Part shown: positions 1-64,000 of the stretch, in pieces
Numbering within the stretch: position 1 is the stretch's first letter
Layout of the letters: every line of letters begins with the position of its first letter
Source: a virus
Direction: 5' to 3' (one strand)
Length of the DNA stretch: 64,000 nucleotides
IMG/VR virus record: IMGVR_UViG_3300049460_000128
Coordinates: 1 to 64,000 of that record
Made by a program: the position numbers and the translations under genes
Notes under the pieces: model-generated
Database searches by the model: none
What the model saw: the letters and a program-made list of their open reading frames with translations, nothing else
Told to the model about the DNA's origin: nothing

Positions 1-58
1 CACAAACTTTACAGGTATTGAATTGCATAACCGACTCCGTTTTGTTTACCATGTATCA

Positions 59-87
59 AGTATAAGTTCAAATGAACCACAAATCAA
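59..87 (-). promoter_or_regulatory. Early sigma-70 promoter with palindromic spacer
   Basis: The -35 is TTGATT (82-87) and the -10 is TATACT (59-64), with a 17-bp spacer containing GTTCATTTGAAC. It points leftward out of the window. It belongs to the promoter family repeated across the first 12 kb. Confidence 0.75.
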
Positions 88-100
88 CTTTTATTTGCTT

Positions 101-451
101 TTACAGGCGGGCCGCTTCTTCAGCGGTTTCCACCTTGTAGCAGAGTGGCAACGGTTCGCCGTTCTCGCCCTTGCAGAAGTCGTCATGGCGATTGGCATGG
201 CTCAGCATTTCAGCACAACCACGGCAGTAGAATTTCATGCTACCACGATTGTACCAGGTAGCTGATGCTGGCCGCAGGCATGCGCTATAGAAGCAGGTGC
301 CGCCATAAAGGCCAGCATCGGCCGGCTTCTTAGGCCGCTCATAGCGCAACGTGTCTTCACTTTTGGGAACCGACGCCCTGGAATTGTAGGAGGACTTGGT
401 GGATTTGGATTTTACTTTGACGAGCTTGCCGTTTACGGTAGTGTATGCCAT
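101..451 (-). CDS. Hypothetical protein with cysteine pairs, possible zinc binding
   Basis: A 116-residue basic protein. The first 40 residues are Lys/Ser rich. The second half has two cysteine clusters, TCFYSAC and FYCRGC followed by HANRHDDFC, which could form a zinc site. No family recognised. Its ATG shares one base with the stop codon of the upstream gene (451-660), so the two are probably co-transcribed from the early promoter at 683-711. Function unknown; zinc binding is inferred from residue spacing only. Confidence 0.65.
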   Translation of the reverse strand: MAYTTVNGKLVKVKSKSTKSSYNSRASVPKSEDTLRYERPKKPADAGLYGGTCFYSACLRPASATWYNRGSMKFYCRGCAEMLSHANRHDDFCKGENGEPLPLCYKVETAEEAARL

Positions 452-660
452 TATTGTTCGTATGCCAGGATGGCGAGAGGTTTATCACCCAGCACAGTTG
501 GCTGGCCTTTGATTGCATTTGCGAGTTCATTGCGTGCCGAATCTTTCATCGACAGTTCACCCATTACCTGCGAGCGTGCCGTCTCGATATCACTTGCGAC
601 CGCAATAAAGCGGCCAATATCAGTGTCCCACAGGTAGACCGTCAAAGCATTGGTTGCCAT
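451..660 (-). CDS. Hypothetical early protein
   Basis: A 69-residue protein beginning MATNALTVYLWDTDIG. The start was chosen because the ribosome binding site TTGGAGGAAAT lies directly before this ATG and the promoter at 683-711 ends just upstream; a longer reading frame would run through the promoter. No family recognised. It leads a two-gene early operon with the Cys-rich gene at 101-451. Confidence 0.65.
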   Translation of the reverse strand: MATNALTVYLWDTDIGRFIAVASDIETARSQVMGELSMKDSARNELANAIKGQPTVLGDKPLAILAYEQ

Positions 661-682
661 ATTTCCTCCAAGTAGATACCAC

Positions 683-711
683 ATTATAGGTTCAAATGAA
701 CCAAAGATCAA
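683..711 (-). promoter_or_regulatory. Early sigma-70 promoter with palindromic spacer
   Basis: TTGATC (706-711), 17-bp spacer with the perfect palindrome GGTTCATTTGAACC, then TATAAT (683-688). It drives the genes at 451-660 and 101-451. This is the best copy of the family. Confidence 0.85.
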
Positions 712-712
712 C

Positions 713-945
713 AAAAAAGCCACACTAGGTGGCTTTTAGGATCACACGCTGGTACCAGTGACATGAAACCTTTACGCGCCAGAGCACCATTTCTGGTAGG
801 TCTACACTTGGGCACTCCGGAGCTCGTGCGCTTCTCCGGATAGGTTGATAGGACTATCTCAACAGCAGGCGATTTACGGTGTCCACCGCCACGTTTCCGT
901 GTCACCTAACCGCATGGTAATACGTCTGGTACTACCATGCAAGCT
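713..945 (-). ncRNA. Structured non-coding RNA candidate or structured 3' UTR, ending in a terminator
   Basis: About 230 nt without a convincing gene. On the leftward strand it holds a run of hairpins: GCATGGTA/TACCATGC, CACG-GAAA-CGTG with a GNRA tetraloop, CGGTG-GA-CACCG and TCCGGAG/CTCCGGA. It ends in a terminator (AAAAGCCACC...GGTGGCTTTTTT type, 713-737). No separate promoter is clear, so it may be the 3' end of the 948-1505 transcript. A 65-residue frame here lacks a ribosome binding site and was rejected. Confidence 0.4.
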
Positions 946-947
946 TT

Positions 948-1505
948 TTAGTCAGCATCAAAAGCACTGACGTATACTGGGCGACCCACCAGCTTAACCA
1001 GTTCCGCTGAAGCAGTTGCACGATCAAAACGGTTGCGGATACGTGGGTTGGTGCTGAACGTGTAACCGGTGCCCATGTGGCCGGGCTGGTATTGGTACGA
1101 CTTGCCAGCTTGCAGATCTGCAACGATCTTATTAAGGTCTTCTGGAGTGAAGAAACGCTTGGCAGGGCCCAGGTTGAATTCGCGGGAATTTGCCAGACGT
1201 GCTTGAGCAGCTTTGACACGCTCGATTTGTTCAGGAAGCTCTTTGGCGATAGCCGCGGCAGTATCGATATAAAAGCTATCATCGTGGCCACGGCGGCTGA
1301 ACGTGAATTCTTTGCCTTGTGCTTTGTACTTGGTATCGCAGCTTGGCGCACGATCGTTGCCGTTCCAGAAGCTGAATACGACGCTCATACCTTCGCCTTC
1401 GCGGATAAACAGCATGACGTCTTCCTCGCCGGGAATCACCATTCCGTTGTATTGTGGAGCCAGAGTTTGCAGTAGGGCAGTTACTTGATCACGAAAAGTT
1501 GTCAT
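948..1505 (-). CDS. Hypothetical early protein, 185 aa
   Basis: Begins MTTFRDQVTALLQTL behind a strong ribosome binding site (CAGGAGGTAAT) and an early promoter at 1531-1559. Composition is that of a soluble globular protein; residues 95-115 (LPEQIERVKAAQARLANSR) look helical. No known domain recognised. Monocistronic, followed by the structured RNA segment at 713-945. Confidence 0.7.
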   Translation of the reverse strand: MTTFRDQVTALLQTLAPQYNGMVIPGEEDVMLFIREGEGMSVVFSFWNGNDRAPSCDTKYKAQGKEFTFSRRGHDDSFYIDTAAAIAKELPEQIERVKAAQARLANSREFNLGPAKRFFTPEDLNKIVADLQAGKSYQYQPGHMGTGYTFSTNPRIRNRFDRATASAELVKLVGRPVYVSAFDAD

Positions 1506-1530
1506 ATTACCTCCTGTTTATCATGTTCGT

Positions 1531-1559
1531 ATGATAAGTTCATTTGGTGTTTTAGTCAA
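1531..1559 (-). promoter_or_regulatory. Early sigma-70 promoter
   Basis: TTGACT (1554-1559), 17-bp spacer with the half-site AAATGAAC, TATCAT (1531-1536). It drives the gene at 948-1505. Confidence 0.75.
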
Positions 1560-2077
1560 GCATCTCGCTCGAAAAGGATGACTTCCGGATGACGTGCTGC
1601 GGCAGCAGTCATCATCCGACGCAGATACAATTCGCCGTCGGGTTCATAACGAGAATTCGAGATGTTTCGTTTGCTGGACTTAGCATATTGGAACAATGCC
1701 TCAACGATCGCTTTGGAGACACCGCCCTGCTTGTATTCATCATGGGTGCTAATGTAGCCCACACCGATGGAATTTTCATGCCAAACAGTCGTCTCTGATA
1801 TGGCCGCAACGCCGACCAATTGCTCACCGCGTAAAGCCGCAAAATAGGTACGACTTTGAGTGTTCAGGTTGTGACGATTGAAGTTCCAGATATGATCGCC
1901 GACGTCAGCGTCGCGAAGGATGTAAAGGTCTTCGTAGGTCTTAATGATGCGAACTTCAATTGGCTTAGCCCAGTTCGCATCAACTTCACGTTGCCGTGCT
2001 TGCGCCTCAGTGCCGTGTTCTGGACAGTCTGGATCTTCAGCGATCCAAGGGCCACCAATAATATAGCATTCGCACAT
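1556..2077 (-). CDS. GNAT-family N-acetyltransferase
   Basis: A 173-residue protein. Residues 78-160 fit the GNAT fold: strand YFAALRGEQLVGVAAI, then GVGYISTHDEYKQGGVSKAIVEALF, which matches motif A (acetyl-CoA pyrophosphate loop, Q-x-G-G-x-S/A). The first 25 residues (MCECYIIGG...DCPEHG) carry Cys and His and may be a small metal-binding extension. Ribosome binding site TGGAGGAATC precedes ATG. Substrate unknown; phage GNATs can modify host proteins or metabolites, but nothing here decides this. Confidence 0.75.
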   Translation of the reverse strand: MCECYIIGGPWIAEDPDCPEHGTEAQARQREVDANWAKPIEVRIIKTYEDLYILRDADVGDHIWNFNRHNLNTQSRTYFAALRGEQLVGVAAISETTVWHENSIGVGYISTHDEYKQGGVSKAIVEALFQYAKSSKRNISNSRYEPDGELYLRRMMTAAAARHPEVILFERDA

Positions 2078-2099
2078 GATTCCTCCAAAAGTTGATTAC

Positions 2100-2128
2100 A
2101 TTGTACGTTCATTTGGGCCATTAATCAA
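2100..2128 (-). promoter_or_regulatory. Early sigma-70 promoter
   Basis: TTGATT (2123-2128), 17-bp spacer containing CAAATGAAC, TACAAT (2100-2105). It drives the acetyltransferase gene and overlaps the 3' end of the gene at 2121-2354. Confidence 0.7.
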
Positions 2129-2354
2129 CTTCTGGTTGAGGCTCAGGGACCAGCAAGTGTGCAAAACGCAACTTGAACAACGTGGAGGCAGCGTCATTGC
2201 CATTAATGCAAATGGGAAATATCATTTCAAAATTAACTCGAGCCGTCCACCAGTCAATTTCTTCACTGGTAGGTTGGGATTCAAACCAGTTATATATTTC
2301 TGGGTTAAATACATGCCAGCTGTCAACTGACAGATAAAATTTATTGATTGCCAT
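2121..2354 (-). CDS. Hypothetical protein, 77 aa
   Basis: Begins MAINKFYLSVDSWHVFN; rich in aromatic residues (EEIDWWTARVNFEMIF). No signal peptide or clear domain. It lies between the acetyltransferase gene and an RNA/terminator segment, and its last codons overlap the acetyltransferase promoter. The ribosome binding site is weak, so the start is uncertain. Confidence 0.5.
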   Translation of the reverse strand: MAINKFYLSVDSWHVFNPEIYNWFESQPTSEEIDWWTARVNFEMIFPICINGNDAASTLFKLRFAHLLVPEPQPEVD

Positions 2355-2365
2355 ATTGATGATGT

Positions 2366-2389
2366 AAAAAAGCCGCCCGAAGGCGGCTT
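2366..2389 (-). terminator. Rho-independent terminator
   Basis: GCCGCC-TTCG-GGCGGC stem followed by TTTTTT, reading leftward. Confidence 0.85.
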
Positions 2390-2500
2390 AGCGGATACCA
2401 CAGTGAGGCGCCACTCTCAAAGGGGGTGCGTGTCAAGGAGTCTTCGTACGCACCACCAGACGAAATGTTTCAACCCCAGCACTTAGGCTCGTCACACCAC
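2370..2500 (-). ncRNA. Small structured RNA candidate with its own promoter
   Basis: About 130 nt between genes. A promoter can be drawn at the end of the upstream gene: GTGACC (2525-2530), 17 bp, TACTAT (2502-2507). The transcript contains the hairpin GGTGCGT/ACGCACC and a GTGGCGCCTCAC element, and ends at the terminator at 2366-2389. No open frame with a ribosome binding site. Family not recognised. Confidence 0.4.
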
Positions 2501-2516
2501 TATAGTAACAGGTATA

Positions 2517-3257
2517 TCAAGCGAGGTCACGAGCTTTGCGGATATTTTCCGCACAGTCCATGAATTGTTGATACAGCTTTGGATTACGGAAGGCTTCGAT
2601 CTCGCACAGACGAATTGCAATCTCGATGTTCGCCTTGGAATCCAGTTCAGCCGCTGCTGGGGTGGCGAAGCTTGCTACCGGGTCGTTTTCCTTAGGCTTG
2701 ACGCCCATCTGGAATGGAACGCGGTTTTCAAACGGCTTAACCACCAGTTGTGTGATCTTGGCATCGGCTGCCCAGTAGCAATAGCCCGCACCTGGATTAC
2801 CAGGCTGGATTTGCTTGCGTTGGATCAACTTGTCGTTGGTGAGGTCTGCCAAAATACCAGTTGCCGTTTCCTTAGCACCGTGGCCCAGGAGTGCAAACTT
2901 GGTACGAATTCGCATTGACGTGATACCGGGATTTGTTTCGATCAAGTCCAAGATGAAATCAACTTTCTCTTGGGCTTTGTTTTTGATTGCAAGTTGAGCA
3001 TCCGAGATACCACCGGGCAATTCAATACGATCGTTGTTGTACCAGAAGTAATAACCCTTGTGGAGCTTGTCGGCGTCGATCGGCACACGATAGAAAGTTT
3101 CGGTCTCGACCAAGCGAGCGATCAAGCTATTGACGCGATTCTTGAGCTGTTCGGTCAATGGTTCGTCGGTGGCGCCGCAGCGTATATCGAACGAAGTTTG
3201 GCCTGGGTTTGCTTTCACGTAGTCGATGATTTTCGACTTCAGGGTTGTGGAGTCCAT
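2517..3257 (-). CDS. Hypothetical protein with two winged-helix-like halves
   Basis: A 246-residue protein. The N-terminal half (about residues 1-75) and the middle (about 95-165) share a layout: helix, NPGQTSFDIR or NPGITSMRIRTKF turn, helix, then a wing-like segment ending in YYFWYNND or YCYWAADA. This suggests a duplicated winged-helix DNA-binding domain. The C-terminal 50 residues are helical and basic. A role as an early DNA-binding regulator is plausible but inferred. Confidence 0.6.
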   Translation of the reverse strand: MDSTTLKSKIIDYVKANPGQTSFDIRCGATDEPLTEQLKNRVNSLIARLVETETFYRVPIDADKLHKGYYFWYNNDRIELPGGISDAQLAIKNKAQEKVDFILDLIETNPGITSMRIRTKFALLGHGAKETATGILADLTNDKLIQRKQIQPGNPGAGYCYWAADAKITQLVVKPFENRVPFQMGVKPKENDPVASFATPAAAELDSKANIEIAIRLCEIEAFRNPKLYQQFMDCAENIRKARDLA

Positions 3258-3337
3258 TGTTTCTCTTAGTTAGTGTTGAACAATTGGTGCCAGTCTATAC
3301 TGGCATTGTGCCAAACACCAAAACTAAGATTTCAACT

Positions 3338-3694
3338 TCATGCAGAAACTTCGTCTGCCCAGTCACCCGACAACGTGGCACCCTTGCGACCAAGCGGGGA
3401 ACGCTCCAAAACGCCGTCTGGCTTGACCCATGCCACACAGTTGTCCAAAGCTACACCGAAGGCGACTTTGTCTTGGGCGCGACTGGTTACGACACGGATG
3501 ATATCCCAGCCAAGCTTATATAGCTTTGCGAAGGTTGCAATTTGCTGATCGGTGGCGAGGTTTTGCATTTTATCTTCGCAGATCCACGCAAAGCGAGCAT
3601 TGATGCCCTGGCTACCGCGCACCATATCATGCGTGAGTGCGGTGATAGACAGTTTATCTTCGCGGCTTACCTTGAATGCAATGCGTTGTGCCAT
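3338..3694 (-). CDS. Hypothetical early protein, 118 aa
   Basis: Begins MAQRIAFKVSREDKLS. This ATG follows a ribosome binding site (GGAGCAACAA) and the promoter at 3724-3752; longer frames would include the promoter. No family recognised; the product looks soluble and mixed alpha/beta. Monocistronic. Confidence 0.65.
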   Translation of the reverse strand: MAQRIAFKVSREDKLSITALTHDMVRGSQGINARFAWICEDKMQNLATDQQIATFAKLYKLGWDIIRVVTSRAQDKVAFGVALDNCVAWVKPDGVLERSPLGRKGATLSGDWADEVSA

Positions 3695-3723
3695 TTGTTG
3701 CTCCGTGTCTTTAACGTAAAAAC

Positions 3724-3752
3724 ATGATAGCACCAAATGAATCAAAGGTCAA
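3724..3752 (-). promoter_or_regulatory. Early sigma-70 promoter with palindromic spacer
   Basis: TTGACC (3747-3752), 17-bp spacer with GATTCATTTGGTGC, TATCAT (3724-3729). It drives the gene at 3338-3694. Confidence 0.75.
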
Positions 3753-3753
3753 C

Positions 3754-3778
3754 AAAAAGGCCCACCGAAGTGAGCCTC
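3754..3778 (-). terminator. Rho-independent terminator
   Basis: AGGCTCAC-TTCG-GTGGGCCT followed by TTTTT, ending the transcript of the gene at 3797-4825. Confidence 0.85.
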
Positions 3779-3796
3779 TATTGACTGGTTACCAGA

Positions 3797-4825
3797 TTAC
3801 TTATTGTTGACCGCCAGGTAATGGCACAGTGGAATCATTTCATTCCAGGTTTCGGCAATACCTGCCAGCGTAGTGCTTTTGCCTTTTTTGGCCGAGAATT
3901 CTTTCGTCCAGTCATGGATTTCACCGTTTACCGCATCGAAGCCTTCCTGCTCTTCCATCACGTTGCGCAGTGCATCCTTGGCGATATACCGGCAGTTGGA
4001 CAGGTTGGTGAGGTCGGCAGTAGTGCGTTGTTCGACCATGGTGAATTTGTTGCCCTCGATAGTGTACTTGGCGTTCTGGCCTAGGTTGCTGATGGTAAAC
4101 AGCACTGCCAGCAGATCAATTTCGGGATTGGTCATACGTCGATCAGCTTTTTTCAAAGCTGCCATCTTATCAGTTGTAATTTCGCCGACCTTGCGAGCTT
4201 TTTGCACAAGATCGTACCAGGCTTGCTGCACTTCAGGTTTCAAGGCCGATGCAAGCTGACCTTCACGCGGGTACAGATTGATGCCAGTGTGGCTTGGTGC
4301 TTCTTTGTGGTAAACGTTCAGGGCGATATGCGTGCGATGGAATTCAATCGTACCGCGCAGCGTGCCATCGGCCGAATCACCTACCGCCCGAGTTTCGTAA
4401 GATGGTTCCAGGTTCAGGCCCGCAAAATCGAAGCCGGCGAATATCTCGGCCGCAAATGCGTTCGCCTTGATGTTCCAATTACGGCCATATTCGATCATGG
4501 CGTGTTGTTGAGCCACATAAGCGGCCAGTGCGTCGATGTCACGTTCGAGCGATTGTGGATTACCGCGCTGGTTCGAGAATTCTTTTGTGTCGACCAACAT
4601 AGCCTCCAGGCCTTTGTTAACCGTTTCTTCGTAGACGATGCCATCCATTTTGGTGGGAATATCGTTATGCTGGACCTCTACAGTCACGTTATACGGCAAT
4701 TGATACGTTTCTGGGTAGCGAGTACCAAACAGACTTGCGGTTTTAGCTGACATCGGCTCCTGGTTCAGTTTTTTGAAGAATGCGGTCAGGATGTCTGCTT
4801 GTGCTTGGGTCAGATTTGGGATCAT
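3797..4825 (-). CDS. Hypothetical early protein, 342 aa
   Basis: Begins MIPNLTQAQADILTAFFKKL. No transmembrane or signal segment. Long stretches of charged alpha/beta sequence (for example LYPREGQLASALKPEVQQAWYD is helical). No conserved catalytic motif that I recognise. It is expressed alone from the early promoter at 4858-4886 and ends at a strong terminator. Function unknown. Confidence 0.65.
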   Translation of the reverse strand: MIPNLTQAQADILTAFFKKLNQEPMSAKTASLFGTRYPETYQLPYNVTVEVQHNDIPTKMDGIVYEETVNKGLEAMLVDTKEFSNQRGNPQSLERDIDALAAYVAQQHAMIEYGRNWNIKANAFAAEIFAGFDFAGLNLEPSYETRAVGDSADGTLRGTIEFHRTHIALNVYHKEAPSHTGINLYPREGQLASALKPEVQQAWYDLVQKARKVGEITTDKMAALKKADRRMTNPEIDLLAVLFTISNLGQNAKYTIEGNKFTMVEQRTTADLTNLSNCRYIAKDALRNVMEEQEGFDAVNGEIHDWTKEFSAKKGKSTTLAGIAETWNEMIPLCHYLAVNNK

Positions 4826-4857
4826 GTTTTACTCGCTAGTGCGTTTAAGATGTTCCT

Positions 4858-4886
4858 ATTATAGATTCAAATGAACCATTAATCAA
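4858..4886 (-). promoter_or_regulatory. Early sigma-70 promoter with palindromic spacer
   Basis: TTGATT (4881-4886), 17-bp spacer with GGTTCATTTGAATC, TATAAT (4858-4863). It drives the gene at 3797-4825. Confidence 0.85.
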
Positions 4887-4887
4887 C

Positions 4888-4910
4888 AAAAAAGCCACCC
4901 GAAGGTGGCT
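4888..4910 (-). terminator. Rho-independent terminator
   Basis: AGCCACC-TTCG-GGTGGCT followed by TTTTTT, ending the transcript of the Ig-like virion gene. Confidence 0.85.
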
Positions 4911-4929
4911 TCTTGAATCAAGTATTTGA

Positions 4930-5553
4930 TTAAGCTGGGTCTGTTACCGTTACCGCGATAGTAGCAGTCACGGTATTCAGTGCAGTGCTCGTGATCGTAA
5001 TCGTTGCCGAACCAGCAGCTACCGCAGTCACCAGACCGCTTGCTGATACAGTTGCAAAGCCAGTTGCGGACGACGTGTAGGTGACAGTCTGAACAGCACC
5101 AGCCGGAACAACCGAGGCAGTGATCTGACTGGTGTCACCGACCACCAGAGTCATAGTGGCTGGTGAACGTGTGATGCTAGTTGGAGCAGGTGGTGGGGTT
5201 GGTACCACTTCCAGAGCTGCTTGAGTTGCCGATGCCGAACCAAGAGTCCACGACAGAGTTGAGCCATCAGTTGTGTTGCACGAAGCCGACATCAGTTTCG
5301 ATACGTAACGAACAGTGCTCGATGCATCAGTGATCTGGATGGTTGCTTGACCAGCAGCCAACGAGGTTGCTTGTGCGGTGGTGACCACGAGGTCAACGGT
5401 GAACATGTTTGTGCCGTCAGCGGTAACCAGGTACTTGACTGGACCCAGTTGCTTGACGATGTAGCCGGTTACGACTGCGGTGCCGTTATGGAAACGAACA
5501 CGAATTTTACCTGGCTCTGCGCCAAAGTTTGAGTTGTTGATTGGACGACCCAT
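4930..5553 (-). CDS. Virion surface protein with C-terminal Big_2 Ig-like domain
   Basis: A 207-residue protein starting MGRPINNSNFGAEPG; this start follows ribosome binding site CAGGAGATACTT. Residues 1-120 are a beta-rich module of unknown family, then a Pro-rich hinge (VPTPPPAP), then residues about 130-205 form a bacterial Ig-like group 2 domain (TMTLVVGDTSQITASVVP ... GLVTAVAAGSATITITST). Big_2 domains on phage heads and tails usually bind weakly to cell surfaces or decorate the capsid. A late promoter motif at 5598-5605 supports a structural role. Confidence 0.8.
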   Translation of the reverse strand: MGRPINNSNFGAEPGKIRVRFHNGTAVVTGYIVKQLGPVKYLVTADGTNMFTVDLVVTTAQATSLAAGQATIQITDASSTVRYVSKLMSASCNTTDGSTLSWTLGSASATQAALEVVPTPPPAPTSITRSPATMTLVVGDTSQITASVVPAGAVQTVTYTSSATGFATVSASGLVTAVAAGSATITITSTALNTVTATIAVTVTDPA

Positions 5554-5597
5554 AAGTATCTCCTGAAAAGCCATTTCGCAATGACATGATTATGAGG

Positions 5598-5605
5598 TAT
5601 TTATG
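5598..5605 (-). promoter_or_regulatory. T4-type late promoter motif
   Basis: CATAAATA on the leftward strand, about 45 bp before the Ig-like virion gene. Confidence 0.55.
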
Positions 5606-5630
5606 ACTTTTCAGTGAATCGTCGCTGAGG

Positions 5631-5858
5631 TTATTTGCCCACAAATCCTTCGGCTTTGATGGCCATACGTTCACGCCCCATAGCCTTCAGGAGACGATCG
5701 GCGCAGGAATGATGCAGCTCAACTTGATAGTGTGTGTGACGGCCAATAGTCGCCGTCGCGGAGGAGATCACCTGCCCATGGAATTCTGGTACCGGACTGT
5801 TATTGGCGATGGTCTCGATAGGATGACCACATGCGTCGCAAATGACTTGGATTGCCAT
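5631..5858 (-). CDS. Small putative zinc-binding protein
   Basis: A 75-residue protein starting MAIQVICDACGHPIE. CDACGHP and the later HYQVELHHSC could together ligate zinc. The start was chosen inside a longer frame because a separate small gene (5867-6004) ends just upstream. Downstream gene of a three-gene early transcript from 6026-6054 or beyond. Confidence 0.6.
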   Translation of the reverse strand: MAIQVICDACGHPIETIANNSPVPEFHGQVISSATATIGRHTHYQVELHHSCADRLLKAMGRERMAIKAEGFVGK

Positions 5859-5866
5859 GATATTCC

Positions 5867-6004
5867 TTAGTCGACTAGATGATAGGTGAAATAGATATGA
5901 CTGCCGTTTTGGCGTGTCATTTTGCGAGTGCGAGGATGTGCAAGACCACCCAGGGTACAAAAGTACAAGTAGGTGATTTGGTTTGCTGTCGTGCAAGGCA
6001 TCAT
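5867..6004 (-). CDS. Hypothetical small protein, 45 aa
   Basis: A short frame (MMPCTTANQITYLYF... ending YFTYHLVD) with ribosome binding site AAGGAG six bases before ATG, directly below the early promoter at 6026-6054. A second ATG follows at once. No family recognised. Confidence 0.5.
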   Translation of the reverse strand: MMPCTTANQITYLYFCTLGGLAHPRTRKMTRQNGSHIYFTYHLVD

Positions 6005-6025
6005 GCGCTCCTTAATAGATGTTCC

Positions 6026-6054
6026 ATTATAGAGCCACATGAACGAAAAATCAA
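6026..6054 (-). promoter_or_regulatory. Early sigma-70 promoter
   Basis: TTGATT (6049-6054), 17-bp spacer with CGTTCATGTGGC, TATAAT (6026-6031). It drives 5867-6004 and 5631-5858. It overlaps the end of the membrane-protein gene at 6051-6188. Confidence 0.8.
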
Positions 6055-6188
6055 CTATTGTCTTTCCCTCGATTCGTCTTGATGATGAACCAGAAATTCA
6101 GTCCACACGTTAGTACCAGGGCAATTGTTGCCACCGTGACTTGGAAAACTACGCCCGCGCACTCGGCCATCATTACTTGAATTTCCAT
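6051..6188 (-). CDS. Single-span membrane protein, 45 aa
   Basis: MEIQVMMAECAGVVFQ leads into one hydrophobic span of about 20 residues (VTVATIALVLTCGLNFWFII) and a basic tail KTNRGKDNS. This is an N-out, C-in or holin-like topology, but nothing identifies it as a holin. The start follows ribosome binding site CAGGAGACACTTGT; a longer frame lacks one. Confidence 0.55.
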   Translation of the reverse strand: MEIQVMMAECAGVVFQVTVATIALVLTCGLNFWFIIKTNRGKDNS

Positions 6189-6247
6189 ACAAGTGTCTCC
6201 TGTTATTTTCCACCAATATAGCATGATATGGTATTTAGAAGACAAAT

Positions 6248-6275
6248 AAAAAAGCCCGCCGAAGCGAGCTTTTTT
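6248..6275 (-). terminator. Terminator of the tmRNA operon
   Basis: GCTCGC-TTCG-GCGGGC stem flanked by A and T runs. It works for the leftward tmRNA transcript and could also act rightward. Confidence 0.85.
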
Positions 6276-6660
6276 GAGACTTGGATGATGAGGTATGTCT
6301 CTACCCCCACCGTTTAGGCTGCTACAGCCTGACGGAACGAAGAATCGTTTGCATTTACAACGTGCCGACTTTTATTTTCGTGAATCATCGACTTTCACGT
6401 GTTGTCATCTTCGGCTTATTCACCCTGTCGAAACCAGGTCAGGCCCATCATATAAGATTCTCTCGCTTACGTCTCGCGGGATACTGCGCTTTATCCTGAT
6501 AGTGGCCAGCGAAGTTTATCATGCGCTGCTGGTCTAACCTACCGAAAATCTATATGGTGGACCTGTGGGGAATCGAACCCCAGTCCAGAATGCCTCTACG
6601 TCCAAATCTGTCAGTTGCCTGACCACAACAATGTAATGCGCCTATCAGGCGGGGTAAGCC
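6270..6660 (-). ncRNA. ssrA: Circularly permuted (two-piece) tmRNA
   Basis: The tmRNA halves occur in reversed order on the leftward strand. First comes the acceptor piece: T-arm TGGGG-TTCGATT-CCCCA, acceptor strand CAGGTCC (6565-6559), A73 and an encoded CCA ending at 6555. After a 108-nt linker comes the mature 5' end GGGCCTG (6446-6440), which pairs with CAGGTCC over 7 bp (one G-U), followed by the tmRNA signature CCTGGTTTCGACAGGG. The tag frame GCA AAC GAT ... GCC TAA (6352-6314) encodes ANDSSFRQAVAA. The linker ends pair (ATATAGATT with AATCT-ATAT), as expected of a precursor cut to give two pieces. The upstream limit of the acceptor piece (here 6660) is uncertain. tmRNA with SmpB rescues stalled ribosomes and tags products for proteolysis. 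Confidence 0.9.
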
Positions 6661-6931
6661 CCGTCATCAATGCGTATTGGTTAGAATACGTTTCCCCTGT
6701 GACCGCTCGAAGTGTCACCCCTGTACTCAGTACCCTAACCAATAAACATTTGCAAAATCGTTTAAGCGTGAAGGGAGTCGAACCCTTGAGCGCCCTGCCG
6801 CTACGTTACCGTAGTGTCTGACTCGAACAGACCACTAGGCTCTCCATGCTCTAGTATGTACTCAACCGGGAGATGCCTACCACCCACTGGACCTAAACTT
6901 TTTGCTGGTGACACATTACTGCATCACCAAG
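6661..6931 (-). ncRNA. Structured leader RNA with T-loop hairpins, upstream of the tmRNA
   Basis: The first 270 nt of the tmRNA transcript carry GGTGA/TCACC, then GTCTG-TTCGAGT-CAGAC (6832-6816) and AAGGG-TTCGACT-CCCTT (6787-6771), two perfect T-arms with canonical T-loops. Next is a domain closed by TATTGGTTAG/CTAACCAATA. I could not draw a complete tRNA: the strand after the second T-arm (CACGCTT) has only an imperfect partner (GAGCATG, 6/7 pairs). It may be a degenerate tRNA, a tRNA-like decoy, or part of the tmRNA precursor. Confidence 0.5.
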
Positions 6932-6937
6932 ACCACA

Positions 6938-6965
6938 GTATATGGCAATCCATACATGCGGTCAA
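6938..6965 (-). promoter_or_regulatory. Sigma-70 promoter of the tmRNA operon
   Basis: TTGACC (6960-6965), 17-bp spacer, TATACT (6938-6943). Transcription should begin near 6931. No GTTCATTTGAAC palindrome in the spacer, unlike the protein-gene promoters. Confidence 0.85.
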
Positions 6966-6984
6966 GCATTATTTACCACTTTGT

Positions 6985-7890
6985 TTAATTCATATGCGAA
7001 TAATCATCTGCCATATGAGTGCGCAGCTTCTTCAAAGCCGCCACCTCAATCTGACGAACACGTTCGCATGAAATATTGTACTTGTCTGCCATCGCCCGCA
7101 ACGGCACACCAGCCCCTTCATCATTTACCAGGAAACGTTGCTCGATGATATACTGCTCGCGTTCGTTCAACTTTTCCATGTACTTCTGGAGGCCGGTTGT
7201 CTGAAGTTCAACCATACGCATACTGGACAATACGTTGGTGGGTTCCAGCGTGTCGTCACTCAGATAATGGTATACGAAGTCATCCATATCAGCACTGTCA
7301 AGGAACTGATTGGTTGGAGGCACATCGATGGAGCTATCACCGCCACGCATACGCATTTCAACTTCACGCACGTCTTCTGGTCTGACCTCCAACGCATCAG
7401 CGGCCCATTTGATCTGTTCTTCGGTCATGCTGCGCCCTACTTCCAAACGACTACGCAGGTTGAAGAACAGCTTGCGATGAGCTTTGGTAGTGAAGCTTTT
7501 CACTATGCGAGAATTGCGAATCACATAGTCCATCATCTCTGCTTTGATCCAGGGAATCGCATAGGTGGCAAAACGCACATTCTGGGCGGGATCGAAGCGA
7601 TGAATTGCTTTCATCATTCCAATACTTCCTTCTTGAACTAGATCATCTTGGCTCATGCCGTAGAATTTCAATTGACGGGCTTGGCTCATGACCAAACGCA
7701 TATAGCTATGAGCCAGTGCGTCAATTGCCTTTTGATCATTGTTTCTCACTCGTACCCACAGCGCATCTTCTTGCGGCGGGGTAAGCATGGGAAACCGCAT
7801 GGCGGTGCTATGGTAATTGTCAATGCTGCTGAGGTTTACCGTAACACCAAGGTTCAATGGCTTATTAATACCAGTAGCGTCAAGTTTCAT
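6985..7890 (-). CDS. RpoH-like (sigma-32 type) RNA polymerase sigma factor
   Basis: A 301-residue sigma-70-family protein. Region 2 covers about residues 55-130 (DLVQEGSIGMMKAIHRFDP, RFATYAIPWIKAEMMDYVIRN). Residues 138-146, HRKLFFNLR, match the RpoH box diagnostic of heat-shock sigma factors of proteobacteria. Region 4.2 helix-turn-helix is at about 265-291 (ISCERVRQIEVAALKKLR). Length is close to E. coli RpoH (284). It would direct RNA polymerase to heat-shock-type promoters. It is transcribed from its own early promoter (7920-7948), and the RNA operon starts within 25 bp of its stop. It is not a gp55-type late factor, which is much shorter. Capture from a host rpoH is the likely origin. 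Confidence 0.9.
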   Translation of the reverse strand: MKLDATGINKPLNLGVTVNLSSIDNYHSTAMRFPMLTPPQEDALWVRVRNNDQKAIDALAHSYMRLVMSQARQLKFYGMSQDDLVQEGSIGMMKAIHRFDPAQNVRFATYAIPWIKAEMMDYVIRNSRIVKSFTTKAHRKLFFNLRSRLEVGRSMTEEQIKWAADALEVRPEDVREVEMRMRGGDSSIDVPPTNQFLDSADMDDFVYHYLSDDTLEPTNVLSSMRMVELQTTGLQKYMEKLNEREQYIIEQRFLVNDEGAGVPLRAMADKYNISCERVRQIEVAALKKLRTHMADDYSHMN

Positions 7891-7919
7891 TCTTATTCTG
7901 CATTATTGTAAGTTCATGC

Positions 7920-7948
7920 AGTATAGAGCAACAATCACTTGACGTCAA
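7920..7948 (-). promoter_or_regulatory. Early sigma-70 promoter of the rpoH-like gene
   Basis: TTGACG (7943-7948), 17-bp spacer, TATACT (7920-7925). Confidence 0.85.
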
Positions 7949-7961
7949 TGCCGTATGAATA

Positions 7962-9020
7962 TTACATGCGAGAATTTGCCTCAACGGAGATATAGTTCTT
8001 CTCTTCAGTGGTCCAGCGCACTTTGACGTTCGGGTATTTTGCCTGAATTTCATCAACGATTTTCTGCATCTTGGCACCCCATTCGTCATCCAATTCTTCC
8101 CAGTCGTAGTCTTGTTCGTCACCATCTTCAAGTTCAGCATCGACCGGAATCTGCCAACCACCCCAGTTACGAACCTCGAAACTATAGCCCGTCCCTTCTT
8201 TTGCAATATCACGCCATTCACCAGTATAACCTGAACTATACCCAAGTTTTCCAGACGACATTGCCGATTTCATCAAGGAACGAATCCGTGATAAAACGTC
8301 TTGCATTTCTTGTGGTGATGCTTTGGCGATAGCCTGTGGTTCAGCTTTTGGCTTAGGTGCTTCTACGGGTTTTGGATCAGATTGATCTTTCAAGGCAAGA
8401 TTACCCTTACCATACGATACTCGCCCACGTCCTGGCACCATTTGAGAACTAGTCCATTCCCAACGCCCCAAAGGTTGATTGGTCTCTGGATTATAGTACA
8501 TGATGACTTGATTCTTCTTACCTGAACCATAGCTATGCAATGACGGCAAGTTAGGCGCATCAATATAGGCGATTGGAACATCGCCAAAGGTTTGCTTTAT
8601 AGCATCTTTAAGCTCCCGAATTTCAGTCCAACTGGTATATTCGTTAAATTTTGGATTGGTGGGCAATGGTGGAAGTTCTTTCTTGGGCTCGGGTTTTTGT
8701 TCCACGGCTTTCGGTTCAACTTTAGCTGCTGGTGCTTTCGTCGTTGGCGCCGCTTCTTTGCCTGGTTTCTTCGCAGGCATGAACGGTTCTTTGGCCAAGA
8801 CGTATTTGAATCCACCACCGTCTGGTGTTCGGAAACCCACAATACCAACTTTTGGATCCATGTAGTAAACCGCACCACCAGCTTGTGGCTTGCTTTCTTT
8901 CCACGCGGTAGCGCCCAGCTTACGTATGCCAGCTTCAAATTCAGCTTTGGAGGAGAGGGGATTTGCGAGGTCGAACTTGTTCTTGTAGTTCGCCTCGAGG
9001 ATGATTTGATTGTAACGCAT
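7962..9020 (-). CDS. Putative internal head protein with capsid-targeting leader
   Basis: A 352-residue protein beginning MRYNQIILEANYKNKF. The leader resembles T4 capsid-targeting sequences, with a possible prohead-protease site (ILE before A). Residues about 90-135 are an Ala/Pro/Lys-rich linker (KKPGKEAAPTTKAPAAK). Two globular parts flank a second linker (PKPVEAPKPKAEP). The acidic segment DAELEDGDEQDYDWEELDD lies near residue 305. Late promoter at 9043-9050. Packaging into the head is inferred from the leader and promoter. Confidence 0.6.
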   Translation of the reverse strand: MRYNQIILEANYKNKFDLANPLSSKAEFEAGIRKLGATAWKESKPQAGGAVYYMDPKVGIVGFRTPDGGGFKYVLAKEPFMPAKKPGKEAAPTTKAPAAKVEPKAVEQKPEPKKELPPLPTNPKFNEYTSWTEIRELKDAIKQTFGDVPIAYIDAPNLPSLHSYGSGKKNQVIMYYNPETNQPLGRWEWTSSQMVPGRGRVSYGKGNLALKDQSDPKPVEAPKPKAEPQAIAKASPQEMQDVLSRIRSLMKSAMSSGKLGYSSGYTGEWRDIAKEGTGYSFEVRNWGGWQIPVDAELEDGDEQDYDWEELDDEWGAKMQKIVDEIQAKYPNVKVRWTTEEKNYISVEANSRM

Positions 9021-9042
9021 GAAATACTCCCAATTAAGAGAG

Positions 9043-9050
9043 TATTTATC
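9043..9050 (-). promoter_or_regulatory. T4-type late promoter motif
   Basis: GATAAATA on the leftward strand, about 20 bp before the gene at 7962-9020. Confidence 0.6.
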
Positions 9051-9057
9051 CGTGGCA

Positions 9058-9249
9058 TCAATCTACTGATTTGATGTTTTTCAATCGTTGCTGCTTGATT
9101 TCTTCTTCACGCTGGATTCCCCAACCGATCATTTGATCAGTAAATGCCTTGCGCATTGCAGGGTTTTCACGGAACTTTTTATCAAATCGCCAGACGAATG
9201 CTCGATAGACGATTTGATAGTCAAACCAGGCAATCAAGCGAGCGATCAT
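9058..9249 (-). CDS. Hypothetical basic protein, 63 aa
   Basis: MIARLIAWFDYQIVYRAFVWRF... is amphipathic and could bind a membrane surface; the rest is charged and helical. The start was set just after the stop of the upstream gene (9251); longer frames overlap it. No family recognised. Confidence 0.5.
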   Translation of the reverse strand: MIARLIAWFDYQIVYRAFVWRFDKKFRENPAMRKAFTDQMIGWGIQREEEIKQQRLKNIKSVD

Positions 9250-9250
9250 A

Positions 9251-9574
9251 TTATGCCACAATGTTGTGACGTTCCATTGCGGCCTGGATGGCATCAAGGT
9301 CAACATGATGCCGTGCAATCGCACGTTTCAGTTCAGACATATACTTGATGTCCCAGAACAGATTGAATTCGTTTGGCAAGTGCGGATCGCGTGCTTGCGG
9401 GAAGTCGTTCAGTTCAGTGCGCGGTTTCCAGGACTTGAATTCGTCCATGGATACAGTATGGCCACCAGCCTCATCGTCGAAGTAATAATGGATGCGTTGT
9501 TTGGCACCATCATAGCCATAGGTCTTTGCAATACGACCACATGGTAGTTCATAAAAAATACCTACGGTATTCAT
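9251..9574 (-). CDS. Hypothetical protein, 107 aa
   Basis: Begins MNTVGIFYELPCGRIAKTYGYD. Mixed alpha/beta; the C-terminus (SELKRAIARHHVDLDAIQAAMERH) is helical. Earlier in-frame ATGs at 9601 and 9616 are possible. Pairs with the gene at 9058-9249. No family recognised. Confidence 0.5.
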   Translation of the reverse strand: MNTVGIFYELPCGRIAKTYGYDGAKQRIHYYFDDEAGGHTVSMDEFKSWKPRTELNDFPQARDPHLPNEFNLFWDIKYMSELKRAIARHHVDLDAIQAAMERHNIVA

Positions 9575-9675
9575 TGTTATCTTTCTTGCCTCTTTGGGCA
9601 TGTTGTAATTCGTCATGAGACGTCATGGTTCGTCACCAGTGCGACAAACATTAACGGGATGACCCAAGTGTCAGA

Positions 9676-9960
9676 TTAGTCTCGCCACTCGCCTATACCA
9701 TCCCAATTGGATGATAACACAGTTCTGGCAACTGAGCGAGCTACTGGATGATTGAAACGTGGATCGGATATGATGGCATAGAAGACGTCCTGCATGTCTT
9801 CCAGATTTGGCGGGAGTTGTTGACCGAATTGACGTACTTCGTTTTTGAATTGAGCAATCTGCGCACGATTGTGGGTTTTAAGCACTTCATAATCGCAGAT
9901 CACACACTCCATGAGAATGAAGAAGTCGATGACGTAATATAGACGTTCCTGAGAGATCAC
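9676..9960 (-). CDS. Hypothetical protein, 94 aa
   Basis: MISQERLYYVIDFFILMECVICDYEVL begins with a hydrophobic helix, followed by soluble helices. Its ATG overlaps the stop of the RHH gene upstream (ATGA), indicating translational coupling. It could be a partner of that regulator, but no toxin motif is visible. Confidence 0.55.
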   Translation of the reverse strand: MISQERLYYVIDFFILMECVICDYEVLKTHNRAQIAQFKNEVRQFGQQLPPNLEDMQDVFYAIISDPRFNHPVARSVARTVLSSNWDGIGEWRD

Positions 9961-10169
9961 AGTGTAATCAACTCCGTGGTTTCGCCTGTTTTCGGATCAC
10001 GCCACATCACCTTGCTACCAGCGTCTTGGTGGGCAAGGATCGTCGCCTGCAAGGCCAGGGCTTTGCGCACGACTTCGGTGTATGATGATGCTTCGGTTTT
10101 GTCCTTGAGACGTTTTAACCGGTCGTATGCACTTGCGGGTAATTCCAATTGAACACGCGTCTTAGCCAT
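9957..10169 (-). CDS. Ribbon-helix-helix DNA-binding protein
   Basis: A 70-residue protein starting MAKTRVQLELPASAYDRL. The strand TRVQLELP followed by two helices (SAYDRLKRLKDKTEA, SYTEVVRKALALQATIL) is the Arc/MetJ-type RHH fold, used by small repressors and antitoxins. The start inside the longer frame was chosen because RHH strands begin within a few residues of Met. Middle gene of a three-gene overlapping operon (10162-10434, this, 9676-9960). Confidence 0.7.
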   Translation of the reverse strand: MAKTRVQLELPASAYDRLKRLKDKTEASSYTEVVRKALALQATILAHQDAGSKVMWRDPKTGETTELITL

Positions 10170-10434
10170 TGTGTTGCTCCGGCCACAATTCATTGATACG
10201 TGCGATGAACAGATCAATGTCGCGGAATACTTCGTCAGGGTTGGAGAAGGCGATGCAGTCTTCTTGACTTGACCGCCACAGTCCATATACGTTCAGGATT
10301 GGGCGATGTGCAATGGTGTATTCTTGCCCATTGTATTGGAAGTCGAAAAACGCCTCAGCATTTGGATCATATGCACCATCGCGTATGATCGTTAAGTGGG
10401 GCAGCTCCGCTTTCAACCTATCATCAATTTTCAT
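10162..10434 (-). CDS. Hypothetical protein, 90 aa
   Basis: Begins MKIDDRLKAELPHLTIIRDGAYDP after ribosome binding site AAAGGCAGTT. The longer frame runs back into the tRNA-like RNA at 10452-10626, so this start is preferred. It overlaps the RHH gene by 8 bp. No family recognised. Confidence 0.6.
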   Translation of the reverse strand: MKIDDRLKAELPHLTIIRDGAYDPNAEAFFDFQYNGQEYTIAHRPILNVYGLWRSSQEDCIAFSNPDEVFRDIDLFIARINELWPEQHNG

Positions 10435-10451
10435 AACTGCCTTTTTGTTAG

Positions 10452-10626
10452 GCACCCCGGGTGGAATCGAACCACCGACCCTTCGATTAAATATCGACCG
10501 CTCTATCGTCAAAACTATTCAACAGGTCAACAGCGGGACGTCACTCGCTATCTTGCTGTCTAGCCGTTTATTCAATTCCACCGGCGACCGTCGTCACCTT
10601 ATGTGGTACCTCTGAGCTACGGGGCA
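10452..10626 (-). ncRNA. tRNA-like RNA with a large insertion in the D-loop
   Basis: Canonical parts: acceptor TGCCCCG/CGGGGTG, U8-A9 (TA), D-stem GCTC/GAGC, a 17-nt anticodon arm, 5-nt variable loop GGGTC, and T-arm GGTGG-TTCGATT-CCACC. Between AGAGGTA and GATAGAGC the D-loop holds roughly 100 extra nt with its own hairpin (GGTGAC-GACG-GTCGCC). The anticodon loop reads TATTTAA: position 33 is A not U, and 34-36 would be TTT. No CCA is encoded. It is therefore unlikely to be a normal tRNA-Lys; a tRNA-shaped RNA of other function is more likely. Confidence 0.6.
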
Positions 10627-10665
10627 TTGCTTGGTTAAAAGATGATTGCTCATCTCTTGAATTCT

Positions 10666-10826
10666 TGGCGTCAACTGCCGGATTCGAACCGGACGACGGA
10701 ATACACTTTTGACCTCTATGAGGCGGGTATGCCCTTACTTTCACCGTTAGGCTGTCCACTTCTGCCCATGCCATTCAGCAAAGACATATCTGCGGCGTTC
10801 GTTCTGCCAGACTGAACTAAGTCAAC
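10666..10826 (-). ncRNA. tRNA-like RNA with insertion between D-arm and T-arm, encoded CCA
   Basis: Acceptor GTTGACT (10826-10820) pairs with AGTTGAC (10676-10670) over 7 bp, then G73 and CCA (10668-10666). TA at 8-9, a perfect D-arm GTTC-AGTCTGGCA-GAAC, and T-loop TTCGAAT on a CCGG/CCGG stem are present. The D-arm to T-arm distance is about 105 nt instead of about 23. A CTCATAG segment inside resembles a Met anticodon loop but lacks a stem. Charging and anticodon are undetermined. Confidence 0.6.
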
Positions 10827-10828
10827 AA

Positions 10829-10933
10829 GTATGGCGGGGAATTGAACCTCCAGTCCAAAATGAGCAGCACCATGGCGCCGTTTCACTTGGCCCTAGTTTC
10901 CTAGGCTGCTTCCCAAAGCAGCGTCGACCATAC
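10829..10933 (-). ncRNA. tRNA-like RNA without recognisable D or anticodon arm
   Basis: GTATGGT (10933-10927) pairs fully with GCCATAC (10835-10829). Just inside the 3' strand is a T-loop TTCAATT on an imperfect GAGG/CCCC stem, preceded by TTTTGGAC, the spacing seen in tmRNA acceptor pieces. The rest is two hairpins, GCTGCTT-TGGG-AAGCAGC and CCTAG-GAAA-CTAGG. No anticodon and no encoded CCA. Confidence 0.45.
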
Positions 10934-11035
10934 AATGTGGGTTGGAGTAACTTGGCGATTTAATCCGGGACTCTGCATTCTTGCCCGACTTCATGTTTCG
11001 CCACCTGAAAGCTAGTTTGTCTAGTCCTCACCACG
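10934..11035 (-). ncRNA. 5' part of the RNA transcript, structured
   Basis: Leader of about 100 nt between the promoter at 11042-11070 and the first tRNA-like element, with hairpins CTAG-ACAAA-CTAG and CGGG...CCCG. No gene seen. Confidence 0.35.
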
Positions 11036-11041
11036 GAGTCA

Positions 11042-11070
11042 ATAGTACAGCAAACCACGGAAGTTCGCAA
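11042..11070 (-). promoter_or_regulatory. Sigma-70 promoter of the tRNA-like RNA operon, flanked by inverted repeat
   Basis: TTGCGA (11065-11070), 17 bp, TACTAT (11042-11047). GTCAATAGT and its reverse complement ACTATTGAC flank the promoter core, a possible operator. Confidence 0.65.
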
Positions 11071-11087
11071 CACTATTGACACCACAT

Positions 11088-11933
11088 TCACTTGCGGGGT
11101 TTCTTTATTGCACTGAAAAGTAGCATCAATGCAACACCGGTAAGGAACATCACCCAACTTTCAGGCTCTGGAACAGGAGTCGTAATGGGTGGAGTGACGA
11201 TTGGCGGAACAATCGGTGGAGTAATTACAATGCAGCAACCACCGCCACCACCACCGCCATTGTCGATCGGGCTCCACGGAGTGAATCCGTGCCAACCGTT
11301 ACCGCCAGGATTCACCAATGAATTGTTGGGCTCACCTGAGCCAGTAGTGATACTCCCTGGGGCAACATTTGACGCACCACCACCCCCGCCTCCGCCACCA
11401 CCTTCAGTTGGTTCTGCGGGTTGTTCAGCTTGTGCTTGAGCAACTTCAGCAGTTTCACCACCACCTTTATGTGAACCAGTAGTTACCTGGGTTTCCGGCA
11501 ACCGCTTCACACGGCTGATATTTTGGCAAATAGTTGGTACCAGGATACAAGTTTCGCCCTCGCAGTACACCAATGCTTCCTCTTTACGAGTGGGTGACCA
11601 TTTGTCACGAGTTGTTGCCAGACAGATTTGCGGCTTAGCACTCTTGCCACCAAAGTGCATATCGGTGATGGTCGACTCATATGCGTGGATGCCAGTAATT
11701 CGATCTTTCGTGATGGTCACGACTTCATCGAACTGCTTTTTCTCCAAACGCTGTTTGAACTTAGCCCGCAGTTCAGGCGAAAGATCACGATAATGATCAA
11801 TCGCATTCGAGACGGCGCCCTTGTAGGGATTGACACCTGGGTTGTCCCACGAACAGGTGTCAAGTATTACCGCTTGGGAACTGGCCATGGTCCCCAGGAA
11901 CAAAAGTCCCATCAATGCCTTAAAAAGTTTCAT
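11088..11933 (-). CDS. MHFG-type PEP-CTERM secreted protein
   Basis: A 281-residue protein. The ATG at 11933 follows ribosome binding site GAGGAATTGTAT; the frame could extend two codons to a TTG. Residues 1-21 are a Sec signal peptide (MKLFKALMGLLFLGTMASSQA). The mature part has ITDMHFGGKSAKPQICL, WSPTRKEEALVYCEGETCIL and a Cys pattern recalling the MHFG family of Oxalobacteraceae. Two poly-Gly tracts follow. The C-terminus VPEPESWVMFLTGVALMLLF plus KKPRK is a PEP-CTERM sorting signal for exosortase/EpsH. Such proteins are bacterial surface or biofilm proteins; on a phage it looks like cargo taken from the host. MHFG assignment is from memory of the family. Confidence 0.85.
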   Translation of the reverse strand: MKLFKALMGLLFLGTMASSQAVILDTCSWDNPGVNPYKGAVSNAIDHYRDLSPELRAKFKQRLEKKQFDEVVTITKDRITGIHAYESTITDMHFGGKSAKPQICLATTRDKWSPTRKEEALVYCEGETCILVPTICQNISRVKRLPETQVTTGSHKGGGETAEVAQAQAEQPAEPTEGGGGGGGGGASNVAPGSITTGSGEPNNSLVNPGGNGWHGFTPWSPIDNGGGGGGGCCIVITPPIVPPIVTPPITTPVPEPESWVMFLTGVALMLLFSAIKKPRK

Positions 11934-12040
11934 ATACAATTCCTCAATTGGTTGCCCTATATATCATATGGCGCAATCGAATGGTATATTAAAATTATGC
12001 TAATTCATAAAACCAAATCATCAACTATTTGATATTTGCC

Positions 12041-12069
12041 TTGATCTGGCAACCAAATGAATGTATCAT
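12041..12069 (+). promoter_or_regulatory. Early sigma-70 promoter, rightward
   Basis: TTGATC (12041-12046), 17-bp spacer with CCAAATGAATG, TATCAT (12064-12069). It drives the gene at 12092-12520 and belongs to the same family as the leftward early promoters. Confidence 0.8.
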
Positions 12070-12091
12070 GTATTCATTAACTGGAGGGAAT

Positions 12092-12520
12092 ATGAAAACC
12101 ATCTCGGCAACGGTAACTCAATATCAAGCAGATGACGGCACGCCATTCGACAGCGAAGCGGCATGCAAGCTGTACGAGGATGAACTGAAACGCACCTCCT
12201 ACTGGATCGTGTACTTCAATCCAGACCTCACGGAAGGGCGGGGCACGCAGTATTCCACGGCATTCAGTGTGGTCACGCCATACGGCAAGAGTGATGCGCA
12301 AATGTGGATGACGGACTACTGCATGCAGAAACATGGTCGCCCAGTGGCATTCGTGCAAGGCGCATCGCCATGCCCAAACTGGACTCTGAGTGAGCTCGAT
12401 CGCAAAGCATACGAAGCCCACAAGGCCCGTACTCCTGATCGTTACAACCAGCACACGGTTGGCGTGTTGAAGCTGAAAGGTGACGACAAGCTGCACTACG
12501 CCTTGACCTTGGTCAAATAG
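12092..12520 (+). CDS. Hypothetical early protein, 142 aa
   Basis: Begins MKTISATVTQYQADDGTPFDSEAACKLYEDEL after ribosome binding site TGGAGGGAAT. The N-terminal pattern (Q-Y-x-A-D-D-G-x-x-F-x-S-E-A-A-C) suggests a small alpha/beta domain that starts by reading out a residue string, as in several uncharacterised T4-like phage proteins. No catalytic motif recognised. Ends at the bidirectional terminator at 12524-12552. Confidence 0.7.
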   Translation: MKTISATVTQYQADDGTPFDSEAACKLYEDELKRTSYWIVYFNPDLTEGRGTQYSTAFSVVTPYGKSDAQMWMTDYCMQKHGRPVAFVQGASPCPNWTLSELDRKAYEAHKARTPDRYNQHTVGVLKLKGDDKLHYALTLVK

Positions 12521-12523
12521 TCG

Positions 12524-12552
12524 TAAAAAAGCCCCTAGGCTAGGGGCTTTTT
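12524..12552. terminator. Bidirectional terminator
   Basis: AAAAAAGCCCCTAG...CTAGGGGCTTTTT. It serves the rightward gene at 12092-12520 and the leftward RNA operon ending at 12556. Confidence 0.9.
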
Positions 12553-12555
12553 GTT

Positions 12556-12709
12556 TGGTGGCGAGAGGAGGGGTCGAACCTCCAATGTGCTACACATTGA
12601 CAAATATGCGTGCTCGAGGATCCGGATCCAATTGGCCGCCCTACACTCGTCAACTTAGAACACTCTCCAGCTCATCGGCTGGCGTATCTACCAATTCTAC
12701 TACCCCGCC
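12556..12709 (-). ncRNA. Leu-tRNA-like RNA with extra arm, encoded CCA
   Basis: 5' part is Leu-type: acceptor GGCGGGG, TA, D-stem GTA/TAC with loop GAATTGGTAGA, G26, CCAGC. 3' part: a long variable hairpin AATGTG-TAG-CACATT, T-arm GGAGG-TTCGACC-CCTCC, acceptor TCTCGCC (7 pairs, two G-U), A73, CCA. The anticodon arm closes on a 6-nt loop CGATGA (CCAGC/GCTGG), so no normal anticodon exists. About 60 extra nt follow it, closed by TTGAC/GTCAA. Length 154 nt versus about 87 for tRNA-Leu. Confidence 0.6.
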
Positions 12710-12712
12710 TAA

Positions 12713-13062
12713 AATGTAATGGTGGATGACCGTTGGTGTGCTATTACGCCCAATGCTCAACGGGTCTTGTACGACATCGCGCTTACTCTAATCCCTTTAC
12801 CCTCAGCGCTTACCTAGGGGCCGTTATCCTTCGGCATCCTGTAGTCATGGGCTACGCCCCATAACATGATGACCAATTTCCTGCCAGCTGGGAAATTGTT
12901 GCCATCTTATCGTACAAACTGTACTTGTCCTTCCCCGGTGGATTATGCGCGATGATTGCCACCATCTGAAGCTGGGATCGCTTCCGCCCTTATCCACTTT
13001 GCAACTCTTTAAAGGATGGCTGCTTCTAAGCCCACCTTCCAAAAGTCATCCACCATTACATT
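12713..13062 (-). ncRNA. RNA mimicking the GTPase-associated centre of 23S rRNA
   Basis: Closed by an 18-bp perfect stem (12713-12730 with 13045-13062). Next to it lies the core of 23S helices 42-44 (E. coli about 1051-1108). UUGG/CCAA replaces CCAG/CUGG of H42. H43 carries GGCUUAGAAGCAGCCAUC (13032-13015), identical to E. coli, then UUUAAAGA. H44 carries GCGUAAUAGC (12749-12740) with hexaloop GUAAUA. Pair 1058-1080 changes U-A to G-C and 1056-1082 changes G-U to A-U, so pairing is kept while sequence changes. Some 250 nt of other hairpins (GTGGAT/ATCCAC, AATTTCC/GGAAATT, ATGGG/CCCAT) are inserted in the 5' strand of H44. In ribosomes this domain binds uL11 and contacts EF-G, EF-Tu and RelA. 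A decoy or scaffold role is inference. Confidence 0.8.
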
Positions 13063-13063
13063 C

Positions 13064-13280
13064 ATGTGCTTTGTTGGGCACCATCCGCCACCCCCATCGG
13101 GTCAGCATCCACAGCGGGATTACTAGGGACTCGAACCCTTCTTCGCTTGACTGTACGGGCCAAGCTAGTACGCTATCATGAACCATCTGCATCACTTACC
13201 GCGAATAGGCGATGTTTCCCGTTCATGCTTCCCAAATTAATGGTTTTTCACGTAGACGACTGATGTCCAACAAAGCACAT
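13064..13280 (-). ncRNA. Structured RNA with T-loop, first segment of the rRNA-mimic operon
   Basis: Closed by a perfect 14-bp stem (13064-13077 with 13267-13280). Inside are GCTTG/CAAGC, an AGGG-TTCGAGT-CCCT T-loop hairpin, and the string CTAGTAATC, which also occurs in 16S rRNA near position 1340. It begins at the predicted transcription start and abuts the GTPase-centre mimic. Confidence 0.6.
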
Positions 13281-13287
13281 ACATGAC

Positions 13288-13316
13288 ACTATACTGCTGG
13301 TTCAGCTACCAGTCAA
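13288..13316 (-). promoter_or_regulatory. Sigma-70 promoter of the rRNA-mimic operon
   Basis: TTGACT (13311-13316), 17 bp, TATAGT (13288-13293); start expected near 13281, the first base of the 14-bp stem. Confidence 0.85.
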
Positions 13317-13340
13317 GCATTCTTTTCTGGTAGCTGAACC
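13299..13340. repeat. 14-bp perfect inverted repeat overlapping the RNA promoter
   Basis: GGTTCAGCTACCAG (13299-13312) and its reverse complement (13327-13340), separated by 14 nt. It starts right after the stop of the gene at 13341-13700 and reaches into the -35 of the RNA promoter. It could act as a terminator without a T-run or as an operator. Confidence 0.6.
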
Positions 13341-13700
13341 TTAAATGTCCCACGGATTAGCCCAACGCTGATATTTGCGATCATCGATGAAGTCCCGCAG
13401 GTCTGGCTCATAGTCGGGATTCTGGAGGTGACGCACCAGTTCGTGCTCGTTATGAGCCCTTGCCGAATTCTTGCCACCCTTCACAGCATACCAACCATAG
13501 TATTTCTTGCTGTCGCGATGAAAGCGCCAGTAGCCTTCATCCAACTCTTTACCAGTCTTCCAAATGCGTGGGAAAGCCCACACGGTATCATGGCGACCGG
13601 AATTACCATTCCACTCATCTGGGATGGTGGTCAGGTACCTTTTAATGTTGCTGCTGCGCCCGATGCGCTTTTCGCCTTTACGGCGGATGGTTCGACTCAT
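13341..13700 (-). CDS. Hypothetical basic protein, 119 aa
   Basis: MSRTIRRKGEKRIGRSSNIKR begins strongly basic; the rest is rich in Trp, Tyr and Arg (KKYYGWYAVKGGKNSARAHNEHELVRHL). The composition fits an RNA-binding protein, and it sits between two structured RNA genes. Ribosome binding site TGGAGATCTAAC. Function inferred from context only. Confidence 0.6.
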   Translation of the reverse strand: MSRTIRRKGEKRIGRSSNIKRYLTTIPDEWNGNSGRHDTVWAFPRIWKTGKELDEGYWRFHRDSKKYYGWYAVKGGKNSARAHNEHELVRHLQNPDYEPDLRDFIDDRKYQRWANPWDI

Positions 13701-13801
13701 GTTAGATCTCCAGTAATGGTAACCTAACGAGTCGATTTCTCCTTGTATGCGTACACTTTCATGTTTCGCTCCAGTTTGCCGCCAATCAGGCTAGCAGGTT
13801 A

Positions 13802-14077
13802 AAAAAATGCACTGACTTTATCCTCCGCGGCGTATCAATCCTTTCGGACTAACCCACGAATGTGGGTGATCGGCGCGCTGCTATGGTCAACCCATAGTGA
13901 GGTGCTACAAGTCTAGCTTGGGTGGCATAACCTCCCCAGTGCCAAAGTGGATGCTGAATTTACCGCGTATCGACCTAGCTGGCTTACGGGGAGCAACTCA
14001 GTTACTCGCCACCACTGGTCACGTGGTGCAACAATTCTAGCATGGGGCAAACACTACGTCAGCCCCTGCATCCAACA
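13802..14077 (-). ncRNA. Two-domain structured RNA with own promoter
   Basis: Domain 1 is closed by TGGATGC/GCATCCA (about 14067 to 13953) and holds GGGGC/GCCCC and GCACCAC/GTGGTG hairpins. Domain 2 is closed by GCACTG/CAGTGC (about 13944 to 13809) and holds CTATGG/CCATAG, ACCCAC/GTGGGT and TCC-GAAA-GGA. A T-run follows at 13802. I do not recognise the family; it is neither RNase P RNA nor 6S RNA by the motifs I know. No open frame with a ribosome binding site. Confidence 0.6.
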
Positions 14078-14083
14078 TGTTCA

Positions 14084-14112
14084 ATAATACGGCAAATGGT
14101 TCATTGAGTCAA
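14084..14112 (-). promoter_or_regulatory. Sigma-70 promoter of the two-domain RNA
   Basis: TTGACT (14107-14112), 17 bp, TATTAT (14084-14089). Confidence 0.8.
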
Positions 14113-14189
14113 GTGAATATTTCAACAATGTTGATAAGATGTTGCTCTGGTGCTGAATAGCCAGTCTAATGGCAATTTTAGGAACTATC

Positions 14190-14579
14190 ATGACTCCCAT
14201 CATTATCTTACTGGTGCTCATCCAGTTGAAACACTACCTCTGCGACTTTCCGCTGCAAACCCAAAATCATCTATCCACGAAGGGCATCTACGGCAATCTG
14301 GGTGGTATCAGCCACAGCGTCAATCATGGACTTGGTACCTATGTGGTGTTTGCCATCATGGGGCTTGGTATGGTTGAAAACAATCTGCAACTAGCGATCA
14401 TCATGGGTTTGATCGATGCTGTGATTCATTATCACATTGACTGGATCAAGACTCGCTTCGGACAAAAGGACATAACGAAAAAATCGTTCTGGAATCAACT
14501 GGGGCTGGATCAATTGGCACATCAACTCACGTATGTGCTGATCATTGGCTTGTATTTTAACGAGATCTTGAAATCCTGA
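14190..14579 (+). CDS. DUF3307 family membrane protein
   Basis: Begins MTPIIILLVLIQLKHYLCDFPLQT after ribosome binding site TTAGGAAC; 129 residues. The pattern H-x-x-x-D-F-x-x-Q near the N-terminus, the internal GGISHSVNHG and the late DxxxHxxxD (DAVIHYHIDW) are typical of DUF3307, a membrane family found in phages and bacteria with conserved His/Asp. About three hydrophobic spans. Biochemical role unknown. Confidence 0.75.
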   Translation: MTPIIILLVLIQLKHYLCDFPLQTQNHLSTKGIYGNLGGISHSVNHGLGTYVVFAIMGLGMVENNLQLAIIMGLIDAVIHYHIDWIKTRFGQKDITKKSFWNQLGLDQLAHQLTYVLIIGLYFNEILKS

Positions 14580-14759
14580 TTCTGGCTATTTCTGACTAGA
14601 AATCAATCAAGTTTCAAAATACCTACCTGGAGTTTACGACATCAGGTGTTCGATTTCTGACATAATTCTTCAAGAAATGATATTTCGATGATCCTCATCT
14701 TCCTCAAGAAGATCTCTATCATTGGTTATAGTTCGTGAAGACTATAAGGGGTTTGGTAT
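14580..14759. other. Non-coding gap
   Basis: 180 bp between two rightward genes, with small imperfect inverted repeats (TTCTTCAAGAA type). No RNA gene, promoter or clear terminator seen. Confidence 0.4.
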
Positions 14760-15056
14760 ATGGCTAGTATTCCCATATGGCGTATGTGTGATGCCTTAGT
14801 GAGTTGTAGTTGGTTGGTTACCTATCGTAGTTTCAATATCCACCTTATGGGTTTTGTTGGAGTTCGGGATATCAATTATGCTATTCGAGTTTTCTATAAG
14901 GGGTTTGAGGATCGGTTGAGTGGTAGTGGTATTTGTGTAAGGAGTTGTGTATGGGCGGGTGGTCCTTCGTGTGAGTTGATTGTGAGTTTGTGTGGTAGTT
15001 CGAGTATATTGAGTGATGACGAGTGGATTCGGGTAGTATTTTTATTGGGGCGGTAA
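14760..15056 (+). CDS. Hypothetical protein, 98 aa
   Basis: MASIPIWRMCDALVSCSWLVTY... is Cys- and Trp-rich with weak hydrophobic segments. A possible ribosome binding site (AAGGGG) precedes it. The DNA here is G/T-rich with heavy use of GTG/TTG/AGT codons, unlike the rest of the window, as also in the next two genes. It may be recently acquired, or a chance frame. Confidence 0.4.
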   Translation: MASIPIWRMCDALVSCSWLVTYRSFNIHLMGFVGVRDINYAIRVFYKGFEDRLSGSGICVRSCVWAGGPSCELIVSLCGSSSILSDDEWIRVVFLLGR

Positions 15057-15061
15057 GAGAT

Positions 15062-15259
15062 ATGATTGCGGAGATTGTGTATCAGAAGTATCGTCATGGT
15101 GATTCGATCAATGATGACGATGTTCTTCGTGGACTTGAGGTTTATTTGAGTGCTCAGGCGGCGTTACGGGGATTTGGTCCTGTGTTTCGTTTGAGTATAG
15201 AGGAGATTGATCGTGTGGTGGTATGGTTGACTGATATTCGTGCAGTGCGACGGTTATGA
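15062..15259 (+). CDS. Hypothetical protein, 65 aa
   Basis: MIAEIVYQKYRHGDSINDDDVLRGLEVYLSAQAALRGFGPVFRL... forms two predicted helices joined by an acidic turn, like the small phage helical proteins of unknown role. Starts 5 bp after the previous stop. GTG/TTG-rich codons. Confidence 0.5.
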   Translation: MIAEIVYQKYRHGDSINDDDVLRGLEVYLSAQAALRGFGPVFRLSIEEIDRVVVWLTDIRAVRRL

Positions 15260-15325
15260 CTATGGTTCGTCATAGATCGTCACCAGTGTGTCGTGTAGAT
15301 TTCTTTAGTGTGTTGGGGTAGGGTC

Positions 15326-15601
15326 ATGTTATCTACGGTATGGGAGTTGATTGGTGAGGTTTGGCTGTATTTGTTTTCAATGCCCAGATTAATCGTGTAT
15401 GCGACTATTCCGGTCGCATTTGTGCTTTTGGGTAAATGGTTGTATGACAATCGCCGTATACCGAATTCTATAGTGATTCAGGATATCACATATGGTGCAG
15501 CGTCGTTCAATTGTGTAGTGGTTATGATTAAAGTTGATGGTAAGTGGCGTCCTGCTGTGAGTCAGGACATTGTGCATTTACCGCCTTGGGAGATGAAATG
15601 A
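15326..15601 (+). CDS. Membrane-anchored hypothetical protein, 91 aa
   Basis: MLSTVWELIGEVWLYLFSMPRLIVYATIPVAFVLLGKWLY gives one or two N-terminal membrane spans, then a soluble beta domain (IVIQDITYGAASFNCVVVMIKVDGKW). The ATG at 15326 was preferred over the GTG at 15308. The end overlaps the Sel1 gene (ATGA), so the two are coupled. Confidence 0.55.
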   Translation: MLSTVWELIGEVWLYLFSMPRLIVYATIPVAFVLLGKWLYDNRRIPNSIVIQDITYGAASFNCVVVMIKVDGKWRPAVSQDIVHLPPWEMK

Positions 15602-16074
15602 CAGAAGATCAAATGGTAGTAATAAGGAAAGCTCTTGACAATGATGATATCGAGCTAGTTAACAGCATTGTGGGGCCGTTGTTGGAGATCAATCCCAACG
15701 ATGTTGATGCTTTGTTTCTTCGTTCCACCTATACGATGGGTGATGAGACCGAGGAGGAGTTTGCGCTTCGTACTGTTGCGATGATGACGCGTGCCTGTGA
15801 TTTGGGTTATGCGCCAGCTCAGTACCAGATGGCGGTATGGTTGCATGCTGGTGAGATTATGGCCGCAGATTTAAATCGTTCTGGTCATTTTGCGAAACTT
15901 GCGAGTGATGCCAAGTATCCGCCAGGTATGTTTGAGCATGGGCGGAATGTTTTTCATGGCACACATGGTAATATCAAGGATGAGCGAGCGGGGATTTCTT
16001 TGATTGAAAAAGCGGCAATGATGGGTGATTCTGATGCTGCTTTGTGGATGCTTACCGTGGTATACGACGCGTAA
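15598..16074 (+). CDS. Sel1-like repeat protein
   Basis: A 158-residue protein starting MTEDQMVVIRKALDND. The N-terminus has a TPR-like helix pair. From about residue 70 there are Sel1-type repeats: APAQYQMAVWLHAGE, PPGMFEHGRNVFHGTHGN and DERAGISLIEKAAMMGDSDAALWML. Sel1 repeats mediate protein-protein contacts. The ATG overlaps the stop of the membrane gene, which suggests a membrane-linked adaptor pair. Confidence 0.7.
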   Translation: MTEDQMVVIRKALDNDDIELVNSIVGPLLEINPNDVDALFLRSTYTMGDETEEEFALRTVAMMTRACDLGYAPAQYQMAVWLHAGEIMAADLNRSGHFAKLASDAKYPPGMFEHGRNVFHGTHGNIKDERAGISLIEKAAMMGDSDAALWMLTVVYDA

Positions 16075-16156
16075 TCGTCACCAAACTGTCTAGTGGTGGG
16101 TGTTTAGGGTCTAGGTCATCCACTACCAGACTATCACATGGGTGACATTCTGCCCT

Positions 16157-16324
16157 TTATTGTCTTGCTTTCTTTGCAGTGTCAATCATTCGGTTGAACT
16201 TCTTCAGAATTTCTTCTTTTGTCATTCCAGCATGGAAGCAGGTGGCAGTAGCCGAGTCAAACGTTTCAGCTCTCTTGGCCATTTCTTCCATGACCTCTTG
16301 TTGAGTTAGTTCTCGGTCGGACAT
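16157..16324 (-). CDS. Hypothetical helical protein, 55 aa
   Basis: MSDRELTQQEVMEEMAKRAETFDS... is charged and helical. Its ATG overlaps the stop of the upstream gene by one base (TAATG). Last gene of a four-gene overlapping leftward cluster. No family recognised. Confidence 0.55.
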   Translation of the reverse strand: MSDRELTQQEVMEEMAKRAETFDSATATCFHAGMTKEEILKKFNRMIDTAKKARQ

Positions 16325-16608
16325 TATTCTTTGGTTCCTGAAAAATTGATATGAAACTGGCATGGTAGGACTTGTTCTTTGCTCAAGAACAGATCAATGA
16401 AATCCATGTACATATCAACCGCACATTTGGCTGTACATGGGATCAAGTATGTGAGGTGAACAGCCGTCAGTTCTGGATGATCGTATTCGTCGATCATCGT
16501 GGTGACCTGATAGCCTTTCAGTATTTCGTTGGCTGTCTGCATCAAGGCTTTGGCGTGTGTGGAGTCAACCTTGTATTTCTTGAGTGCCTGTTTGAGTTCT
16601 GGGGTCAT
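16324..16608 (-). CDS. Hypothetical protein, 94 aa
   Basis: MTPELKQALKKYKVDSTHAKALMQTANEILKGYQVTTMIDEYDHPE... mixed helix and strand, ending QFHINFSGTKE. Overlaps both neighbours by 1-4 bp. No family recognised. Confidence 0.55.
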   Translation of the reverse strand: MTPELKQALKKYKVDSTHAKALMQTANEILKGYQVTTMIDEYDHPELTAVHLTYLIPCTAKCAVDMYMDFIDLFLSKEQVLPCQFHINFSGTKE

Positions 16609-16793
16609 CGCTTGATCTCAGCATGCTTCATTGTTTTGCGTATTGGGGGTGCGCCGCAAGTACGGCATTTTTGACATTCTGCAACCATATCACGATCGCA
16701 TTTGTAGCACCAGAAATAGCCACCTCGTGGGTATCTGGATTTGAATCTATTCACCTTGCGTGTTTGCTCGGTCAGTTCTTTCTTGTAAGCCAT
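16605..16793 (-). CDS. Small zinc-ribbon protein, 62 aa
   Basis: Starts MAYKKELTEQTRKVNRFKSR after ribosome binding site TGGAGACAG. CYKC followed by CQKCRTCG is a zinc-ribbon arrangement; the N-terminus is basic. Likely nucleic acid or protein binding. It overlaps the end of the upstream gene by 47 bp. Confidence 0.6.
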   Translation of the reverse strand: MAYKKELTEQTRKVNRFKSRYPRGGYFWCYKCDRDMVAECQKCRTCGAPPIRKTMKHAEIKR

Positions 16794-16929
16794 ATACTGT
16801 CTCCACAACATCCTGTAGGGCGTCATATTCCTGCGCCTCCATGGATTTATTCCAGATATCCATATATGCCTCATTTGCGTCCTTAAACCCTAGGGCGGTC
16901 GCATAATCGTCTTCGTCGAATGTGTCCAT
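16747..16929 (-). CDS. Hypothetical acidic protein, 60 aa
   Basis: MDTFDEDDYATALGFKDANEAYMDIWNKS... acidic and helical. Weak ribosome binding site. First gene of the cluster that continues to 16157. No family recognised. Confidence 0.45.
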   Translation of the reverse strand: MDTFDEDDYATALGFKDANEAYMDIWNKSMEAQEYDALQDVVETVYGLQERTDRANTQGE

Positions 16930-16964
16930 GCCACCATTTTACTTAGTGGAGCCATGATATCAAA

Positions 16965-17282
16965 TTATAGGTTACGCCATTTCCATCGTGAGTTATTGCA
17001 GCCATCTGCGTGTGCTTTGGCATACCAGAGGGCGACATTAAGGCTATTGGTGGAGCTTGGGTCGCCGATCATTGGTGTGAATCTACCTCGACGTTTCGTC
17101 TTATGACGCGTGGCTTGCGAAATGGGATAGAGTTTGTATTCGTACCGGAAACCGTAATAGCCATTGTTGAACATGACTATTTTGACTCCCTTATACATGA
17201 TTGTCTTCATTCGCTTGAACAGTGCGGCCTTGGGCCAAGACCGTTTCTTATAGAGGCGACGAGTAACTAGTTGTTGTCCCAT
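16965..17282 (-). CDS. Hypothetical basic protein, 105 aa
   Basis: MGQQLVTRRLYKKRSWPKAALFKR begins very basic; the middle YKGVKIVMFNNGYYGFRYEYKLYP is beta-rich. It may bind nucleic acid. The start is uncertain: an internal ATG at residue 25 (MKTIMYKGVKIVMF) is also plausible. Confidence 0.5.
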   Translation of the reverse strand: MGQQLVTRRLYKKRSWPKAALFKRMKTIMYKGVKIVMFNNGYYGFRYEYKLYPISQATRHKTKRRGRFTPMIGDPSSTNSLNVALWYAKAHADGCNNSRWKWRNL

Positions 17283-17307
17283 GATGAATTTGATTTTTAA
17301 TAGTCGT

Positions 17308-17331
17308 AGAAAAGGGCGTTGCCGCCCTTTC
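17308..17331 (-). terminator. Rho-independent terminator
   Basis: AAGGGCG-GCAA-CGCCCTTTTC, ending the transcript of the gene at 17333-17602. Confidence 0.75.
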
Positions 17332-17332
17332 G

Positions 17333-17602
17333 TTATTTGCGATCTACCAACGAGCGTTCCAACAATGCCTTAAGACGCAACGTAGTATCTTGATCGAACA
17401 CCGTGGTATCCCAATGTCCGTATTTGCATTTGTAGCCAAACACGTATTTGACGGCTTTCCACACACGGATATACCATGGATCAAAGTCGTTCAAGAATAC
17501 GCTCAAGTACAAGTCACCGTCGTCGGGTTCGTATTGGAAGCGGATAGTATGTTCATCGCTGTGGCAAGAACATTCAATATAGTGGTACTCAGTTTGTTTC
17601 AA
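17333..17602 (-). CDS. Hypothetical protein, 89 aa
   Basis: Uses a TTG start (ribosome binding site CTGGAGAAAACA). YHYIECSCHSDEHTIRFQYEPDDGDLYLSVFLND... is beta-rich with an N-terminal Cys/His group. A 12-codon leader frame (MNESLHMRGPEEI) with its own AGGAG lies upstream at about 17640-17680. No family recognised. Confidence 0.55.
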   Translation of the reverse strand: MKQTEYHYIECSCHSDEHTIRFQYEPDDGDLYLSVFLNDFDPWYIRVWKAVKYVFGYKCKYGHWDTTVFDQDTTLRLKALLERSLVDRK

Positions 17603-17687
17603 TGTTTTCTCCAGCGTGTTGCCCCTCGTCTGAACTATTCAGATTTCTTCGGGGCCACGCATGTGTAGAGATTCGTTCATATTACTC

Positions 17688-17912
17688 CTAGCACCAAGTA
17701 AGGCGGAACAATGCTGCACCTTCTTCGGTTTCAAATTGAAGTTCACCGTGGGGGTCAGACCAATATCGATTGCCTGTGGTCAATATAAGATTTACCCATT
17801 GACCAGGGCGTAGCCGTTTGGTCAGCAAGCTTATATTTTGGGCAGTCAACCATTCGTTGATTGCAACCAGTGTATCATCATCGGTTAAAAAAGTCACGTA
17901 GAACGTTTTCAT
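17688..17912 (-). CDS. Small paralog of the FKLTWG family, 74 aa
   Basis: MKTFYVTFLTDDDTLVAINEWL...EEGAALFRLTWC. Its C-terminal motif LFRLTW also ends the adjacent gene (LFKLTWG) and occurs near the end of the protein at 38458-38664 (MFKIAWG). All three are about 70-85 residues with an early strand and helix. Function unknown. The start was chosen by matching these relatives. Confidence 0.55.
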   Translation of the reverse strand: MKTFYVTFLTDDDTLVAINEWLTAQNISLLTKRLRPGQWVNLILTTGNRYWSDPHGELQFETEEGAALFRLTWC

Positions 17913-17947
17913 GTTTGGCGCATTGGTTATACGCCATCCAATATCAG

Positions 17948-18190
17948 TCAACACCACAAATGACCCCAAGTTAGTTTGAAGAGAGTCAGATCTTCTTCTG
18001 TATAGATGGAAGTTTCAATCATTGGGTTACCACTATTGAAACGAGGACACACTGTAGCTTCTGGCAAATTGACCTTGAACCATTCCATATACTCGCGTGA
18101 TTCTTCCGTTGTGGCGTAGAAAGCCCAAAAGTACCAATATGGCAGATCATTATCGTAAGCTTCTTGATGCCCGTAATTTTTGATCAGCAT
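17948..18190 (-). CDS. Small paralog of the FKLTWG family, 80 aa
   Basis: MLIKNYGHQEAYDNDLPYWYFWAFYATTEESREYMEWF...DLTLFKLTWGHLWC. The start is coupled to the stop of the PAAR-hydrolase gene (TAATG). Same C-terminal motif as the next gene. Function unknown. Confidence 0.55.
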   Translation of the reverse strand: MLIKNYGHQEAYDNDLPYWYFWAFYATTEESREYMEWFKVNLPEATVCPRFNSGNPMIETSIYTEEDLTLFKLTWGHLWC

Positions 18191-19203
18191 TATGGGCATC
18201 CTGGTCTCAACACACTAACGATTTGACCACGAGCTGGCGTCCAACCACTTTTCCAAGAGTTTGTGACGTCACCATCGGAAGGATTATTACCACCACTGCC
18301 AGTTGGTGTTTGATTACCACCCACAAACGAAAACTTACCGTTGTTCGCAGTATAGCAAAAATTCACGTGATGGAAACTCCACAATACCAAGTCGCCGGGT
18401 TGCATATCGGCAATCGCTACTTGCGTCATTCCCAACGATGGGCCTTTAGCAAACATCGCTTGTGCTCCTGCTTCTTTGGCATAGGCGAGGCCGCTTTCTT
18501 TCAAGGCGAAGTTCACAAAGCCCGCACACCAAGCAGTTTGATCTGACAACCATGCGCCGCTTTGTGGGAAGCCCAATGATTTCCAGATGTTCAGGATATT
18601 TTGGTTAGACTGACGACCACCCTGTCCTGATTCACGCCACAAACCATTGGATGCTTCTGCGAGTATCTTTTGCAAGAATGGAACAACCGTTGCGGCATGT
18701 CCGTTGCTACACGTCTTAGGAGGCTCAGGATCGACCATGCCAGTCGTATCTGGAGTACCAGCATAGTTTTCCTTGACGCCGTTTTCGGCAGCGACTGGGT
18801 TCTTGTATGCTGATGGGTTCGAGACATAACTGTTGGTCTTGGCCGTATTCTGCGACTCGACTACTGGATCTGCCTCAACGGGAGGATCAGCTGGTTTAGT
18901 GAATGACTGACTGACGGTCACGGATGAGTCGCCAATATCACGGGTGCCACTACCTTGAAGAATAGTGGCACCGCATGAGAGTGGATCACCCACTCGTGCA
19001 GTTTTGCGCCCATTGGTTAGCGTCAAGCTTGCGGTTGCCGAGATAGTGACAGTACCATGCCCTTTCTTGCTGCATGATGCCGTATCACCATCTCGTGCCA
19101 CACCCTTGCCTTCATCAGTCGTATCTGAGCTAGCGGACGTAATTTGTCCTGTCACTTCAGAGCCGTGACCAATCTGGTCACCCAAACGAGCGACTTTAGG
19201 CAT
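18190..19203 (-). CDS. PAAR-repeat spike tip fused to a cysteine peptidase (TIGR02594/NlpC-P60-like)
   Basis: A 337-residue protein. Residues 1-100 are PAAR repeats (MPKVARLGDQIGHGSEV ... ARDGDTASCSKKGHGTV ... RTARVGDPLSCGATILQGSGT), the conical tip of contractile tail spikes. A linker at about 100-165 follows. Residues about 175-335 match TIGR02594-type peptidases: GLWRESGQGGRQSNQ, SDQTAWCAGFVNFAL with the catalytic Cys, and GDLVLWSFHHVNFCY with the His. The tail tip probably pierces the outer membrane and opens peptidoglycan. T4 has these functions on gp5 and gp5.4; the fusion here is different. TAATG coupling with the gene upstream. Confidence 0.85.
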   Translation of the reverse strand: MPKVARLGDQIGHGSEVTGQITSASSDTTDEGKGVARDGDTASCSKKGHGTVTISATASLTLTNGRKTARVGDPLSCGATILQGSGTRDIGDSSVTVSQSFTKPADPPVEADPVVESQNTAKTNSYVSNPSAYKNPVAAENGVKENYAGTPDTTGMVDPEPPKTCSNGHAATVVPFLQKILAEASNGLWRESGQGGRQSNQNILNIWKSLGFPQSGAWLSDQTAWCAGFVNFALKESGLAYAKEAGAQAMFAKGPSLGMTQVAIADMQPGDLVLWSFHHVNFCYTANNGKFSFVGGNQTPTGSGGNNPSDGDVTNSWKSGWTPARGQIVSVLRPGCP

Positions 19204-19538
19204 TACTTGATCAGTGAACCCGCCGAAGCGATTTCAATGCCACTGGTGACAGTCAGGTACTGCTTGGCAGCATCTGCACGAGCTGCGACTGGAGCAGTCA
19301 CCATATGACTACGCAGCACTTCGTAGGTAGTGTGCATGTCGTCGTCGATGCCCATGCTGAATGGGGCAAAGGTGACGGTTGGGTGACCGGTTTCTGGATC
19401 ACGTACCAGCATCAGCACGTATGGGCGTGCCAGTGTGTACACCTCGCCTTCATGTGAGACAACCTTGGTGATGATTTCCTGGCCATTGACCAGTTTTACA
19501 GCTACTACTTCGTTTACGATGGATTTCTTCAACAGCAT
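19203..19538 (-). CDS. Putative Sm-like (LSm) phage protein
   Basis: A 111-residue protein: VVAVKLVNGQEIITKVVSHEG, then EVYTLARPYVLMLVRD, resembles Sm1 (V-K-L-x-N-G-x-x-I-x-G) and the following strands; the later RSHMVTAPVAAR matches the tail of cyanophage and T4-like relatives. Sm-like proteins form rings that bind RNA. The assignment rests on motif shape only. Confidence 0.5.
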   Translation of the reverse strand: MLLKKSIVNEVVAVKLVNGQEIITKVVSHEGEVYTLARPYVLMLVRDPETGHPTVTFAPFSMGIDDDMHTTYEVLRSHMVTAPVAARADAAKQYLTVTSGIEIASAGSLIK

Positions 19539-19551
19539 TTTATTTTCCTTT

Positions 19552-20058
19552 TTACAGCAGACCAGCGGCTTTCAGTACCGCAGTGGCTTTTTCATAGTTA
19601 CCACGAGATACTTCGATGGTAGTCAGGGTTGCTTTGCGAGCAGCGGCAGCGGCTTCACGAGCCACTTGTTCCAGGCGTTCTTGTTCGGCTTCCTCTTCTT
19701 CGCGCTTCTCTTGCAGTTCACGGGCTTTTTCGAGGTCAGATTCAAACATGCCTTCCACGAAGTCGTAGTCGAAGTCGAGCCCGTAACCAGTCAGGTCGTC
19801 GTAATCGAAGCCTGCCAGTTGACGTTCGAATTCAGTACGCACATCAGCACGCACCTTGATGGTCTCGCTGTCGAGACCCAGTTCGTCCAGGTCTACTTCG
19901 TAGCCCAGTTGATCCATGATGTTATCCAGGAAGTCTTCGAACAGCGAGTATGGTACATCCAGGGTCATTTCGCCGTATACGCCGCGTTTTTCACGACGCT
20001 TCAGGTCAGCCAGTACAGCAGCGGTGTCCGGAGCTTGGTCAGTTTTAATTTTTGCCAT
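19552..20058 (-). CDS. Hypothetical acidic coiled-coil protein, 168 aa
   Basis: MAKIKTDQAPDTAAVLADLKRREKRG. The centre is very acidic (QLGYEVDLDELGLDSETIKV, DYDDLTGYGLDFDYDFVEG), and a heptad-rich helix follows (ELQEKREEEEAEQERLEQVA). The layout fits a structural or scaffold-like protein; it sits upstream of the LSm-like and PAAR genes, possibly in one transcript. Confidence 0.6.
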   Translation of the reverse strand: MAKIKTDQAPDTAAVLADLKRREKRGVYGEMTLDVPYSLFEDFLDNIMDQLGYEVDLDELGLDSETIKVRADVRTEFERQLAGFDYDDLTGYGLDFDYDFVEGMFESDLEKARELQEKREEEEAEQERLEQVAREAAAAARKATLTTIEVSRGNYEKATAVLKAAGLL

Positions 20059-20122
20059 TTTGTTTTTATTGTAGTGGGTTAAGAGATTGCAAGTATGCTA
20101 GGTAAGACTTGATGCATCAATA

Positions 20123-20395
20123 TTAATGTTGGATGCAAAACAGAAATGCTTCATCATCTGGTACGTTAAGGCCAAACTCAAAGTTCAAAAACGTATGAGT
20201 CTTGCCTTGTGTGCCGTAATGATTGCCACGGTCAATATTTACACATGGATATTTGGCTTGTGGCCACTCTCTACGGAATGATTCACCCATGTATTGAGTG
20301 ACCATATCCTCCACTTCTTCAAGACTTAGGGCCTTGAAGTCAAAGTGGGCGAGTGGTAGCAAGTGATACGTGAATGCGATTTTATGAATGTCCAT
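20123..20395 (-). CDS. Hypothetical protein, 90 aa
   Basis: MDIHKIAFTYHLLPLAHFDFKALSLEEVEDMVTQYMGE... small alpha/beta protein. No family recognised. It stands alone between the acidic coiled-coil gene and the terminator below nrdB. Confidence 0.5.
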   Translation of the reverse strand: MDIHKIAFTYHLLPLAHFDFKALSLEEVEDMVTQYMGESFRREWPQAKYPCVNIDRGNHYGTQGKTHTFLNFEFGLNVPDDEAFLFCIQH

Positions 20396-20449
20396 GAGGT
20401 CCTATTTCTCCTTTGCTGTATGGTAAAGATGACAGAAAGTTAAGTCAAA

Positions 20450-20475
20450 ATAAAAGCCCACCTGAGTGGGCTCGT
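20450..20475 (-). terminator. Terminator after nrdB
   Basis: GAGCCCACTCAGGTGGGCTTTTATTTT, reading leftward. Confidence 0.75.
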
Positions 20476-20489
20476 AAGGTCAACTAGGA

Positions 20490-21491
20490 TTAGAAATCTT
20501 CGTCAAAGCCAACATCACCACCAATACCGATGCTGTATTCAGCAACTGTACGTTCGAAGAAGTTGGTAACAGCTTGCATGTCTTGCAGTTCCATGAATGG
20601 GAACGGATTCTTGACATTGAAGCGTGGTTTCATACCCAGACGTACCGAGCGAATGTCGGCAATGAATTGCAAGTATTGCTTCATGTCAGTCTTGCTCATG
20701 CCTGCAACACCCAGATCCAAGGCATCTTCTGCGAACTGATATTCGCAATCAATAGCTTCGTCCAACATTTCGTTGACTCGTTGTTCCATGCTGGCATCCC
20801 ACAGATCTGGATACTCTGCACGCACGGTATCAACAATCTCAAATGCAACGTTCATGTGGAACGATTCGTCACGGAATACCCAGTTTGTGCCAGAACCCAG
20901 ACCATGCAACAGGCCACGTGAACGCAGGAAGTACACATACGCGAAGGCGCCGAAGAAGAACATGCCTTCGATAACAGCAGCAAATGCGATGAGGTTCAGC
21001 AAGAACTTACGACGGTCGTCTTCTGTGCGGCATTCGTCAATCTCCATAACACTGTCGATGTATTTGAAGCAGAAGTCAGCTTTCTTTTTGATCGACGGAA
21101 TGTTGTTGATTGCATCAAATGCGGCAGCACGTTCGGATTCGTCTTTGATGTATTCATCTAACAGAGTCAAGTAGAATTGAACGTGCAATTGCTCTTCAAA
21201 CAGTTGACGGCCGTAGTACATACGGGCTTCTGGGGAGTTCACGTGCTTGTACAGACTCAACACCAAGTTGTTGCCCACGATGGTGTCACCGGTAGCAAAG
21301 AATGCTACCAAGCGTTTGATGACGTGGAGCTCGGCTGGGGAAACTTTATCACGCAGGTCAGCAATGTCAGTGCTGAACGAGATCTCTTGAACTGACCAGT
21401 TGTTAGCTTGGGCATTGATGAAGTGTTGATAGAATGCTGGGTATTTCATAGGACGCAACGTTAAGTTGAATCCTGGATCTAAGATGGCCAT
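20490..21491 (-). CDS. nrdB: Ribonucleotide reductase class Ia, beta subunit
   Basis: A 333-residue R2 protein. The di-iron signature is present: FEEQLHVQFY gives Glu, His (E-x-x-H) and the radical tyrosine at the E. coli Y122 position; FRDESFHMNVAFEI gives the second Glu and His. It supplies the tyrosyl radical for NrdA to make dNTPs for phage DNA synthesis. nrdA lies upstream, separated by two unrelated genes (21525-22580) in the same orientation. Length is shorter than E. coli NrdB (376) mainly at the ends. Confidence 0.95.
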   Translation of the reverse strand: MAILDPGFNLTLRPMKYPAFYQHFINAQANNWSVQEISFSTDIADLRDKVSPAELHVIKRLVAFFATGDTIVGNNLVLSLYKHVNSPEARMYYGRQLFEEQLHVQFYLTLLDEYIKDESERAAAFDAINNIPSIKKKADFCFKYIDSVMEIDECRTEDDRRKFLLNLIAFAAVIEGMFFFGAFAYVYFLRSRGLLHGLGSGTNWVFRDESFHMNVAFEIVDTVRAEYPDLWDASMEQRVNEMLDEAIDCEYQFAEDALDLGVAGMSKTDMKQYLQFIADIRSVRLGMKPRFNVKNPFPFMELQDMQAVTNFFERTVAEYSIGIGGDVGFDEDF

Positions 21492-21524
21492 ATATCTCCT
21501 TTTCTTTCTTATCTTTTAGGGCTT

Positions 21525-22025
21525 TTATTTAGTAAACAGTGTATCGAAGATATCTTCTTCGATTTCATACTCAAGCTCGATTGGTTCCGAGTACTCTCCC
21601 CGCAGGTAAATGGGGAAGTCAGGAACCGGCAAGGTCGAGACGTCGTAGTCTTGGCCAATATCGTAGCTGAGTGAAATGTGTGGTTTGTATTCGTCAAAGT
21701 CGTATGTGGCACCGGCTTCCATTGCTTCTTCGAAGCGTAAGCGCAAGTACGTACTGTCGTAGTGCCACACCAGACAGCGAGCACCGGATGGGGTGTCCCA
21801 GCCCTCAATGATTGAATCGGTAGTGTCTACCGTAATGTCAATCGAGTGGTTGGGTTCAAAGTCATTTACGGGTACCTTGCTGTACACGATTGTGGTGTGA
21901 AAGCCAGGTGACTTGATTGGATTTGGTATATTATAGTCAGCCAGATATTTGGCGATTCTTTGATTTGTTTCGTCATCAAAGTAAGCGGCAACATAGAGGC
22001 CGCTTGATTGTTCTTTGTCACTCAT
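21525..22025 (-). CDS. acb1: Acb1-like anti-CBASS 2H phosphodiesterase
   Basis: A 166-residue 2H-phosphoesterase. HTT at residues 43-45 (PGFHTTIVYSKVP) and HIS at 116-118 (YKPHISLSYD) match the paired catalytic motifs of T4 Acb1 (gp57B), including the N-terminal GLYVAAYFDDETNQRIAKYL and NIPNP segments that I recall from that family. Acb1 cleaves cyclic nucleotide signals of CBASS, stopping abortive infection. It lies within the nrd cluster, which suits early to middle expression. A general RNA-repair 2H enzyme is the alternative. Confidence 0.8.
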   Translation of the reverse strand: MSDKEQSSGLYVAAYFDDETNQRIAKYLADYNIPNPIKSPGFHTTIVYSKVPVNDFEPNHSIDITVDTTDSIIEGWDTPSGARCLVWHYDSTYLRLRFEEAMEAGATYDFDEYKPHISLSYDIGQDYDVSTLPVPDFPIYLRGEYSEPIELEYEIEEDIFDTLFTK

Positions 22026-22034
22026 TAGAGACCC

Positions 22035-22580
22035 TTATTGTTCTTGTTTTAGTCTGAGCAGCATCTGGAATGTCAGATCACATGCCTCATCAAGATCACC
22101 AGTAAGCTCAATCTCCGGAGCTTTCTTCTCGATGGTGTATTGGAGATATTTTTCGTTTGTGAAACCTGGTTCTATACCAACCACCACATTTTTGTGGCCT
22201 TCTTCGCCAATGATTTCACCCAATTCAAACAACGTAGTCAGGCAATAGTTACGCTTGGTGTCAACTGTTTTATTTGCCAGCCATGCCAACTTAACGCCTT
22301 TGCCGCCTGCTCGTGCGATGTGAATATGTTCCCAATCCACCTGTTGATAAAAGGTGTCATCGTCAAAGTCTTTCAAGTCTTTGAACTGTGGTTGTCGGGG
22401 ATTGAATACTACCAATTCCAAGTCTGATGAATCTTGCTGTGCCAGAAACTCCAGACGATTCTTGGCGTATTCTTGCCATTCCCAAGTCCCCAGGATGGGT
22501 CCAATAAGGAATACCGAATATGCGTTGGCGGTATGGGTTGGTTGGAAGTTTGGTGCGTCTACAAAGTAAATTTTTGCCAT
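22035..22580 (-). CDS. Nucleoside 2-deoxyribosyltransferase-like protein
   Basis: A 181-residue protein. AYSVFLIGPILGTWEWQEYA is the nucleotide-binding loop of the Nuc_deoxyrib_tr2 family, followed by VVFNPRQPQF, FYQQVDWEHIHIARA and TTLFELGEIIG with a Glu in the usual catalytic position. The family transfers deoxyribose between bases, or hydrolyses related nucleosides. With nrdA and nrdB around it, a role in the nucleotide pool or DNA modification is likely. A late-type motif GCTAAATA lies at 22613-22620. Confidence 0.75.
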   Translation of the reverse strand: MAKIYFVDAPNFQPTHTANAYSVFLIGPILGTWEWQEYAKNRLEFLAQQDSSDLELVVFNPRQPQFKDLKDFDDDTFYQQVDWEHIHIARAGGKGVKLAWLANKTVDTKRNYCLTTLFELGEIIGEEGHKNVVVGIEPGFTNEKYLQYTIEKKAPEIELTGDLDEACDLTFQMLLRLKQEQ

Positions 22581-22626
22581 ATTGTTTCTCTCTCAGTGTC
22601 ACTATACTAAAATATTTAGCTCACTC

Positions 22627-22659
22627 AAAATAAAAGCCACCCGAAGGTGGCTCTTTTTT
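22627..22659. terminator. Terminator after nrdA
   Basis: AGCCACC-TTCG-GGTGGCT with T-runs on both sides. Confidence 0.85.
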
Positions 22660-22673
22660 AACTTGCCATCAGA

Positions 22674-25112
22674 TCAAGTGCAGGATTCGCAGATTTCTGG
22701 ATTCTCTGGTGCCTGTTGAACCTGGTTTTCAGTTGCAGCAGTTACCTTGTTGATCTTCGTTGCCGAACGACCACGCAGGTAGTAGGTAGTCTTCAGACCT
22801 TTGCCCCATGCGTACATGTACATGGAACTCAGAACGGCAATACGACGATCTTCCGCAAATTTGTTCAGATCCATGAACAGGTTCAGGGATTGACTTTGGT
22901 CGATGTATGCACCACGTGCAGCAGCATGATCGATGACCACTTTCTGTGGAACTTCCCATACAGTTTTGTACAGTGCGTACAGCTCGGCTGGCAGGTCAGG
23001 AACAGTGGTCAGGCTACCTTCGCTCAGTTTCAGCTGATTGATGGTGTCTTGATTCCAACGACCCAATTTGATCAGATCTTGAACCAGATACTTGTTCACA
23101 GAAACAAACTCACCCGACAGAGTTTCGCGCTTCAGCAGATTGCTCTTCTGAACTTCGATACACTCTTCAGCACCAGTAATTGCCGCGATAGTTACCGTTG
23201 GAGCGATAGCAATCATGAGGCTGTTGCGCAGACCATACTTGGCGATCTCTGCTTTCAAGGCATCCCAACGAGTGGTATCGGATGGAGTAACACCCCACAG
23301 GTCGAATTGCAGTTGACCCTTAGCCGCATGTGTGTGCTCGAAGTCGCGGTGTGGACCGTGTACCTTAGCCAGTTCGCATGAGGTTTTCAAAGCCTGGTAG
23401 TAGATCTCTTCCTGAACTTGTGCCGATAATGCGATCGCTTCTGGGCTTTCAACAGGCAGACGCAGTTGGAAGAACAGATCAGCCAGACCCATCAGACCCA
23501 AGCCAACTGGACGCAGACGTGCATTCGAGGCTTTTGCTTCTGGTACTGGGTAGAAGTTACGATCAATAACACGATCCAGGTATTTCATAGCAGTAGCGAC
23601 ATTCTTGTGCAGCTTGGTAATATCCAGTTTGCCATTTTTCAGGTAACCACGACCAATATTGATCGATCCCAGATTGCACACTGCCACTTCACTACCCTGG
23701 ATTGCCTCGACGTCAAACGAGTCAGGGTTCAAACCAATCACGTTGATGTTACGTTCTACTACTTCCTGTGGAGTCAAGCGCATAAGCTCTTCTCGTGTCA
23801 GGGTGACGTATTTACCGCTTGCTGTAGGCTCGATGATCTCCGTGCAGAGATTCGAGAGGTGAACTACACTACCATTCACTGCACTGTTGCACAGCTGATT
23901 GGAGCGATCTTTGAAGCACATCCAGCCATTACCGGTCTCAGCCAAGGTCTTCATCATACGAGCAAAGATTTTTTGGGCTGGCATCTGTTCATGGTACATC
24001 TTTGCTTCTTCCAGCTCCAAATAGCGAGCCTTGTAAGCATCACCGAACAGGTCGGTCAGCTCTGGTGCAACCGCTGGATCGAACAGACTCCACATTGCAC
24101 CATCTTTCACACGTTCCATGAACAGGTCAGGAACCCAGTTAGCCAAGTTCAAGTTGTAGGCACGCTTCTCTTTCTCGCCCACGTTGTCGCGCAGTTGCAG
24201 GAAGTCCAGGATATCCGGGTGATGCGTTTCCAAGTACACGCAAGCCGCACCTTTACGTTTACCGCCTTGGTTAACTGCCACGATCGAACCCGACAGTTTG
24301 TGCAGCCAAGGGATGACGCCGTTGGATTTGCCATTTGTGCCTTTGATCAATGAACCGCTCGAACGAACGCGCGAGTACGAGAAGCCAATACCACCAGCGA
24401 ACTTACTCAAACGTGCCATGTCTTGGGTACGTTTGTAGATATCACGCAGGTCATCCATTGGCGAATCCAACAGGTAGCATGACGACATCTGGCTGTGTAC
24501 TGTGCCGCTGTTGAACAGGGTAGGCGACGAGTTCATGTACTCCAGGCTTGACAGCAGGTTGTACATTTCAATCACTTCAACGGCATTGTCAGCCAAACCA
24601 GCAGCGACGCGCATGAAGAAATATTGTGGGGTTTCGAACACTTGGCGGTTGGTTGGATGCTTCAACAGGTAGCGATCGTATACGGTTTTAATGCCGTAGT
24701 ATTCGAACAGTTGATCACGTTCTGGCTTGATAGCCGCATTCAGCTTGCGCTTGTTTGCTTGAACGAGGTCCAGGGTTGCTTGACTGATCAGACCGTTGTC
24801 GTAACCAAATTGGATAGACTGGCTGAACGACTCAACGCCTTGTGCTGCGACTTCCTTGGCAACAAAGTTGCTTTGCAGGATGGTGGTCACTTTGTGGAAG
24901 ATAGGATCTTCCAATGCGAAACCCAGGGCAGTTTGGATCGACAACAGATCCAGTTCGCGAGTGCTAACACCGTCATACAGCCCACCTACGGTTTTAATTG
25001 CGATTTTGGTGTAGTCAATCTCACCGAGGTCACCGCAAACTCGTTTCAAACTACCAACGATCTTATCCAGGTTTACTGGTTCAAGTTCACCATTACGTTT
25101 TTTTACGTGCAT
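22674..25112 (-). CDS. nrdA: Ribonucleotide reductase class Ia, alpha subunit
   Basis: An 812-residue R1 protein. Residues 1-90 form an ATP-cone (MHVKKRNGELEPVNLDKIV). The body has NSSPTLFNSGT, MSSCYLLDSPMDDL with the active-site Cys, NLCTEI, and IAPTVTIAAITGAEECIE. The C-terminus CESCT keeps the mobile Cys pair re-reduced by thioredoxin or glutaredoxin. It reduces ribonucleoside diphosphates with NrdB. An exact TATAAATA late motif lies 40 bp upstream (25151-25158). Full length for the family. Confidence 0.95.
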   Translation of the reverse strand: MHVKKRNGELEPVNLDKIVGSLKRVCGDLGEIDYTKIAIKTVGGLYDGVSTRELDLLSIQTALGFALEDPIFHKVTTILQSNFVAKEVAAQGVESFSQSIQFGYDNGLISQATLDLVQANKRKLNAAIKPERDQLFEYYGIKTVYDRYLLKHPTNRQVFETPQYFFMRVAAGLADNAVEVIEMYNLLSSLEYMNSSPTLFNSGTVHSQMSSCYLLDSPMDDLRDIYKRTQDMARLSKFAGGIGFSYSRVRSSGSLIKGTNGKSNGVIPWLHKLSGSIVAVNQGGKRKGAACVYLETHHPDILDFLQLRDNVGEKEKRAYNLNLANWVPDLFMERVKDGAMWSLFDPAVAPELTDLFGDAYKARYLELEEAKMYHEQMPAQKIFARMMKTLAETGNGWMCFKDRSNQLCNSAVNGSVVHLSNLCTEIIEPTASGKYVTLTREELMRLTPQEVVERNINVIGLNPDSFDVEAIQGSEVAVCNLGSINIGRGYLKNGKLDITKLHKNVATAMKYLDRVIDRNFYPVPEAKASNARLRPVGLGLMGLADLFFQLRLPVESPEAIALSAQVQEEIYYQALKTSCELAKVHGPHRDFEHTHAAKGQLQFDLWGVTPSDTTRWDALKAEIAKYGLRNSLMIAIAPTVTIAAITGAEECIEVQKSNLLKRETLSGEFVSVNKYLVQDLIKLGRWNQDTINQLKLSEGSLTTVPDLPAELYALYKTVWEVPQKVVIDHAAARGAYIDQSQSLNLFMDLNKFAEDRRIAVLSSMYMYAWGKGLKTTYYLRGRSATKINKVTAATENQVQQAPENPEICESCT

Positions 25113-25150
25113 GAATATTGTTCTCTCTTCTTATTATTGTTTTGGGAATC

Positions 25151-25158
25151 TATTTATA
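25151..25158 (-). promoter_or_regulatory. T4-type late promoter motif, exact TATAAATA
   Basis: Matches the T4 late consensus exactly and lies just upstream of nrdA, overlapping the end of the gene at 25154-25606. Confidence 0.6.
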
Positions 25159-25606
25159 TTTTCGACCACATATCTTGTTTCCATTGATATGCGTACTCGA
25201 CTTCGATATTTGCGTCCAAGTCATGTACTGGAACACATTTGCCGTAACTATAGTTGAGAACAATCAGGTTATCAATTTTGACCACAAAATATTCTGACCC
25301 TAGTGCATCGGCTTCACGAATCATGACCAGTTGCAGGCGTTGTGGATCCCAGCCACTGAAACGCAGGGTTGCTTCAATGCCTACGGCCACACTGTTGATG
25401 CAGTATTGGCCTTCGTAGAGCATCTCCCAGACAGACATCCATTCTTTCGGCGCAGTGGGGTCAATTACCCATCGATCAAATGGGCATTGCTGCCAGAATT
25501 CCGCAACCGCTTGGAGTTGTTCTGCTTCTGGCATAGATGGCAATGAATCTCTAAACTCGCTCCAAGCGGCAAGGCGTTGGGTCGGAGGTAACTTGAAAGA
25601 GTTCAT
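25154..25606 (-). CDS. Hypothetical protein, 150 aa
   Basis: MNSFKLPPTQRLAAWSEFRDSL... helical N-terminus, then a beta-rich part (LQLVMIREADALGSEYFVVKIDNLIVLNYSYG). No catalytic motif recognised. Sits between nrdA and the nuclease gene in the same direction. Confidence 0.6.
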   Translation of the reverse strand: MNSFKLPPTQRLAAWSEFRDSLPSMPEAEQLQAVAEFWQQCPFDRWVIDPTAPKEWMSVWEMLYEGQYCINSVAVGIEATLRFSGWDPQRLQLVMIREADALGSEYFVVKIDNLIVLNYSYGKCVPVHDLDANIEVEYAYQWKQDMWSKI

Positions 25607-25627
25607 GGTATTTCCTTTATTGATGGT

Positions 25628-26311
25628 TTATTCTTTCGCTGCTTGTTTGGCATAGAAGAGTTCTACACGCGCCTCCCACATTGCCAAATATTTGTCAAAC
25701 TCTTCGCCTTCGATAACGAAGGTCTTGAACTGTAAATCTCTACTTACCATAAAGATGACCACAGTTCGGATGTCAGTACCGTAGAGGATGTTATGTGACA
25801 ACGCATATGCACATGACTGCAAGAAGTAGTCGGTGATCATGTCTGCGGTTTTCATCTTACTGGCTGTCTTATAGTCAGCGATACAGGGCTTGCCTTGATA
25901 TACGCCGATCAAGTCAGCGGTACCAGCCCAACGTTCAGGATAGTAAAGTGGACTTTCAATGCCCCATACTTCATCCATATGAATCAAGCCGTTGGCGATA
26001 ATGGTGTCGGCCATATTTCGGGCCATTTGACGAACAAGGTTTGAACCCTTTGGGCGATCGATCTCTTGAATATGGCATTCCAAATGTTCGTGCATCAGCG
26101 AACCCAATCCCGTTGCTTCGTCGCGGATTTGATTTGCTCTAGACTCGCCCACAAACTCACGCCAGGCTTGAAGGCCCGCATTGTCTGATGTGCTGGAGAG
26201 GATGGTGGTAACACTTGGGAGTGCGCCAAATGGAGTCACGTAGACGCGTTCTCCTGTTGGCTGTGTGGATCGTTCGAGTGCTTCATAGCAGTAGTGGTTT
26301 TTGATTAACAT
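25628..26311 (-). CDS. PD-(D/E)XK exonuclease, RecB/Cas4-like
   Basis: A 227-residue protein with the PD-(D/E)XK core in order: GSLMHEHLECHI (helix with His/Glu), WAGTADLIGVYQGKPCIADYKTASK (Asp, then D-x-K), and FLQSCAYALSHN (Gln-x-x-x-Tyr helix). This resembles the nuclease common to T4-like cyanophages and lambda-type exonucleases. Roles in host DNA breakdown or recombination are likely. Length typical of single-domain members. A GGTAAATA motif at 26354-26361 may be its late promoter. Confidence 0.85.
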   Translation of the reverse strand: MLIKNHYCYEALERSTQPTGERVYVTPFGALPSVTTILSSTSDNAGLQAWREFVGESRANQIRDEATGLGSLMHEHLECHIQEIDRPKGSNLVRQMARNMADTIIANGLIHMDEVWGIESPLYYPERWAGTADLIGVYQGKPCIADYKTASKMKTADMITDYFLQSCAYALSHNILYGTDIRTVVIFMVSRDLQFKTFVIEGEEFDKYLAMWEARVELFYAKQAAKE

Positions 26312-26353
26312 GATTATAGGTAAGGTTGGTTAGAGTACAAAATATCTACCAAG

Positions 26354-26361
26354 TATTTACC
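26354..26361 (-). promoter_or_regulatory. Late promoter-like motif
   Basis: GGTAAATA leftward, about 45 bp before the PD-(D/E)XK nuclease gene. Weaker than the others. Confidence 0.35.
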
Positions 26362-26385
26362 TTCATGAAAATCTCATGCCGTCAA

Positions 26386-26414
26386 TAAAAAAGCCCGGGG
26401 TCTCCGGGCTCTTT
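26386..26414 (-). terminator. Rho-independent terminator
   Basis: AGAGCCCGGAGACCCCGGGCTTTTTT, reading leftward after the gene at 26414-26764. Confidence 0.85.
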
Positions 26415-26764
26415 CATTGTGTTGCTGCTTTTATCGCTTGTTTTGTTGCAGTCTTGGCTATCTGACTTTGTTCCTTTTCTGCCTGTTGATCACTGACCGA
26501 TCGTTCAGGCCCAGACAAACTAGGATTCAAGTATATCTTATCGCCCTCAATCTTCTTGATCAAAGGCAATTGATTAGGATCCAGAGCCTGCATGATCAAT
26601 TCACGATCGATGTGAAGACCGCTTGGGATGGTCTTCAGTTTTTGAATGACTTGTTGGAAGGTCACATATTCAACACCACTAGCAGCGATGGGAGTCAACA
26701 TATCCATGATGGATTGCTGGAACCCATCATCTGGACCTTCTGTGATTATTTCATGATATCGCAT
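26414..26764 (-). CDS. Putative head protein with MRYxEI targeting leader, 116 aa
   Basis: MRYHEIITEGPDDGFQ: leader with possible prohead-protease site after ITE. The body has a winged-helix-like layout (FQQVIQKLKTIPSGLHIDRELIMQAL) and a Gln/Lys-rich tail. It is last in a head-gene run from 29721 down. Packaging is inferred from the leader shared with three other genes in the window. Confidence 0.6.
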   Translation of the reverse strand: MRYHEIITEGPDDGFQQSIMDMLTPIAASGVEYVTFQQVIQKLKTIPSGLHIDRELIMQALDPNQLPLIKKIEGDKIYLNPSLSGPERSVSDQQAEKEQSQIAKTATKQAIKAATQ

Positions 26765-26767
26765 TGA

Positions 26768-27490
26768 TTATTTGCGACCTGCATATTTGGCCATGAAGCC
26801 ATTTTCCAGGTGACGACCTTCACGTACCAATGCGATGATGTCTTCAGCATCTACACCGAACTGTTGAGCGGTTTCCTGGATCGCATCGATACCTTTCATG
26901 CCATGTTTCATACGCATTACGGTTGCGGCCAACAGGATTTGATCAGGGTCTTCTGATTCACGCAGCATATTGATAGAGCGTGCCTGAATACTTTCCTTCT
27001 TGGCACGATCTGGAGTAGGTGCATCCGAGAAGACGTCATCCAAGTCACCATTCGATACCGCTGGAGCGGCCGGGGCTGCTGGAGTTTCTGGAGCTTCTCC
27101 GCCTGCTTCAGGTGCTGCTGGTTCAGCTGGCGCCGCAGGTGCGGTTGGCAGTTCTTCGCCAGGTACGCCGGCGTTGGTTGCCATATCATTGCCTGAATTT
27201 TCACCCGTAATGACGTTTTGCATCTTATCAATATTTGCGCCAATTTGATCCTTGGCACCTTTAATTGCAGCCACGACGTTCTGCAAGGCAGCGGTGGCAT
27301 CTGCGCTCAGCTGTTGCGAGAATTCAGGGCCAAAGTTCATACGAATGGTATCCAACAATGGCATGATGTTGTTAGCTTCAAGCTTGGCGATTTTTTCGGC
27401 CATATCTTGCAGTGTATCAGTAACGGCTTTTGCGGCCAAAACTGCTTCTGCTTGGTCCATTTCGTTTTCCAAAATGATTTTCTTACTCAT
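26768..27490 (-). CDS. Putative head-associated protein with Ala/Pro-rich linker, 240 aa
   Basis: MSKKIILENEMDQAEAVLAAK: an N-terminal helical domain (about 1-105), an Ala/Pro/Glu linker at about 115-150 (TAPAAPAEPAAPEAGGEAPE), and a C-terminal helical domain (about 175-240, PDQILLAATVMRMKHGMKGI). ILE near the N-terminus is a candidate protease site. Its stop is separated by 3 bp from the MRYHEI gene. Function unknown; a head or scaffold component is plausible. Confidence 0.6.
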   Translation of the reverse strand: MSKKIILENEMDQAEAVLAAKAVTDTLQDMAEKIAKLEANNIMPLLDTIRMNFGPEFSQQLSADATAALQNVVAAIKGAKDQIGANIDKMQNVITGENSGNDMATNAGVPGEELPTAPAAPAEPAAPEAGGEAPETPAAPAAPAVSNGDLDDVFSDAPTPDRAKKESIQARSINMLRESEDPDQILLAATVMRMKHGMKGIDAIQETAQQFGVDAEDIIALVREGRHLENGFMAKYAGRK

Positions 27491-27762
27491 TACTTTCTCC
27501 TGATGGTTTTTCTGCGTTTAGGCGCGATTTCATATAGGTAGATCCTGAGTGCTTCAGTGATCAATACAAACTTGGTATACTCTCTACTCTGCACGCCTTC
27601 ATACAAGGCATGTTGGCGAAGTTGCTCGTATGATTTCAAAGCATCACTAGCGGCTGCTTCGTCGAGGAAAGCATCCTGTGACATTCCATAGGTTTTCACC
27701 AGTATGTCGACAATCTGTTGTAATTTGCGTTCTGAACTCGAACTAAAATCCGAAACGTGCAT
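27490..27762 (-). CDS. Hypothetical helical protein, 90 aa
   Basis: MHVSDFSSSSERKLQQIVDILVKTYGM... all-helical, with a basic end (KRRKTIRRK). The stop overlaps the next ATG (TAATG). Late promoter CATAAATA at 27790-27797. Probably a virion or assembly protein. Confidence 0.6.
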   Translation of the reverse strand: MHVSDFSSSSERKLQQIVDILVKTYGMSQDAFLDEAAASDALKSYEQLRQHALYEGVQSREYTKFVLITEALRIYLYEIAPKRRKTIRRK

Positions 27763-27789
27763 GAAACCTCTACCTGAAAATTATTAGGT

Positions 27790-27797
27790 ATTTATGG
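27790..27797 (-). promoter_or_regulatory. T4-type late promoter motif
   Basis: CATAAATA, 28 bp before the gene at 27490-27762. Confidence 0.6.
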
Positions 27798-27810
27798 TAG
27801 GCGCAAAAGA

Positions 27811-27837
27811 AAACAGCCAAGTTAACTTGGCTGTTTG
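27811..27837. terminator. Terminator
   Basis: AACAGCCAAGTTAACTTGGCTGTT stem, ending the transcript of 27857-28522. Confidence 0.75.
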
Positions 27838-27856
27838 AACAATGACTACGGGTGGT

Positions 27857-28522
27857 TTACACCAAATTGTTGATCTGAACAATTTGTGCCTTGTGCTTGA
27901 GAGCCAAGGCACGACTTTCTTGATAACGATCGTCGGCCACACATGCTTCAAACCGATTCTGAGATTCGTTCATGCGGCGGGCTTTGCGTTTGAACAACGC
28001 TGCTTCCTGACGCGCACGAGCGTATTGATCTTCTAGAGTCAACACTTCCATGACGTGACGATGGTTGATGCCCATGTTCTTGTTCAGCATCTTGGTAATA
28101 GCCAGTGCTGATTCATACAAGGTCAGATCACGAGCGATTGGCTCATTGGTCTTCACATTGACGATATCGTATGTTTTGTTGCCTTGATCTTCGTATACCT
28201 TGATTTCCCATGAACCAACTTTGACACCATCTTTGGTACGTTCGGTAACCAGAGCGGTGTGGAATTCACGGTCGGTGTCTTCATTTTCAGTGATGCGTTG
28301 AACACTCATGCTTGCGCCTTGATTAAAGCGTCGCAGGATTTCTTTCATGTCGTCCGTGCCGTCAGTTGACGTACCGAGTTCACGTGACGGAGTAGTAACT
28401 CCATGACTCTGATGTTCAGCGATATAGTCTTGTGCTACATCGTGTTGAACATCCTGATATTCGCCGTTAAGAATGCGGCGAATACGTGCCATTTCTTCGA
28501 TTTCTTTTACTGAAACTGTCAT
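27857..28522 (-). CDS. Hypothetical coiled-coil protein, 221 aa
   Basis: MTVSVKEIEEMARIRRILNGEYQD... has an N-terminal IEEMARIRRILNG segment of the kind seen in CTS-type leaders, a beta-rich middle (VKVGSWEIKVYEDQGNKTYDIVNVKTNEPI) and a helical C-terminus rich in Arg/Lys/Ala. The start abuts the stop of the MRYFEI gene. Likely part of the head-gene operon. Confidence 0.6.
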   Translation of the reverse strand: MTVSVKEIEEMARIRRILNGEYQDVQHDVAQDYIAEHQSHGVTTPSRELGTSTDGTDDMKEILRRFNQGASMSVQRITENEDTDREFHTALVTERTKDGVKVGSWEIKVYEDQGNKTYDIVNVKTNEPIARDLTLYESALAITKMLNKNMGINHRHVMEVLTLEDQYARARQEAALFKRKARRMNESQNRFEACVADDRYQESRALALKHKAQIVQINNLV

Positions 28523-28744
28523 TTAGAATCTCCCAATATTCTCTAAGCCATTTTGCACATAGTATACTTTGTCGTCGATTTCAAGTCTATTTAAAAGCCC
28601 TCGTGACAACATCTTACATGCAACTTCGACTTCACGTTCGTCAAGCTTTTCTTCCAATAGGCCATCGAGAGCACTATCAAGGATCGTCTGCTCTTCTTCA
28701 GAAATATCGAGACGGAAACCGCCAGCAATTTCAAAGTATCGCAT
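28523..28744 (-). CDS. Small protein with MRYxEI leader, 73 aa
   Basis: MRYFEIAGGFRLDISEEEQTILDSALDGLLEEKLDEREVEVACKMLSRGLLNRL... The leader matches the MRYxEI family. The rest is acidic and helical. TAATG coupling with the gene upstream. Confidence 0.6.
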   Translation of the reverse strand: MRYFEIAGGFRLDISEEEQTILDSALDGLLEEKLDEREVEVACKMLSRGLLNRLEIDDKVYYVQNGLENIGRF

Positions 28745-29721
28745 TATTTGCCCGTGATAGAATTGCCCATGCGATCAATCTGCGACATCAAATCAGCCAT
28801 CAGATTACGCACTTCGGCAAACTCGCTTACCTTGATATCACCCAGGCCTGCTTGGATTTGTTTGAACGACATGCGAATGTGTTCCATGGTCGCCCATTCT
28901 GGCAAACTGTTACTGATATCGTGGTTGACTGGTTCTGGAATCTCTTGAACTTCAACATCATTCAACGGAACATCAACGACTGACGAAATCGTCATATCGT
29001 CGTCGCATTGAATGATTGGCATATCCATCTCATCTTCCATCGGTGGACGACCAGCGAGCGTTAGCAGACGCGGCAGCATGGAATCCATGCCGGTCATACC
29101 CATAACACCTTCCTCGATCAGATCGGCGTCGAGGTCAAGGTGTTCCGTATAGTCAGTGCGTCCTTTGTGTTTGCGTTCAGCCTTATCCTGAATCCCTTTT
29201 TTGCTAGGGGTGGCTTTTGGTTGATACTGAGGTAACGCCAAAGCTTTAGCCATTGGGTCACGTGGTTTAGGTACAGGTGTACCTGGTTTTGGTGGTTTCT
29301 GTGCCATGTCTTTAAATGTCTGGAGGTTTGTATCTACTGATGCGCGCAGCTGAGTAACTTTACGGCTCAACTTATATGCGACATCGCGATCTGCGCAATC
29401 TACAACAATCACGTTATTGAGTCTATTGGTATATGGAATATTTTCATCTTCCAACCAATCAACCAATTGATCTTTTGCTGTTTGTGTTTTGAACTTAGCC
29501 GTATATTCCAGACCTTCGTTGGTTTTACGGAAGTAAGCGCTCTCACGGATAGGATCAATGAAGTCAATGATCGATGCCTTATCGCCTTGGCGCACCAAGT
29601 CGTTAAGTTTATAGATGTCGTCAATAGGAATGTTGGCCAGTTTTTCCTGAACTTCATCTTCAGTTTTGCCAGTCAATTTGACGATTGAGTCGATTAGTGA
29701 TTTATCCATAGGTCCCGCCAT
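28744..29721 (-). CDS. Hypothetical structural protein, 325 aa
   Basis: N-terminal helical domain (MDKSLIDSIVKLTGKTEDEVQEKLANI), an alpha/beta domain at about 55-120 (TAKFKTQTAKDQLVDWLEDENIPYTNRLNNVIVVDCADRDVAYKLSRKV) that resembles a small RNA- or protein-binding fold, then a Pro-rich stretch (PPKPGTPVPKPRDP) and an acidic C-terminal half ending in a helix. Late promoter ACTAAATA at 29732-29739. Confidence 0.6.
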   Translation of the reverse strand: MAGPMDKSLIDSIVKLTGKTEDEVQEKLANIPIDDIYKLNDLVRQGDKASIIDFIDPIRESAYFRKTNEGLEYTAKFKTQTAKDQLVDWLEDENIPYTNRLNNVIVVDCADRDVAYKLSRKVTQLRASVDTNLQTFKDMAQKPPKPGTPVPKPRDPMAKALALPQYQPKATPSKKGIQDKAERKHKGRTDYTEHLDLDADLIEEGVMGMTGMDSMLPRLLTLAGRPPMEDEMDMPIIQCDDDMTISSVVDVPLNDVEVQEIPEPVNHDISNSLPEWATMEHIRMSFKQIQAGLGDIKVSEFAEVRNLMADLMSQIDRMGNSITGK

Positions 29722-29731
29722 TTGTTTGGAT

Positions 29732-29739
29732 TATTTAGT
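29732..29739 (-). promoter_or_regulatory. T4-type late promoter motif
   Basis: ACTAAATA, directly before the gene at 28744-29721. Confidence 0.6.
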
Positions 29740-29740
29740 C

Positions 29741-29772
29741 AAAAAAAGAAGGGCCATATGGCCCTTCTTTTT
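29741..29772. terminator. Terminator
   Basis: AAAGAAGGGCCATATGGCCCTTCTTT with T-runs, after the gene at 29785-30198. Confidence 0.85.
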
Positions 29773-29784
29773 AGCTAAAACAGA

Positions 29785-30198
29785 TTACTGTGCAGTAACA
29801 GTGATCAGAGCAGCCGCAGCAGCCAGATCAGCAGCGTCGCCAGCAGCAACGATTGCAGCAGCCAAAGCAGCTTGCAGACGGGCTACGTCAGCAGCGCCAA
29901 CGTGTTCCAGTGCGAAGGTGAAGCCTTGGGTGTCGCCGTTTGCGTCAGCAGCAGTTACTGGCAGCATGGTCAGGATTACTGGCTGTGCGAAAACGTTAAC
30001 GGTTTGCACGAAGTAGTCCAGACGTTTCTGGCCAGCGGTTTCTTTCTCGATTTCACCAGCATCAACACCGCCAGCTGGCAGAGTTGGGTTAGCGATCAGG
30101 CCTGGTTGAACATCCAGCGAAGTTTTCACTGTGAAGAATTCCAGACGCGAGCCCAGATGACCACCTGCTTTAGCGGTGAGGTAGGTTGGTTTTGCCAT
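29785..30198 (-). CDS. Virion structural protein, paralog A
   Basis: A 137-residue protein sharing blocks with the adjacent gene at 30250-30687: LEFFTVKTSLDVQPG here versus LDFYTIRTTLDITPG there, and FALEHVGA versus FALEHFGA. The C-terminus is Ala-rich. Codon use (GCA, GCC, ACC, CGT) looks tuned for high expression. Late promoter CATAAATA at 30230-30237 and a strong terminator behind. An abundant tail or head protein is likely; a gp19-like tube role cannot be shown from sequence. Confidence 0.65.
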   Translation of the reverse strand: MAKPTYLTAKAGGHLGSRLEFFTVKTSLDVQPGLIANPTLPAGGVDAGEIEKETAGQKRLDYFVQTVNVFAQPVILTMLPVTAADANGDTQGFTFALEHVGAADVARLQAALAAAIVAAGDAADLAAAAALITVTAQ

Positions 30199-30229
30199 AA
30201 TGTATTACTCCAAAATTAAGGTTTAACTT

Positions 30230-30237
30230 TATTTATG
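30230..30237 (-). promoter_or_regulatory. T4-type late promoter motif
   Basis: CATAAATA, 32 bp before the gene at 29785-30198. Confidence 0.65.
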
Positions 30238-30249
30238 AATGGTTGATAA

Positions 30250-30687
30250 TTACAGTGCGTTATAACGAACGACTGATACGTTATCTGAGGAACCATGGGT
30301 GAAAACGAAGTCCATGACTCCGTTCAACGACTCAGCCAATGATGGTGTAGCACCACTCCAAGCACCAAAGTGCTCAAGGGCGAACTTCATTACATAAACT
30401 GATACTGCACCGGAACCGGCTACTGGTAGATCCGATGGTGCTGTTTCCAATGATACTGGCTCAACACTCACAATGATAGGCTGTGCGCGCAAACCAATAA
30501 CTTCAATCAAAGCATTCAAACGAGTTTGTGATGTAGTCCCGTAAGCACCTGGAGTAATATCCAGCGTCGTACGAATAGTGTAAAAGTCGAGCTTACGACC
30601 GAAAGCTTCACTGTTAGTGGCAGCGTGCTTACGGCCCAATGATTCCACCGAATCAACTGGGACAAAAGGTGATGCTGGTTTTCCCAT
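30250..30687 (-). CDS. Virion structural protein, paralog B
   Basis: A 145-residue paralog of the next gene (see 29785-30198), with an extra N-terminal MGKPASPFVPVDSVESLGRK and a different C-terminus (VFTHGSSDNVSVVRYNAL). Late promoter ACTAAATA at 30717-30724. Two diverged copies, each with its own late promoter, suggest different places in the virion or different amounts. Confidence 0.65.
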   Translation of the reverse strand: MGKPASPFVPVDSVESLGRKHAATNSEAFGRKLDFYTIRTTLDITPGAYGTTSQTRLNALIEVIGLRAQPIIVSVEPVSLETAPSDLPVAGSGAVSVYVMKFALEHFGAWSGATPSLAESLNGVMDFVFTHGSSDNVSVVRYNAL

Positions 30688-30716
30688 AAAAACTCCTTAC
30701 GAAATTATGTATTCTG

Positions 30717-30724
30717 TATTTAGT
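30717..30724 (-). promoter_or_regulatory. T4-type late promoter motif
   Basis: ACTAAATA, 30 bp before the gene at 30250-30687. Confidence 0.6.
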
Positions 30725-30736
30725 TAAAACTTCACT

Positions 30737-30895
30737 TTATGAACGTTTCAACACTACTGGTTTCTTGGGCTTCTTACTCGTCGTTGTCGGGTTGGTAAAG
30801 AATGGTGCTGCAACGGTAGCCACCGACGCAGATGCAGTGGCGCCCGCAGTTGCGTCTTCTTTGATGACCGGTTTTGTGATTTCGTTATATCTCAT
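30737..30895 (-). CDS. Small packaged-protein candidate with MRYxEI leader, 52 aa
   Basis: MRYNEITKPVIKEDATAG, an Ala/Ser/Thr stretch, then a basic tail (TTTSKKPKKPVVLKRS). IKE before D is a candidate prohead-protease site, and the basic mature peptide could bind packaged DNA. Its ATG overlaps the stop of the nucleotidyltransferase gene (ATGA). It is one of four leaders of this type in the window. Confidence 0.6.
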   Translation of the reverse strand: MRYNEITKPVIKEDATAGATASASVATVAAPFFTNPTTTSKKPKKPVVLKRS

Positions 30896-31719
30896 ATTGC
30901 CCTCGGCGGAATAGGTATGTCCATTTCAGTAAGTTGGCGGCAATATAGATCCCATATGAGATCACTACACTGGATCAAGGTGGGATTTTCTCGTATACGC
31001 TTAGCCACTTCTTCGTAACTATTTACGTCTTTTTCCATTACGCCGCACCCAAACAACACTTCGCATATCTGATCAGGATTGTCCCAATGATGTTCACCCA
31101 GATACAATAGCTCTGGGAATAAGGTTGAGAAGTCAGGAGCCACTGCATCGGTCACTCGTACCATTGTTGCAGTAAAGCCATGCCCGTCTTTGCGTGGTGG
31201 GCACCATCTTGCACCATAATGCAAACCAGTATCACTCATGAGTGTATACCCAATTCTAGCCACAACTCGACCATCCCTGATTGCAGTCACACTGAGGGCT
31301 TTTGCGACGGCTTTGATCAGTTGAGTTCTATGACTGCCAGCATAGTTACTAGTTGAGGGATGTGGTGCCCAATTGGTGAATTGCAATAAGGTGGCATTGC
31401 CTATCATGAAGTCAACTTGGCAGAACTTCCGACCCTTTGTATTCGGTATTGCGACCCTACTGTACACTTGGCTGAACTGTGGCTGCACCTTCACGTTATC
31501 TTGACCAAAGGCAGTCTTGAGACGATCAATGAAATCCACGTATGAGTATTCCTTGTGATTGACTGCTAGATCAATATCGCCGCATATTGATTTCTTGCCC
31601 GTACTTCCCAGCAATGTGAAATTGATTGGGTTTACGAGCTTCCGTTTGATAGAGCGAATCACACTGGGAATCAGTGTCGCATCTATGGGTTTTGTGTTGT
31701 TAAATGCGTTACCGCCCAT
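30892..31719 (-). CDS. Nucleotidyltransferase (pol-beta fold)
   Basis: Starts MGGNAFNNTKPIDATLIPSVI; the internal ATG with GGAA before it is preferred, giving an 11-bp overlap with the ligase gene. LLGSTGKKSICGDIDLAV is the G-S-x(9)-D-x-D motif and FCQVDFMIG supplies the third Asp. The rest (about 275 residues in all) resembles T4-like phage nucleotidyltransferases of unknown substrate. With the RNA ligase next to it, RNA end repair or tRNA editing is the natural hypothesis. Confidence 0.75.
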   Translation of the reverse strand: MGGNAFNNTKPIDATLIPSVIRSIKRKLVNPINFTLLGSTGKKSICGDIDLAVNHKEYSYVDFIDRLKTAFGQDNVKVQPQFSQVYSRVAIPNTKGRKFCQVDFMIGNATLLQFTNWAPHPSTSNYAGSHRTQLIKAVAKALSVTAIRDGRVVARIGYTLMSDTGLHYGARWCPPRKDGHGFTATMVRVTDAVAPDFSTLFPELLYLGEHHWDNPDQICEVLFGCGVMEKDVNSYEEVAKRIRENPTLIQCSDLIWDLYCRQLTEMDIPIPPRAI

Positions 31720-32638
31720 TGATGATTCCATTAAGTTGATCACGAAGACTCAGCACAGCCTCCAGATTTCGTGCGTGAACCCATTCATCCAATGTTGCCG
31801 TCTGTGGGTCAAGCAAGTATGCATCAAAGTGCTGTTGTATTGATGCCAACGCAGCATATGACGCTCCAACGATATCTTGGGTAGAATCTCGTGTGTGTAT
31901 GTCCATGACCGTCATATCGCGCATATACGACGATCTCATCAGTTTGCGACGAAGTCCTTGATTGTGAGTATTAAGTGTGGTGAAGAATGCCCGGTCCACA
32001 AGCTTCAACTGCCAGCCACTGTTATGACGGAATACCAATCCTTCAATTTTAGTTGGACCAAACATCGAAGTTCGTCCACGCACCAGTTTATCCAATAGAG
32101 TTTCGTAATCGTATGCTTCAAGTGACTTGAAGGTATCTAGCCACTCAGATGATGGAATCTCTTTCAGATCGGTCATCTGCCAATCAGTAGTTCTGGTCTT
32201 CTTAATATTGCGAATACCATCATCGGTGCTGGGATATTGGAAGTTTTTGACTTGACCTTCAGCATAGAATCCAATGTCATCAGGGTGAAATACCACGATG
32301 CGATTAACTACCTGGTCGTACTGAATTGTATTGGGATGATTGACTGAAAGGATTTCAGCTTTGATCTCAGCATTGGTGCCGTATGTTGCCACCAATTGAT
32401 CCTCGATTGATTTCAGGAAGGTATGTGCTTCGCGGAAGTCAGTAGTCCAGAAATTGAAATCCCAGCCAGTTGGTTCGTAGACATTGAAACGACCTTGACG
32501 AATTGAAACTTCGCCTTCTTCGATATCAATTTGAAATGTAGAGCCATCCACTTTTTCCTGACATATGAATTCTTCAGGATGTTCAAGGAACAGTTGTTGG
32601 CGCTTTTTGGAGAGTTTGTCGTAATGTAAAATGCTCAT
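31709..32638 (-). CDS. ATP-dependent RNA ligase-like protein
   Basis: A 309-residue nucleotidyltransferase-superfamily ligase. Motif I is K29-V-D-G (ICQEKVDGSTF); motif III-like FYAEG or AEIKAEIL; motif IV KIEGLVFRH; motif V WQLKLVD. The set fits RNA ligases rather than DNA ligases because no OB-fold or zinc domain follows. It probably seals nicked RNA such as cleaved tRNAs. The downstream nucleotidyltransferase gene overlaps it. Confidence 0.75.
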   Translation of the reverse strand: MSILHYDKLSKKRQQLFLEHPEEFICQEKVDGSTFQIDIEEGEVSIRQGRFNVYEPTGWDFNFWTTDFREAHTFLKSIEDQLVATYGTNAEIKAEILSVNHPNTIQYDQVVNRIVVFHPDDIGFYAEGQVKNFQYPSTDDGIRNIKKTRTTDWQMTDLKEIPSSEWLDTFKSLEAYDYETLLDKLVRGRTSMFGPTKIEGLVFRHNSGWQLKLVDRAFFTTLNTHNQGLRRKLMRSSYMRDMTVMDIHTRDSTQDIVGASYAALASIQQHFDAYLLDPQTATLDEWVHARNLEAVLSLRDQLNGIINGR

Positions 32639-32674
32639 GTACTTGATAATACATGAGCATTTGTAGATTGCAAA

Positions 32675-33886
32675 TTAAGCTGCTGGTGCTGCTGGTGGCG
32701 TTTGCTCTGGTGCCGCCGCTGGAGTTGCCGCCGCTGGTTTAGGCTTTGCCGGTGCTTTGGGCTTTGCTGCTGGGGCAGGGGCGGGAGTGCGTTTCTTGTA
32801 ATCGTTGAAGGCAGTCTGCATTACCTTACGAGCCAATTCCTGTACCTCAGGATCGGTCGCAGTAACCTGACTGCCTAGATTGGTGCCAGCCGGGAACGCA
32901 TTCATGAGTTCTTTGTCACGATCACTAAACTGAATATCAACACCAGGTGCCGCTGTGCCAGGCTGTTGATTTGCTGCTGGTTGTGCTGGGGCAGCCGCAG
33001 GTTGCGGTGTTGTCGCGGCTGCTGGTGCGGGTGTTTGTGCCTCGCCTGGTGACGATCCAGGAAGTGGCTTACGAGTGACTGGAGCAGCTTGTGCAGGTGA
33101 TTCTTGTTCGGGAGCAGCTTGTTGTGCTGGAGCCGGTTGAGCCTGTGTTGGTTGTTGCGTATTCGAAGACGAACTGGTTGGAGTAATATCAACAGTTTTT
33201 TGAGCTGCTGATTTTGCTTCACCAGATTTCAAAGCACGTTTTGCCAACTGATCGAAGAATTTACGCAGTTCAGAATCTTGAACCACGTCTTCCATTACCG
33301 TTTCAATACTTTCACGAGTAGCTTTCTTGGCCTGAAGCTTGTTCTTCATAGCGATCTGATCTTTGATCTTCTGATCATTCGCTTTGGTGGTGTCATTCTT
33401 AGCCGCCGCATCTTTCTGTGCTTGCGATTGCGGAAATGGTTTACGGGTAGTTTGTTGGGCTGGCTTAGCACTTGCACGGGCGTCACGTGCTTTTTGTGCG
33501 GCAGCATCCAAGTGATCGTTCGCCGATTTTGGTGCTTCAGCGGCAGGAGCTTGACCTGGTGCATTGGCTTGTGGGGCTGCACCATTTGCCGGCCCTACTG
33601 ACGGCGCAATGAACTTTTTCAGTTCGGCGGTTTCGGTAGAGGTAAAGTCTTGGCTGAAACCCATTTTACCCATGAATTGAGTAAAGTTTTGTGCATCGAG
33701 TGGTGAATCAGTTGAGGCTGACCATTCTTTCCATTGCTGGAACATAGCATCACTCAACAGACTGGCCGAAAGCTTGCCCTTAGCAGCGCCACTACCAAGG
33801 GCACCAGCTGCCGCATACGCGCCTTGTTTGGCTTTGGTTACAAGCGAATCCCAAAAGCCTTCAAACAGGATGTGTTCATTTGTCAT
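32675..33886 (-). CDS. Low-complexity Ala/Pro/Gln-rich protein with CTS-like leader, 403 aa
   Basis: The ATG at 33886 was chosen: it gives MTNEHILFEGFWDSLVTKAKQGAYAAAGALG and overlaps the upstream stop by 11 bp; an earlier start would sit inside the upstream gene. ILFEG is a candidate leader-cleavage site. Residues about 25-100 and 205-255 are helical domains; the rest is Ala/Pro/Gln repeats (APAQQAAPEQESPAQAAPV), and the C-terminus is poly-Ala/Pro/Lys. Probably an internal head protein or a disordered linker protein. Confidence 0.6.
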   Translation of the reverse strand: MTNEHILFEGFWDSLVTKAKQGAYAAAGALGSGAAKGKLSASLLSDAMFQQWKEWSASTDSPLDAQNFTQFMGKMGFSQDFTSTETAELKKFIAPSVGPANGAAPQANAPGQAPAAEAPKSANDHLDAAAQKARDARASAKPAQQTTRKPFPQSQAQKDAAAKNDTTKANDQKIKDQIAMKNKLQAKKATRESIETVMEDVVQDSELRKFFDQLAKRALKSGEAKSAAQKTVDITPTSSSSNTQQPTQAQPAPAQQAAPEQESPAQAAPVTRKPLPGSSPGEAQTPAPAAATTPQPAAAPAQPAANQQPGTAAPGVDIQFSDRDKELMNAFPAGTNLGSQVTATDPEVQELARKVMQTAFNDYKKRTPAPAPAAKPKAPAKPKPAAATPAAAPEQTPPAAPAA

Positions 33887-34133
33887 TCTTTGGTTCTCTG
33901 ATTTGACGAATTTTACGGCAGAATTTCTCCGTGTCATCGTTCTTGATTGCACTGAGCAATCGTTTGGTTAAGTCGTCTGCTGTTTCTTTATCGAAACTGT
34001 CTTCCACCAGTTTTATCAAATGGCGAGCACTGGCGATTACTTGTTGCGCACGACCTTCGATAAAGGTGTTTTTGTTTTTGGTAGGCACATAGGTGTTGAG
34101 TTCGTCAACTATGCTTTTGAACTGTTTGTCCAT
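33876..34133 (-). CDS. Hypothetical helical protein, 85 aa
   Basis: MDKQFKSIVDELNTYVPTKNKNTFIEGRAQQVIASARHLIKLVEDSF... all-helical. Overlaps the A/P-rich gene downstream by 11 bp and lies 2 bp from the gene upstream, so they form one operon from 34402 to 32675. Confidence 0.6.
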   Translation of the reverse strand: MDKQFKSIVDELNTYVPTKNKNTFIEGRAQQVIASARHLIKLVEDSFDKETADDLTKRLLSAIKNDDTEKFCRKIRQIREPKNDK

Positions 34134-34135
34134 TT

Positions 34136-34402
34136 TTAGCCTCTTAATCTTTCAAGCAAATTTTCAATCATTTCGGCTGCGCGGGACATTCCTGACTCTA
34201 CACCATCAGCAAACTCCCCAGGTTCCGGGTCACGGTAGCTGCGGAGTTTGAAGATGAGTGATCGGATCTGTTCGTCAACTTCAGAATCCAATACTGGTAC
34301 TGAAGCCTCAGTAATCATGATATCCTCGCGAACGATTTGTTCATTTTCGGTAAGCATGATACTGGCAATCTCAATAAAGTTTCTGATTTTTTCGTTGTTC
34401 AT
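34136..34402 (-). CDS. Hypothetical helical protein, 88 aa
   Basis: MNNEKIRNFIEIASIMLTENEQIVREDIMITEASVPVLDSEVDEQIRS... first gene of a late operon (CATAAATA at 34429-34436). LTE and ITE before A are candidate prohead-protease sites. The product is acidic and helical. Confidence 0.6.
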   Translation of the reverse strand: MNNEKIRNFIEIASIMLTENEQIVREDIMITEASVPVLDSEVDEQIRSLIFKLRSYRDPEPGEFADGVESGMSRAAEMIENLLERLRG

Positions 34403-34428
34403 CCGAATTAAAGCAAGGGTTTATGGTC

Positions 34429-34436
34429 TATTTATG
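34429..34436 (-). promoter_or_regulatory. T4-type late promoter motif
   Basis: CATAAATA, 27 bp before the gene at 34136-34402. Confidence 0.6.
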
Positions 34437-34466
34437 AAGTAATAAACCACGTAATAACTGCTACTA

Positions 34467-35897
34467 TTACTTATTGCGTACCTTGTTCAGGATGTCCATC
34501 ATGTTAGCCCTTACTGCACTCGACTGTGGCATAGGAGCCGTGCCTGCACTTGTGGCTGGCGTATTGGCTACCTGACTCTTTTGTTTCAAGTCTTTGGTAA
34601 TGTCCGCATTCGACTTCACTTCCGTGATATCACGATCTGGATCTGGATCAGTAATCCGCAATGTACGTTGATCGAAGCCCAGTTCAATACGATGGCCCAC
34701 ACATGAAGCTGAACGTGCTTTCAATACTTGCAACTGATACTCACCGCGTTCCTTCATAGCCATACTGGTGTAGATACCAAACACGTTGTCGGCGGTGTTG
34801 ATCTTGGAAATACCACCAGCAATGTGGCTGTGATCAAACTCTTGAGCCTCAACGGAGGCACGATTCAGCTGAGATGCGGTGGCGAACAGCAAGTTGTATT
34901 CACTCGCCAGTGCGCGCAATTCTTCAGCCACGAATTTATCTTTGACGAACATGTCAGACGGATTGATCTTCGCATTGTTGGGATACATCAAATCCAGGTA
35001 ATCGCAGATCACAGCAGTAGGTCGAACCCCAGTTTGAATTTCGTATTCTTTCAGATAGGCTCTGAGTTCGTTGGTAGTAGTACCAGCTTCACTCATCTTC
35101 TTGATCTTGAGGTCACCAGCTTTCTTACCGGCCATACGCACCTTGAGGTCAACCTCATCAATCTTGCGGAATACTTCCTTGGTACCATATCCAGAAACCA
35201 TACTATCCAGACGAGCAGCAACCAGGTTTTCGGCCAACTCAAGCGAGAAGTAGATCACGGTATGACCCATGAATGACCAGTTCAATGCTAAGTTTTGCAG
35301 GAACAAACTCTTACCTGAGCCTGAACCACCAGCGAAGATATTGAGTGCGCCTTTGGTGAAGCCACCATACAGTTTGTCGTCGATTGCTTTCCAGCCTGTA
35401 GAAACCATATCACTACGGTCCAATACTTGTTGGATACGAGTTTTTGGATCATCAAAGTAGCTAGTACCAAGATCAGTCGTAAGCGTGATCGTCAGTGCTT
35501 CTTTGAGCTTGGCTTCATATTCGGCATAACGACCTTCAGTGATGAGATCTGCTGCCTCAAATGACACGTTTTCGATTGCTCGGTGTCGGCAGAAGCCTTC
35601 AATCTCAGCCATAAACCATTCTGAGTGTTGAGGTTGAATATCTTGCACGAGATCAATTGCAACTTTGGTCTCAGCTTTGACTTGATCCGCAGTTGGCAAC
35701 GATCGATACTCGTCGCTGAAGCTCATGATATATCGGACAGCTGGCTTCAGACGATCGTGGAAGTATTCATCTTTGATGATGGATCGCGCCCGGATGAACG
35801 AATTGGGATCGCTCATCATGAAATTCAAGTACAGGGCTTGCAAATCAAGGTCATAGTTCTTGACTTGCTCGCGTTTATTTTTATTGTTTTCGCTCAT
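34467..35897 (-). CDS. Replicative DNA helicase, DnaB/T4 gp41 family
   Basis: A 476-residue protein with an N-terminal helical domain (1-150) and a RecA-type motor: Walker A GGSGSGKSLFLQNLAL at about 195, Walker B ICDYLDL, H3/H4 with FATASQLNR and GGISKINTADNVFGI. Hexameric 5'-3' helicase that works with the primase encoded directly upstream: the primase stop codon abuts the helicase ATG. T4 gp41 has 475 residues. Confidence 0.92.
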   Translation of the reverse strand: MSENNKNKREQVKNYDLDLQALYLNFMMSDPNSFIRARSIIKDEYFHDRLKPAVRYIMSFSDEYRSLPTADQVKAETKVAIDLVQDIQPQHSEWFMAEIEGFCRHRAIENVSFEAADLITEGRYAEYEAKLKEALTITLTTDLGTSYFDDPKTRIQQVLDRSDMVSTGWKAIDDKLYGGFTKGALNIFAGGSGSGKSLFLQNLALNWSFMGHTVIYFSLELAENLVAARLDSMVSGYGTKEVFRKIDEVDLKVRMAGKKAGDLKIKKMSEAGTTTNELRAYLKEYEIQTGVRPTAVICDYLDLMYPNNAKINPSDMFVKDKFVAEELRALASEYNLLFATASQLNRASVEAQEFDHSHIAGGISKINTADNVFGIYTSMAMKERGEYQLQVLKARSASCVGHRIELGFDQRTLRITDPDPDRDITEVKSNADITKDLKQKSQVANTPATSAGTAPMPQSSAVRANMMDILNKVRNK

Positions 35898-36914
35898 TTA
35901 TTTCATCTTTTTTCTTGCTAAATTTATTCTCAACTTGTTGTCAGTCGCGCTATCAATTATGGTTCGTACCGTGTATAACTGGCCATATTTGATTACAGCA
36001 TCGTTGGCGTCCTTTACTTCGTCATCCCATTCTGGGAAACTGACCATCCAGTCATGCTTCAATGCCAAGTCAACCATTTTTTGTCCTGCCTCATCTCGGT
36101 CGGGAAGGACGATGATTTGCTTGCCTGTGTCTTTAAGCCAGTATGCCTGTTGATCTGAAAGCTTTGCACCTTGTGTGGATACTGCATCTATGGCCAGTGC
36201 GTCAAACTGACCCTCGACCAGAACAATAAATTTCCGGTCTTTGTACATGTTGATGTTGTTGAACAGAAAATGGCCTGGTGTATTAGTCATATAGCGCGGC
36301 AGTATCGTGCTATCGATTGCTCGTCCGGTCCAACCAACTATTTTGTTTCTCCAGTAGAATGGTATAATCAACCTACGATTCATACTATTAGTTTTATCAG
36401 GACTCCAATAAAACTCATTGTTACCAAAAACGTGATCGCCACGTGTCATCGCGTAACTGACCACATCCAAGAAATCTGAATCTTCGCATTCCATTGATGC
36501 CCATTGGCTGATTGGCATTGCATCGGCGGGCAATTCAAGTTCAACAAAATTCGGAATGAAGATAGGGCTTTCGCGTTCGATAGCCCCTTCAAAATTTTGT
36601 GATAATTGCCACGCGGTGAAATTCAGCTGTTTGATTTCAAGATCATTCGCGCCAATGTTCTTCAAAAAATGTCTAATGCCCGTACCTATACGAGAACCAG
36701 GCGTCCATCGGCTTTTGAAACCACAATTGAAACAGTTGATAGAAATTGAACCATCGGCAAAGGTCCTAATACCACAGCGCTTCTTGGTATCAGGGCGTGC
36801 TTCGCCTCGGGATAAACACATTGGGCAGTCAATATTGACTGATCCATTAGGTGAGCGTTTTCGCTGACCTGGTAGGAGGTTGATTAGTTTTTGGCTGAGG
36901 AAGTCGTTTTGCAT
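35898..36914 (-). CDS. DNA primase, T4 gp61-like
   Basis: A 338-residue protein. N-terminal zinc site CPMC...CFNCGF (residues about 30-65), a middle helical domain, and a TOPRIM domain (KFIVLVEGQFDALAI, then IIVLPDRDEAG). It makes RNA primers at the fork with the adjacent DnaB-type helicase. Length matches gp61 (342). Confidence 0.9.
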   Translation of the reverse strand: MQNDFLSQKLINLLPGQRKRSPNGSVNIDCPMCLSRGEARPDTKKRCGIRTFADGSISINCFNCGFKSRWTPGSRIGTGIRHFLKNIGANDLEIKQLNFTAWQLSQNFEGAIERESPIFIPNFVELELPADAMPISQWASMECEDSDFLDVVSYAMTRGDHVFGNNEFYWSPDKTNSMNRRLIIPFYWRNKIVGWTGRAIDSTILPRYMTNTPGHFLFNNINMYKDRKFIVLVEGQFDALAIDAVSTQGAKLSDQQAYWLKDTGKQIIVLPDRDEAGQKMVDLALKHDWMVSFPEWDDEVKDANDAVIKYGQLYTVRTIIDSATDNKLRINLARKKMK

Positions 36915-36982
36915 AATTGATAAGTCTCTAAGGACATGATACGTAGCAGTACCAGTTCTATCAATTTATAAAACGACTTGAT

Positions 36983-37795
36983 TCAGTTCTTGAAGAGCAC
37001 CTTGCTAACGGTGCCCGTATTTGTTGGGTCTGGAATATAGATGAAGCGCACCCACATGAGGCTTCCCTGGAAAGTCATAGCTGTGATACCGGAGACTTGG
37101 TCCAAGGTGATGTTCGCCCCCTCAACATCAAACCAGCCCATATCATCAGTTGGTAGGCTGTTATCCAGACTAGCCTGCACTTTGAACAAGCCCTTAAAGT
37201 TCTGGCTATAAATAGCAACTGTGTGCTGACCCGCACGATTGTCACGTTGGGCGGCTCCTGGTGTGCCGCCTGATACTCGGTAAGGAATACCCGATACTGG
37301 TTGATTGGTTACGCCATATGTTTGATGGGCAAACTGATCATCACCAATCTCGTAGATGTTGTTTGGGGGTGGTAGTGGGCCAGCCTTTACTTCCAGAAAG
37401 CCGTACGATGACCGATTCTGGTCGCAGTAAATAAGGATCTGAGAACCATCTGTTCTCTCAAGTACCAAACTGTATGAGTAGTATGCTTCAGCCCACTCAC
37501 CAATATCAGATGGTGAAATGGTTAAGCGGCAGTGGCCGCGAGCATCGTTGATGACTTGGAGATTTTTTTGCAGTTTGAGGGTTTGGGAATCTGAATCCAC
37601 GACGTACATTACGATCGACTTGTTTGCCAAACTAATTGGCCGACGATCGATATCTTTGAGTAAGAATTCGATTTCATTGGTGACGTTTTTGCTCAGATCG
37701 AAGTCGATGCGGGTTGTGGCGGAGTTGACTCCGGTCGCTCCAGCTCGTGTGATCTGCGTCACTTGCGGTATTTGATAAACAGTAAGACTTGGCAT
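36983..37795 (-). CDS. Putative baseplate or fibre-attached structural protein, 270 aa
   Basis: Beta-rich. The N-terminal half resembles upper-baseplate BppU-type domains (FDLSKNVTNEIEFLLKDIDRRPISLANKSIVMYVVD ... YYSYSLVLERTDGSQILIYCD). The C-terminal part is a jelly-roll-like domain (GLFKVQASLDNSLPTDDMGWFDVEG). Late promoter GCTAAATA at 37815-37822. It lies among replication genes but with its own promoter. Confidence 0.6.
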   Translation of the reverse strand: MPSLTVYQIPQVTQITRAGATGVNSATTRIDFDLSKNVTNEIEFLLKDIDRRPISLANKSIVMYVVDSDSQTLKLQKNLQVINDARGHCRLTISPSDIGEWAEAYYSYSLVLERTDGSQILIYCDQNRSSYGFLEVKAGPLPPPNNIYEIGDDQFAHQTYGVTNQPVSGIPYRVSGGTPGAAQRDNRAGQHTVAIYSQNFKGLFKVQASLDNSLPTDDMGWFDVEGANITLDQVSGITAMTFQGSLMWVRFIYIPDPTNTGTVSKVLFKN

Positions 37796-37814
37796 TGTTG
37801 ACCTCGTTTTTACC

Positions 37815-37822
37815 TATTTAGC
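37815..37822 (-). promoter_or_regulatory. T4-type late promoter motif
   Basis: GCTAAATA, 20 bp before the baseplate-like gene. Confidence 0.55.
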
Positions 37823-37841
37823 GGAAGCGAAAATTCATTTC

Positions 37842-37849
37842 ACTAAATA
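37842..37849 (+). promoter_or_regulatory. T4-type late promoter motif, rightward
   Basis: ACTAAATA, 26 bp before the rightward gene at 37876. It is divergent from the motif at 37815-37822. Confidence 0.6.
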
Positions 37850-37875
37850 CACCACGACTATAAGGACTAACCTTC

Positions 37876-38247
37876 ATGAATGAAAAAATACAACAGATCT
37901 TGGATGCGTTTCCGTTCTTGAGTTATGGCGTTTTCGATGGCCGTGACTACTTGGGTATCATCCAAAATTCTGATAACAAACTGCTGTCTATCTATTTACT
38001 AGATATGATCCCAACTGAGGAACTGCGTCAACAATTTCTCAAGTGTGGCGAAGAGTGGTGGTGGTCAAGCAATCGCCAGATTCCGATCAACATCTTTCTG
38101 AAAGATCAGTTTGCAGTTTATCGTCCATACATCAAGCACTTCTCGCGTAAGGACTTCAATCTGGTGCATGGTCATGCCGTAAGCTTGGCTGATACTATTG
38201 CCCGTCGAATCAGAAAGCGTCAGATCACTCTGATCCGTAAGATATAA
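37876..38247 (+). CDS. Hypothetical late protein, 123 aa
   Basis: MNEKIQQILDAFPFLSYGVFDGRDYLGIIQNSDNKLLSIYLLDMI... small alpha/beta protein with Trp-rich EEWWWSSNRQIPINIFLKDQF. A lone rightward gene amid leftward ones, with late promoter in front and terminator behind. I have a sense that relatives exist in other T4-like phages but cannot name a function. Confidence 0.65.
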   Translation: MNEKIQQILDAFPFLSYGVFDGRDYLGIIQNSDNKLLSIYLLDMIPTEELRQQFLKCGEEWWWSSNRQIPINIFLKDQFAVYRPYIKHFSRKDFNLVHGHAVSLADTIARRIRKRQITLIRKI

Positions 38248-38274
38248 TAATGGCACCTTAGGGTGCCATTTTTT
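38248..38274 (+). terminator. Terminator of the rightward gene
   Basis: TGGCACCTTAGGGTGCCATTTTTT. Confidence 0.9.
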
Positions 38275-38461
38275 ATGGAAGGGGACAGCCCAACAGCTTG
38301 ATCTTTATTGCCGTCCAATCATCCTCGACTCTGATGTGCCATGAATTAATGTGGCTGTCAGTGATGGGCGGAATGAATTTGAATGGAATTTGATGCTGCC
38401 ATAACCAGTTCCGTACATCCTCGCGTGCGATCCATCCTGAACCAATATTGATGTCGGTCAT
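38273..38461 (-). CDS. Hypothetical protein, 62 aa
   Basis: MTDINIGSGWIAREDVRNWLWQHQIPFKFI... The start was chosen by the 4-bp ATGA overlap with the upstream gene. Aromatic-rich small alpha/beta protein; may be a relative of the FKLTWG group. No family recognised. Confidence 0.5.
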   Translation of the reverse strand: MTDINIGSGWIAREDVRNWLWQHQIPFKFIPPITDSHINSWHIRVEDDWTAIKIKLLGCPLP

Positions 38462-38664
38462 TGATGTAGTTTGAACGGTACATGTTCGACCGTTGCTCCC
38501 CATGCTATTTTAAACATAGTTGCCAAATTCTCATCTGGAATGTCAATCGTTAACCAGCCATGCCATGGAATAAGGGTATAGTCAGTATCGAGAAAATTTA
38601 CAGCCAGCCATGTGTGAATTTCTTGTATAGTTTCAAATGTTCGTATGACCACCTTAAAGATCAT
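38458..38664 (-). CDS. FKLTWG-family small protein, 68 aa
   Basis: MIFKVVIRTFETIQEIHTWLAVNFLDTDYTLIPWHGWLTIDIPDENLATMFKIAWGA... Shares the ending motif (MFKIAWG) and the layout with genes at 17688-17912 and 17948-18190. Overlaps both neighbours by a few bases. Confidence 0.55.
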   Translation of the reverse strand: MIFKVVIRTFETIQEIHTWLAVNFLDTDYTLIPWHGWLTIDIPDENLATMFKIAWGATVEHVPFKLHQ

Positions 38665-39064
38665 ACGAACCTCGATAGTAGCCTCGATTCAAGGCAAAAC
38701 ACACCAAATAGTTGTCGGCGTCTCGTTGATCATCAAATGACACCAACATCTCACGTTCCATATGCCAATGATGGGACTGTGCGTTCAATTCTATATTCCA
38801 TCTTGCCGTACAGTTATCCGCGCACCAGTCAATCGTACTATGAATGAATGACTCTTTCTGCACATCATCACTAACAAACGGTTGGGTGACGATTTGGCAA
38901 GCCTTATCGGACCATAACGCAAAACGTCCTGCATTCAATTCCAACTCATTGTCAGCCAAATACATGACTGGCCGCATGAACATATAGCCATTGTACATAC
39001 CACCAATAGCTCTGAGCATTTTACGTTTCGGCAACACTTCAAAGTACGATACCACGTCACTCAT
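38654..39064 (-). CDS. Hypothetical protein, 136 aa
   Basis: MSDVVSYFEVLPKRKMLRAIGGMYNG behind ribosome binding site TGGAGCAAAAA and ATGA overlap with the upstream gene. YMFMRPVMYLADNELELNAGRFALWSDKA is beta-rich; three Trp/His-rich turns follow. No family recognised. Confidence 0.55.
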   Translation of the reverse strand: MSDVVSYFEVLPKRKMLRAIGGMYNGYMFMRPVMYLADNELELNAGRFALWSDKACQIVTQPFVSDDVQKESFIHSTIDWCADNCTARWNIELNAQSHHWHMEREMLVSFDDQRDADNYLVCFALNRGYYRGSYDL

Positions 39065-39645
39065 TTTTTGCTCCATGATTTTTCAACAATGGCATTCAGT
39101 TGGACAACAATTGATACCGCATAGGCAACCGCATGGGCCTTCTTGTAGTGATAGCTACCATCAGATGGTCGCTCCCATATTTCGGCATCAATTTCTGCAC
39201 GAGATTTATGTAACAGATGGCGCTTGGCAGGGCGAATCAATGCCAACACCACTGACAAATCTTCAACTGATTTTGGCTTAATGATATTAACGATATCGAA
39301 GTGGCTATGGATGTGGACTAACATCGAAACAATGTCTGGATCATCCAGCAACTCCCATGTTGGCTCCATGGCCAGTAATGTCTCCAGGTGTTCTGAATCT
39401 CGAATGTCGGTGTAAACCGTATTGTTGATGAAGTCCATCTTGAAGTATCCCATATCTTCAGCTTTGAGGTATGTGATACTGGCTTGATCTGTCAGTGGGT
39501 CGACTGGGATATTATGGAAGTACACCCCAGTATTATGTCGTGTGACTTTGCCCTGATGCGACATGGTGGCTGGGATATGTGGCAAAACGCTCAAGGCCGC
39601 GTTGCGGTCCTTGAGATCTATATCGATGTCAGTTTTGAGGGTCAT
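39061..39645 (-). CDS. Hypothetical protein, 194 aa
   Basis: MTLKTDIDIDLKDRNAALSVLPHIPATMSHQGKVTRHNTGVYFHNIPVDP... The beginning (D-I-D-I-D-x-x-D-R) and HNTGVYFHNIP recall DNA-polymerase-associated or exonuclease-like phage proteins of unknown role, which are often annotated as hypothetical in T4-like phages. An upstream ATG at 39663 is possible. Part of a tightly packed operon from 41778 to 38273. Confidence 0.6.
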   Translation of the reverse strand: MTLKTDIDIDLKDRNAALSVLPHIPATMSHQGKVTRHNTGVYFHNIPVDPLTDQASITYLKAEDMGYFKMDFINNTVYTDIRDSEHLETLLAMEPTWELLDDPDIVSMLVHIHSHFDIVNIIKPKSVEDLSVVLALIRPAKRHLLHKSRAEIDAEIWERPSDGSYHYKKAHAVAYAVSIVVQLNAIVEKSWSKK

Positions 39646-40126
39646 TCTTGTCAGTGTTGTCAACTACAATTTTAAGACCAGATTTTGGCGCAGCAGGCAA
39701 GGCCAGCATTTGCTTGCGATCCGAAATCATGGAAATATTGAACTCGAAGCTTAGTTCATTGGAGTTGATACGCATCACGCGCATTTGATCCACTGCTGCT
39801 CCGGTTCTCAATTGTATGCAATAGGCCAAGCCCATCAATAAAAAGTACAGGCTTTGGATCAAAGGATTGTTTTCGTCAAAGTGTTCTTTAGCTTTGACCT
39901 TGTTGTCGCGTGATGAAAAGACAGTCAGGATCAGCATCTTGAAGTGCGCAGGTTCAAGTTTACTCCAGGTATCCTTACCAGCAAAGATATCCCATGCTTG
40001 TAGTTCAGTCAAGAGCGGATCTGTACTTTTCCATTTGTCAATCACTGTTTTAAATTGTGATTCATTGAACATCAGGGATGATCGTTTGTTGATAACGTAG
40101 TCATCGATTATGCAACTGGTTGCCAT
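39629..40126 (-). CDS. Hypothetical protein, 165 aa
   Basis: MATSCIIDDYVINKRSSLMFNESQFKTVIDKWKSTDPLLTELQAWDIFAGKDTW... mostly helical, with a beta end. Ribosome binding site AAGGAGATTT. No family recognised. In the operon with the clamp-loader-like gene. Confidence 0.6.
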   Translation of the reverse strand: MATSCIIDDYVINKRSSLMFNESQFKTVIDKWKSTDPLLTELQAWDIFAGKDTWSKLEPAHFKMLILTVFSSRDNKVKAKEHFDENNPLIQSLYFLLMGLAYCIQLRTGAAVDQMRVMRINSNELSFEFNISMISDRKQMLALPAAPKSGLKIVVDNTDKNDPQN

Positions 40127-40134
40127 AAATCTCC

Positions 40135-40467
40135 TTATAGTTTGTCAATTTTGTTATCCAGCTCACGTGCCAGCTTCGTGATATGGTTTGACATCTTGGT
40201 AAGTGCCAATTTCAATTGGCGATTTTCACTGGCTAGCTGATTTACACGAGTTTTCAACGAATCAACTTCCTTGGATATTTCCTGAACATGACCCACCGTC
40301 GGAACAGCAATCGCTTGTTTGTTGATCTTGATGATCGTCACATTGCGACGTGGTTCCAAGCTTTGCTCGTTTACTTGAATCCGTTCTTGGACTTTTTCAA
40401 CTATCTTTTTAGCACCGTCACCACTAAACATAGCAGCAACAATGCGTGAGTCATTTTTGTCAGTCAT
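40135..40467 (-). CDS. Coiled-coil protein, 110 aa
   Basis: MTDKNDSRIVAAMFSGDGAKKIVEKVQERIQ, then a heptad-rich coiled coil over the last 45 residues (EISKEVDSLKTRVNQLASEN, LALTKMSNHITKLARELDNK). Likely an oligomeric adaptor. ATGA overlap with the zinc-finger gene upstream. Confidence 0.6.
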   Translation of the reverse strand: MTDKNDSRIVAAMFSGDGAKKIVEKVQERIQVNEQSLEPRRNVTIIKINKQAIAVPTVGHVQEISKEVDSLKTRVNQLASENRQLKLALTKMSNHITKLARELDNKIDKL

Positions 40468-41195
40468 AAACCTGCTTCCTTTAGAAGTTCTCTGATGAAT
40501 TTCACATCTTCTGGGTGTTCCTTCAATTTGCGATCCCAGAATATTGGGGTGACATATTGTTCGATTAAGACCATTTGTTCTTCGGTCATACGACCCAAAA
40601 GATCCATTGCACTATCGGCGGTGTACAGCAACCATGGGCTCAGTCGGCCAGCGCGTATGAGTGCGGTTGCTGAGTTAGTATTGACCTTGCGGAAGAAATC
40701 GTACCAGGGCTCGTTGTTGTCAGTTTCCCACTGCTTCATAATGAGAATGTTACGTTCGAATGCAGCATCAGCGGGTTCACGCTTGGCCAACTCACGAACA
40801 AACTGCTCATATACAAAACCAGCCTCCCAATTTTTCATGGGGACTTCAGCCTTAACCAAAAACTCCACAAAGGCCTCAGGGTTCAACGCCTGGATTTCAT
40901 GCAAATAACGACCGAACCGAATGAAGCCCGTATAGTGCGGACTATCCATAAAGTCCTGATACGTGCGTGGTTTGTTATTGCGATATGACACCTCGTAAAA
41001 CTTCCGAAACACCAAAAAAGCCATACGTGAATACTTGTCGTCCTTATTTAACCAACGACGTTTCTTCTCACAGATGTGATTCAGCAACGTGGTACTTTTT
41101 GAGAATGACTTATTGCAGAATTCACAAGTGTTTTCCGCATCCTCATTTTTTGGTTTTTCGGGCTTTTTCCGGCTTGCTACCAGTTTCTTTGTCAT
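40464..41195 (-). CDS. C2H2-type zinc-finger protein, 243 aa
   Basis: MTKKLVASRKKPEKPKNEDAENTCEFCNKSFSKSTTLLNHICEKKRRW carries one finger (C-x2-C, later H-x-C) after a basic N-terminus; the remaining 190 residues are helical with many aromatic residues. The start at 41195 overlaps the upstream gene by 53 bp, in a Lys/Arg-rich stretch of both proteins. A DNA-replication accessory role is suggested by position next to the clamp-loader-like gene. Confidence 0.65.
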   Translation of the reverse strand: MTKKLVASRKKPEKPKNEDAENTCEFCNKSFSKSTTLLNHICEKKRRWLNKDDKYSRMAFLVFRKFYEVSYRNNKPRTYQDFMDSPHYTGFIRFGRYLHEIQALNPEAFVEFLVKAEVPMKNWEAGFVYEQFVRELAKREPADAAFERNILIMKQWETDNNEPWYDFFRKVNTNSATALIRAGRLSPWLLYTADSAMDLLGRMTEEQMVLIEQYVTPIFWDRKLKEHPEDVKFIRELLKEAGL

Positions 41196-41778
41196 AGGTG
41201 TCGAGGGTGGTTTTAAGCTCGTCGTCTGTGGCGCCGGTGGATTTAACGAAGTTTTCAAAGTCGTCTCGATTCATAGAGTTGATTATCATGTTCAGTTCAT
41301 CATCGTTGGCACTTGGATACCATTGAAGGAAAAACTGTTGTAGCTTACTTATCTTTTTGCGCTGTGACATAGCCAGCCATTGATGCCGTTGAACCTTACC
41401 AGATCCACATGCTGCCATCAATTTCCATTGTAAGTCAGGATAATCTTTCAAGTTCCAGAAGTTGAGGTTCATGATCTCGTTTGTGAGGATCAAGTGATAG
41501 TCGCGCATTGGTGAGCTATCAGCCACTGTACTAAACCAACGCATCGCCACCAAGGGTGAGAATGTACTGGCCATTTCTGGAGTCTGCTGATTCAGGTAAT
41601 CAAGATTCTTCAAGTCTGCATTTTTCATCTCATCAAAGATGTCAAGGCCAGGTTTCTTGGCAGGCTTGGTGCCTTTGTTTTTTCCTACATGATCATCGAA
41701 ATCGAATTCAGAATTGTCAACGGTCCAGCCGGAGAACATAAGATTGTCATTTTCGGACGATGTTGATTTTTCACTCAT
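41143..41778 (-). CDS. Putative clamp-loader small subunit, T4 gp62-like
   Basis: A 211-residue protein. FSPLVAMRWFSTVADSSPMRDYHLILTNEI, then DLQWKLMAACGSGKVQRHQWLA and FLQWYPSANDDELNMIINSM, parallels the layout of T4 gp62 (FMVENALSQFPE..., NYLMAAVPRGKRYGKWAKL, LLAKRYQVNTNDAINYKSIL). gp62 helps gp44 load the sliding clamp. The match is by eye over about 110 residues. The gp44 and gp45 partners are not in this window. Confidence 0.55.
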   Translation of the reverse strand: MSEKSTSSENDNLMFSGWTVDNSEFDFDDHVGKNKGTKPAKKPGLDIFDEMKNADLKNLDYLNQQTPEMASTFSPLVAMRWFSTVADSSPMRDYHLILTNEIMNLNFWNLKDYPDLQWKLMAACGSGKVQRHQWLAMSQRKKISKLQQFFLQWYPSANDDELNMIINSMNRDDFENFVKSTGATDDELKTTLDTYDKETGSKPEKARKTKK

Positions 41779-41880
41779 TTGTCATACTCTATGGGGTGAT
41801 TGAATAAATATTTGTACAAGATACTATGGCAAACATGAGTATCAAAATTGTTGTTCCTGAGTCTCCCAAAAACACAGGTG

Positions 41881-41912
41881 AAAAAGCCCTTGGTTGGTTC
41901 CAAGGGCTTTTT
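41881..41912. terminator. Terminator
   Basis: AAAAGCCCTTGG...CCAAGGGCTTTTT, after the gene at 41915-42124. Confidence 0.85.
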
Positions 41913-41914
41913 CT

Positions 41915-42124
41915 TTATAGGACTTTCCACGCATCGAACAATCGTCCATCAGGGTGGTAATACACATAGGCGGTATGTGTATGTTGATAAATCGTGCCCA
42001 ACAGGTCATCTGATCGCGGAAAAGGCCAAGCAGTTTTTGCTCCAGGAGTTACGGGCATAAGCTCATCACCAATACACCATTTCTGTGTGACTCCTGGCTG
42101 AGTCACAATCGTTCCTGGCTTCAT
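41915..42124 (-). CDS. Hypothetical protein, 69 aa
   Basis: MKPGTIVTQPGVTQKWCIGDELMPVTPGAKTAWPFPRSDDLLGTIYQHTHTAYVYYHPDGRL... small beta-barrel-like (SH3/OB) protein. ATGA overlap with the gene upstream. Function unknown. Confidence 0.55.
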   Translation of the reverse strand: MKPGTIVTQPGVTQKWCIGDELMPVTPGAKTAWPFPRSDDLLGTIYQHTHTAYVYYHPDGRLFDAWKVL

Positions 42125-42621
42125 ACAATCTTGGTGATGTCCAGCACTTCAGGCAGTTTGTTGATGTCTTTGACAACGAAGATACACAGCGGTGATTCGC
42201 CATCTTCCAATGGAATAGCCAACACATGCCCATACTTCAGCTTAGGGAAGAACCAGTTTACATCTGGGTAGATGTTGACGATTTGAATGTCAAGGAAATG
42301 TGGCATGTAGCCATCTAACGGGTTATACGCAAAGGCGTCAAACTGACGATCGTTGATGTTTTTGAGTTCCAAAACTTCCATGGCACCAGACTCTTTGTCG
42401 CAGATAACAATGCTCCAATCAAGTGGCAATTGAATGCGATATGGGCCCAACTGCAAGTCAGCAGCAGGGCGTGGGAAGTTGTCAAGGAAGATCAGTGGAA
42501 TCCAGTAGAAGTCAACATCTGCGGGGTCACTGTAATCAAGAACACAATAACGAACATCATCGATCTCGTCGGGAATGTTATTCATTGAAAATGAATTGTT
42601 TGAGGGTAAGAGGATATTCAT
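42121..42621 (-). CDS. Hypothetical protein, 166 aa
   Basis: MNILLPSNNSFSMNNIPDEIDDVRYCVLDYSDPADVDFYWIPLIFLDNFPRPAADLQLGPYRIQLPLDWSIVI... The spacing of LDYSDPADV, FPRPAADLQLG and LPLDWSIVICDKESG recalls a protein common in T4-like marine phages. I cannot name a function. Probably beta-rich. Pairs with the 69-residue gene. Confidence 0.6.
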   Translation of the reverse strand: MNILLPSNNSFSMNNIPDEIDDVRYCVLDYSDPADVDFYWIPLIFLDNFPRPAADLQLGPYRIQLPLDWSIVICDKESGAMEVLELKNINDRQFDAFAYNPLDGYMPHFLDIQIVNIYPDVNWFFPKLKYGHVLAIPLEDGESPLCIFVVKDINKLPEVLDITKIV

Positions 42622-42696
42622 AGAACCTTTTTGTTATGGTTATGACTTGATATTACTTGAAGTGGTATCAGGTATCAATTTCTACCTGATACAGAA

Positions 42697-42726
42697 AAGA
42701 AAAAGCCCGGAACTTCCGGGCTTTTA
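42697..42726. terminator. Terminator after uvsW-like gene
   Basis: AAAAAGCCCGGAACTTCCGGGCTTTT. Confidence 0.85.
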
Positions 42727-44271
42727 TCATTCGGCTTTCGCTTTTTTGGCTTCCGCTTTTGCTTTCTTCTCCAATGCTTCAACTACCACATCCTCGACCT
42801 TAGTGGCCGCGCTTCGGTAATCAACCTTGGACAGCGTAATTGGATATTCGGCATCACGATAGAACTCTTTCCGCTTAGTCAAGTGCTTGGCACTGAACTT
42901 CATATTGCTGGTAAGATCCCAGATGTCAACCGCATCCTTATCGTTTGCTTTACGAATACCACGACCGATGGTCTGAATAACCCTCACGAAGCTCTTGCCA
43001 GGCTCAACCATGATTACGTGAAACAATCGAGGTACGTTCAAACCAACCGCAGCCACGCCATATGTTGCAATCAATACTTTGTTGGTTGCCGTTTGGACTT
43101 CCTTGTATTGATCCACACGATCTTGGTTCTTGGTGCCGCCATTCACGAATGCACTATCTGGAATCATGCTTTGGAGCAGTTCACCAGTTTCGATCTTGTT
43201 GACCAGAATTAACGTGTTGCCTTGTTTTGCAATCTCTTGTGTGAGCTTTGCCATCCATTCAATTCGCTTGTAGTCGGTAGTCAGGTACATACTTTCACTC
43301 GCGTAATCGTTGTACTCAACATGACTGTCATCTGTCTGAATAGCATGCACGTGACATTGTGCCAATACACCTTGTTCTTGCAGATCGGATGCACGGATCT
43401 CGCCTACAATCGGTCCAAGGCTTGACAACAGTGTCATCTGCGCGTCTTCTTCCTTCGGAATAGTACCTGTGAGGCCGATTCGAATTGGAATGTGCGCCAT
43501 GGGCCCTACCAGCAATTCTTTTAAAACATTGCCTTTTGCGCTGTGGACTTCGTCGACGATAATTGCCGCAACACCGTCTACCATATCCCAAATCGTGAAC
43601 TCTTCTTCAAGTGCATCCTTGCTGTTTTTCATCAAGGCTGATACGCTTTGCCAAGTACAGATCGTGTGGGTACGACCCAGTTCTTTCCGTTCGCCAAAGA
43701 ACACACCAACGTCAAGGCCTAAGTTCACATAGTCTTCTTCAGTCTGTACCACCAAGCTCTTACTTGGAACGATAACGATCGACCGACCATATTTCTCGGC
43801 AAGGATGGACAGCGTTGCAGTCATCAGCGTTTTACCCGCACCAGTACTGATACTCTGGATACATTGCTGATGCTTCATGTAGCGATTGACTGCATCGACC
43901 TGATAGTCGCGCAGCATGATTGGTTTACCTTCAGCCACGTGACCTTTTGGCCATACGCGATCAGCCAGGAACAGCTCATCAACCTCTTCGAATTCGTAGG
44001 TGATTTGTGGACGCTCATCTTGAATGTCAACTTCGTATCCTTCACCAATTACGATCGGCAACAGAATATCAAGCAGGTTCAAATATGATGCACCACTCAC
44101 TTGGAAGAACGAGATGGTTCCGTCCCATCGACCCAGTTTGAATGCTGGTGTATGACGTGCATGAGGGAGGAAAAATTTCACACTCTCAACCAGTTTACGG
44201 CGAGTGTGAGGATCAAGGTCAACAAACTTAATGTTGACTTGATCAATGATTCGTAATGTACATTTTGCCAT
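42727..44271 (-). CDS. uvsW: UvsW-like superfamily 2 helicase
   Basis: A 514-residue protein. N-terminal domain (about 1-110: FVDLDPHTRRKLVESVKFFLPHAR, LGRWDGTISFF) is that of UvsW. The motor: Q-motif MLRDYQVDAVNRYM, Walker A SISTGAGKT, DEVH box IIVDEVHSAKGN, motif III LTGTIP, motif VI VIQTIGRGIRK. UvsW unwinds R-loops and branched DNA and shifts T4 from origin- to recombination-driven replication. AATAAATA lies at 44342-44349 as a possible late promoter. Confidence 0.9.
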   Translation of the reverse strand: MAKCTLRIIDQVNIKFVDLDPHTRRKLVESVKFFLPHARHTPAFKLGRWDGTISFFQVSGASYLNLLDILLPIVIGEGYEVDIQDERPQITYEFEEVDELFLADRVWPKGHVAEGKPIMLRDYQVDAVNRYMKHQQCIQSISTGAGKTLMTATLSILAEKYGRSIVIVPSKSLVVQTEEDYVNLGLDVGVFFGERKELGRTHTICTWQSVSALMKNSKDALEEEFTIWDMVDGVAAIIVDEVHSAKGNVLKELLVGPMAHIPIRIGLTGTIPKEEDAQMTLLSSLGPIVGEIRASDLQEQGVLAQCHVHAIQTDDSHVEYNDYASESMYLTTDYKRIEWMAKLTQEIAKQGNTLILVNKIETGELLQSMIPDSAFVNGGTKNQDRVDQYKEVQTATNKVLIATYGVAAVGLNVPRLFHVIMVEPGKSFVRVIQTIGRGIRKANDKDAVDIWDLTSNMKFSAKHLTKRKEFYRDAEYPITLSKVDYRSAATKVEDVVVEALEKKAKAEAKKAKAE

Positions 44272-44341
44272 TTGTTATTTTTGTTATGTGGTCTCTTTCA
44301 TGATTCGAATACTCAGCAGACAGCATTATCGTACTGTGAAG

Positions 44342-44349
44342 TATTTATT
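44342..44349 (-). promoter_or_regulatory. Late promoter-like motif
   Basis: AATAAATA, 70 bp before the uvsW-like gene. Confidence 0.4.
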
Positions 44350-44432
44350 GGGTGGGGAGTTTGTTTGATAGAATCAAACATGACACAAACCTGAGTTATG
44401 ATACTTGATAGACTCAGGTTTGCAAAATTGAA

Positions 44433-44669
44433 TTAACGGTATTTGTTGAAGGTGTAGTGCGCGGAAAGTTCATACATGTCTACCTGAAGCTCTTCAGACA
44501 TGCGTCGTACGGCCTCTACTTCGGCTTCGTTTAAGGTAGCGATTACGGTACGATTGGTTGCAGTTTGGGCGCCCATCGAGGCGGCGATGTCCAGTCGCTG
44601 TCGATGCGTGGCAACGACTTCGGGACTATTGAGAAAGCGGGTTTGGGATGAGTTTAAGATGGTTGGCAT
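44433..44669 (-). CDS. Hypothetical protein, 78 aa
   Basis: MPTILNSSQTRFLNSPEVVATHRQRLDIAASMGAQTATNRTVIATLNEAEVEAVRRMSEEL... helical; ribosome binding site AGGAGATCAT. No family recognised. Monocistronic between uvsW and the 45-46 kb operon. Confidence 0.55.
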   Translation of the reverse strand: MPTILNSSQTRFLNSPEVVATHRQRLDIAASMGAQTATNRTVIATLNEAEVEAVRRMSEELQVDMYELSAHYTFNKYR

Positions 44670-44717
44670 ATGATCTCCTATATGCCAACACTACATGGAT
44701 CACGAGTTGATTACAAA

Positions 44718-45020
44718 TTATTTCTCGCAGTTTTGATAGCCCAAACGAGCCGCCATCTGAAACGGCAAATGGCCATCTAGCATGAATGTGGTCAACTCAG
44801 CCAATTGTGCATCCGAGAGGCGATACCGCGAGTTACAGAGTTCATACAAGGCGTTGTGGGATTGAACTGAGCCAGACTTGTTGCGATGATAATAGGCCAT
44901 GGCTCCCTTCTCAGCAGCCAATTGAATAAGTCTAGCCAATGACAAGAATTCAGGCTCCATACCAGCCTGTATGAAACCCTGCATGTCAGCTGTCGTCAGT
45001 ATGTGTTCATTTTTCTTCAT
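44718..45020 (-). CDS. Hypothetical protein, 100 aa
   Basis: MKKNEHILTTADMQGFIQAGMEPEFLSLARLIQLAAEKGAMAYYHRN... helical. The start overlaps the end of the upstream gene by 14 bp. Last gene of the operon 46544-44718. Confidence 0.55.
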   Translation of the reverse strand: MKKNEHILTTADMQGFIQAGMEPEFLSLARLIQLAAEKGAMAYYHRNKSGSVQSHNALYELCNSRYRLSDAQLAELTTFMLDGHLPFQMAARLGYQNCEK

Positions 45021-45879
45021 TGTCTTCTTCAAAGAAGTATGCACGCGAGGTCAGCATGTCAACGTTCACATTGAGGATCTTGCCAATTTTCGATGGCAAT
45101 ACTGTTGTCAGACCAAGCCCGGCAACCTGCGACTTATTGGTGTTGTCCGGGGCCAATGCGCGGGCGATGCGATTACTTGAATTGATGGCATCGATCATGG
45201 CAACTACACGTTTTTCCGTTGACCAGTATTTGATACGATTAACTGGCGTATGCAGATCCAAGTAGAAGCCCATCACACAGTAGGGGAATTCTTTGGCAAG
45301 ATTTTCCAATGTGTAGCTCAAACGCGGCTTATTGCGGTGCTGTTGACGCTGACCGTCGTCGTTATTATGCCATACCATGAAATCGTAGTGATGGGGCACA
45401 AAAATCAACACACGATCACGCGCATGGTTTTTCATTGTCATCAATGTCTTGTCGTCCTTGACTACAATGACCTTGGCCGTGATTGGTTGCAGGGGATCAA
45501 CAACTGTCTGATATTCGATACCAAAATGCGGTAGCAGCACTTCCCACATCACACTGTCTTGATCATCCAATATGACAACGTCTCGTCCACTAGACAATGC
45601 CCCAATGAGAACTATTTCGCAAATCTCAAGATCAGTCATGGATCCAATTACCGCACGATAATCAGTATCGGCAATGAACTGCACGACCTCTTGTTGCCTT
45701 GCATTCAGCTCGTGATTGAGATTACCAACTAGCTGTTCTTTGACAAATGCTGGATCCAGCAGGTCGCGAGTTACATGATTCATAATCCGCGGGTCGAGGT
45801 CGACCGGGATGATAGAATTCAGATACGAGAGACGACGTGCCACCTTACCCGACATAGGGATTTTGAAATCCAAATTCAT
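45007..45879 (-). CDS. Hypothetical protein, 290 aa
   Basis: MNLDFKIPMSGKVARRLSYLNSIIPVDLDPRIM... The middle, DYRAVIGSMTDLEICEIVLIGALSSGRDVVILDDQDSVMWEVLLPHFGIEYQTV, looks like a Rossmann or helicase-like alpha/beta fold without a P-loop. C-terminus acidic (FFEEDNEEK). It may form a split helicase-like partner with the upstream gene (ATGA overlap). Function not recognised. Confidence 0.6.
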   Translation of the reverse strand: MNLDFKIPMSGKVARRLSYLNSIIPVDLDPRIMNHVTRDLLDPAFVKEQLVGNLNHELNARQQEVVQFIADTDYRAVIGSMTDLEICEIVLIGALSSGRDVVILDDQDSVMWEVLLPHFGIEYQTVVDPLQPITAKVIVVKDDKTLMTMKNHARDRVLIFVPHHYDFMVWHNNDDGQRQQHRNKPRLSYTLENLAKEFPYCVMGFYLDLHTPVNRIKYWSTEKRVVAMIDAINSSNRIARALAPDNTNKSQVAGLGLTTVLPSKIGKILNVNVDMLTSRAYFFEEDNEEK

Positions 45880-46544
45880 ACTACTTGGCCGTTCATTAAA
45901 TTGAATACAACATGTGCAAGGAGAGGATTATTACAGATATTCACGTATACTGTTTCTTCATCATCATCCATCACCACGGTACTTGGTTGTGTCTTGCTAT
46001 TCGTACAAAGGGTCAGATACTCAGCAGTGTCATTATCAAAGTTGAATTTGTGACGACGAATAACGTCGAATACGCGCTCAAGGTTATCTTCAACTACGGG
46101 CACAATCCAGATGCGTTGCTCTGGATTCCAGCAGGTATTTGAACCAAGCTGCGACTTTTGATGAATGAATGGTTGCTTGACTGACAGATTGCGCAAATCG
46201 GAAACTACCGTGGGATCACGCTTGAAGCGGAATGCCAGCTTGTTCATTCCCACATAACGTACCTCGCGTGGCACGTTCGTGCTTTGATACGGAGTTCTTT
46301 GGTAGCGGGGATTTTGAATGGCAGCAGTCACATCGTCACGCGAAAGTCGCATGACCTTGGCCAAGCTAGCCAAGTGATTGCTTGCATTCTTGCAAATTAT
46401 TTCACTTTGCTTGGTAGACAACGCATTGCCATTTTGCAGATGTGATGCCACATTGCCAACAAAGTTCGTCAGCCAGTTATCACGAATTGTTTGATTAGCA
46501 ACCAGCAGCGTGAGGCCACGGAGTAAATCTTCTACTGAAGTCAT
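45876..46544 (-). CDS. Hypothetical protein, 222 aa
   Basis: Starts MTSVEDLLRGLTLLVANQTIRDNWLTNF after an AAGGTCA ribosome binding site; an upstream ATG at 46574 lacks one. The first half is helical. The middle, VGMNKLAFRFKRDPTVVSDLRNL ... NPEQRIWIVPVVEDNLERVFDVIRRHKF, resembles the HARP-type annealing-helicase accessory fold (a W-x-V/I-P strand then a helix). Coupled to the 290-residue gene. Confidence 0.55.
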   Translation of the reverse strand: MTSVEDLLRGLTLLVANQTIRDNWLTNFVGNVASHLQNGNALSTKQSEIICKNASNHLASLAKVMRLSRDDVTAAIQNPRYQRTPYQSTNVPREVRYVGMNKLAFRFKRDPTVVSDLRNLSVKQPFIHQKSQLGSNTCWNPEQRIWIVPVVEDNLERVFDVIRRHKFNFDNDTAEYLTLCTNSKTQPSTVVMDDDEETVYVNICNNPLLAHVVFNLMNGQVV

Positions 46545-46562
46545 TGACCTTATCCCAGTTAA

Positions 46563-46597
46563 AAACGCCACCATAGTATAACATCACAGTGGCGTTT
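46563..46597 (-). terminator. Terminator after the AAA ATPase gene
   Basis: AACGCCAC...GTGGCGTTTTT with a long AT-rich loop. Confidence 0.7.
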
Positions 46598-46618
46598 CAG
46601 TGGTATCAGTTTGCCACA

Positions 46619-47953
46619 TTATCCAACATTCACTTGGGCAGCTGGCGTTTCCTGCGAAGCGATGACCTCAGACAGATCAATGATCTTGGGTTCGTATGCT
46701 TTTGTCTTGCCGCTGTCGGATTCGTCACCAGGCACGCTTGCGACAAGTTTGCGCTTAGTGAACGTAGTATCGTTCAAAAGAGCGCGGGATGACAACAGGG
46801 TCAAGTCTGCAACTCGTGCCCAATTACCATGAAGCAAACACAGCTTACCAATCTTCTCTACTGAGCGAATGCTAACCTCACGCAGGTTAAGAAGATTCTG
46901 GGTGAAGTAATCCATGGTCTCTTTCACCTGCGGCGCAGCCAAGCCCAATTTCTCCAACACATCCTTGTCTTTGCACTGGTGCTCAATCCACAAGAACTTG
47001 TCACGCAGCGAGTTCATGGTCAGATCCAGATAATACGTGCGATCCATCAAAGCCCGTAAGTGTTCCGTGAGAGCATTTTCACGCTTACTATCAAGATCAT
47101 CGAAGTTGATATTGGTAATAAAGATGATAGATCCCTTGAATACAAAGCGAGGCGGAGCTTCCATGCGATTGATGTATGGCGAGCTCCAGGTGAGTACGCG
47201 ATCTTTGCCGGAAATGTCCATTGCTTTCTTAAGCAAATTCAACGAGTCCTCGTTCTGCAATACGCTATCGCAGTCGTCAAATACCACGACTGACCGTTCT
47301 TCGGCAGCTTTCCACAAAATATCATACAGACCAGTTGGGCTTACTTTGCCGGAAATGAACTTGTAGCGAAGGTCGAATTGTTCCGCATATTTGGTTTCAT
47401 CTACTGGTTCCAATTTCTCACCCAAGTAGGTGGGAACAAAGTTCAACCGCTTCATAACGTCAGGTTCGTACAAAACATTCATGAGCGAGTTTTCAACACC
47501 CCAGCTTTTACCAACCCCGGGCGGACCACTGATGATAACACTTGTGATGTGACCCTCAGCGGCACTTTGGACCAGATAGTTCATGGTGTCAAAGCGTTCA
47601 GCAATACGAGCCTTAATGTATTCATCGTCGGGTCCATGCAGACTATCAATGAAGTCATCCATTGTGGCATCTGGTGTTTCAACCAATACCGTGGGTGCTT
47701 TCACGATGTGACTGATCTTAGGCAATACTTGCAGCTCGCCTTCCGTCACAGCAAAGTCACTTTCGCCGTTGATGAAGATTTTGAACACTCGTTTGGGAAA
47801 GCCTTTGACTGGCACGCCGTCAACCTGGATATAGCGCCCTTTCTTATTGGTGCCGATAGTGCTGTCAATGAGAGGGAATTGCACATTCAGGATGTCACGG
47901 AATTTTTCCTTACCAGTGCTGAACTTACCGCGATGTACTGTTACTAGTTTCAT
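46619..47953 (-). CDS. AAA-family ATPase, 444 aa
   Basis: N-terminal domain about 1-125 of unknown fold. AAA core: ERFDTMNYLVQSAAEG, Walker A VIISGPPGVGKSWGVEN at about 155, Walker B RSVVVFDDCDSVLQ, sensor 1 GSIIFITNINF. The C-terminus is helical. Length and layout match the AAA proteins found in jumbo and T4-like phages, not gp44: there is no clamp-loader SRC motif. Possible roles are remodelling of virion or replication complexes. Lys-rich tail with TKAYEPKIIDLSEV. Confidence 0.8.
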   Translation of the reverse strand: MKLVTVHRGKFSTGKEKFRDILNVQFPLIDSTIGTNKKGRYIQVDGVPVKGFPKRVFKIFINGESDFAVTEGELQVLPKISHIVKAPTVLVETPDATMDDFIDSLHGPDDEYIKARIAERFDTMNYLVQSAAEGHITSVIISGPPGVGKSWGVENSLMNVLYEPDVMKRLNFVPTYLGEKLEPVDETKYAEQFDLRYKFISGKVSPTGLYDILWKAAEERSVVVFDDCDSVLQNEDSLNLLKKAMDISGKDRVLTWSSPYINRMEAPPRFVFKGSIIFITNINFDDLDSKRENALTEHLRALMDRTYYLDLTMNSLRDKFLWIEHQCKDKDVLEKLGLAAPQVKETMDYFTQNLLNLREVSIRSVEKIGKLCLLHGNWARVADLTLLSSRALLNDTTFTKRKLVASVPGDESDSGKTKAYEPKIIDLSEVIASQETPAAQVNVG

Positions 47954-48038
47954 AGACTGTTAGTGTTGGGTTATGGCACCATTAGACAACATGGAGTTGA
48001 ATCATACAAGTCGCAGACATGAATAATCAATGAATAAA

Positions 48039-48410
48039 TCATTTGACTTGCAGTAAGCCATTTAGTTTCAATATGGCCGCGTTTGCATCATCGAGCTGTA
48101 ACCAATATCCGTATCGCCCGTTAGGCTCGTACTTACTGTCGGGGAAGTGGCGGTAATGGTAGTCGTATGGATCCATATCGTGTTCGTGGCCCGCCGTTAT
48201 CGACCATCCATCACCCATTTGTGGCAATCGATAAAGTTCTGAAGTGGCTGGCCCCACGTTAGCAACCAACCACTGCACTAAGGCAATATCACGAGCACTC
48301 ACACGCCAATACCGCCTCTGTTCCTTTGCGTCAAAATCGTAGATGAAGCCAGTCGTGTACCTGAAATTTGGTATTTCAAGTTTTACTGTAGCGTGGTGTT
48401 GTTTTGACAC
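48039..48410 (-). CDS. Hypothetical protein, 123 aa
   Basis: GTG start; MSKQHHATVKLEIPNFRYTTGFIYDFDAKEQRRYWRVSARDIALVQWLVANVG... Trp/Tyr/His-rich (AGHEHDMDPYDYHYRHFPDSKYEPNGRYGYWL). Overlaps the last member of the tandem array by 35 bp. No family recognised. Confidence 0.5.
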   Translation of the reverse strand: MSKQHHATVKLEIPNFRYTTGFIYDFDAKEQRRYWRVSARDIALVQWLVANVGPATSELYRLPQMGDGWSITAGHEHDMDPYDYHYRHFPDSKYEPNGRYGYWLQLDDANAAILKLNGLLQVK

Positions 48411-48798
48411 TGTCGATTACCTTCCAACGAAGATCGTGACACAATAGACGAATATAGTGCATGACCAGAATGTTTACTGATTCCATAGTTAGCACCAATT
48501 CGCCGTGGTTATCAGGTCGAACCAATGCAGTGGCTAATTGATCATCCACAAACATTTCTTTGAGACGGATCATCCAGTCTTCTGATATGCACACTAAACA
48601 CTCATAATCTTCACGCCGCGCATGAGCGTTATCGGCCAAGTCTGATATGTTGAGATCGTACATCTTGGTGGCCATCTGATAATAATCTTGAACCTCTTGC
48701 ATGGTTTTATTGCAATAAAATGAGGTCTGCAAACGAGTTACATCCATGGTGAGGCCAATAGTGACAATGTTCGTCAGATCAGTCGTAGAAGTGTCCAT
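48376..48798 (-). CDS. Tandem-array paralog 4, most diverged
   Basis: MDTSTTDLTNIVTIGLTMDVTRLQTSFYCNKTMQEVQDYYQMATKMYDLNISDLADN... 140 residues. Shares with its three neighbours the CN-x-T/D-x-x-x-V-x-x-x-Y start and the acidic helical middle, but has lost the G-D/E-x-G-x-G-H-G loop and the GGYG end. The start was chosen by the 20-bp overlap pattern of the array. Confidence 0.55.
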   Translation of the reverse strand: MDTSTTDLTNIVTIGLTMDVTRLQTSFYCNKTMQEVQDYYQMATKMYDLNISDLADNAHARREDYECLVCISEDWMIRLKEMFVDDQLATALVRPDNHGELVLTMESVNILVMHYIRLLCHDLRWKVIDSVKTTPRYSKT

Positions 48799-49192
48799 AA
48801 CCACCAATGTGAAGAGTTGCTCTGCGATCGTATGCCCGTTTCCACTGCAATTCTGGGTCTGACAAGCTAGCAATAGCCAGGAATATTTCACCATGTTCGT
48901 CAGTGCCAATCTTGTTGTCGGCGTCAACCAAGCTCAAAATCTTTTGGTTATCAGCAAACAGTTCATGGAAAAGATCCATGAAATCATCACTCAAAGTGCT
49001 GTCTTCATAGTCTTCACACTCGCTCGTAATGTCGATGCCATGGGCTTTCATAGCAGCATCGTACAGTTTTTCTACCGTCTGGGTGTCACGATTACACGCA
49101 TAGGTATGATTGACAGTTGAGCCATGCCCATCGCCACCTGGATCGCCCATGACCAGAACGACGCTGTGTTTCAAATCAGCAGTAGTAGCCAT
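48779..49192 (-). CDS. Tandem-array paralog 3
   Basis: MATTADLKHSVVLVMGDPGGDGHGSTVNHTYACNRDTQTVEKLYDAAMKAHGIDITSECEDYE... ending HIGGYGHFYD; 137 residues. Same layout as the genes at 49176 and 49576: strand, glycine loop with GHG, CNR, then acidic helices. Overlaps the next gene by 20 bp. Confidence 0.65.
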   Translation of the reverse strand: MATTADLKHSVVLVMGDPGGDGHGSTVNHTYACNRDTQTVEKLYDAAMKAHGIDITSECEDYEDSTLSDDFMDLFHELFADNQKILSLVDADNKIGTDEHGEIFLAIASLSDPELQWKRAYDRRATLHIGGYGHFYD

Positions 49193-49595
49193 ATCCGCCC
49201 ACATCGATTGTATTATTGTGCGTGCTTTCTTCTTTCCACACTAGCTCTGGATCCGACAGACGTGCAATCTCCCAGTAAATTTCCACATGAGTATCTAAGT
49301 CGATACGGTTTTCACCGTAACCAGCATCCTCGATCAACTTGAGGATTTCTGGTTGATCTTTGAAGACCTCATTGAACTTGGCCACAAACTCATCGCTGAG
49401 GGTATTGCATTCATATTCCTCGCATTCGTCCACGATGTTGATGCCATATTGCTTGACAGCGTTGCCATACAGTCGACGTACGTCAGCGGCTGAGCGATTG
49501 CATGCAAAGGTTGTACTATCTGATTGTCCATGACCATCGCGACTGGTGTCGCCAGTGTCGATGATGATGGTGTGTTTAAGAGTAGAAGAGTCCAT
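49176..49595 (-). CDS. Tandem-array paralog 2
   Basis: MDSSTLKHTIIIDTGDTSRDGHGQSDSTTFACNRSAADVRRLYGNAVKQYGINIVDECEEYECNTLSDEF... ending VGGYGYYC; 139 residues. Central member of the array; its 5' end overlaps the coding sequence of the GGYG end of the gene before it. Confidence 0.65.
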   Translation of the reverse strand: MDSSTLKHTIIIDTGDTSRDGHGQSDSTTFACNRSAADVRRLYGNAVKQYGINIVDECEEYECNTLSDEFVAKFNEVFKDQPEILKLIEDAGYGENRIDLDTHVEIYWEIARLSDPELVWKEESTHNNTIDVGGYGYYC

Positions 49596-50007
49596 ATCCG
49601 CCTATGTAGTGAGGAGTAATATCAGGTTCAGTGTGAACCCACGTTAAATCGCGATCAATCAAACGAGCAATCATGAAGTACAATTGAACATACGTGGCCG
49701 CATCCAGCCACAAGATGTCAAGCTCGTCTTCATCTGAAGTACCAAAATTTGCATCGTAGATCCTTTGAAAATCAGCATCGTCTTTGAACACTGCTTTGAG
49801 TTGATCGAGAAAGTCATCAATCAACCAATCCGCCTCATGGTTATCGCATTGTTTAGTGAGGTGCAGATCATACATGGCACTGGCCATGGCATAACTGCTA
49901 CGCACTTCATCAATTGTGCGATTGGAGCTATAATGGCGAGTTTCACTTTGGCCATGACCAGTGCCATGTTCTGAGCCGATGCGAAGAGCGATAATATGTT
50001 GTGCCAT
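49576..50007 (-). CDS. Tandem-array paralog 1
   Basis: MAQHIIALRIGSEHGTGHGQSETRHYSSNRTIDEVRSSYAMASAMYDLHLTKQCDNHEADWL... ending YIGGYGLFYS; 143 residues. First gene of the array. The internal ATG at 50007 was preferred because it aligns with the other copies. Family function unknown; the conserved GHG loop, CN/SNR and the D/E-rich helix could form a metal or ligand site. Confidence 0.6.
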   Translation of the reverse strand: MAQHIIALRIGSEHGTGHGQSETRHYSSNRTIDEVRSSYAMASAMYDLHLTKQCDNHEADWLIDDFLDQLKAVFKDDADFQRIYDANFGTSDEDELDILWLDAATYVQLYFMIARLIDRDLTWVHTEPDITPHYIGGYGLFYS

Positions 50008-50085
50008 TTGATGCTTGTTTGTTTGCGATATCACAGAGTAGTGGGCAAACATGGCAACACAAAATTAAGTTGAAATTACCATAAT

Positions 50086-50093
50086 ACTAAATA
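50086..50093 (+). promoter_or_regulatory. T4-type late promoter motif, rightward
   Basis: ACTAAATA, 23 bp before the rightward homing endonuclease gene. Confidence 0.6.
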
Positions 50094-50116
50094 GGTAATG
50101 AGGATAGGTGAAATTT

Positions 50117-51049
50117 ATGAGACGATTGACTAACGACGAATTTGTAACAAATGCCAAACAGGTGTATGCAGACCAATACGATTATTCATTGACCGCATAC
50201 ACGACAATGATTGTCAAAGTCAAAGTACGATGTAAGAAACATGATTACGTTTTTGACGTGGCCCCAGTAAAGCACTTGAGTGGACGTGGGTGCCCAAAAT
50301 GTAAAACTGAAAAAATGTCAATACTGCATAAAATAGACACTACTGAATTTATAAAAAGAGCTCGAGCGGTACATGGCACTGAGTACGACTATACAAATAC
50401 GGTATATGTGAATAGTGCTACCAAAGTTGAAATACGGTGTGTTATACATGGCCCGTGGATGGCATCGCCCAATAATCACACAAGCAAAGCGAATAAATGC
50501 GGGTGCCCATCGTGTGGTCATACAAAAATTTCAACAAGTAAAATCAAAACAACTGACTGGTTTATATCGCAAGCAAAATCAATACACGGCGATAAATTTG
50601 ATTATTCAACTAGTCGGTATGTTGATTGGGCCACCCCTATATCGATTATCTGTCGTATTCACGGAATATTTGAACAAAAAGCCTATCAACATTTCACAAG
50701 CAATGTATGCTGTCCACAATGTACCCCGTCAGTAAGCATTGGCGAAACTGAATGGTTGGACCACATGAATATAGCGCCTGACTTTAGACAAAAACGTCTG
50801 TTCATCAATGGTAGAAACCTGTCAGTTGATGCCATAGACTATCGTACAAATACCATATACGAATACTACGGAGATTATTGGCATGGCAATCCAGAAACCA
50901 CTCACTTAGATAAAATGAATGAACATGCCAATGCTACATTTGGTGAATTATATGCCAAAACTTTAGAACGTGAGAATTTTCTAAAAGCAAATGGCTACAA
51001 CGTTGTAGCCATTTGGGAAAACGATTGGAAGAAGCTCAAGTTACAATGA
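50117..51049 (+). CDS. Homing endonuclease, Vsr-like EDxHD type with DUF723 repeats
   Basis: A 310-residue protein, starting MRRLTNDEFVTNAKQVYADQYDYSLTAY. Three repeats of about 65 residues follow the DUF723 pattern (F-x-x-x-A-x-x-x-H/Y-G-x-x-Y-D-Y, then V-x-I-R-C-x-x-H, then GCPxC), each likely a zinc-binding DNA-recognition module. The C-terminus IYEYYGDYWHGNP ... LKANGYNVVAIWENDW is the EDxHD/Vsr-like nuclease, as in I-Bth0305I. It is the only rightward gene nearby, ends 9 bp into uvsY-like, and has a late promoter. AT-rich with different codon use, as expected of a mobile gene. Confidence 0.85.
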   Translation: MRRLTNDEFVTNAKQVYADQYDYSLTAYTTMIVKVKVRCKKHDYVFDVAPVKHLSGRGCPKCKTEKMSILHKIDTTEFIKRARAVHGTEYDYTNTVYVNSATKVEIRCVIHGPWMASPNNHTSKANKCGCPSCGHTKISTSKIKTTDWFISQAKSIHGDKFDYSTSRYVDWATPISIICRIHGIFEQKAYQHFTSNVCCPQCTPSVSIGETEWLDHMNIAPDFRQKRLFINGRNLSVDAIDYRTNTIYEYYGDYWHGNPETTHLDKMNEHANATFGELYAKTLERENFLKANGYNVVAIWENDWKKLKLQ

Positions 51050-51508
51050 AGCGTCTTCTATTCCGGCGATTCTGAGCTTCACGACGTTGGATATTTGGTA
51101 ATGCAAGTATTCAATACCTTTACTGATGCCCAGGAATTTGTTACGCAGCAATGCCACATGATTGATCATCAATGCAAGGTCAACCACTTCAGTATCACCA
51201 GCAGCAAATTTGTCAGCATCACTAGATTTCAATTCACGATCGTATTTTTCCATGTAGAAACGGAAACGGCCAGCTCGAACTTTATCCATACGAATGTTCA
51301 GGTACTTCAAAATAGCTTCGAGCTCTTGAAGCTGATTGAATCGATACTCAGCCATACCAGGAAGCTTTTTGGCCATGACTTCGATACGACCCACGACATC
51401 TAAATCCTCCCTAGCCTCAATGAGTTGTTTCTCATAGTAGGCAAAGCAATCGACCAGGGGAGTTAGATCATCTGGGTCGGCAGTAATTTTATCATACCAA
51501 CCGCTCAT
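51041..51508 (-). CDS. UvsY-like recombination mediator
   Basis: A 155-residue all-helical protein. FRFYMEKYDRELKSSDADKFAAGDTEVVDLALMINHVALLRNKFLGISKGIEYLHYQI parallels the UvsY layout (W-x-x-Y/R-Y, Y-ExxxxxDxKxxxxxDxxVxxxxxxLxxxxxxLxxxxxxIxxRxxxIxxI). UvsY displaces gp32 and loads UvsX on single-stranded DNA. Position beside uvsX and gp32-like genes supports this. By-eye match only. Confidence 0.65.
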   Translation of the reverse strand: MSGWYDKITADPDDLTPLVDCFAYYEKQLIEAREDLDVVGRIEVMAKKLPGMAEYRFNQLQELEAILKYLNIRMDKVRAGRFRFYMEKYDRELKSSDADKFAAGDTEVVDLALMINHVALLRNKFLGISKGIEYLHYQISNVVKLRIAGIEDASL

Positions 51509-51510
51509 GA

Positions 51511-51762
51511 TTAATCCTCTCCCGAGTAACCGTCTTCGTCGTATTCGTCAACCGACTCTTCCACTTCTTCTTCATACAGCGTCTTGTATGCTTCTTCCAA
51601 ATACTTGTCTTCGCCGATCAGATCAGCCATATCTTCGATATCGAAGCCATATTCTTCAAACGCACGTAAATGCTGTTGGGCGATCTCCGCACGTTTTGGT
51701 GCAGGGATGATATCCCGTACAGTTTCCCAAATTTCAGAGATCAGTCTTGCTTCGCTATTCAT
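51511..51762 (-). CDS. Hypothetical acidic protein, 83 aa
   Basis: MNSEARLISEIWETVRDIIPAPKRAEIAQQHLRAFEEYGFDIEDMADLIG..., with an acidic tail (EEEVEESVDEYDEDGYSGED). Small helical protein found between uvsY and uvsX in this phage. The acidic tail could contact DNA-binding proteins. Function unknown. Confidence 0.6.
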   Translation of the reverse strand: MNSEARLISEIWETVRDIIPAPKRAEIAQQHLRAFEEYGFDIEDMADLIGEDKYLEEAYKTLYEEEVEESVDEYDEDGYSGED

Positions 51763-51988
51763 CTTGTTCCTTTTTTATTATCAATGCGGCCGAATGTAAG
51801 GACCGCACACATTGTTGGTGATCCGCAGATCCATACCATTTATGATATCAGCAATGTTTGTCTATGCGTCATTATGCGACATGGCAAATTTACGTCAATA
51901 AACTTTTTGTTCTTTTCATGTCTGGAGGTCAACGAGATCGTCACCAAACACGACTTTGATGTGGAGATGAGGCCAACATCATTCGCCA
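51763..51988. other. Non-coding gap below uvsX
   Basis: About 225 bp. No gene with a ribosome binding site, no T-loop or other RNA signature. It may hold the promoter of the genes at 51511 and 51041, but I could not pick one. Confidence 0.4.
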
Positions 51989-52019
51989 ATAAAAAAGACG
52001 GTAAACGTTTACCGTCTTT
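51989..52019. terminator. Terminator after uvsX
   Basis: AAAAGACGGTAAACGTTTACCGTCTTT. Confidence 0.85.
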
Positions 52020-52037
52020 CCCATTAAGCAAGTTAGC

Positions 52038-53144
52038 TTAGTTGGCCAGTGCAGCCAAGTCGTCGTCGCTTGGGGCTTCCAGTTCAACGATGCCTTCAGC
52101 AATTACACCATCAGCATCTGCTTCTTGACGAGCATCAAACTCTTGCATCATCTGCATCAACAGTTCATCGCTGATCTGTTTGCGGAAGTGCTTGTGTTCG
52201 ACACCTTTCATGTCAATGTACTTCAGCTTATTGCCGTCCTTCTGGAACACGCCTTTCTGTTCGAAGAACTCAATCAGACCGCTGTATGGGTCCATACCAG
52301 CTTCGTATGGAATCTTGATTTCCATAGTCTCGAATGGCTTGGCGTAACGCGACTTCATGATCTTGATTGCAGCACGAATACCGTTAACTTCAGAAGTCTT
52401 GTTGCCGTCTTCGTCTTCCTTCAGCTTACGTTTGTCCATCGCAACAACGATCGATGCAGCGTAAACGATACCAGCACCACCTGACATTTTTGGATCAGGG
52501 TCAAACATGTCTTGTGACGCGTAGGTGTGGTTAGTTGCGACCATACCAATGTCGTATTCACCGAACATGTTGGTCACGTTTGTAACCAGTGCCTTGAGGG
52601 CTTTTGGCTTACGACCCATGTCGCCCTTCATTTCACCACGTTCGAACTGGTCGACGTCAGTTGCAGTCATCAACATACCCAACGAGTCAACAACGAACAT
52701 GACTTTCGGACGATTTTCCTTCGGCTCGCTTGCGTAGTTGCTCTTGTAGTCTTTCATGAAGTCACTGATGATTTTTGCCACATCATCAATCATGGAAGCG
52801 CTAATACGCAGAATTTTGTCTTCAGCGGTATCAACACCAAGAGCTTTCAACCATGCTTCGTCCAATGCGTTTTCGGTGTCGATCAGCACCACGAAGATGC
52901 CCATCTTTTGAGCTTCGCGTACGACGTTACCCGACGCGATGAAGCTCTTACCAGAACCCGAGGCACCGCCCAGGATGGTACTTTTGCCCAGCGGAATACC
53001 TTTGAAGAAGGAATTGCTGATCAGTTTGTTCAAGCAATAGTTGCCTGTAGGAACCCAAGTTTTTGGGTCATTAAAGCCAGTGCTGATATTCGGGAGTGCT
53101 TTTGTGAGGTCCTTTCGGAATTTACTGAGATCAAGAGGTTTCAT
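52038..53144 (-). CDS. uvsX: UvsX, RecA-family recombinase
   Basis: Starts MKPLDLSKFRKDL after an AAGGC ribosome binding site; 368 residues, close to T4 UvsX (391). Walker A GGASGSGKS at about residue 65, Walker B MFVVDSLGML, loop L1/L2 region VATNHTYASQDMFDPDPKMSGGAGI. Acidic C-terminal tail (EGIVELEAPSDDDLAALAN). Catalyses strand exchange with UvsY-like and gp32-like neighbours. Intact: the nearby homing endonucleases have not interrupted it. Confidence 0.93.
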   Translation of the reverse strand: MKPLDLSKFRKDLTKALPNISTGFNDPKTWVPTGNYCLNKLISNSFFKGIPLGKSTILGGASGSGKSFIASGNVVREAQKMGIFVVLIDTENALDEAWLKALGVDTAEDKILRISASMIDDVAKIISDFMKDYKSNYASEPKENRPKVMFVVDSLGMLMTATDVDQFERGEMKGDMGRKPKALKALVTNVTNMFGEYDIGMVATNHTYASQDMFDPDPKMSGGAGIVYAASIVVAMDKRKLKEDEDGNKTSEVNGIRAAIKIMKSRYAKPFETMEIKIPYEAGMDPYSGLIEFFEQKGVFQKDGNKLKYIDMKGVEHKHFRKQISDELLMQMMQEFDARQEADADGVIAEGIVELEAPSDDDLAALAN

Positions 53145-53291
53145 TTTTGCCTTGTTATTTTTGTTATAGTGACTCAACTTCAAGTCATGTTTCATGATAG
53201 TGTGGTATCAGCATTCACTCAATATCTTTTCAGATTTTCCTGACAGGTATACCGTGAGGGCAAACATGAAAAACTTGAAGGGATGAAACTC

Positions 53292-53326
53292 AAAATAACG
53301 GCGAGAGGTTTTCTCGCCGTTATCGT
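53292..53326. terminator. Terminator after the gp32-like gene
   Basis: AACGGCGAGA-AAACC-TCTCGCCGTT followed by ATTTT. Confidence 0.85.
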
Positions 53327-53333
53327 TACCAGA

Positions 53334-54311
53334 TTACTGGTTCAGCGTGCGCTGTTTGATACGCGCCAGGATGTCCTGTGCGTTTGGCTTAGCGCCGTCA
53401 GCTGCTGGAGCCGAAGGAGCTGGTGCTGCTGGTGCTGCTGGAGCATTGTAGCTTGGTGGTACAAAGTGGCTCGAGACCGACTGTGCTGCTGGAGCCGCTG
53501 GGGCACCACCACCATCACCACGTGCGCCGTTTGCACGGTATACCGCGCCGTACGATGCGGTGTCGAATGGACGACCAGCCAGCGAGTCTTCGAACATCGC
53601 TTTGATCATTTCGATACCATCTTTGTCTGGACGGGTGCCCAGGAAAGATTTCAGATCGTACAGACCAAACTGATCAATTGCACCCAGTTCGTCAGCACTC
53701 AAAGCGCGGGTACGCATCGACCACGACGAAGTGCCGTAGTTGGCGTATTCGCCTTTCTTGATTTTTGCCAGTTTGAAGTCACGGCCACCAACGTAGTCGG
53801 TTGGCATGTCTTCCATTTCTGGGTTCATCAACGAGTTCTTGATGATTTCGTAGATCGATGGGTTGATCACGAAACGACGGATTGGATTTTCTGGAACGCT
53901 TGGCTCTTCGAACGGGCTAGCAACCACGAAACCTTGGAACAGGAACGACTTCTTCTTGTAGTAGGTACGTGCCAGGTCTTTCTTGCTGTCATCTTTCCAC
54001 CAAGGACGGATGTGAGCAGTGATCGGGCAAGCATCGCCGAACATGTCAACGCAAGGAACCTGAACTTCAACTGGACGGTCATCGCGACCAACAACGCCCT
54101 GGAAAGGCAGTTTGATGATCTGGCGTTCAACCCAGAAGAAAGTGTTGTCAGGATCTGCGTCAGGCAGGAAACGGATGGAAGCTGAAGTGTTCTCTGGAAT
54201 GTTCCAGAATGGGAAACTAGCGTTATCGCCACTGTAGGCGCCGGTAGTTTTGGTGTCGGTTTTTGCTGCTTGAGCGAGGAGTTTAGCTTGGATTTCTGCC
54301 AACGATGCCAT
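53334..54311 (-). CDS. Single-stranded DNA-binding protein, T4 gp32-like
   Basis: A 325-residue protein. MASLAEIQAKLLAQAAKTD is a LAST-like N-terminus for cooperativity. The OB-core carries SIRFLPDADPDNTFFWVERQIIKLPF and a Cys/His cluster CVDMFGDACPITAHI, like the zinc site of gp32 with altered spacing. GFVVASPFEEPSVPENPIRRF follows. An Ala/Pro-rich linker (APAAPAAQSVSSHFVPP) joins a short C-terminal interaction motif DILARIKQRTLNQ. It coats single-stranded DNA in replication and recombination. Abundant expression is likely. Confidence 0.88.
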   Translation of the reverse strand: MASLAEIQAKLLAQAAKTDTKTTGAYSGDNASFPFWNIPENTSASIRFLPDADPDNTFFWVERQIIKLPFQGVVGRDDRPVEVQVPCVDMFGDACPITAHIRPWWKDDSKKDLARTYYKKKSFLFQGFVVASPFEEPSVPENPIRRFVINPSIYEIIKNSLMNPEMEDMPTDYVGGRDFKLAKIKKGEYANYGTSSWSMRTRALSADELGAIDQFGLYDLKSFLGTRPDKDGIEMIKAMFEDSLAGRPFDTASYGAVYRANGARGDGGGAPAAPAAQSVSSHFVPPSYNAPAAPAAPAPSAPAADGAKPNAQDILARIKQRTLNQ

Positions 54312-54385
54312 ATGAATTACCTTTTATTGTTATTTTTGTTTTGTTGTTTTTGTGTTTCAGTTTTTACTACAAGATCAAGTATATT

Positions 54386-54958
54386 TTAGTTTTCAGGTTT
54401 CGCAAAATAAAAACTACCATCTTCTCGATAAATTCTTTTCTTACCTGTTGTCGGACATTTCTGTCCTTGACGAGCCAAAGACAATGCATCTTTTTGCTCT
54501 TGAGTATATCGATATCCCTTATTGCTATGCTGCCCAATATGAGTTTGACGTAATTTCTTCTTTGTTTCTTCTGCCACTGGAGCGACCCGGTTATACTTGG
54601 ATCGATCCGCCTTTCTCATCTTCTCTTTTGTTTCTTCGGTATGCTTATGGCCACTAGTGCCTTCTCCGCCATCAGTCAAGTTTCTCAATGGACCCTTGCC
54701 AAGATCTTTTCTACCATATTGCGCAATCAACTCTTTTTCTTTCAAGAATGCCAACTCTTCAGTTAGGTCTTCCAGCAAGTACACAATGCCAGGTTCAAGT
54801 CCGTCTGCACGGATAGCTTTGATGGCACTTTGTTTTGAGTTGCATTCACGATTGGCTGATACAGTTAAATGATTCGTTGCTCGATGACCATGACCTTTCC
54901 CAATATAGAAAATTTCATTATCTTTGCGCGGATCAGTTAAAGCGTAGACGTAAAACAT
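54386..54958 (-). CDS. GIY-YIG homing endonuclease with NUMOD3 repeats
   Basis: A 190-residue protein. Catalytic domain MFYVYALTDPR ... EIFYIGKGHGHRATNH (GIY-YIG as VYAL/YIG, with Arg). LNLTDGGEGTSGHKHTEETKEKMRKA, TKKKLRQTHIGQHSNKG and QEQKDALSLARQGQ are NUMOD3-type DNA-binding repeats. Late promoter CCTAAATA at 55067-55074. It sits directly upstream of the gp32-like gene, a site where T4-like phages often carry such genes. Intact. Confidence 0.85.
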   Translation of the reverse strand: MFYVYALTDPRKDNEIFYIGKGHGHRATNHLTVSANRECNSKQSAIKAIRADGLEPGIVYLLEDLTEELAFLKEKELIAQYGRKDLGKGPLRNLTDGGEGTSGHKHTEETKEKMRKADRSKYNRVAPVAEETKKKLRQTHIGQHSNKGYRYTQEQKDALSLARQGQKCPTTGKKRIYREDGSFYFAKPEN

Positions 54959-55207
54959 ACGTTACGATTGATAGTACCTTACGATACTAGATGATGAGAG
55001 AGTTTTCATAAAATTTGCCTATTATTTGTAGTTGTTTGCCAATTGAAGAATTTTCTTCTTCAAATCTATTTAGGAAACCGCATCATATTACATGTGCAGT
55101 TATCGTCTACTTGGCGTTGCAGTTGTCTTAACCACGAATCAATTCTATACAGTCACATCATCTTTCGCAAATTAAATTCTGATTCTTTTTAGATATTTCT
55201 GACACTC
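54959..55207. other. Non-coding AT-rich gap
   Basis: About 250 bp between the 869-aa protein gene and the homing endonuclease gene, with a TTGAAGAATTTTCTTCTTCAA hairpin-like repeat and the late promoter motif at 55067-55074. No gene or tRNA seen; likely brought in with the mobile gene. Confidence 0.45.
55067..55074 (-). promoter_or_regulatory. T4-type late promoter motif
   Basis: CCTAAATA, about 110 bp before the GIY-YIG gene. Confidence 0.45.
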
Positions 55208-55240
55208 AAAAATATGGCCCGGGATCACCGAGCCATATTA
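55208..55240. terminator. Terminator after the 869-aa protein gene
   Basis: AATATGGCTCGG-TGAT-CCCGGGCCATATTTTT. Confidence 0.8.
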
Positions 55241-55254
55241 AATTCACTACCGTA

Positions 55255-57864
55255 TTACTTGAGGCCAGCCAATGCCTTCATACGTTTGATGTAAGCCAGT
55301 TGCTGCTCTTCACCATTGCGGCCACCGACTTCAATCTCATCTTCCAGACTCTTCTGCTGATCGCGTGGAACTTTAACTACTTGTTCACTTTCTTCTACGC
55401 CAACATCGCCCATCTTGGCTACATGTACCTTGCCGTCATCATCAACGCCAATCACGCCCCAGCCACTATTCTCTTCCATGAAGGCATTTGCAGCAGCATC
55501 AGTATCGAACACGTAGGTGTTGAATACTTTACCCCAAGTCTTATAGGTGCCCTTGGTCAAACCACTACCGGCCGCATCAAAGTAGTCGGTGACGCGTTTA
55601 TCCAGGTAATCTGAAGCAGACAAGCCGTCGTCGCTTTCTTCCATCTGACGATCCTTCCATTGCTGGTATGGATCATGGCTAGAACCATGCAGATCATCAG
55701 CCCCTTCACCAGCATCTGCACAGCCTTGTTCCAACATGGCGCGTTGCTCTGATGTGATCGACTTGGTGATATCTTCGCCTGTGTCATCACGAGTAATCTT
55801 GGTGATATTCACCATAGCACCACTTGGTTCATCGCGGCCGCCATCGTGATATTCGTACGTGTATTCAACAGTAACATCAACATCGTCAGTCTCGTAGTCA
55901 GGATCGTCAACTGGCAGTTCCAATGTCGAATTGCGAACCTTAGCGTGTTCTGCTTCTTCCAACGGTTCTGCGTCATCTTCTGATTCCTTGATTGCCATAC
56001 CAACCTTAGCCAGTTCATTAAAGGCCAAACGGGCAATAGCTTCAATGTCGTCAGCCGTTTTGCCCAATTTGGCAATCATTTTGCTGACCCACTTTTCTAC
56101 AACCGCGTAGGTGAGGTTGGGCAAGCCCATGATCTCGTGAACAACTTTACGGGCAGCACGTTGATCGCTGATTGGTGCTTCTGCGGGACGCATATCTTCG
56201 TCCAATGATTCGTTGGCTTTGTTCCAGATATGACGATCAATTGCTGCTTGATCATTCTCTTCTTTGGCATAGGCCAGATAATCTTGGTAACATTCATCTT
56301 CAACAGTCACGAGATCTGCTGGATTGATTTGACCTTTGATGTCTTCGTTTGTGTCTTGGCGATTTACCGAACGAATAACTGCATAGCTGCCGTCATCGTC
56401 ACCATCAACATCATAGTGAACCACAACATCAATGTCGTCTTCCTCTGAAGTTGAAACCAGGGTCTTCAATTCGAATTGACCATTTTGATCACTCTCGACC
56501 ATTGGAGTATCACATTCAGCCATTTCACTTTCGTCGAAATGTGCGTGGAAGCATTGCGACGTAAGGTTGTATGAGTCAATGACACTCAATTGTTCTGGTT
56601 TGATGGTTTCACCAGTATCCAGACGCGTAACCTCAATCAGTTCGATTGGCGAGTCGTCGCCATTTTCCTGATAGGCATACGTCACTTCGACATTTACCGG
56701 GTGTCCTTCGATGTCCAGAACTGCCTGTGCTTTATCACGAGCCATATCGATAGTTGCTTCGCTACCTTCAGTCATGACGTCGCCATCTTCGCCAATCTCA
56801 CCATCAGCACCATCGGTACTTTCGATTTCTTCTGCTTCAGAGACGTCAGCATCACCAGCACTCATTACCGTAGTGGTGTTGCTTTCTGGTTCATGCTCAC
56901 AGTCATCTTGCGTTGCAGTTGGGAAGCCATACAGGTGTTCACGAGCACGTTTGAAATGTGCATTCATGATCTCACGGTGTTTACTTGATTCATTCATATT
57001 TTTATAATCCACAAATTTACCAATTGACTTCAGCTTTTCAACAAATACATGAACAATTGATTTTTGTTCTTCTTCTGTTTTATCACTGAAATTGGTTTTA
57101 ACTAAAGTTGTTGCACGATCGAGATTGATCGCACCATAATTCTTCATTCTGGCTATCAAGTATGAGGCGTCACGGTCAGCCTCAACATCGACCAACGGGC
57201 CCATAACAACAGGGTGTCGTTTGCGTTTGGCTTCAAGCTTCTGGTACTCAGTAGCTTCATCAACACCCATATTGTCGCCTCGAATATTACGACGAGCAAA
57301 TTGGTGAATCTGTTTGGCTAAAGCCAACTCTTCAGCATGTTTCCGTTGATGTTCGCCAGCTGACATACTAGACGCACGCTCATCGGCAGCGGCCAAAGCA
57401 TGTACGTCTGGGGTTTCATTAACTGGGGTACTGACAAACTTACCATCCAGTTTCAGGTATTTAACGAAACGCAACAGAGTATCGTGAATATCTGGGCGAC
57501 TTTTCTCGCCATCATACTTACGATGTACTAACTTGGTAGCACGGGACAGATTTATTGGCTGATACCTACGCATCTGATCACGCAAGTACAAAGCCGCTTC
57601 TTCATTGGCTTCAGCATGGATAGTTTCATCGTCCATAGCAGCCAATGACAGCTCATCCAACATGCTTTCATTCATCTTGCCTTCAGATGCTAGAATTTCA
57701 GATACACGTTTGGTCACATAGCCCAAATCCTGTGGGCGATGGCCCATCATAGACAAGACACGCATGATCATGCCTTTGACATTGTGAGGAGTGATATCCG
57801 GATATGCGCCGATCTTGTGGGCAATCAATTGTGCGACGTCGTCGTCGCTACCATAATCAATCAT
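55255..57864 (-). CDS. Giant acidic modular protein, 869 aa
   Basis: Built of repeats. A helical module with PDIT/PNLT (DDVAQLIAHKIGAYPDIT; HEIMGLPNLTYAVVEKWVSK) also occurs in the 1367-aa neighbour. Two modules read NLSRATKLVHRKYDGEK and NLDRATTLVKTNFSDKT. Three beta modules read VNVEVTYAYQENGDD, DIDVVVHYDVDGDDD and VDVTVEYTYEYHDGG, each followed by R-x-D/Q-D/T-x-E-x-I-K. Very Asp/Glu-rich. Probably a virion protein of large phages or a head-core protein; no enzyme domain seen. It directly follows the 1367-aa gene. Confidence 0.65.
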   Translation of the reverse strand: MIDYGSDDDVAQLIAHKIGAYPDITPHNVKGMIMRVLSMMGHRPQDLGYVTKRVSEILASEGKMNESMLDELSLAAMDDETIHAEANEEAALYLRDQMRRYQPINLSRATKLVHRKYDGEKSRPDIHDTLLRFVKYLKLDGKFVSTPVNETPDVHALAAADERASSMSAGEHQRKHAEELALAKQIHQFARRNIRGDNMGVDEATEYQKLEAKRKRHPVVMGPLVDVEADRDASYLIARMKNYGAINLDRATTLVKTNFSDKTEEEQKSIVHVFVEKLKSIGKFVDYKNMNESSKHREIMNAHFKRAREHLYGFPTATQDDCEHEPESNTTTVMSAGDADVSEAEEIESTDGADGEIGEDGDVMTEGSEATIDMARDKAQAVLDIEGHPVNVEVTYAYQENGDDSPIELIEVTRLDTGETIKPEQLSVIDSYNLTSQCFHAHFDESEMAECDTPMVESDQNGQFELKTLVSTSEEDDIDVVVHYDVDGDDDGSYAVIRSVNRQDTNEDIKGQINPADLVTVEDECYQDYLAYAKEENDQAAIDRHIWNKANESLDEDMRPAEAPISDQRAARKVVHEIMGLPNLTYAVVEKWVSKMIAKLGKTADDIEAIARLAFNELAKVGMAIKESEDDAEPLEEAEHAKVRNSTLELPVDDPDYETDDVDVTVEYTYEYHDGGRDEPSGAMVNITKITRDDTGEDITKSITSEQRAMLEQGCADAGEGADDLHGSSHDPYQQWKDRQMEESDDGLSASDYLDKRVTDYFDAAGSGLTKGTYKTWGKVFNTYVFDTDAAANAFMEENSGWGVIGVDDDGKVHVAKMGDVGVEESEQVVKVPRDQQKSLEDEIEVGGRNGEEQQLAYIKRMKALAGLK

Positions 57865-57926
57865 ATTAATTCCTTTGAATGGTACAAAAGCCGACTTAAC
57901 GGCCTTTGTACTCTTGTGCAGCTTAT

Positions 57927-60900
57927 TTACTTCTTGATGGCACGAACCGAATTTGGATCAATGTTTAGGCTAGAAGCTTCAAACCATTTTTCCTGACCTT
58001 CGGCTGTTGTAACCAAAGCCTTGGATTCATTGATGCTCTTGCAGAACAGCAATTCACTTTCACCCAGGAGCTTGAAGAATGTGCCAGCAGTCAATGCAAC
58101 AGACTCTTTGACCTTCTTGCTTGCAGCCAGTTCCTTCTTGGCTTTGTCCAACTCAGCCTTGATTTCGTGACGCGCAGTTGGGAAGTCATCGCAGTCAGCA
58201 TACTCTTTCTGGAGTCGTGCCACTTTGTCTTCCAGAGTTTCCTTGCCTTCAGACACTTGTTCGCGTTTCTGCTTGGAGCCTTCCTTGCGCTCTTTATCAG
58301 ACTTCTTCTTGTCTTCGGCATCATCATCCTTACCACGCTTGAATGTCTTGCCTTCAGAAACCATATCACCCAGTTCGGTGTGAACCAGAGCAGCCAAGTG
58401 TGGCACATCAGATTCTGCTTTGTCGACCATAGTCAGGTAACGAGTTACCATTGCTTTGATCTTTGGCATAGTCAGATCAGGAGTGCCCTTGATCTTGTCG
58501 GCGATCTTTTTGGCTGCAACTTCGTCGCTCATACCCATTGCAGCTTCATCGATTGGTTGCTTCTTGGCATCACGTTTCTTCTGGTCGTCTTTCTTCTTGG
58601 CTTTGACGTCCACTTCATCATCGTCATTGCGTTTGAAGCTTTTACCTTCTGATACGCCTGATTTGTACACGCTGCCTTTCTCGCCATCCCATTCACCGAT
58701 ACCCTTGGTCTCGCCGCGTTTGTATGGGTTAGGGCCAACCATAGCATTGCAAGTTTCTTTGTCACCATCAAACCACACAGCAGCGTCGGCTTTCTTTGCA
58801 GCAGCTTTCCAACCAGTATATGTGCCGTATTCGTTTTCGCCCATATGATTTTTAGCTTCAGAGACTTTCTCGCCCAATACTTTAGAGGTGAAGTCAACAC
58901 CCGCGTAACCATTCGCTGCCGAATTGTTCACAGCATTGTTGAGATTCTTGACCAAGGCTGCGATGTTTTTTGGATTCTGGTTGATCTTCGAGTTACCCTT
59001 CTCGTGTGAGTAGCTTGCGCCAACTTCCAACGTGTAGCTATAAGCCTTGAGCAATTCAGCGAGCGTGCCTTCTTGCTTGTAGGTACGATCGCCCTTTGTC
59101 TTAGTGACTTCGTAGCGAGTTTCCTTGCCTTCATTGATTTGAACACTTTCAGTCATGGCCATCAGATCTTTTTCACTGACTTGCAGAACGGTATACGGAC
59201 TGATATCGTTACGATACTTGATCTTGATATCAAATTTCGTTTTACATGGACCATCAACCACCGATCCCTCTTCAGAAAAAGCATACCATCCTGGTTCGGT
59301 TACCTGGTCAATCAGATCTTTCATTGCGCCTTCAGTCAATGACTTCTCAAAGCCAAAGCGGAATGCACCTTCAGTCATAGCTGGTTTGAACTCGAAGCTT
59401 GAACGCATTGTTTTCTTGTCTTCGCCATCGACATTCAGAACCCACTGATCTTTAGGATTAGTAGGCACCGTTACGACAGTTGCAGTCTTACCCTTGTACT
59501 TACCCGCAGTGGTAACAGTTACGGTGTCACCAGCCGTCGGCTCAGGGTCAAATGCTTCGTGAACTGGAGTGGCGTCATAGATTGCTTTCAATTCGCTTAC
59601 CAGTCGTTCTACGCGCTCTGGTGACAGCATGTCAACACAGTCGGCAATCGACTTTTCATTCTTTGGGTCAACGATATTCAGGCACGAGTTCAACACGCTA
59701 TTGAATTCATCGCGACTACCTGGTGCCACACTAGTGTTCATGTGTTCGATGTCGGCAATTTGTGTCGAGTAATCTTGTTTCGGACCATCGTATGGTTTTG
59801 TGAACATACTTGGGCGCAGATCCTCGTCTACTTCTTCGCCTTTATCACGTTGACGCGCTTCTGCGGCAGCTTTGTCAGCTTTCCACTTGATATCTTTTGC
59901 GCGCTTCTTCTCATCAGCAGTGCGATCGATATTACTGGAAGCCAGACGGCTTACCTCATTGTAGGCACGCGAACCCACACGCAGCGCACCTTCATCCATT
60001 ACTGGGTCTTCCGTGCCAGTGATCACGAAACGTTCGTCATTTTCATGGTCAGCAATCCAGTCGTCACGGGCGGCTTCGTCATCGAATTTCTTCTTGAATT
60101 TGCCATTAATACCCATTGTACCAAATACGATCCACTTGTCTTGTGCCACTGGTGGAGCCATGTCTTCCATTGCCATTTCTGGTTCTGCTACATTGACCGA
60201 CATCAGTTGCGGGGCATCGAAATTACGACGTGAGATCTGGAATGGTTTACCAGCCAGCATCACAACATATACGCCGTCAGGATCAGTTGGCACCTTTGCA
60301 ATGACTGCACTCTTACCAAAGTGATCACCACGAGCTGTGATCGTTACCGTGTCACCATCTTCCAGTTTGCCCTGGAATGTTTCTTCAACTGCTTCTTCGC
60401 CAGTATCGCCACTCATGTCGTCGTCTTCGGCAACCGGCTTGCCACCAAACATGTTATCTGGGTCGAACGATTCCAGCCAATTATCAAACTGCTTGATTGC
60501 TGGGTGATTTGAGCACTCGCCCAACGAATGACCTGGCACCTTGAAGCGTACGGTTGCTTCTTCCATATCGTCCATATCTTCGCCCATAACTGCCGAGCCA
60601 ACTTCAGCATCGAGTTCAGTATCCAGCTCGTAGCACCACATACCAAACTCATGGTTAAGCTGTGCTTCTACGGTTGGATCGATTGCTTCGCCGCCGCCGA
60701 AGTGTGGGAAGAAGAAGACCACATAACCCTTCAGGTCGACGCCTTCGATGGTCAATGCTTGGTTGTTTTCAACAAAGTCACTCATGATGCGATCAGTCAA
60801 TTCTGCTGGAGGCATTGCACGAACCAGTGGCGCATCTTCTGGGATTTCAGCTTTGTACATTGGAGTAACATCTTCAGCCAGATCCATACCGTCGCCTTCA

Positions 60901-62030
60901 TCTTCCGACAATGGTTGAGTCAGAGCTTCCAGAGTTACCACGCGGGCAACAGTCGCGATTGCATCTGCATTTACACCTTCGCCCAGCATTTCAGTAACAC
61001 GAGCGACGCGCTCATTGATAGCATCAACATCTTCGCTCAGTTGTTCGCCAGTAACCAAACGGGCTGCTTCTTTCATGTAAGTTTCTACCACATACAGACG
61101 ATCGAACGAACGTTTGAAGCCGTGCATGGATTCAAAAATAGACTTACGCAGTGCCAACACTTGAGTAACTGCTTCTGATACTGGTTGTTCAACTTCACTT
61201 GATGCATGAACTTCAGCATCGTTTTCATCGCACCATTTATTCATGGCCTCTGAGTTCTTGAAGATCTTACGCCATGGTTTGCTGGTGAGACCTTTTACGC
61301 CGTATGCTTCGATTTTTGGTTCTTTCTTCTTTGCTGCTTCCGCGATACCAGGCATCACATTAATGTGACCGGTAACTTGGGCCAGATCGCTGAAGTCACG
61401 GGCCATACGAATGATTTGCGAACCAACTTCATCCGCAAAAGTACCGCCGTTGCTAACGTGTTGAGTCATAGCACGAGCACCGCTCAGCATGTTGACTGGG
61501 AAACGCAGACGTTCACCTTCTTGATTCTCAACGAAAATAGCTTGAATGTGACGACCACGGTCACCAATCACTCGCTCATTTACACGCGCACTGTGGCGCA
61601 CGATCATACGGGCATTTTCCAGCTTGAGGTAAGAGCTCTTGCTTGTGCCGTACAGACCTTCCATAATATTCATGTGATTCTCCTGTTGTTCTTCGATTGT
61701 TGCTTGCATGGCAAAATCTTTTGGTTTGATTTCCTTGTTATATTTCTTCACATGAAACAACAAGTTTGATTGCACGGAAATTGTGCGCAGCGTATCCAAC
61801 AAGCCCTCAACTTGTGAGAGGTTGAATGACGGGCTAAGGTAAAATTTCAATGCACTATTATCGCCATCTTCCACAATTGATACCAAGAGATTATCGCCAA
61901 TCACATACATGCGGCGCGCATCTCCCGGCTCAAACACTCGTGTGCCATTCTCGTCGTAAAGGACGATTTCCTTTTCATACGAACGGAGGATCTGGAAGAT
62001 TTCGGTACTGAAGGCGTTAAAGTCGATCAT
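57927..62030 (-). CDS. Giant acidic modular protein, 1367 aa
   Basis: Residues 1-110 are alpha/beta (MIDFNAFSTEIFQILRSYEKEIVLYD); 110-380 helical with RHIQAIFVENQEGERLRFPVNML, which resembles T4-like cyanophage structural proteins. Two KOW/SH3-like modules are at about 560-620 and 830-890 (GDTVTITARGDHFGKSAVI and GDTVTVTTAGKYKGKTATV). The C-terminal third alternates charged linkers (VSEGKTFKRGKDDDAEDKKK) with a helical PDLT module shared with the 869-aa protein. GATAAATA late promoter at 62059-62066. The largest gene in the window; a structural role is inferred. Confidence 0.7.
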   Translation of the reverse strand: MIDFNAFSTEIFQILRSYEKEIVLYDENGTRVFEPGDARRMYVIGDNLLVSIVEDGDNSALKFYLSPSFNLSQVEGLLDTLRTISVQSNLLFHVKKYNKEIKPKDFAMQATIEEQQENHMNIMEGLYGTSKSSYLKLENARMIVRHSARVNERVIGDRGRHIQAIFVENQEGERLRFPVNMLSGARAMTQHVSNGGTFADEVGSQIIRMARDFSDLAQVTGHINVMPGIAEAAKKKEPKIEAYGVKGLTSKPWRKIFKNSEAMNKWCDENDAEVHASSEVEQPVSEAVTQVLALRKSIFESMHGFKRSFDRLYVVETYMKEAARLVTGEQLSEDVDAINERVARVTEMLGEGVNADAIATVARVVTLEALTQPLSEDEGDGMDLAEDVTPMYKAEIPEDAPLVRAMPPAELTDRIMSDFVENNQALTIEGVDLKGYVVFFFPHFGGGEAIDPTVEAQLNHEFGMWCYELDTELDAEVGSAVMGEDMDDMEEATVRFKVPGHSLGECSNHPAIKQFDNWLESFDPDNMFGGKPVAEDDDMSGDTGEEAVEETFQGKLEDGDTVTITARGDHFGKSAVIAKVPTDPDGVYVVMLAGKPFQISRRNFDAPQLMSVNVAEPEMAMEDMAPPVAQDKWIVFGTMGINGKFKKKFDDEAARDDWIADHENDERFVITGTEDPVMDEGALRVGSRAYNEVSRLASSNIDRTADEKKRAKDIKWKADKAAAEARQRDKGEEVDEDLRPSMFTKPYDGPKQDYSTQIADIEHMNTSVAPGSRDEFNSVLNSCLNIVDPKNEKSIADCVDMLSPERVERLVSELKAIYDATPVHEAFDPEPTAGDTVTVTTAGKYKGKTATVVTVPTNPKDQWVLNVDGEDKKTMRSSFEFKPAMTEGAFRFGFEKSLTEGAMKDLIDQVTEPGWYAFSEEGSVVDGPCKTKFDIKIKYRNDISPYTVLQVSEKDLMAMTESVQINEGKETRYEVTKTKGDRTYKQEGTLAELLKAYSYTLEVGASYSHEKGNSKINQNPKNIAALVKNLNNAVNNSAANGYAGVDFTSKVLGEKVSEAKNHMGENEYGTYTGWKAAAKKADAAVWFDGDKETCNAMVGPNPYKRGETKGIGEWDGEKGSVYKSGVSEGKSFKRNDDDEVDVKAKKKDDQKKRDAKKQPIDEAAMGMSDEVAAKKIADKIKGTPDLTMPKIKAMVTRYLTMVDKAESDVPHLAALVHTELGDMVSEGKTFKRGKDDDAEDKKKSDKERKEGSKQKREQVSEGKETLEDKVARLQKEYADCDDFPTARHEIKAELDKAKKELAASKKVKESVALTAGTFFKLLGESELLFCKSINESKALVTTAEGQEKWFEASSLNIDPNSVRAIKK

Positions 62031-62058
62031 TGCTATCCTGGGAAATAATAATATGTTT

Positions 62059-62066
62059 TATTTATC
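62059..62066 (-). promoter_or_regulatory. T4-type late promoter motif
   Basis: GATAAATA, 29 bp before the 1367-aa gene. Confidence 0.65.
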
Positions 62067-62091
62067 AATTGAACTGGTAGTTCTACGGATT

Positions 62092-63675
62092 TCACATAAT
62101 TGCAAGAGGCATTGAGTCATCATCTTCTGGACTGACAATCTCTTTCAAGCTTTCGCTGTAATCTTCGTTAAGCCAACCAATAATAGCATCAAGAATACGT
62201 ACCACCAATAAGGTGGCTGAAATCAAATCATCATGTTCGCCACTCTTAGCCGCATAGCTGGCGCCGCTACTTACGAAGTTCTTGAATTGACGAATCAGTG
62301 ATTGACTGTTGACTTGCATACGGCCACTTTCCATCAATGATTTCAGCTTACTGCATGCACTCAGTTTCTTCGCATTGCTGGTGTTCAGACCCTTGCGGAA
62401 ACGACCACGACCCTGTCCAGCCACACGTTTTTCACTCACAAAGATACCTGGGAAGTTATGCTCACCCGTATCTTCAATGATTTGCAGTACAGCTTCGCCG
62501 ATACTGTTGTTTTCAACAGTCCAGAATATCTCAGGCTCTCCTTGTTGTTCTGGATTCTCCAGCAGACTTTGATTCAACATCAACAAGGTTTGCATGAGAA
62601 TTTTGATCTGCCCTCGTGGTGGAGTTTTGTTGTGCTGCCACTCAGCAACTTGAATCATTTCAGGTACTTGAAATACCTGAATAGCCGCATAGTCACCACC
62701 TGTACCCAAACATGGATCCAATCCCAACAGGAAGGTCTTATTTGGTTCAGGCTCGCAGAACCAACGTACTTGACCGGTATAGAATTCTGGTTCGCTGTAA
62801 CGCAGTTGCACCAATGTCAGAGCATCAATTAAGGTCTCGTCATCTGATACGAATTCGCATTCAAATTCCTGTTGGAATCGTGCGGCACCCAAACTGGCGC
62901 GGAATGGTGCAGCCCATGCTTCATCTCGATCTGGGTGACGATCCCACTTGACCTTGATAGGAAAGAAACCATTTGCACCTTCGCCATTTGGCAGCTGATT
63001 ACCAAATTCGTCAGTATTTTGATTTGCTCCACGCCAGATCTTAGCAAATTGGTCTTCGTCATTCTTTGGCGTTGATGTGATAATGCAGCCACCACCAGTA
63101 GCCAGAACAGGCTGAATAGCAGTCCAGAATTCGTTTGCCATACTTGGACGCACGAATGCAAACTCGTCGCAGTACAGAAGGGTAATGGACAGACCACGAC
63201 CAGCATCGGCGGTGGTTGCACGCGCAGTAATGGCCGAACCATTGTCGAATGAGATGGTACCTTTGTTGTACTCCATCACACCAGCTCGTAAATGGTTTGG
63301 GCATTCCTCGTAGCCGTATCGAATACGGTCCATAATCTCCATAGCCTGATTGAACTTATTAGCAGCAATCAGAATCTTGGTGTCTGGGACAAACATTGCA
63401 CGCCACAGCAGATATGCAGCAGCCACGGTAGTTTTACCCATTTGTCGTCCAGTCAATGATACACAGAAGCGATGATTGTGGTACGCTTCAATCATCTCGT
63501 GCTGGAATGGATACAACACGAGTGGAATAGAGCCCTTGATTGGGTGCTGAACTTTCAGGAAATTCTCGATGAAATAAAGTGGATCATCCAGGCATTTTTC
63601 CAGTTCTTCTCGTTGTGTTTTGGTGAAAGGAACCTTACTGTGTCCTTTCTTGGTGAGTTGATACTCGTTAGCCAT
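62092..63675 (-). CDS. Terminase large subunit, T4 gp17-like
   Basis: A 527-residue protein. ATPase domain: YPFQHEMIEAYHNHRF, Walker A SLTGRQMGKTTVAAAYLL at about residue 75, Walker B ITLLYCDEFAF, motif C TSTPKN. Nuclease domain of RNase H fold: LGLDPCLGTGGDY (first Asp), WTVENNSIG, and GEHDDLISATLL (last Asp). It powers DNA packaging and cuts the concatemer. T4 gp17 has 610 residues; the C-terminus is shorter here. Late promoter ACTAAATA at 63741-63748. Confidence 0.95.
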   Translation of the reverse strand: MANEYQLTKKGHSKVPFTKTQREELEKCLDDPLYFIENFLKVQHPIKGSIPLVLYPFQHEMIEAYHNHRFCVSLTGRQMGKTTVAAAYLLWRAMFVPDTKILIAANKFNQAMEIMDRIRYGYEECPNHLRAGVMEYNKGTISFDNGSAITARATTADAGRGLSITLLYCDEFAFVRPSMANEFWTAIQPVLATGGGCIITSTPKNDEDQFAKIWRGANQNTDEFGNQLPNGEGANGFFPIKVKWDRHPDRDEAWAAPFRASLGAARFQQEFECEFVSDDETLIDALTLVQLRYSEPEFYTGQVRWFCEPEPNKTFLLGLDPCLGTGGDYAAIQVFQVPEMIQVAEWQHNKTPPRGQIKILMQTLLMLNQSLLENPEQQGEPEIFWTVENNSIGEAVLQIIEDTGEHNFPGIFVSEKRVAGQGRGRFRKGLNTSNAKKLSACSKLKSLMESGRMQVNSQSLIRQFKNFVSSGASYAAKSGEHDDLISATLLVVRILDAIIGWLNEDYSESLKEIVSPEDDDSMPLAIM

Positions 63676-63699
63676 AAAGCCTCACAAATCAATAGTCGT

Positions 63700-63726
63700 T
63701 AAAAAAGGCATCATGGATGCCTTTTC
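63700..63726. terminator. Terminator between the 84-aa gene and terminase
   Basis: AAAAGGCATCCATGATGCCTTTTTT. Confidence 0.85.
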
Positions 63727-63740
63727 ATATGGTTGACTTG

Positions 63741-63748
63741 TATTTAGT
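63741..63748 (-). promoter_or_regulatory. T4-type late promoter motif
   Basis: ACTAAATA. It overlaps the stop codon of the 84-aa gene and would start the terminase transcript. Confidence 0.6.
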
Positions 63749-63998
63749 CGCTCAATTTCGAGATATACTCAGTCAAGCTAGATTTGAAGTCATTGATCAA
63801 GCCGTTGAAGTGTTGGGCAGCAACCTTACCCTCAACATCGCCATCTTTCATAGCCTGGTTGTACATGCTTTGGATCTTGGTCTTCATCGCGGTCAAGTCA
63901 GCATTCAAGCTGCTAAGGGCGTCAACTGATTGTTGTGATGCACCGAAGAAATTATTCACGGCCACATCTTCGTCAATTGATTGCTCACCGCTTTCCAT
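63744..63998 (-). CDS. Helical protein upstream of terminase, possibly partial
   Basis: MESGEQSIDEDVAVNNFFGASQQSVDALSSLNADLTAMKTKIQSMYNQAMKDGDVEGKVAAQHFNGLINDFKSSLTEYISKLSD; 84 residues visible, coiled-coil-like. In T4 the small terminase gp16 precedes gp17, and a helical oligomer would fit, but this is too short to say. The ATG is 2 bp from the window edge, so the frame may continue. Confidence 0.45.
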   Translation of the reverse strand: MESGEQSIDEDVAVNNFFGASQQSVDALSSLNADLTAMKTKIQSMYNQAMKDGDVEGKVAAQHFNGLINDFKSSLTEYISKLSD

Positions 63999-64000
63999 GA

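Follow-up and report, generated by a model that had tools for sequence, protein, structure and literature searches.

The window analyzed here is a stretch of 64,000 nucleotides from a virus record of 296,594 bases, which represents a T4-like phage with one copy of Acb1. In the region of interest, an acb1 gene lies between nrdB and nrdA, the genes for the small and large subunits of a class I RNR, as the first-pass annotation had placed it. A further gene that was absent from that annotation, a PF15891 deoxyribosyltransferase-like (DRT-like) ORF, is located between acb1 and nrdA. The genes of the locus and the candidate transcription signals around them are listed in Table 1.

Table 1. Genes and candidate transcription signals at the acb1 locus (window coordinates)
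Feature	Position	Strand	Evidence or remark
intrinsic terminator after nrdB	20454..20473	-	
nrdB, class I RNR small subunit	20490..21491	-	PF00268, E 1.8e-79; 33 bp downstream of acb1
acb1, Acb1-family 2H phosphoesterase	21525..22025	-	Pfam, PHROG, PDB sequence, T4 residue mapping
ACTAAATA motif over acb1 stop codon	21526..21533	-	34 bp before nrdB; possible separate nrdB promoter
PF15891 nucleoside 2-deoxyribosyltransferase-like (DRT-like) gene	22035..22580	-	E 2.1e-9; 9 bp upstream of acb1
sigma70-like promoter candidate TTGAGT-16-TATAGT	22601..22628	-	consensus match only
T4-late-like GCTAAATA inside the sigma70-like candidate	22613	-	32 bp before DRT start codon; consensus match only
intrinsic terminator, nrdA vs DRT-acb1-nrdB group	22632..22655	-	fold -20.9 kcal/mol, z -3.8
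nrdA, class I RNR large subunit	22674..25112	-	PF02867, E 6e-175; upstream of DRT-acb1-nrdB group
TATAAATA late-promoter-like motif	25151..25158	-	38 bp before nrdA

Three features elsewhere in the window were also recorded. A permuted tmRNA of the betaproteobacterial type (6223-6647, minus strand) has the tag ANDSSFRQAVAA, and this type of phage-encoded tmRNA suggests a betaproteobacterial host. An Rfam tRNA match over 151 bases (12559-12709, minus strand) was not found by ARAGORN and is possibly an interrupted tRNA. At 13004-13041, 37-38 bases are nearly identical to a stretch without annotated features in the Pseudomonas phages pf16 and UNO-G1W1.

The acb1 gene is a stand-alone ORF of 166 amino acids with its own ATG start and its own stop, and not a Pam3-type fusion to a structural protein. 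The sole Pfam family assigned to it was Acb1 (PF23474; E 5.6e-36), which scored 123.9 bits (cut-off 27) and was covered at profile positions 2-142 of 144. It also matches PHROG 755 (E 6.5e-39), a family labeled as RNA ligase, which is the name given to 57B in the T4 record as well. In the PDB sequence search, the crystallized Acb1 of Erwinia phage FBB1 was matched (7t26; E 1.9e-22), and the Pam3 portal protein only weakly, through its 2H domain; a profile built from 19 relatives reached FBB1 Acb1 at 4.2e-51 together with other Acb1 entries. Neither acb1 nor the DRT-like gene had a match in NCBIfam or PADLOC, and no credible match was obtained for the DRT-like protein in the PDB sequence search. 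Using tblastn, we found matches to acb1 in 1432 phage records, and comparison of the genes from two relatives (L016 and L018) indicated purifying selection (dN 0.107, dS 1.22, dN/dS about 0.09). These records and this selection, together with the Pfam score and the PHROG 755 match, place the ORF far beyond chance. Pfam, PHROGs, the PDB sequence match and the residue-by-residue comparison all give good support to the Acb1 identity proposed in the first-pass annotation; judged by its sequence, the protein is soundly identified as an ordinary member of an established enzyme family, encoded here in a genomic context that is new.

The closest known systems are T4 Acb1 (57B) and FBB1 Acb1 (7t26/7t27), which share with the window protein the family, the size range, the layout of catalytic His and Thr residues and the ligand-contact positions. 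The identity to both is about 39%, and the window protein differs in having HIS for HIT, Tyr for Trp in the lid and a C-terminal extension. The two 2H motifs reported previously were recovered at residues 43-45 (HTT) and 116-118 (HIS). The catalytic residues of T4 Acb1 are H44, T46, H113 and T115, and its ligand contacts are Y12, W74, F107, W147 and E141 (Hobbs et al., PMC9117128). In the alignment with the T4 and FBB1 proteins, the catalytic histidines correspond to H43 and H116, and of the hydroxyls two residues past each histidine, the first is kept (T46 to T45) and the second is a serine (T115 to S118). The contact positions map to Y11, W76, F110, E147 and, in place of W147, Y153; by the T4 mapping, the aromatic residues W76, Y11, F110 and Y153 are nucleobase-stacking and E147 is the adenine-reading glutamate. 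Thus, seven of the nine mapped residues are identical to those of T4 Acb1, and the two substitutions, threonine to serine and tryptophan to tyrosine, are conservative.

An Acb1-like 2H domain with H-x-T/S motifs in common with the window protein is also found in the Pam3 portal protein (PDB 8hds) and in ORFs of the L169 and L170 loci. Those domains lie within larger proteins, such as the 497-residue protein of L169, or form a more divergent branch, unlike the stand-alone protein of 166 residues described here. In L169 (1459-2952), the domain is at the start of the protein and is akin to those of L170, L174 and the Pam3 portal.

The LigT/ThpR and CPDase RNA phosphodiesterases belong to the same 2H superfamily as Acb1, and the protein might instead be a phosphoesterase from this broader LigT/CPDase group, with RNA ends that bear a 2',3'-cyclic phosphate or some other small nucleotide as its substrate and no role in antagonizing CBASS. 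Such a role would agree with the RNA ligase label of PHROG 755 and with the name 'putative RNA 2',3'-cyclic phosphodiesterase' in some of the phage records matched by tblastn; distant 2H families also match 4 to 8 of the 19 family members weakly. However, none of the LigT, CPDase and 2'-5' RNA ligase families (PF02834, PF13563, PF07823, including 2_5_RNA_ligase2) matched acb1 at E <= 1, the profile of the 19 relatives found Acb1 structures and no RNA phosphodiesterase in the PDB, and the Acb1-specific contact residues are kept. The first-pass annotation had named a closer structural match to RNA 2',3'-phosphodiesterases as evidence against its proposal; at the sequence level, no LigT-type family or solved structure was matched. 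We consider a LigT/CPDase-type enzyme highly improbable.

The substrate deserves more caution. FBB1 Acb1 has a lid that closes over the ligand, whereas the C-terminal lid of the window protein is divergent; in the clade formed by this protein and its relatives from loci L015-L018, sequence divergence is greatest in the lid region, and therefore the exact substrate range could differ from that of T4 Acb1. Since the protein departs from T4 Acb1 both in the lid and at the second catalytic hydroxyl, the Acb1 fold may have shifted to another substrate, for example the cyclic oligoadenylates used in type III CRISPR or some other molecule made by a CD-NTase. The T115 to S118 and W147 to Tyr replacements point in this direction, as does the C-terminus of the L015-L018 proteins, which is shortened or Trp-free and has no Trp at the lid position. 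Against it, the other base- and phosphate-contacting positions (Y11, W76, F110, E147) are conserved, and the serine is found in other clear family members, such as L015 and L019. A shifted substrate appears unlikely to us.

Our preferred reading is that acb1 encodes an active Acb1-family anti-CBASS nuclease, probably expressed from a DRT-acb1-nrdB message and carried as accessory cargo in the nrdA-nrdB gap of a T4-like jumbo phage; on the comparative evidence we hold this to be very probable, even though the HIS second motif and the divergent lid with Tyr for W147 count against it. Its substrates would be those 3'3' cyclic di- and trinucleotides from host CD-NTases that contain adenosine. Once bound, their ring would be opened on the 3' side of adenosine by 2H acid-base catalysis without a metal, in which H43/T45 and H116/S118 would act through a cyclic phosphate intermediate. 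With the signal cleaved, the CBASS effectors would stay off, to the presumed benefit of the phage. Within the family, T4 Acb1 and nine other members have been assayed, and every one of them cleaved 3'3'-cGAMP and cAAA (PMC9117128).

The first-pass annotation had also proposed that anti-defense and nucleotide genes are co-expressed at this locus. This agrees with the common strand and short gaps of the DRT-like gene, acb1 and nrdB, but a strong terminator and new promoter-like sites part acb1 from nrdA. A single nrdA-DRT-acb1-nrdB operon was rejected as the default arrangement, as the terminator at 22632-22655 intervenes. The motif TAAATA, which resembles the T4 late promoter TATAAATA, precedes each of nrdA, the DRT-acb1 pair and nrdB; like the sigma70-like candidate, these sites are consensus matches only. 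In its [AC]TAAATA form, it occurs in 16 of 75 upstream regions of window genes, compared with 5 on the antisense strand and a mean of 2.1 (maximum 6) after shuffling. The enrichment is observed 10-80 bp before genes, with sites at, for example, 25151, 22613, 21526, 30230 and 37842. Among the phage genes is one for a sigma factor (6985-7890). For sigma70-like sites taken together, the region shows no enrichment (9 found vs 18 expected). No TAAATA was found directly before acb1 in any of the seven genomes examined. Because of this absence, the overlap of the acb1 start with the nrdA stop in L015 (ATGA) and the abutment or overlap of acb1 with the preceding ORF in L016-L018, transcription of acb1 probably begins at a promoter farther upstream. 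Its message in the window would then start upstream of the DRT-like gene to give a DRT-acb1-nrdB unit, with nrdA probably forming a separate transcription unit that may share its timing.

At least five further phage contigs also have acb1 in the nrdA-nrdB slot (L015-L018, L091 and L132). All are from uncultured phages in IMG/VR and have the gene order of the window and the most similar nrdB genes. L015-L018 have the order nrdA-(ORF)-acb1-nrdB, with identities to the window proteins of 71-74% for nrdA, 68-78% for nrdB and 45-51% for acb1, and their acb1 genes form a supported clade with that of the window (99/89). The 424-kb contig L091 has the DRT-acb1-nrdB order of the window, including a DRT-like gene in the same place (55% identity), and L132 has acb1-nrdB only, without nrdA upstream. 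The neighbor of acb1 in the slot varies, being a PF15891 gene in the window and L091, an ORF of 90-101 amino acids in L016-L018, and none in L015. Among the matches listed, no phage with a name had a close relative of nrdA (best about 40%, versus 71-74% in L015-L018). The nrdA gene of L015 (1408-4034) is divided in two near residue 413 by a stretch of about 197 bp with a stop, where no Rfam intron was matched; the arrangement is reminiscent of phage Aeh1, whose NrdA is split yet functional (PMC2988022).

Among 45 loci with the same type of nrdB, the nrdA-nrdB gap ranges from 5 to 2005 bp where both genes are present, and is below 30 bp in some relatives. It contains acb1, a PRA-PH/MazG-like gene (L103), HNH endonuclease genes (L105, L122), an MT-A70 methyltransferase (L131), genes for unknown proteins, or nothing. 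The surveyed gaps of L090-L133 and L165 have variable cargo, of which that in L097-L099 looks like one family. Four related genomes (G003, G004, G007 and G015) retain a single acb1-like gene elsewhere, in a divergent version in G003, G004 and G015, and the presence of acb1 in the slot requires 2-3 changes on the nrdB tree. Given the variable contents, the acb1-like genes elsewhere and these changes, we regard the gap, from the gene orders compared, as a cargo site and acb1 as not a fixed member of the RNR operon. The variability of the slot among relatives also led us to reject a strict linkage of acb1 to RNR alone.

The same three observations favor, by a modest margin in our judgment, an nrd position without functional meaning, the gap being a tolerated insertion site; this concerns location only and is compatible with an Acb1 enzyme. 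Two facts speak against a neutral location. The acb1 gene of G007, located about 14 kb from nrdB, overlaps a DHFR gene (locus L172), and acb1 adjoins DNA-precursor genes in three of its lineages, namely dNMP kinase (gp1, the T4 type), DHFR and RNR. In T4, as the first-pass annotation noted, the gene is elsewhere: 57B comes after gene 1 (dNMP kinase) and 57A, whereas the window acb1 is between nrdA and nrdB, and the T4 gene 1 protein used as a query (from its database record) had a weak match about 52 kb away. This T4-type arrangement beside gene 1 accounts for 37 of the 80 distinct proteins in the acb1 tree. Outside the nrd clade, DHFR lies within 3 kb of acb1 in 19 of 35 other loci, and within 300 bp in 11 of these; Pfam confirmed DHFR in 7 of the 34 neighboring genes scanned. 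Loci with DHFR within 3 kb, often adjoining, in a large acb1 lineage distinct from that of T4 are L001, L003, L005, L020, L022, L033, L039, L046, L055, L058, L059, L061, L064, L082, L085, L086 and L172.

A PF15891 gene was observed beside acb1 in two separate acb1 lineages, one represented by the window (22035-22580) and L091 (2860-3405), the other by L082 (6001-6486), where the order is DHFR-acb1-PF15891. The DRT-like gene might have a role in nucleotide salvage or counter-defense.

As related phages are not independent and nucleotide genes cluster in phages anyway, the gene neighborhoods are only suggestive of a functional link between acb1 and DNA-precursor genes. We found no published description of this linkage in the literature searched. 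The linkage fits the published but unproven idea of folate or nucleotide disturbance as a trigger of CBASS, in which the cyclase DncV is hypothesized to respond to interference of the phage with folate metabolism (PMC10653837), and the report that ATP inhibits a CBASS cyclase (CD-NTase) (PMC13424991). Conceivably, precursor synthesis disturbs folate or nucleotide pools that are sensed by some CD-NTases, and phages co-deploy the enzyme that destroys the resulting signal, so that the placement of acb1 would reflect its function; we rate this idea as rather doubtful.

With the present analysis, the phages that carry Acb1 come to include an uncultured clade of T4-like jumbo phages. In this clade and its relatives, the cargo of the nrdA-nrdB gap varies, and further counter-defense genes could be sought there. 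The recurrent proximity of acb1 to DNA-precursor genes offers a concrete way to test whether folate or nucleotide disturbance triggers CBASS, and may indicate what sets off the alarm.
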